From Candidatus Acetothermia bacterium (GTDB lineage Bacteria; Bipolaricaulota; Bipolaricaulia; Bipolaricaulales; Bipolaricaulaceae), in NCBI GenBank assembly GCA_003551325.1, contig PUMK01000102.1:1-16150 (forward strand): a stretch of DNA of 16,150 nt, read 5' to 3'. A model generated the notes under the pieces. The model searched no databases. It worked only from the letters and a program-made list of their open reading frames with translations, and had not been told where the DNA came from. Shown piece after piece: positions 1-16,150 of the stretch (position 1 is its first letter; every line of letters begins with the position of its first letter). Made by a program: the position numbers and the translations under genes.

Positions 1-390
1 AAGGTTGTACATTGGGGTGTGGCCCGAAACGGAACCACGTTGACGGACGTGACCCAGAGGGGAATCTGCGGGGACAGTTCAATCCTCTACGCATCGCTGA
101 TCCGGCCACTGGGTGCCGGGGTCCACCTCATCTACCTGAGGAATCCTGCCAACCACATGGCCGTAGGGGTTGAGGTTCACCCAAGCTTCATCGATACCGC
201 AAAGCATGCTTACTACAGCTACGGCGATCGGTTCTTCGTCTACGCAGAGACTGCTGCCGACCCTCCACATTATCCCGCTCTGGGTTCCCTATCTGCTAAG
301 TGGCGTAGCATCTGGAGAGAAGGGGACTTCTGGGTCTATGACGTCCGGCTATCCGCCATGCTCATACCGGACATTGTCCACAGCCCTTAG
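1..390 (+). CDS. transglutaminase-like protein, C-terminal part (5' end outside window)
   Basis: The reading frame is open from base 1 to a TAG at 388-390, so the start probably lies upstream; a GTG at 19 is the first possible internal start, but it has no convincing ribosome site. The fragment contains the three landmarks of the transglutaminase-like cysteine protease fold in the right order: a GICGD motif carrying the nucleophilic Cys, an NHMAVGVEV strand with the catalytic His, and a later YGDRFFVYAETA stretch where the third acidic residue normally lies. About 35 residues with no recognised motif follow. In bacteria this superfamily includes proteases and cross-linking enzymes, often exported or membrane-anchored; the substrate cannot be told from this fragment. 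It is on the opposite strand to the lipoprotein gene downstream and is probably ordinary chromosome. Family assignment is fairly secure; the exact role is unknown. Confidence 0.7.
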   Translation, partial: KVVHWGVARNGTTLTDVTQRGICGDSSILYASLIRPLGAGVHLIYLRNPANHMAVGVEVHPSFIDTAKHAYYSYGDRFFVYAETAADPPHYPALGSLSAKWRSIWREGDFWVYDVRLSAMLIPDIVHSP

Positions 391-472
391 ACGTCAGACT
401 ATGGTGGCCTGCCCGTCCCCCCTGAAAGAGGTCCAAGTTGAGAGCTAGAACCTGGAGAGAAGGAGGCAGGGG

Positions 473-622
473 ATGGCGCGGAGGAAGTACGGACCGGAAC
501 AGATCATCGCCTATCTGCGGGAGGCGGAGGTGCTGTTGAGTCTCTCACGCGTGGTACCTGCAGCAGTTCCAAACCCGCAACTAGGTGCCTTCTGGATGCC
601 GTACCCTATCGGGGCTTCCTGA
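473..622 (+). pseudogene. remnant of an IS3-family transposase OrfA (first ~23 codons only)
   Basis: An ATG at 473 preceded by AGGAGGCAGGGG opens a frame whose first 23 residues (MARRKYGPEQIIAYLREAEV and on) match the start of IS3-family OrfA proteins, the helix-turn-helix DNA-binding subunit of the transposase. Similarity ends abruptly near base 541. The frame then runs through unrelated sequence to a TGA at 620-622, giving only 49 codons against about 90-110 for a normal OrfA. No OrfB with a DDE catalytic core and no terminal inverted repeats were seen nearby. It is read as a decayed insertion-sequence end left by deletion; the intact ribosome site and start suggest the loss is not ancient. 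Confidence 0.6.
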
Positions 623-898
623 GCTGTACGCCCGGCGCGTCCACGCTGAGAACCTTCAGGGCAAGGTTCACGCTGGTGGGGGAGTAGGGCCCGAGCAGAT
701 TGCGACAAGCTCATGATGCCAAGAGGGCCATGAAGCATCATCGGGCCGGTCCCCAGGCGTCGAACTCCCAGGCTTGGAGGCCAGGAGGGACACTGCGGCG
801 TCAAGTCTTCCAGGTTCCGCTAAGTCGAAGAAGGAGGCGGGCCAATCCCATACAGATCCCAACTCTCGAGTTGGCCACGGTCCCCGGGGGCCCACCAC
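623..898. other. non-coding stretch between IS remnant and lipoprotein gene
   Basis: No reading frame here has protein-like composition or a ribosome site. The open frames on both strands are the by-product of high GC. It may include further scrambled insertion-sequence debris, but nothing recognisable. Its right end holds two short inverted repeats, listed separately. Confidence 0.4.
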
Positions 899-910
899 TC
901 ACCCGGGACC
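859..910 (-). terminator. paired hairpins at the 3' end of the WD40/PKD gene
   Basis: CCAACTC (859-865) pairs perfectly with GAGTTGG (868-874), and GGTCCC (879-884) with GGGACC (905-910); the second arm spans the stop codon of the minus-strand lipoprotein gene. The structures sit where a terminator is expected, but there is no T-run after either stem, so a classical intrinsic terminator is not shown. They may simply protect the 3' end of the message. Confidence 0.3.
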
Positions 911-2791
911 GCCTCCCCCACCGGGCACTACCCTGATCTCGTGCTCTGAGGTTCCCGTAGAACCATCGTCGTCGGTGATAGTGAGGTGTACCCTATACGT
1001 CCCCTCTTGGGTGTAGACATGGGTGACCAGGTGCCCTTGAGCTGTTGTGCCGTCGCCTAAGTTCCAGGAGTAGTCGACGATCTCGCCGTCGGGATCGCGA
1101 GACTGAGACGCGTCGAAGGTGATCACCACGCCCAGGATCACAAGCGACCGGTCCCCCACCTCCAAGTCCTGGTTGAAGGAGAATGCAGCCTGAGGTGGCA
1201 GATTCTTCACGGTGACGTGCCTGGTTGTCGTGGCCGTCAGTCCATCGTCGGTTGTGACCGTGAGCCGGACGGTGTAAGTCCCTTTCTGCGTATAGGCGTG
1301 GAAGGGGGCCCGGTCCCTTGAGGTGTTGCCGTCGCCAAAGTCCCAGCTCCAATCCTGAAGCGAACCCTGGCCTGCCTGTGACTCATCGACGAAGCCGACC
1401 GACTCGCCGAGGTTGGGGTCTATGGGGGTCCAGGAGAACGCGGCCTCTGGAAGACGTCTTCCTTCAAGGACAACAACCTGGCTGACATCTCCGGTTGCTC
1501 CCCACGCGTCCGTCACCCTTAGGGTCACGCGGTGACTCCCGGTCTCCGCAAACCGGTGGCCAGCAAGCGGAAGATGGGTGACGATTGAGAACTCTCCGTC
1601 CGAGTTCCAGTCCCATGCGTACTCCACGATCTCGCCGTCGGGATCATAGGAGCTGGAGGCGTCGAAGAGCCACAGCACGCGGCTTGCGTGAAGCAGAGAT
1701 GAGTCCTGCTGGCTTCTGGTCCACGTGAACCTTGCCACGGGAGCGTGGTTTCTCATGTCCATGCGGTCGAGAGCCCAAAGGCTGATTCTTCTGTCCGACG
1801 ATGATGTGGCGATCCAGTTTCCATCTGGAGAAAAGGAGACAGAGGATACGGCACCCACGTGAGCACGAAGCACATGGATCGGACGGCCCGTTGACGCCTC
1901 CCAGATGATCACGGTAGCATCCTGGGAAGCCGATGCCAGAAGGCGTCCGTCGGGAGAGAAACGGACGAAGTTCACTGCCGAAGTGTGCCCTTCCAGAGCG
2001 AGTGTCCGGGCACCAGAGCTCATGTCCCAGACTGTGACGATGTTGTCGCGCCCTCCCGAGGCCAAGAGCCTGCCGTCAGGGCTGTACACAGCCGTGAGCA
2101 CCACACCGTCGTGGTCTCCGAGCGCCCCAACCTCTTCTCCCGTCGACGTGTCCCAGAGCACCACCGAACGCCACACGGCTGTCGCCAGCGATGAGCCATC
2201 CGGACTGAACGCCGCAGCGTTGAACGTGTAGGGTGACCTGTCGAGTACCAGCACAGCACTGCCAGATCGTGCCTCCCAGAGGCGGGCCGTCCCGTCCTGT
2301 GAGCACGAGACTATGAACCGTCCGTCCGGACTGAATACAACGTTTTCCACTTGCCGCGTGTGAACGGGCCGCATCCAGAGAGCCCTTGCCTGGGCCAACG
2401 ACATGCAGGACACGACACCTGCCCGGAGGGGCGTGAAGTATGATCCCACGGCGAGAAGGGAACCATCCGGACTGAACGCCAGCGAACTCACGGATCCCAG
2501 CTCTGAGGCTGGCACCTGGGTTGCCGTCCAGGATATCGTATCGTACAGCAGCAAGGTTCCCGCATCGTCTGCTGCAGCTAGGAGACTACCATCGGGAGAG
2601 AATGCAGTTGCTCGGATCCTTGTCCCGGCTGCCTCAATCGTGCGCGTGGGTTCCACAGTGGGAGCGGGACTTTCGCCCGTGACACACGCAGCGATGCTGA
2701 GGATTGCTGCAAGGACCAAGAACGATGTGTGAGCGAGCGGGCGATCTGCTCGCCCCACACCAACCCGCCACAGGCCCGTGCGGTGGATCAT
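899..2791 (-). CDS. lipoprotein with seven-bladed WD40 propeller and three PKD domains
   Basis: The N-terminus has a hydrophobic stretch (SFLVLAAILSIAAC) ending in an I-A-A-C lipobox, so the product is probably a lipoprotein anchored through that Cys. Seven WD40-type units follow, each with an FSPDG core (one is YSPDG) and a [LV]W or LYD end (about residues 55-345), enough for a complete propeller. The rest carries three PKD domains with PDGEIVEYAW, WDFGDG and WNLGDG cores and the typical Y.. .GTY.V.LTV strands, ending in a short Gly/Pro tail. Such proteins act as extracellular binding or adhesion scaffolds; no catalytic motif was seen. ATG 2791 is chosen over GTG 2800, but neither has a good ribosome site, and starts closer to the signal peptide are possible. 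It lies 46-56 bp behind the nuclease-terminase gene on the same strand, so it could be the first chromosomal gene beyond the element or a passenger at its end. Confidence 0.85.
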   Translation of the reverse strand: MIHRTGLWRVGVGRADRPLAHTSFLVLAAILSIAACVTGESPAPTVEPTRTIEAAGTRIRATAFSPDGSLLAAADDAGTLLLYDTISWTATQVPASELGSVSSLAFSPDGSLLAVGSYFTPLRAGVVSCMSLAQARALWMRPVHTRQVENVVFSPDGRFIVSCSQDGTARLWEARSGSAVLVLDRSPYTFNAAAFSPDGSSLATAVWRSVVLWDTSTGEEVGALGDHDGVVLTAVYSPDGRLLASGGRDNIVTVWDMSSGARTLALEGHTSAVNFVRFSPDGRLLASASQDATVIIWEASTGRPIHVLRAHVGAVSSVSFSPDGNWIATSSSDRRISLWALDRMDMRNHAPVARFTWTRSQQDSSLLHASRVLWLFDASSSYDPDGEIVEYAWDWNSDGEFSIVTHLPLAGHRFAETGSHRVTLRVTDAWGATGDVSQVVVLEGRRLPEAAFSWTPIDPNLGESVGFVDESQAGQGSLQDWSWDFGDGNTSRDRAPFHAYTQKGTYTVRLTVTTDDGLTATTTRHVTVKNLPPQAAFSFNQDLEVGDRSLVILGVVITFDASQSRDPDGEIVDYSWNLGDGTTAQGHLVTHVYTQEGTYRVHLTITDDDGSTGTSEHEIRVVPGGGGGPG

Positions 2792-2846
2792 CAGACACAC
2801 AGTCTATCACAGCGGCACACGATCAGTTCCTGACGGCTTCCCTCAG

Positions 2847-3689
2847 TCAATCCGCGATCGAATAGCCGCAGTGGGCTGTGATCACCCTCCCCGCTGATGT
2901 TAGCCCGCACAGCACAACCATCCCGGTTCCGGCTGGGCCGACCACCCGCACGCGTAGCGATGCTGATTGCCCCAGTGTCAGGCTACGACGATCGTAGATC
3001 TGCACTTCACCGTCGGTTCCGAAACCGATAAGCTCTACGCTAGCGGTCTCCTCGACGCCGAAGTGAATCGCCACCGAGAAGACCAGATCGTCATGCACGG
3101 ACTCCCGCCAGGGGACATAGGCGTCCCGGCCTGTCGACACATGGATCTGCCGGTGAACGTTCATCAGCTCAGTGAGGAACTCTTCTCTCGCTGGGATGCC
3201 CTCCGCGATGAGCAGGCGTCCCGACTGCAGAAGAACGTCCAGCGTGGATACAAGATCACGCTTCGGAACACCGAAGGTCAACCCGTTTCGCGTCACCTCG
3301 TTGCCTCCCGTGAAGATCACTACGGCAAGGCGGGCCGAGGCCAGTGCTGGTGTGTGTTTCATGGCCTCCCGCAGCATATCCCGCACTGGCCGCCCAACAC
3401 CTGTTCCATCCACCACAAGCTGCGCCAGGCAGCCTCTGCTGCTTCGGCGGACCTCGATGAGTCGGGCGATTAGATCGTTGACCACCTCCGTGTACGGCGT
3501 TCCGAGCCTGTACCGTTCAAGGGCGCGAAGGTGATAGAGGTCAAGGGTGCGTTGAGATCCTGTGTACTCCGCGGTGCGCACGGCACTACCCTCGTCAGCC
3601 TTTGGCACCCGCTCGAGGAGAGCAAGAGCCGTGGGGTCTTGCGCCTGCCCAAGATCACATCCCAGTATATAGCGCCGTACCCTGTTCAC
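2847..3689 (-). CDS. terminase large subunit, nuclease domain (separate gene)
   Basis: This 280-residue product is the RNase H-fold nuclease half of a phage large terminase, which cuts concatemeric DNA during packaging. Acidic residues sit in the expected order: D12 in YILGCDLGQAQD, D94 in LVVDGTGVGRP and D200/D201 in WRESVHDDLVFSVA. Start: GTG 3689 overlaps the TGA of the upstream ATPase gene as GTGA and has a GGGAGGG site just upstream, a clear translational-coupling arrangement; ATG 3734 is possible but less well placed. Residues about 216-280, after the last catalytic motif, form an extra strand-rich extension that I do not recognise and that is not usual for the family. In most phages this domain is fused to the ATPase; here it is in a different frame. 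No procapsid or portal gene follows. Confidence 0.85.
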   Translation of the reverse strand: MNRVRRYILGCDLGQAQDPTALALLERVPKADEGSAVRTAEYTGSQRTLDLYHLRALERYRLGTPYTEVVNDLIARLIEVRRSSRGCLAQLVVDGTGVGRPVRDMLREAMKHTPALASARLAVVIFTGGNEVTRNGLTFGVPKRDLVSTLDVLLQSGRLLIAEGIPAREEFLTELMNVHRQIHVSTGRDAYVPWRESVHDDLVFSVAIHFGVEETASVELIGFGTDGEVQIYDRRSLTLGQSASLRVRVVGPAGTGMVVLCGLTSAGRVITAHCGYSIAD

Positions 3690-4504
3690 GGTGCCCTCCC
3701 TGTCACCATGAGGTGAGGACTCGCTGTCTGCCATCGGAACGGCAGAACATCCGAGGACACCGCCTGCTCGAGGAGTTCCCGCTGGAATACGTGCCCTTCG
3801 GGCTCCGCAAATGCACACAGGTACTCCTGGCGGAACCACCAGTCTCCCAGGGTTGCACGCTCTTCGGCCAAGAACTCCGGCGTGATCCTCGGGCAGTCGG
3901 TGGCTTTGGCTTCGACCCGTTCCCAGAGGTCGCCACCCGAGGCCCAGGCTTCCCAGAAGTGCCCGCGCTGCCCAAACGGCGTCGCCATCAAGATCAACCT
4001 CCCCCCACTTACGGCCAGCATTGGGCGGATGGTGTAGTGAAGCGCATCGTCAACGCGGCTCGCTTCGTCCTCGATGATCAAGGATGCCCTGCTGTAGCCG
4101 CGGATAGTAGATTCCGATGACGGAAGCGAGACAACGCGGCTACCTGTCTTGAGCGTGAAGCTCGTGCGGTTGTCCTCCAGGAGCTTGGGCGGGATCGGAA
4201 GCTTCCCCAGGAGATCGGCCACCTTCCTGAACAGCTCGACGCTCTGCCGCAGCGAAGGACTGACCAGGAGGACAAGGGAGCCGGGCCAGTAGAGGGCCTG
4301 ATGAAGGGCAAGAATCGCCGCAACGGTGGACTTGCCTCCCTGACGATGTACGTTCAGAAGGAGGCGCCGGCCCGCCCACTGCAGCGCAGGTACCTGCCAA
4401 GGATCCAGTCTCTCAAAGCCCAGACTGCGGGCGAACCGCACCGGATCCAGTGCCATCCGGAGGTCGGCAGCGAGTTCAAGGCCACCCGATCTGCTATCGC
4501 GCAT
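3686..4504 (-). CDS. terminase large subunit, ATPase domain (separate gene)
   Basis: The product is the N-terminal packaging-motor ATPase half of a large terminase. It shows an adenine-binding-type region (LDPWQVPALQW), a Walker A variant LNVHRQGGKS, Walker B plus catalytic Glu in LIIEDEAS, and the coupling motif LILMATPFG, followed by the family hallmark WWFRQEYLCAF and a VFQRELLEQA stretch that normally leads into the nuclease domain. The frame then stops after GRAP. Start: ATG 4504 has GGAGG seven bases upstream and overlaps the small-terminase gene by 11 bp; an ATG at 4558 would lengthen the overlap and has less support. That gives 272 residues, about half of a usual 450-550-residue TerL, with the other half supplied by the overlapping gene. 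The motifs are intact, so it looks functional rather than decayed. Confidence 0.88.
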   Translation of the reverse strand: MRDSRSGGLELAADLRMALDPVRFARSLGFERLDPWQVPALQWAGRRLLLNVHRQGGKSTVAAILALHQALYWPGSLVLLVSPSLRQSVELFRKVADLLGKLPIPPKLLEDNRTSFTLKTGSRVVSLPSSESTIRGYSRASLIIEDEASRVDDALHYTIRPMLAVSGGRLILMATPFGQRGHFWEAWASGGDLWERVEAKATDCPRITPEFLAEERATLGDWWFRQEYLCAFAEPEGHVFQRELLEQAVSSDVLPFRWQTASPHLMVTGRAP

Positions 4505-4964
4505 CGAGGGCCTCCGCCAACGCCAATCGAGCCTCCGGATAGGGATCGAGGACATCAAGGATCACAGCCCGCAGGTCGATCCACGCCTGGTCAACGTGGA
4601 TGCTCACACTGGCCTCGCTGAGTTCACCCGCTACCTTGAGCAGGAGTTCGATGATCCGACTCTGTTCACGGATCGCAGACACCGCGGCTGAGTACGAGTC
4701 AGCTCGTTCAGCCTTCTGAGCAATCCTCTTGGCATCGGCCTGCAGGCTTCGGAGTTCCTCGAGGAGCCGGTCGGCCTCAGCCACCTGCCGGACCTCGTGC
4801 GCTTGGACCAAGGCCTCGGGCAGGTGATCAGCCTTATGTCGTAGCAGGGCTCCTGTGGATGTGCCGTAACGTTTCGCTATGTGTCGGAAGGGTTCCCCGG
4901 CCAAGAGAGCGGAATCGATCTTGGCCTGCTCTGGATGTGTGCAAATCGAGCATCGTCGCGGCAC
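4494..4964 (-). CDS. small-terminase-like DNA-binding protein
   Basis: This 156-residue protein begins MPRRCSICTHPEQ, a CxxC-H start often seen in a prophage family located just upstream of large terminases. A helix-turn-helix follows (about residues 20-45: IDSALLAGEPFRHIAKRYGT, then GALLRHKADH). A long charged helical stretch (about 55-115) then suggests oligomerisation, and the C-terminus is acidic. Small terminases form rings that recognise cos or pac DNA and hand it to TerL. The GTG start at 4964 is almost forced: an in-frame TGA lies two codons upstream, and an AAGGAGGGG site is about 10 bases away. The 3' end overlaps the ATPase gene by 11 bp, so the two are co-translated. The packaging role rests on fold and position rather than on a diagnostic motif; a transcriptional regulator is the alternative. 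Confidence 0.72.
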   Translation of the reverse strand: MPRRCSICTHPEQAKIDSALLAGEPFRHIAKRYGTSTGALLRHKADHLPEALVQAHEVRQVAEADRLLEELRSLQADAKRIAQKAERADSYSAAVSAIREQSRIIELLLKVAGELSEASVSIHVDQAWIDLRAVILDVLDPYPEARLALAEALDAR

Positions 4965-5294
4965 GGCTCATCCCCTCCTTCCGGCCAGTCCAGAAGCATC
5001 TGGCGCCATTGCTCCCAGGCCGGTACTCAAGTCTTGCTGCAGAGGGCACTCTCCCCATGCAGTTCCGGCACACGGAGGCCTCGCCCAGCATCTCTGGGTT
5101 TTCGCCTTGAGTCCCCTTACTCGTACCAAGGGCCCCTGCTGCCTCGCCCAATCCTCAAGCACCTATCACGCGCTCGCAAAGCCTCTGCTGCGGGCGTGAC
5201 ACACCTGCCCCCCTGATCATCGGTGCGGGGGGCCCTTGCCCGGCTCATCTAGCCCTTGACTCTCAACTCGCTACTGCTCAACAGGCTTTGCGTC
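4965..5294. other. 330-bp gap upstream of the small terminase gene
   Basis: This is the only large gap in an otherwise tightly packed minus-strand operon. It contains strong inverted repeats (listed separately) and a weak reading frame on the minus strand (ATG 5091 to a stop at 4834). That frame encodes a CRNCMGRVP..GARCFW stretch resembling the start of a small zinc ribbon, but it overlaps the small-terminase gene by about 130 bp, lacks a fourth ligand and has no good ribosome site, so it is not annotated as a gene. Promoter boxes for the packaging genes could lie here, but none stands out. Confidence 0.4.
5175..5292. repeat. nested inverted repeats upstream of terminase genes (candidate cos/pac)
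   Basis: CGCAAAGCCT at 5175-5184 is the exact reverse complement of AGGCTTTGCG at 5283-5292, 98 bases away. Inside lies GCCCCCC (5207-5213) facing GGGGGGC (5227-5233), a seven-pair all-G/C hairpin with a 13-base loop. There is no T-run on either strand, so it is not a normal terminator. Packaging recognition sites usually lie beside or within the small terminase gene, so this position suits a cos or pac site. A structured RNA or a regulatory site are other readings. Confidence 0.4.
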
Positions 5295-5795
5295 CTATTC
5301 GTCAGAGTTCTTGATCCTGTCTTCTGCTACTACATGCTGAATCCCTGATACGATCCCTATCCCTCTACAGAGCATGAAGCTGGGGGCATACCCAATGTCG
5401 ATGAACCTCAGCCAGTCTTCCTTGGTGAACTCATCCGTGCCCCGCCAGACATGTGGCTGATCAGCCAGCCATCCGGCGAGCGTCTCCGCGTCAGGACAAC
5501 TCGGGGATAGCGGACCACCCGTGTATGGAGATAGATCCATTGTATTTCTGACATCTTCCCATAATTGTAGCCTTACCTCGAAGGGAGACTCGTGCGGCTC
5601 CTTCAGAATGGCTAGCCATTCTACCTTGTCTGGACCGTGTGTTGGCATGTTGATATCGGTATGCTGTTTGGCCAGCCACTCCGCGAGGATCTCCAGGCTG
5701 GGGCAGGCCGGTGATAGTGGCACACCTCCCCATGGCGACCAGGTTGTGCCCTCAAGAGTGTTCTCCCACAACTGAAATCTGATCCCTAATCCCAT
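5295..5795 (-). CDS. phage-type hypothetical with two tandem QLWE/WLA domains
   Basis: The 166-residue product consists of two copies of one domain of about 68 residues. Copy 1 (about 4-72) has RFQLWE, then VPLSPACPSLEILAEWLAKQ, then KVEWLAIL and SPF. Copy 2 (about 73-140) has RLQLWE, GPLSPSCPDAETLAGWLADQ, EDWLRFI and APSFML. A short tail follows. From memory, single-copy relatives (xLWE..SEGSPISPVF..pEELAxWLAD) occur as uncharacterised small proteins in phages and plasmids; no biochemical role is known to me. ATG 5795 is chosen because GGAGGT lies six bases upstream; a GTG at 5810 is in frame but lies on the other side of that site. It sits between the replication and packaging genes of the element. 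Identification as a real gene is strong; function is unknown. Confidence 0.75.
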   Translation of the reverse strand: MGLGIRFQLWENTLEGTTWSPWGGVPLSPACPSLEILAEWLAKQHTDINMPTHGPDKVEWLAILKEPHESPFEVRLQLWEDVRNTMDLSPYTGGPLSPSCPDAETLAGWLADQPHVWRGTDEFTKEDWLRFIDIGYAPSFMLCRGIGIVSGIQHVVAEDRIKNSDE

Positions 5796-5814
5796 TGCGA
5801 CCTCCTTCACGAGC

Positions 5815-5931
5815 CTACTCCACTCGCGCTTGAGTGTGCCTGCTCCACCAACGGGGCAGAACTGGCTGTTGCTTCCCCTCGGCCATCGCTGCGCGCGCTA
5901 CCCCAAGGTGCGTGTACAGCGTAACCTCCAT
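5815..5931 (-). CDS. possible 38-residue small protein
   Basis: A short frame (ATG 5931, stop 5817-5815) fills the gap between the Cys-rich protein gene and the duplicated-domain gene and ends 20 bases before the latter's ATG. The product is basic with a Trp pair (MEVTLYTHLGVARAAMAEG, later RWWSRH). The ribosome site is weak, and the open frame extends further upstream without a standard start. No family was recognised. Its fit into a closely spaced operon is the main argument for it. Confidence 0.25.
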   Translation of the reverse strand: MEVTLYTHLGVARAAMAEGKQQPVLPRWWSRHTQARVE

Positions 5932-5966
5932 CCTAGGATCAATGCAGCCTCTCGCGATCAGCTTCC

Positions 5967-6218
5967 TCAGAACGGCACATCCTGAGTCCCGTTTGGCTCA
6001 GCATCATGGTGCTCACAGGCGCGCTGCCGCGGCATTGCCGCCCGCCGCCCCGGCAAGAGGCACAGATCATCGGCTCCTCGGTAGATGCACGTGTCACAGG
6101 CGCGCCCCGGAGGGCCGGGCTTCACGTGGGGGAGTAGGGGAGTGGGGCCTCTTCGCCCCTCAGGCTCGTCCCAGCGCGTCCTGGGCACTGTTCTTCCTAC
6201 ACCGGCAAGATCGCTCAC
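5967..6218 (-). CDS. 83-residue Cys/His-rich small protein
   Basis: The gene starts at GTG 6218, overlapping the TGA of the primase gene as GTGA, with a strong AGGAGGT site just upstream, so translation is coupled and the gene is very likely real. The N-terminal 40 residues are rich in Arg, Pro and Gly and probably unstructured. The C-terminal half has CDTC (C41, C44), then C53 and CEHH (C68, H70, H71), enough ligands for one zinc site. Small zinc proteins of this kind are common next to phage replication genes and may act as DNA-binding accessory factors or interaction modules; nothing here shows which. No close family was recognised. Confidence 0.68.
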   Translation of the reverse strand: MSDLAGVGRTVPRTRWDEPEGRRGPTPLLPHVKPGPPGRACDTCIYRGADDLCLLPGRRAAMPRQRACEHHDAEPNGTQDVPF

Positions 6219-8809
6219 ACCGCACCTCCTGGGTTGTCGCGGGGCAACTCCACCGCCGCTCCGGGGTTGGCGGTAACAGCATCTGACCCGCTTGACGTCC
6301 TGAATGCCTGCCCCCAGCTGAGGGCTGCGCAGTCAGCGCAGACTCCACCTTCGCTTACCCCCGGATCGGCCTTGTCGCATTCGGCACACCGGTACCAGGT
6401 GGCAGGATCGTCCGGATTGACCCCACGGGACTGTGCTTCCTCCTCAGAGGAGGGTGTCGGATCCGTCACACTGTCACAAGTGCCATCCAATAGACGTTCC
6501 GGAGCTCTTCCATCCGTCACGCGCTCTACATCTGTGACGGATCCTAACAGGCCTTTTATGCTCTCCTGAACAGAGTTGTGACGCTGTGACGGTTCGGCAT
6601 GGGGTAGGATGAGGGAGCAATCACTTTCGGTGGCTCCAACATACCGGGCGAATGCATCGGAAAACCATGATTGGTCGTATCCCTTGACGTTGACCTCGCC
6701 GTCCTTCCCTTGTATCCGAAGCGCCCGCGGGCGGATCCCGAACTGAGAGAGAAGCCTGGCGAGTCGGCGTTGTGTGATGGGGTTGCCTCTCCACCATTCG
6801 CCCCACGGACGATCCGTGAGGCTTACCAGAGCGTTCACCAGGTCGGCCGAGGAGATCCGGCTGACCTTCCGCTCCTCGAACACTTGAGCGATGTCCTGAA
6901 GCAGCATCACACCAGCACTGTCTTCATCCGACCCTTCTCGCCCAAGGCAGACGCACGCTCCTCGGGCACGAGCGGACCATTCTCCACCAACAAGATCGGC
7001 GATCGAAAGCAGCGGTCTCCAGTTGTCCGCAGCGCGATCGTGCAGCTCCGCGGGTATTACAGGATCACCATCACACAGTGCATCAACATGATCGTTGCTC
7101 CATCGCAGCGCTTGCCCGCGGATCTCGTCCAGGTAACCGAGGTGACTGCTTCGAAGGCGGCATACCTTCTCCCACTTCGTCTTTCGCCGGAGGCCGACTT
7201 GCACCGAGCGATCGGAAAGCGTCCCATGCTTCCCCGAGAGATCTCCGATGCAGGAGATCGCCTTCGCACCCCATGTGGAGAACCGACGAGGCTCATGGTC
7301 ATCGCCAACCAGCCGGATGACCCAAGCGGTTCGCCTTGAGTGCCCGCTGTTGACCATCCCGCGGAGATCATCGTCATCCTTCAGAAACGTGTCAGCTTCG
7401 TCGATTAGGAGCGTCGGTCGGTATTTCTCAAGGGCCCGGAACACCGCTGCTGCTGTGATGTTGGCACTGTGGAGCGGACGTGGAGTGAGTTGCCCAAGCA
7501 CGGTGAGAAGCGTGGTCTTGCCGCATCTCTTCTCGGGCGATGTGATCGCGAGAATCGGTGAGATCTCGAAGGCATCGTGCGTCCATGCGTGGACAACCCA
7601 CAACGCGATCATCACGGCCTGCTCAGGGGAAAGGACCACATAGCGTCGGATCACCCCTGCAATACGATCAAGAACCTGACAGCCGTCAACGGGGACAGGC
7701 CATGGCTCAAGCTCCGGCCAATCCAAAGCGGATCCAGAGACCAACTCCTCGTCCCTCTTGAACCTGAGCGCAGCGTCAACGAGACGAGCCGCGCGCTTCT
7801 CTCCACCTTCAGTCAGGATCCTGATCGCTTCCGCAGCGACTGCTTCCCGCGTCAAAGCGTCTGATCCGTGGAGAGAGTCCCGCAACAACCCGAGTGCCGC
7901 TCGTAGGTTCTTGTGATCGCGGTTCCCGTTGAGAGAAGCAAGTTCGCGAAGGGCTTCCGACGTGCCACAGTCCTTGCCACTCTCCTTGCCGGCGACGTAG
8001 CGAACGATCTCCTCGATCTCCTCTGATGGCTTCGGTGGCCTGCAGAGTCTCTCGTTGACCTCCATGAGCATGGCAAGCGCCGCGTTCTGGGGGATCCTGC
8101 AATCCTTGAGAAGATGTCCTGCCATGCGCACAAGTGTCGGGTGACGCTGGGACGGAACCAACTCCCCTTCCCAATCGATCGGCTCCATCTGCTCCGTCCG
8201 CGATTCCTCAACGATCCAGTCTGGGACAGGCGCGAAATCCACATCGGAGGGCGACAGCCCGTCGGCGAACTCGTAGGTTCCTCCATCCGGATGCTCACTC
8301 GGCGCGGCCATGATATAGCCGCCGATCGATTTTAACTCGAGTCCTGGATAGTTCTTCAGCTTCCCAGAAGGCAGCGTACCCCGGTAATAGCGATGAGAAC
8401 CCGGCACCCGCCTCTGGCCGTCACTGGCCTTCCCGGGTGTGAATGCCGTTGGGGTGATCGGTAGGTGCTTTCTCTCTTCCGCCAAGCGGGCGATCGAGTC
8501 TCTCCCTTCGGCTCCGTCTGCGTCAAGCACCACCAGGCCGCTAATCCCGCAGTTCACGCCGATGTTGGCGGTGGGGCGCTCTCCCCACCATCGCTTGATC
8601 TGCTCGGGATCTCGGGTGGCATCGTGAAGCCCCCGGGATCCTTTGAGCGGGACCTTTGTGCCCGGTGCCAGCGGGAAGACGTAGAGACCCCAAGAAGCAT
8701 AGTCCAGCGCACAAGCGAGGAGGTTGGTCGGACGACCGGGACCCTCGTGAGCAGCTGGCCCGTGCTCACCCTGGGTCTCCTCTTGGGTTGTGCACATCCT
8801 ATCCGTCAT
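6215..8809 (-). CDS. primase-polymerase fused to DUF3631-type helicase, C-terminal zinc ribbon
   Basis: This 864-residue replication protein has an N-terminal bifunctional primase/polymerase domain (about residues 30-205). The metal-binding pair is LVVLDADG (D96, D98), with SHRYYRG (H139) and ELKSIGGYIMAAPS after it. A PriCT-like helical region follows (about 220-275). A P-loop ATPase comes next, with Walker A SPEKRCGKTT (about 424-433) and Walker B TLLIDEAD (about 466-473), then a DUF3631 region ending near GYDQSWFSDAFARYV (725). A low-complexity linker and a CAEC..CADC ribbon (C808, C811, C824, C827) close the protein. Such fusions prime and unwind DNA at the origin of plasmids, phages and satellites. 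ATG 8809 overlaps the upstream regulator's stop as ATGA; GGAG and AAGGG lie upstream. The downstream gene starts on its stop as GTGA, so all three are coupled. Confidence 0.9.
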   Translation of the reverse strand: MTDRMCTTQEETQGEHGPAAHEGPGRPTNLLACALDYASWGLYVFPLAPGTKVPLKGSRGLHDATRDPEQIKRWWGERPTANIGVNCGISGLVVLDADGAEGRDSIARLAEERKHLPITPTAFTPGKASDGQRRVPGSHRYYRGTLPSGKLKNYPGLELKSIGGYIMAAPSEHPDGGTYEFADGLSPSDVDFAPVPDWIVEESRTEQMEPIDWEGELVPSQRHPTLVRMAGHLLKDCRIPQNAALAMLMEVNERLCRPPKPSEEIEEIVRYVAGKESGKDCGTSEALRELASLNGNRDHKNLRAALGLLRDSLHGSDALTREAVAAEAIRILTEGGEKRAARLVDAALRFKRDEELVSGSALDWPELEPWPVPVDGCQVLDRIAGVIRRYVVLSPEQAVMIALWVVHAWTHDAFEISPILAITSPEKRCGKTTLLTVLGQLTPRPLHSANITAAAVFRALEKYRPTLLIDEADTFLKDDDDLRGMVNSGHSRRTAWVIRLVGDDHEPRRFSTWGAKAISCIGDLSGKHGTLSDRSVQVGLRRKTKWEKVCRLRSSHLGYLDEIRGQALRWSNDHVDALCDGDPVIPAELHDRAADNWRPLLSIADLVGGEWSARARGACVCLGREGSDEDSAGVMLLQDIAQVFEERKVSRISSADLVNALVSLTDRPWGEWWRGNPITQRRLARLLSQFGIRPRALRIQGKDGEVNVKGYDQSWFSDAFARYVGATESDCSLILPHAEPSQRHNSVQESIKGLLGSVTDVERVTDGRAPERLLDGTCDSVTDPTPSSEEEAQSRGVNPDDPATWYRCAECDKADPGVSEGGVCADCAALSWGQAFRTSSGSDAVTANPGAAVELPRDNPGGAV
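6463..6592. repeat. cluster of GTGAC(G/A) repeats inside the primase gene (candidate origin iterons)
   Basis: Six copies of GTGAC or its complement occur in 130 bases: 6463-6469, 6472-6477, 6514-6520 (complement orientation), 6534-6540, 6578-6583 and 6586-6592. Two form a perfect 12-bp inverted repeat, GGATCCGTCACA (6459-6470) and TGTGACGGATCC (6533-6544). They fall in the linker between the DUF3631 domain and the zinc ribbon, where protein sequence is least constrained. Iterons near the 3' end of the initiator gene are typical of satellite origins. A repeated SVTD peptide could explain part of the pattern. Confidence 0.4.
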
Positions 8810-9006
8810 CTCTTGCCCTTCTCCTGTCCTTCTGGCCTATCGGTGCCGGACGCCTCCAGTGCGCGTACCACAAGCCGCGAGACCGGCACCCCCGTCTTCT
8901 CCGACTCCTCCCTCAACGCAATCCACAGGCGCACGGGGAGAGATACCGTTCCCGCTCGCCGCCGCTCCAGCTCGGAACCCAACAGCCCAAGCGTCGTGCT
9001 ATCCAT
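8806..9006 (-). CDS. ribbon-helix-helix regulator
   Basis: The product is 66 residues long from ATG 9006 (70 from the in-frame GTG at 9018). ATG is preferred because the AGAGGTG site lies about ten bases upstream of it but touches the GTG. The centre reads GTVSLPVRLWIALREESEKT, then VPVSRLVVRALEAS, the strand-helix-helix pattern of MetJ/Arc/CopG-type DNA-binding proteins, which dimerise and bind operators through the strand. It is the first gene of the minus-strand replication/packaging operon, and its stop overlaps the primase start as ATGA. It faces the plus-strand gene at 9073 across a 66-bp divergent region, so autorepression and control of the divergent promoters are likely. It could also be a plasmid-style copy-number regulator. 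Confidence 0.72.
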   Translation of the reverse strand: MDSTTLGLLGSELERRRAGTVSLPVRLWIALREESEKTGVPVSRLVVRALEASGTDRPEGQEKGKR

Positions 9007-9021
9007 CCTCGTCACCACCTC

Positions 9022-9063
9022 TTGACTTCACGCGACAAACATGCTACCGTACCAACAGGAGGT
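9022..9063 (+). promoter_or_regulatory. promoter and ribosome site for the plus-strand gene
   Basis: TTGACT (9022-9027) and TACCGT (9045-9050) are separated by exactly 17 bases, and an AGGAGGT site (9057-9063) sits nine bases before GTG 9073. The -10 match is modest, and the transcript would have almost no leader. The same 66-bp gap must also hold the minus-strand operon promoter, for which no convincing boxes were seen. Two GTGAC motifs (9073-9077 and 9085-9089) resembling the cluster in the primase gene lie just downstream. Confidence 0.4.
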
Positions 9064-9072
9064 CGTGTTGCT

Positions 9073-10251
9073 GTGACAGAACATGTGACGAAGGGGCGTT
9101 ATCTCCAACTGTGGGCCCCCTTCATAGCGCGAAGCTGGAGTGACTCCGCATGGAACCGCGACATCAACCGTGCCCAGCGGGCGTGGGCCGGGGAGATGCG
9201 CATGTGGCTTATCCCGGGATTGCAGGGGGAGCCACGCCGGTGGGCCGAGAGGATGGGCAACCTTAAGTTTCGCGAGGCTGCCGTTCCAAGTGAGACGTTC
9301 AACGTGATCGACATCATCCATGTCAGCCCCGGCGGATGGGCCTTCCCCTTCAGTAGAGCGTGGGGGCCTCAGCTGCGCGATGACCTGCTGCCGCTGTGGC
9401 TCAACGCGAAGCCCTTGACGTCCTTCTCGAGTCCTCCCGCGGTGACCATAAAGGTTCCAGTGTTCGGCGACGCTGAGGAAGGCACTCCTGTCGAGTACAT
9501 TGAGCAAACTCTCGACTTCGAGCCAGGTCCCGTTCTCCCATTCGCATGGGCCGACAGCAATGCGCAGACCGCGTACGCAGTATGGCCCCCCCCAGGGATC
9601 GGTCTGCCGACGCCCCCCATCAGCCCCGAGACGGAGAATCGAGAGCTGCCCAACCTGCCTTCAGATAGAAGCTCCCTTCCTGTCTACGTCTTCTGGGATG
9701 GACCATTCGGTGCCCTGTTCCCCATGGGGGCCACCACGGACCTGTTGTTTGAACACGCGGAGATGAGGCGGGCACACGCACTGCATTCGGAAGGAAGACG
9801 TCGGGAAGCCCTTGGGTTAGTGGAAGCCCGTCTGTCGATCCTGTTACATGACGGGGTGGAGAGCACCCGCGAACTCGCATGGTTTCTCCCCAGCCTTATG
9901 GAGTCGAGAAGCCAGGCGCTAGCAGACCTCCAACTAGGATTCGGACTGCGTTTCCCAGACAGGGATCTGGAGGAACTCAGTGATGCATTGGCTCACCCAA
10001 GATTCCGCGAGGTGATGGACGCCAAAGTCCAGGTGACCAGGGTGTTCGGTTGGGAAGGTCTTCTGTGGCTGAGCCTCCGGCAGTGCTTCGACGCATACAC
10101 CCACACGGGACTGTGTCCGTTCTGCGGAGCATCTCTTGTCGGGGGACGGATCGGCCGGGGGTGCCGCCGGGATGAGAACCCGAAGTGCGTAAAGGATAGA
10201 GCGGCCACCAGGAGACGAAAGAGCCGCCATTCGAAAGCCCCAAGCAAGTGA
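9073..10251 (+). CDS. unrecognised 392-residue protein with C-terminal zinc ribbon (element cargo)
   Basis: The start is GTG 9073, nine bases after AGGAGGT; the open frame extends much further upstream but there runs antisense to the regulator and primase genes. The N-terminal 160 residues are rich in Trp and aromatic residues with alternating strands. A Pro-rich linker (about 171-200: WPPPG, TPPISP) separates them from a helical region (about 222-340). The C-terminus has CPFC (C348, C351), C364 and C372, a zinc ribbon, then a basic tail (RAATRRRKSRHSK) suggesting nucleic-acid contact. I recognise no family and no catalytic motif. It is transcribed away from the replication operon, between the regulator and the recombinase, a position where satellites often carry interference or defence genes; that role is only a suggestion from location. 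Confidence 0.7.
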   Translation: MTEHVTKGRYLQLWAPFIARSWSDSAWNRDINRAQRAWAGEMRMWLIPGLQGEPRRWAERMGNLKFREAAVPSETFNVIDIIHVSPGGWAFPFSRAWGPQLRDDLLPLWLNAKPLTSFSSPPAVTIKVPVFGDAEEGTPVEYIEQTLDFEPGPVLPFAWADSNAQTAYAVWPPPGIGLPTPPISPETENRELPNLPSDRSSLPVYVFWDGPFGALFPMGATTDLLFEHAEMRRAHALHSEGRRREALGLVEARLSILLHDGVESTRELAWFLPSLMESRSQALADLQLGFGLRFPDRDLEELSDALAHPRFREVMDAKVQVTRVFGWEGLLWLSLRQCFDAYTHTGLCPFCGASLVGGRIGRGCRRDENPKCVKDRAATRRRKSRHSKAPSK

Positions 10252-10509
10252 CGGGACAAGCGGGGGCAAAGTCGCTGCTAGGTTGAATCACGCTCTTGCA
10301 CAGAATCTACCTCTCCTGACCCCTTTCCTCCCCGGACCCCCAAGAGAATCCCGCGACGAGATCTGCCCTTCCTGACTGCATCTGAAATCCTTCTGCGGGC
10401 GCGGTGCAATGACAATGATCATCCCCTGAGTCCCTTCGAGGACCCCTGGCTAGCAACTCGTCACAGATTGGGTCACATGCTAACGAAGGGCACCATCTGC
10501 TCTACGGTA
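10252..10509. other. non-coding region downstream of the cargo gene
   Basis: No convincing gene. The stretch from about 10305 to 10370 is pyrimidine-rich on the plus strand. No terminator with a T-run follows the cargo gene. Together with the structured leader just after it, this is a plausible home for regulatory or attachment sequence, but nothing specific can be shown. Confidence 0.3.
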
Positions 10510-10579
10510 GACATCGGTGAGACAGGACAATGGCGATGGTTCGTTCACCGATGTCGCCGGAACGAGATCCGGAGGCGTT
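10510..10579 (+). promoter_or_regulatory. double-hairpin leader ahead of the 10580 ORF
   Basis: GACATCGGTGA (10510-10520) is the exact reverse complement of TCACCGATGTC (10545-10555), with 24 bases between. Immediately after comes CCGGA (10557-10561) facing TCCGG (10568-10572). The second arm shares its last two bases with the GGAGG ribosome site (10571-10575) of the ATG at 10580, so folding could mask it. As DNA, the 46-bp outer repeat has the size and symmetry of a serine-integrase site or a dimeric operator. Confidence 0.45.
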
Positions 10580-10831
10580 ATGGGCATGGCCCTAGACTGC
10601 GGAGGCAACCTCAACCAGGTGCCCCTGTCGGGTCGATCCCGCTCATCCTCACAGCGGAAGCAAGTCTGTCCCGATGCCTGGGCCAAGGCGCTTGGGATCA
10701 ACACCGAAGATGAACGTCGGGAGACTACCGAGAACTTCATAGCCTATCTCTCGATCCTAAAGGAGTGGGACGAAGCCGATCGGTCAGATCAGAACTCTCC
10801 TCACCGGGTGACGGATCAGGGATCCAGTTGA
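10580..10831 (+). CDS. possible 83-residue protein upstream of the recombinase
   Basis: ATG 10580 has GGAGG four bases upstream and the frame ends at a TGA (10829-10831), 46 bp before the recombinase start on the same strand. The C-terminal half looks protein-like and helical (AWAKALGINTEDERRETTEN, then FIAYLSILKEWDEADR); the N-terminal part is Ser/Gly/Arg-rich and less convincing. No family was recognised. Small acidic, helical proteins next to integrases sometimes act as excision (directionality) factors, so this is a candidate, without sequence proof. An open frame on the opposite strand overlaps it, so coding status is uncertain. Confidence 0.42.
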   Translation: MGMALDCGGNLNQVPLSGRSRSSSQRKQVCPDAWAKALGINTEDERRETTENFIAYLSILKEWDEADRSDQNSPHRVTDQGSS

Positions 10832-10862
10832 TCCACCCACGATCGGTCCGTAGACTGACCGA
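10813..10862 (+). promoter_or_regulatory. inverted repeats just upstream of the recombinase gene
   Basis: GGATCA (10813-10818) faces TGATCC (10829-10834), and TCGGTC (10843-10848) faces GACCGA (10857-10862) with an eight-base loop. A GTGACGGATC copy of the primase-gene repeat lies at 10808-10817. The recombinase ribosome site (GGGAGGGG) follows at once. Operator or attenuator-type control of the recombinase is possible; no clear -35/-10 pair was seen. Confidence 0.3.
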
Positions 10863-10877
10863 GGGAGGGGCGAGATC

Positions 10878-12359
10878 ATGAAAAGGCGCTGCGTTTCCTA
10901 TATCCGGGTCTCTACGGCTGAACAGGCCTCGCACGGGCACTCCATCCAGGCCCAGCAGCAGATGCTGCGTGACTACGCCCTGGGTCATGAGTTCGAGATC
11001 GTCCATGAGTTCGTCGAGTCCGAATCTGCGTTCAAGCCGGGACGCCCGGAGTTCAAGGCCATGCTTACCTATCTCAAGCGCCATCGAGATGTTGCCGCCG
11101 TCCTTTGCTACAAGATCGACCGCCTGTACCGCAACATGCACGACTACGCCGAACTCGATGAGATGGACTGGGTCACCATCGTCTCTGCAACGGAAGGCCT
11201 TCCGGAGAACGCGACCGGGAAGCTCGTTGGGGTCATCCAAGCCGGCATGTCCAGGTTCTTCAGCCATCAGCTCAGTGAGCGGGTTTCTCTTGGGATGGAG
11301 ACGAAGGCCAAGCATGGTCTCTGGCCGTCCTATGCGCCTGTCGGGTACGTGAACCAGGGCCGAGGGGAAGGGATCGAACCTGATCCTGAGAGAGCAGATC
11401 TCGTTAGGGAGCTATTCAGGAAGTACGTCCACACGGGGATGACGCTGAACGAACTCACCGAGTGGGCCAGGAGGAAGGGTCTTCGCACCCGACAAGGAGG
11501 TTCACTGAGTCGGTCAGCGATCCACAAGCTCCTCAGCAACCCGATCTACATGGGCGTGATCCGCTGGCGTGGGACACAGTACCAGGGCACCCACGAGCCG
11601 CTCATCTCAGCGGAACTCTTCCAGCGCGCCCAGGACACGCTTCAAGGTCGGGGACACACGTGGACTGAACGAAGCTATCCCTACCGAGGACTCCTCCTTT
11701 GCGGTCGTTGCGGCTGCAAGATCACCGCCAGCCTGATCAAGGGCAAGTACGCCTACTACCACTGCACAGGAGCACGAGGCGGTTGCGATGTCCGCTATCT
11801 GAGGCAGGACCGCCTTGGCGAGGCGCTGGTGTCGGTCGTGAAGAACGTCCATCTCACCTCTGAACAGGTGCAGGCACTTCTTCAGGCCATGCACGACCGG
11901 CAAGGAGAGCGGGAGAAGGAGCGACAGCAGAAGTCACAGAAGCTCCAAGGCAGGCTCGAGAAGATCGTCAGGCGTCGGGAGGCGGCCTACGAGGACAAGC
12001 TCGATGGGAAACTCTCTGAGGATCGCTGGCTCGAGATGGACCAGAAGTGGTCCTGGGAGGAGATCCAGGTGCGCCACGAGATTGCTACCCTCGCCGATGA
12101 CCGGGGACCGTCCCTCGATGACGTTCAGGCTACTTTGGAACTCGTGAGACGCGCTCCCGAACTGTACTTGCGCCAGAACGACCAACAGAGGGCCCGACTG
12201 CTGAAAGTACTGGTTTGGAACTGCAAGCTGACGGGTGAAAGCATCGAACCTATCTACAGAACACCCTTCGACGTCGTGGCCGAAGGGCGTCACTCGAACA
12301 ACTGGTACGCCCGGGAGGACTCGAACCCATACCTCTCTGTACCAGGGGGCAACGTTTGA
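10878..12359 (+). CDS. large serine recombinase (integrase)
   Basis: The 493-residue product is a large serine recombinase that should cut and rejoin attachment sites through a 5'-phosphoserine link. The N-terminal resolvase domain has YIRVST with catalytic S12 next to R10, and KIDRLYRN carrying further active-site arginines (about residues 79-86). The recombinase domain follows (about 155-255, PVGYV to LFQRAQ). A zinc ribbon has C275, C278, C296 and C303 (LLLCGRCGCK, YYHCTGARGGC). A charged coiled coil runs from about 335 to 400. The length is near normal and no motif is missing. ATG 10878 has a GGGAGGGG site upstream. The last residues (WYAREDSNP) are encoded by a sequence that is antisense to a tRNA T-arm, typical of integrases whose 3' end overlaps the attachment site. 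It is the integration/excision enzyme of the element. Confidence 0.93.
   Translation: MKRRCVSYIRVSTAEQASHGHSIQAQQQMLRDYALGHEFEIVHEFVESESAFKPGRPEFKAMLTYLKRHRDVAAVLCYKIDRLYRNMHDYAELDEMDWVTIVSATEGLPENATGKLVGVIQAGMSRFFSHQLSERVSLGMETKAKHGLWPSYAPVGYVNQGRGEGIEPDPERADLVRELFRKYVHTGMTLNELTEWARRKGLRTRQGGSLSRSAIHKLLSNPIYMGVIRWRGTQYQGTHEPLISAELFQRAQDTLQGRGHTWTERSYPYRGLLLCGRCGCKITASLIKGKYAYYHCTGARGGCDVRYLRQDRLGEALVSVVKNVHLTSEQVQALLQAMHDRQGEREKERQQKSQKLQGRLEKIVRRREAAYEDKLDGKLSEDRWLEMDQKWSWEEIQVRHEIATLADDRGPSLDDVQATLELVRRAPELYLRQNDQQRARLLKVLVWNCKLTGESIEPIYRTPFDVVAEGRHSNNWYAREDSNPYLSVPGGNV
12302..12345 (-). other. candidate attachment site at the 3' end of the recombinase gene
   Basis: CTGGTAC (12302-12308) and GTACCAG (12339-12345) form a perfect 7-bp inverted repeat around 30 bases, with an inner GAGG/CCTC pair. 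Read on the minus strand, the centre GGTTCGAGTCC matches the T-loop consensus of tRNAs (TTCRANY) and is followed by CCCGGGCGTACCA, like a tRNA 3' end. The flanking minus-strand sequence cannot be folded into a whole tRNA: the putative T-stem has mismatches and no partner acceptor strand was found. It is a likely att half derived from a tRNA gene, but no second copy was seen in the window. Confidence 0.42.
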
Positions 12360-12548
12360 GAACCCGCTTTGCGTGCGCTGTTTGATCGGTTCTGAGGTCT
12401 TCCCCTCACCACGCTTCCAGGTGATGCTCACCCGTGAAGTCCTCCATTCGGTCCGGTTGCCTCCACCAATGGCCATCAGCAAGTGAGCAGATGCTCAGAA
12501 CCACTCCCGCCGGCCGCGTGCGCCGCGCTGCGCAGTGGTGTCTCCAGG
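12360..12548. other. gap between recombinase and LRR gene
   Basis: There is no gene here. AGAACC (12359-12364) faces GGTTCT (12388-12393) directly after the recombinase stop. Further on, an ACCACT/AGTGGT pair encloses a very GC-rich stretch near the LRR gene's 3' end. Neither is followed by a T-run. The chromosome/element junction probably lies near the left end of this gap. Confidence 0.3.
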
Positions 12549-14120
12549 CTAACGCTGAGGCTCGTAAAGCAGGCGTACCCCCCGCTCAACAAGCGTCTCG
12601 ATATCCTGCATCGCGTCCGAGCCTTCAGTGAGATCAAGGTAGTTCCAGCGGAGAGCCACGCCCTCATGGATGCCCAATCCCCATGCCTCGCTGTTGGCGA
12701 CAAGCGCAGTAAGGTCGGTGATCTCGTTTCGCTCTAGATCGAGCTCCCTAAGGTTGGTGAGGCCCACCAGGGGCGATAGGTCGCTGATCTCATTGTCCGA
12801 GAGATGGAGCAAACCGAGGTTGGTGAGGCCAACCAGGGGGGATAGGTCGCTGATCTGGTTGTCTGAGAGATAGAGCAACCAGAGGTTGGCGAGGCCTTCA
12901 AGGGGCGACAAGTGGCTGATCTCGTTGTCCGAGAGATCGAGCAACCAGAGTTTGGTGAGGCTCGCAAGGGGGGATAGTTCGCTGATCCCGTTGCCCGAGA
13001 GCTTAAGCACCTCGAGGTTGGCGAGATCCGCCAGGGGCCCCAAGTTGCTGATGTCGTTGTCCGAGAGATCGATGTCCGTGAGGTTGGTGAGACCCGCCAG
13101 GGGCGGTAAGTCGCTGATCCTGTTGTCCGATAGATCGAGCAACTCGAGGTTGGCGAGGACTTCCAGAGCCGACAAGTGGCTGATCCCGTTGCCCGATAGA
13201 TCGAGGTCCGTGAGGTTGGTGAGACCCGCCAGGGGCGGTAGGTCGCTGATCCTGTTGTCCGATAGATCGAGCACATTGAGGTTGGCGAGGAATCCCAGAG
13301 GCGATAGGTCGCTGATCTCGTTGCCAGAGAGATCGAGCAACCACAGGATGGTGAGACCCGCCAGAGGCGATAGGTCGCTGATCTCGTTGCCCGATAGATA
13401 GAGCAGCCAGAGGTCGACGAGGCCTTCCAGGGGCGATAGGTCGCTGATCTCGTTGCCAGAGAGATAGAGCAGATCGAGGTAGATGAGGTCTGCTAGTGGC
13501 TCCAGATCGCTGATCTCATTCTGCCATAGATGGAGCCACCTGAGGTTGGTGAGGTCCGCCAGTGGCGATAGATCACTGATCTGGTTCCACGATAGACAGA
13601 GCTCCGAGAGGTTGGTGAGGTCCACCAGTGGGGATAGGTCGCTGATCTCGTTGCCAGAGAGATAGAGCACGCGGAGGCTAGTGAGGCCTTCTAGGGGCGA
13701 TAGGTCGCTGATCTCGTTGCCAGAGAGATCGAGCACGCGGAGGCTAGTGAGGCCTTCTAGGGGCGATAGGTCGCTGATCTCGTTGCCAGAGAGATCGAGC
13801 ACATCGAGGTTGGCGAGGCCTTCCAGGGGCGATAGGTCGCTGATCTCGTTGTAAGAAAGATCGAGCACCTCAAGGTTGATCGCATGTTCCAGCCCATCAA
13901 GAAGCACGATGCCCCGCCAGTTCGCTTCAAGCTCCGTTATCGTCTCCATATTCGGCACGCTGATATCTCCCGTTGAATTGCCCAGGGCATCGCGGACTGC
14001 TGCCTCAAGGTCTTCGTCGGAGAAGTGGACAACCTTGCCCTGCGCCGTTGCTCCGCCCAGTACCGCCAGAACCAGCGAGAGCAGAATGCCTAACCTGTTC
14101 CATCTTACCGATGTTCCCAT
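12549..14120 (-). CDS. secreted leucine-rich-repeat protein (18 repeats)
   Basis: The 523-residue product has a signal peptide (MGTSVRWNRLGILLSLVLAV, then ATAQ, a likely signal peptidase I site). A short cap, VHFSDEDLEAAVRDALGNST, common at the start of such proteins, comes next. Eighteen 22-residue repeats of internalin type follow (consensus TNLxxLDLSxNEISDLSPLxGL), then a 47-residue C-terminal cap ending YEPQR. No anchor, lipobox or enzymatic domain was seen, so it is probably released or loosely held and binds a partner through the repeat face. ATG 14120 is preferred because GGAGGAGGGT lies just upstream; the open frame reaches 14165 without a better site. It lies outside the recombinase end of the element and is probably ordinary chromosome. 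Repeats 3 and 4 are almost identical in DNA, so repeat number may vary between strains. Confidence 0.9.
   Translation of the reverse strand: MGTSVRWNRLGILLSLVLAVLGGATAQGKVVHFSDEDLEAAVRDALGNSTGDISVPNMETITELEANWRGIVLLDGLEHAINLEVLDLSYNEISDLSPLEGLANLDVLDLSGNEISDLSPLEGLTSLRVLDLSGNEISDLSPLEGLTSLRVLYLSGNEISDLSPLVDLTNLSELCLSWNQISDLSPLADLTNLRWLHLWQNEISDLEPLADLIYLDLLYLSGNEISDLSPLEGLVDLWLLYLSGNEISDLSPLAGLTILWLLDLSGNEISDLSPLGFLANLNVLDLSDNRISDLPPLAGLTNLTDLDLSGNGISHLSALEVLANLELLDLSDNRISDLPPLAGLTNLTDIDLSDNDISNLGPLADLANLEVLKLSGNGISELSPLASLTKLWLLDLSDNEISHLSPLEGLANLWLLYLSDNQISDLSPLVGLTNLGLLHLSDNEISDLSPLVGLTNLRELDLERNEITDLTALVANSEAWGLGIHEGVALRWNYLDLTEGSDAMQDIETLVERGVRLLYEPQR
12693..13880 (-). repeat. 18 tandem 66-bp units encoding the LRR array
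   Basis: The units are in perfect 66-bp register. Those at 13633-13698 and 13699-13764 differ by a single base, which changes Asp to Tyr. A 132-bp higher-order repeat (ANLxxLDLSDNRISDLPPLA and on) also occurs twice around 13065-13295. This shows growth by unequal recombination or gene conversion rather than a non-coding satellite or CRISPR array, as no spacers interrupt the units. Confidence 0.9.
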
Positions 14121-14556
14121 GCCCACCCTCCTCCATATTCCCACCTGGCCCGCGCGGGAACTCACCCCGAATGTGGAAGGTCCACAACGATCACTGTTGG
14201 TCAGCCAGCGGGTTCCAAGCCCGCTCTATCACAGTATGTCCGTCAGAATGAGAGAAGAAAAGGCCAATCGCCTCATAAGACCCGCCGTGTTCAGCGTCTC
14301 TCAGCCCGCTGGACTGTCGGTAGTAGGAGGATCTCAACCGATGCGGTTGTTATGGTGCTCCCGCGGTGTCCAACGGGCTGGACGCACAAGCTCCGGGAAC
14401 AGGGGAAGCTGAACCAGCAACAGCTTGAGGATCCCAAACCGCGCCCAAAGCCTCTAGACGGGGCTCTGTCAGTCACGACAGGGATGCTTCCGGGCATGGC
14501 ACGAAGCCAGAGGGAAAACCTCGTGTGCTCGAACCGGGCCGTGTGGGAAGACTCTC
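14121..14556. other. divergent non-coding region between LRR and transporter genes
   Basis: No gene was seen. Closest to the LRR gene, AGCGGG (14207-14212) faces CCCGCT (14220-14225) with a seven-base loop, probably in the LRR message leader. CTGTC/GACAG forms a small hairpin near 14466-14481. Promoter boxes for the LRR gene were sought on the minus strand around 14225-14280, but only weak candidates were found. An IS or tRNA was looked for and not found. Confidence 0.35.
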
Positions 14557-14586
14557 TTGAGGTTGTGTAGGCGCTGTGAATATACT
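14557..14586 (+). promoter_or_regulatory. sigma-70-type promoter of the transporter gene
   Basis: TTGAGG (14557-14562) and TATACT (14581-14586) are 18 bases apart; the -10 box matches the consensus at five of six positions. Transcription should begin near 14593, giving a leader of about 90 bases before ATG 14686. This is the best promoter match noticed in the window. Confidence 0.6.
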
Positions 14587-14634
14587 GCGGTCTTGGACAC
14601 AGGCCGCAGTGGGTTGTCGGGCCACAGCTGCGGG

Positions 14635-14672
14635 GGAGGCCTTGGAGGATACGGCCTCCTGGACACCCAGGA
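14635..14672 (+). promoter_or_regulatory. two mutually exclusive hairpins in the transporter leader
   Basis: GGAGGCC (14635-14641) pairs with GGCCTCC (14653-14659), while TCCTGG (14657-14662) pairs with CCAGGA (14667-14672). The two stems share bases 14657-14659, so only one can form fully at a time. The second ends a few bases before the GAGGGAGG ribosome site. The geometry resembles a leader switch, but no known riboswitch consensus was recognised. Confidence 0.35.
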
Positions 14673-14685
14673 CGAGGGAGGTTCC

Positions 14686-15264
14686 ATGAGCACGCAGAGC
14701 AACGGGCTGGCGAACGTTGGAGCGCTTGGTCTGGGCGGATTCGCGCTTTCTACTTTTATTCTCAACATCGTGAACGCCGGGTTGGTCGACGCGGCGACGA
14801 TCGGGATCGTCATGCCCGTGGCGATGTTCTACGGCGGACTGGCGCAGTTCGCTGCCGGGATGTGGGACGTACGTCGAGGGGACACGTTCGGCGCCACCTG
14901 CTTCACATCGTTCGGTGCGTTCTGGATGGGCGTGGCCGTATTCTTCTTCCTTCGGCTGGCCGGAGTCGAAGCGTTCGTCGAGGTTCCGCCTGCGGGGATG
15001 GCGGTGGTGTTCATCGCCTGGGGGATCTTCACCGGGTACGCGACCATCGCGTCGCTCAAACTGCCCAAGGTGATCACCTGGGTGTTCATCACCCTGACGA
15101 TTCTGTTCTTCCTGCTGGCGATTGGAGAATTCGTGCCTGTCGTCCACACCATTGCTGGATACGAGGGCATTTTGTGCTCACTGATCGCGTGGTACGCCTC
15201 GGCGGCGATCCTCATCAATAACGTACACGGTCGAACGGTGCTGCCGATGGGGGAACGCAAGTAG
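14686..15264 (+). CDS. GPR1/FUN34/YaaH-family (SatP-like) acetate/succinate transporter
   Basis: The 192-residue product has six hydrophobic segments, and its length is typical for the family (about 190-200). The conserved block MPVAMFYGGLAQFAAGMWDV, then RRGDTFGATCFTSFGAFW, is clear. These inner-membrane channels or symporters move acetate and succinate in E. coli SatP and its relatives. The N-terminal signature NPAPLGL is altered to NVGALGL, losing both prolines, which may change gating or substrate preference. ATG 14686 has GGGAGG six bases upstream; the frame is open upstream, but there it covers the promoter and leader hairpins. It is transcribed alone, convergent with the next gene, with 16 bp between the stops. 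In an acetate-producing or -consuming anaerobe it would fit acetate exchange, but neighbours give no pathway context. Confidence 0.88.
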   Translation: MSTQSNGLANVGALGLGGFALSTFILNIVNAGLVDAATIGIVMPVAMFYGGLAQFAAGMWDVRRGDTFGATCFTSFGAFWMGVAVFFFLRLAGVEAFVEVPPAGMAVVFIAWGIFTGYATIASLKLPKVITWVFITLTILFFLLAIGEFVPVVHTIAGYEGILCSLIAWYASAAILINNVHGRTVLPMGERK

Positions 15265-15280
15265 CGGCGAAGCGGGCCTG

Positions 15281-16150
15281 TCACTCTCGCAGTTCGAAGG
15301 CCTTCACCAACGCCCCGTTGGCCCGTACCTCATAATGGCCCGCTGCGATCCCCTCGGTCGGGATGTCCAGTTCATGGGCATCCGTCTGCGCATTGTACAC
15401 CGTCCGCCAGAGCCCGATGATCCGGTCGGCTGCGTCTTCTCGAGGTTCCACCAACGCAACCGTAGCTTCGTCATCCAGCCGGAGCGCGATGATCTGTCCC
15501 ACCCTGTAATGCTCGACAGGAGGCTCGATCACAGCAACGGGCGGGCCCTCTTCGGGTACGTCCACGGGCGCGTCCACCTCAGGTTGCAGCGGCACAGCAA
15601 GCGTGCGGCGTAGCTCCCGTTCCCGGAGGGCAAACGGCAGCTCGATGTCGGCGGTGTCTGTGAGCTTCACGCCCTGCAGCTGCAAGCGCAGCGGGAGTTC
15701 TGGCTCCTCATACGCTTCTTCCGCTACGACATGGGTGAGCGTGATGGTCAGCAACTCGCCGGGGCGCGCATTTGTGCCGGTAAGCTCTACGAGGAAACGC
15801 AGTTCCCCTTGTCCTGTCGGTTCGTCGATGCGAACATCCTCTTCCACAAGGCGGTAAGGCCGCTCAGCCTCGACAGCAACGATCTCCACACGCCCAGCGT
15901 AGTCAAAGCCCAGAGCCCCTTGTAGGCGCTTCACCGTCTCCCCATCCGTTCCCACGCGAACCACGATGAACTCCTGAACGTCGGTATCTGCGCCATCACC
16001 CCTTAGCCATACGTGAGGCTGGCCGAAGAACACTGCTTGGTCATCGCACATAGCCTGCAGCCCGCGGAAATCGGTTGGCGTGATCAACGAGGGATGAACC
16101 TCCTCCACGTCCAGCTCCCTGCACACAAGGACCGATGCCCCCAGAGGAAG
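15281..16150 (-). CDS. unrecognised strand-rich protein, N-terminus outside window
   Basis: The frame is open from the right edge to a TGA at 15283-15281; a GTG at 16126 is possible, but the frame continues above it (LPLGASVLV), so the true start is probably beyond the window. The product is acidic and rich in Val, Glu and Thr with alternating strands, suggesting repeated beta-sandwich domains: one around FIVVRVGTDGETVKRLQG to the ITLTHVV strand, a Pro/Glu-rich linker (PVDVPEEGPPVAVIEPPVEH), and a last domain ending GHYEVRANGALVKAFELRE. No enzymatic motif or family was recognised. The final domain resembles exported proteins that present ligand-binding or assembly modules, but that is only an impression. 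Two Cys lie near the visible N-terminus. Coding status is well supported by length and composition. Confidence 0.72.
   Translation of the reverse strand, partial: LPLGASVLVCRELDVEEVHPSLITPTDFRGLQAMCDDQAVFFGQPHVWLRGDGADTDVQEFIVVRVGTDGETVKRLQGALGFDYAGRVEIVAVEAERPYRLVEEDVRIDEPTGQGELRFLVELTGTNARPGELLTITLTHVVAEEAYEEPELPLRLQLQGVKLTDTADIELPFALRERELRRTLAVPLQPEVDAPVDVPEEGPPVAVIEPPVEHYRVGQIIALRLDDEATVALVEPREDAADRIIGLWRTVYNAQTDAHELDIPTEGIAAGHYEVRANGALVKAFELRE

What the first reader, a model, noticed from the sequence alone, without database searches (positions are those of the whole stretch)
2847..12359. Compact element with integrase, primase-polymerase and terminases but no capsid genes: candidate phage satellite
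Seen: serine recombinase, RHH regulator, prim-pol/DUF3631 protein, TerS-like protein and TerL in about 9.5 kb, in the order int / divergent control / replication / packaging. No portal, capsid, tail or lysis gene was seen. Known: PICI, cfPICI and P4-type satellites share this plan and borrow capsids from a helper. Most such elements carry TerS alone, so carrying both TerS and TerL with no capsid gene would be unusual. Inference: a new satellite type, possibly in a poorly known phylum; a deleted prophage is the main alternative.
Basis: partly seen in the sequence, partly recalled or inferred. Interest (0 to 1): 0.85.

Follow-up and report, generated by a model that had tools for sequence, protein, structure and literature searches.

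The report
Capsid-less phage-satellite-like element with full terminase
This stretch of an uncultured bacterium's genome carries genes to insert, copy and package its own DNA but none that we recognise for building a virus shell, and similar small elements occur in other bacteria and archaea, so it looks like a virus parasite that brings its own DNA-packaging motor and borrows shells from another virus.

Summary
Window 2847-12359 encodes a TerS-like protein, a large terminase split into two coupled genes (ATPase, nuclease), PrimPol-DUF3631, an RHH regulator and a large serine recombinase; no virion gene was recognised among the main ORFs. TerL_A homologues also sit on complete plasmids of cultured bacteria. 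TerL in such relatives shows low dN/dS. Against: the same split TerL occurs in phages with portals, and the TerL tree does not separate them; the window's left end is unresolved; its right end is a tRNA-Arg fragment abutting what looks like a second element; in its phylum only its own genome and one partial match of 100 have this TerL. Mobility, helper and packaging are inferred. Verdict: new variant of a known kind.

The parts
2847..3689 (-). TerL_N: terminase nuclease (RNase H-like) as its own gene
   Evidence: phrog_27743 3.5e-33; D of GxDxG, D of DxTGVG and HDD kept in 95-99% of 113 aligned proteins; GTG start overlaps the TerL_A stop by 4 nt
3686..4558 (-). TerL_A: terminase ATPase as its own gene
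   Evidence: phrog_7579 9.1e-56, PF03237 5.4e-5; RQxGKST, DE and TP motifs invariant in 22 aligned sequences, the window among them
4494..4964 (-). TerS-like protein: CxxC/H motif, HTH, helical hairpin
   Evidence: BLAST relatives in 76 of 174 sequences, 3 of them the window and its own copies; within 300 bp upstream of TerL_A in 69 of 151 cases; alignment, model; assignment by position and architecture
5295..5810 (-). Duplicated QLWE-domain protein, function unknown
   Evidence: ORF; no relative among fetched loci
5967..6218 (-). Small Cys-rich protein
   Evidence: ORF; no family match
6215..8809 (-). PrimPol-PriCT-DUF3631 replication protein
   Evidence: PF09250 1.1e-34, PF12307 1.1e-44; 1559 of 7993 scored candidates related
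8806..9018 (-). Ribbon-helix-helix regulator
   Evidence: RHH_3 4.2e-4, just under the curated cut-off
9067..10251 (+). ORFX: protein with a C-terminal Cys motif, also found next to a related recombinase in G017
   Evidence: 37-40% identity in G017:C233; 2 of 40 family genomes, own included
10517..10831 (+). Small ORF between ORFX and recombinase
   Evidence: ORF; a similar-looking ORF at the same place in G017:C233
10878..12359 (+). Large serine recombinase (integrase)
   Evidence: PF00239 1.6e-24, PF07508 1.5e-19, phrog_95 2.8e-84
12302..12327 (-). 3' end of tRNA-Arg(CCT): likely att core, inside the recombinase 3' end
   Evidence: 24-26 bp identical to intact tRNA-Arg(CCT) genes of relatives
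12328..12464 (.). Continues a match (12305-12464, 82.5%) to the left end of an element in G017:C233: likely junction to a second element

Best explanation
A member of a widespread class of small integrative (sometimes plasmid-borne) elements that behave as phage satellites: the recombinase inserts the element at a tRNA 3' end, the PrimPol-helicase copies it once induced, and its own TerS, TerL ATPase and TerL nuclease select and cut its DNA and pump it through the portal of procapsids made by an unknown helper phage. Shown: gene content, intact motifs, low dN/dS in relatives, tRNA-bounded and circular relatives. Inferred: induction, helper, packaging, transfer.
For: The TerL cassette with integrase and no recognised portal or capsid gene lies between 44-56 bp tRNA-end repeats at L018 (10.5 kb), L026 (10.1 kb, isolate), L037 (10.0 kb), L039 (14.3 kb), L051 (12.0 kb) and L119 (9.0 kb). 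Replication genes there: primase-related in L026, L039, L051, RepA-helicase-related in L037 (2.6e-8), weak primase/helicase match in L119, unassigned in L018. Positive control: the same kind of PHROG scan finds portals and major head proteins in other loci. TerL_A dN/dS 0.07-0.28 in six pairs, TerL_N 0.11-0.16 in six, TerS 0.07-0.15 in three. Terminal repeats of 127 bp mark L126 (no capsid match among three proteins tested) as circular. TerL_A homologues on complete plasmids. No PF04860 or PF05065 match in the own genome.
Against: Window left end not found; no second copy of the core in the window or the abutting contig C224. The int side is not joined to an intact tRNA. One full TerL in 100 phylum genomes, its own. 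The same split TerL occurs beside portal-type genes and the TerL tree intermingles them. Circular-looking L155 and L109 do carry head genes. Int dN/dS was 0.06 in one pair but 0.44 in another, very distant pair. Genes were called by longest ORF, so some scanned ORFs are spurious and real ones may be missed (L018's TerL_A was), and family lists were cut at 25. No evidence of packaging or induction.
Confidence: 0.65

Rival explanations
1. A prophage remnant: the structural block was deleted and integrase, replication and terminase genes linger.
For: In this phylum found once in full; left end not found; the cassette belongs to phages too; a repeated stretch at about 418-634 looks like a truncated IS3-type transposase start (reading mine).
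Against: All main frames are open; independent copies without recognised capsid genes between tRNA repeats in several phyla; low dN/dS of TerS and TerL in relatives, though selection on this copy itself was not measured.
Confidence: 0.18
2. A domesticated or plasmid-type element that uses the terminase ATPase/nuclease for something other than filling capsids (copy resolution, defence, DNA transfer).
For: TerL_A homologues on plasmids typed as non-mobilizable, three of them with ParA; no helper known.
Against: ATPase and nuclease keep their motifs; relatives with a similar backbone add portal, head or tape-measure genes, which points to virions.
Confidence: 0.1
3. Incomplete contig: the capsid genes of a full prophage lie outside the 16 kb contig.
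For: The window is the whole contig C202 of a 58% complete genome; the element's left end is not mapped.
Against: Contig C224, joined to the left end by a 121 bp overlap, carries floA; the right side carries a transporter gene conserved in relatives; no PF04860 or PF05065 match in the assembly, itself incomplete.
Confidence: 0.07

Closest known systems
cfPICI (capsid-forming phage-inducible chromosomal islands)
   Same: satellite with its own small and large terminase subunits (passages of PMC10690885)
   Different: cfPICIs encode major capsid protein, protease, portal and connectors; none recognised here
PICI / SaPI
   Same: int, control genes, replication, often TerS, no capsid genes (passages of PMC10690885; gene order recalled)
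   Different: TerS without TerL; here TerL is present and split in two genes
PICMI (Vibrionaceae minimalist satellites)
   Same: int, regulator, primase, no capsid-remodelling genes (passages of PMC10803314)
   Different: the authors found no terS homologue; AlpA and Fis genes define PICMI and were not found here
Pseudomonas satellite AH14b
   Same: 16.8 kb, integrase, primase, helicase, no structural genes (passages of PMC4936722)
   Different: its authors found no terminase gene
Thermus/Meiothermus phages Riverbug and MMP17/MMP7
   Same: most similar TerL among phage records, 45-46%
   Different: single-chain TerL with portal, capsid and tail genes downstream (Riverbug and MMP17)

Membership tests
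PICI | integrase plus divergent control and primase/replication genes | tested here: met
PICI | no capsid, portal or tail genes | tested here: met
   none recognised among the main window ORFs
PICI | TerS without TerL | tested here: not met
   TerL ATPase and nuclease genes present
PICI | induced and packaged by a helper phage | not testable with these tools
   needs experiment
cfPICI | own capsid, portal and connectors | tested here: not met
cfPICI | own TerS and TerL | tested here: met
   TerS by position and architecture only
PICMI | int, AlpA, primase (DUF3987/DUF5906) and Fis genes | tested here: not met
   int found, primase of another type (PrimPol-DUF3631); no AlpA or Fis match
P4-like | P4-type primase and capsid factors Psu/Sid, helper terminase (partly recalled) | tested here: not met
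   PrimPol-DUF3631 and own TerL instead
VEIME | DNA recovered from virions | not tested
   no virion reads; defining paper not read (recalled)
Caudoviricetes prophage | portal and HK97-type capsid genes next to terL | tested here: not met
   none in the own assembly by PF04860 and PF05065

The most novel reading that the evidence does not exclude
A cross-domain lineage of satellites that is autonomous in packaging but not in particle building: each brings a three-gene terminase and docks it on a helper's portal, and related backbones gain or lose single virion genes (portal and head genes in a 9.9 kb circular-looking contig, a tape-measure-like gene alone on Salinibacter and Rhodococcus plasmids and in a methanogen), forming a continuum between plasmids, satellites and phages.
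Probability: 0.42. Interest if true: 0.85.

Novelty: new variant of a known kind. Interest (0 to 1): 0.7.

Why it matters
The satellites described in the passages read either use the helper's TerL or make their own capsid. A class that brings its whole packaging motor but no shell would mean that a satellite's TerL must fit a foreign portal, which would set its helper range and can be tested directly. It would extend capsid-less satellites to methanogens and little-known phyla and offer an explanation for terminase genes on small plasmids of cultured bacteria.

Tried and rejected
Left boundary: looked for a second copy of the tRNA core in the window and in contig C224; best other matches 20 of 34 and 18 of 34 bases, i.e. 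nothing. Empty site: 40 family genomes searched with the right flank and 40 with the left 900 bases; intact tRNA-Arg(CCT) genes found, no locus with both window flanks. TerL tree: does not separate satellites from phages; 132 of 193 rows had no label, and the 'portal' labels were my judgement from clusters and gene lengths, not a scan. TerS fold against PDB: no match at E 0.001 or better; the viral library gave one (2e-4, uncharacterised) and several weak rows named terminase small subunit. My own portal/capsid profiles undercount, because PHROGs found portals in loci they missed, so one search counts are not used. Alignment-wide scans list only 25 families (25 of 84, 25 of 28, 25 of 99, 25 of 110, 25 of 74), so eleven larger proteins of the eight bounded elements were scanned singly. 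The att search favours small elements because loci hold at most 10 kb flanks. L018, L051 and L037 replication genes against PDB sequences: only L037 matched (RepA). Portal and capsid matches in three host genomes were checked for nearness: they lie on contigs of other lengths than those of L030, L032 and L051, so not beside the elements. Literature: searches listed no paper that, from title and abstract start, is about a capsid-less element with TerS and split TerL; only listings and the passages named in the report were seen.

Full report
What is there. The window is the whole contig C202 of a 58% complete, 1.83 Mb assembly. From left to right: TerL nuclease, TerL ATPase, TerS-like, two small proteins of unknown function, PrimPol-DUF3631, RHH (all minus strand), then on the plus strand ORFX, a small ORF and a large serine recombinase. 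No virion family other than terminase matched the main ORFs. The flanks are a WD40/PKD protein on the left and, on the right, an LRR protein and a GPR1/FUN34/YaaH transporter gene, the latter 72-87% identical at DNA level in relatives. A 121 bp overlap joins the left end to contig C224 with floA.

The split terminase is real. The TGA of TerL_A overlaps the GTG of TerL_N by four bases behind AGGGAGG. The Walker A, DE and TP motifs are invariant in 22 aligned sequences including the window; the acidic residues expected of an RNase H-like nuclease are kept in 95-99% of 113 aligned TerL_N. That these are catalytic is from knowledge of terminases. 5263 of 7999 scored candidates matched TerL_A at E 0.001 or better; the 120 listed are 248-275 residues long, too short for an ATPase-nuclease fusion, so separate ATPase genes are the rule among the closest relatives.

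The right end. The recombinase gene runs into a 24-26 bp stretch identical to the 3' end of tRNA-Arg(CCT) genes of relatives. Two related recombinases, one in the same genome beside tRNA-Asn and one in G001 beside tRNA-Arg, overlap intact tRNAs in the same way. In the window the tRNA is not completed; instead 12305-12464 is 82.5% identical to a place in G017 where the core is followed by ORFX and the start of a related recombinase, cut by the contig end. The simplest reading is two elements in tandem at one tRNA end, the second decayed; that is inference. The left end was not found.

Relatives. A scan of species genomes returned 80 loci (best of 129 relatives), one of viral contigs 80 (best of 222). 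By BLAST, TerS relatives lie in 76, TerL_N in 121 and TerL_A in 152 of 174 sequences, the window and its own copies among them (73, 119 and 150 without). The set is mixed: many viral contigs have portal-type genes downstream, and PHROGs find portals and major head proteins among 73 downstream proteins of less similar genome loci. But at six loci, repeats of a tRNA end bracket the cassette: L018 tRNA-Val 51 bp, L026 tRNA-Lys 50, L037 tRNA-Met 44, L039 tRNA-Leu 56, L051 tRNA-Thr 45, L119 tRNA-Met 46. L032 (21 bp) and L030 (17 bp), both archaeal, have weaker repeats. In these eight, 84 ORFs other than called terminase and integrase genes were scanned: Pfam gave 28 families, 25 shown, none structural; PHROGs gave 84, 25 shown, none structural. 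Eleven larger ones scanned singly gave no portal or head protein; L030 has a tail-fibre-like protein (3.5e-10) and L032 a weak tape-measure match (0.0039). Replication genes are primase-related in L026, L039 and L051, RepA-helicase-related in L037, weakly primase/helicase-like in L119 and unassigned in L018. A wider set of 86 proteins, 50 of them from behind the cassette at 15 further loci, matched mostly cellular Pfam families among the 25 of 74 shown, with one phage tail family; the one tail protein found singly is in L025, whose tape-measure protein scores 2.6e-119.

Selection. Among pairs of relatives in which no portal had been seen, finite TerL_A dN/dS values were 0.079, 0.067, 0.280, 0.120, 0.226 and 0.088; TerL_N 0.125, 0.162, 0.112, 0.128, 0.157 and 0.136; TerS 0.073, 0.149 and 0.120; int 0.059 and, for one very distant pair, 0.443. 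Pairs with saturated synonymous sites, missing genes or identical sequences were left out, and several dS values exceed 1, so the ratios are rough. Not all of these loci are bounded on both sides. Low values speak against neutral decay of the family.

Free forms. Viral contigs L109 (8.9 kb), L126 (12.5 kb) and L155 (9.9 kb) have 119-127 bp terminal repeats, as circular molecules do; L097 has 32 bp. L155 carries portal and major head genes and split TerL; L109 an integrase, a primase, TerS, split TerL and one head-like gene; in L126 three proteins tested gave no capsid match. The plasmid collection gave 8 records, among them S. ruber pSR11 (11.2 kb), pSR14 and pSR31, two S. virginiae plasmids and Rhodococcus pDJL3, whose terminase is one product of about 490 residues by its coordinates. 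Ten proteins of four of these plasmids were scanned: pSR11, pSR14 and pDJL3 each have a tape-measure-like protein, and no portal or major head protein matched. The S. ruber genome paper mentions terminases on small plasmids; the passages seen give no satellite reading (PMC6060240).

Helpers. Phage_portal matched 2 of 10 host genomes (one over the cut-off) and Phage_capsid 2 of 10 (one over the cut-off), the window's own genome in neither; other portal and capsid families were not searched. In L030's genome weak matches to both families lie about 4 kb apart, a possible helper prophage.

Against known kinds. Passages of PMC10690885, PMC10803314, PMC11389934 and PMC4936722 describe SaPI/PICI (TerS in some), cfPICI (TerS, TerL and capsid), PICMI (no terS found) and AH14b (no terminase found). 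None of these has TerS plus TerL without capsid. Eight literature searches listed no such element, but most subscription papers, the VEIME paper probably among them, are not held.

Conclusion. The element most likely works as a satellite that packages itself with its own terminase into a helper's shells. The family-level case is good; the case for this single copy being mobile is weak.

Noticed in passing
L155:1-9929: A circular-looking 9.9 kb viral contig with primase, portal (phrog_533 9.7e-37), major head protein (phrog_267 5e-60) and split TerL; L137 has the same gene order.
   Followed up: partly
L260:7132-9018, L261:9641-11467, L263:2571-6890, L025:9742-12468: Tape-measure-like protein near the terminase cassette, with no portal or capsid match among the proteins scanned there.
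   Followed up: partly
L109:7516-8775: Circular-looking 8.9 kb contig with integrase, primase, TerS, split TerL and one head-protein-like gene (phrog_10 1.7e-21).
   Followed up: partly
L218:79-4171: Related serine recombinase in the same genome, overlapping tRNA-Asn, near a type IV coupling-protein-like ATPase (TrwB_AAD_bind 3.7e-10).
   Followed up: partly
L217:289-9048: HD-CE/HEAT and FRG-domain proteins left of the G017 recombinase element; may be a defence-like island.
   Followed up: no
418-634: Stretch repeated in relatives (71-90% identity) that reads like a truncated IS3-type transposase start.
   Followed up: no
L035 and L039: Two loci of one Bacillota assembly hold cassettes with 82% identical TerL_A.
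   Followed up: no
L274:1-19001: Weak portal and capsid matches about 4 kb apart in the genome that holds L030: possible helper prophage.
   Followed up: no
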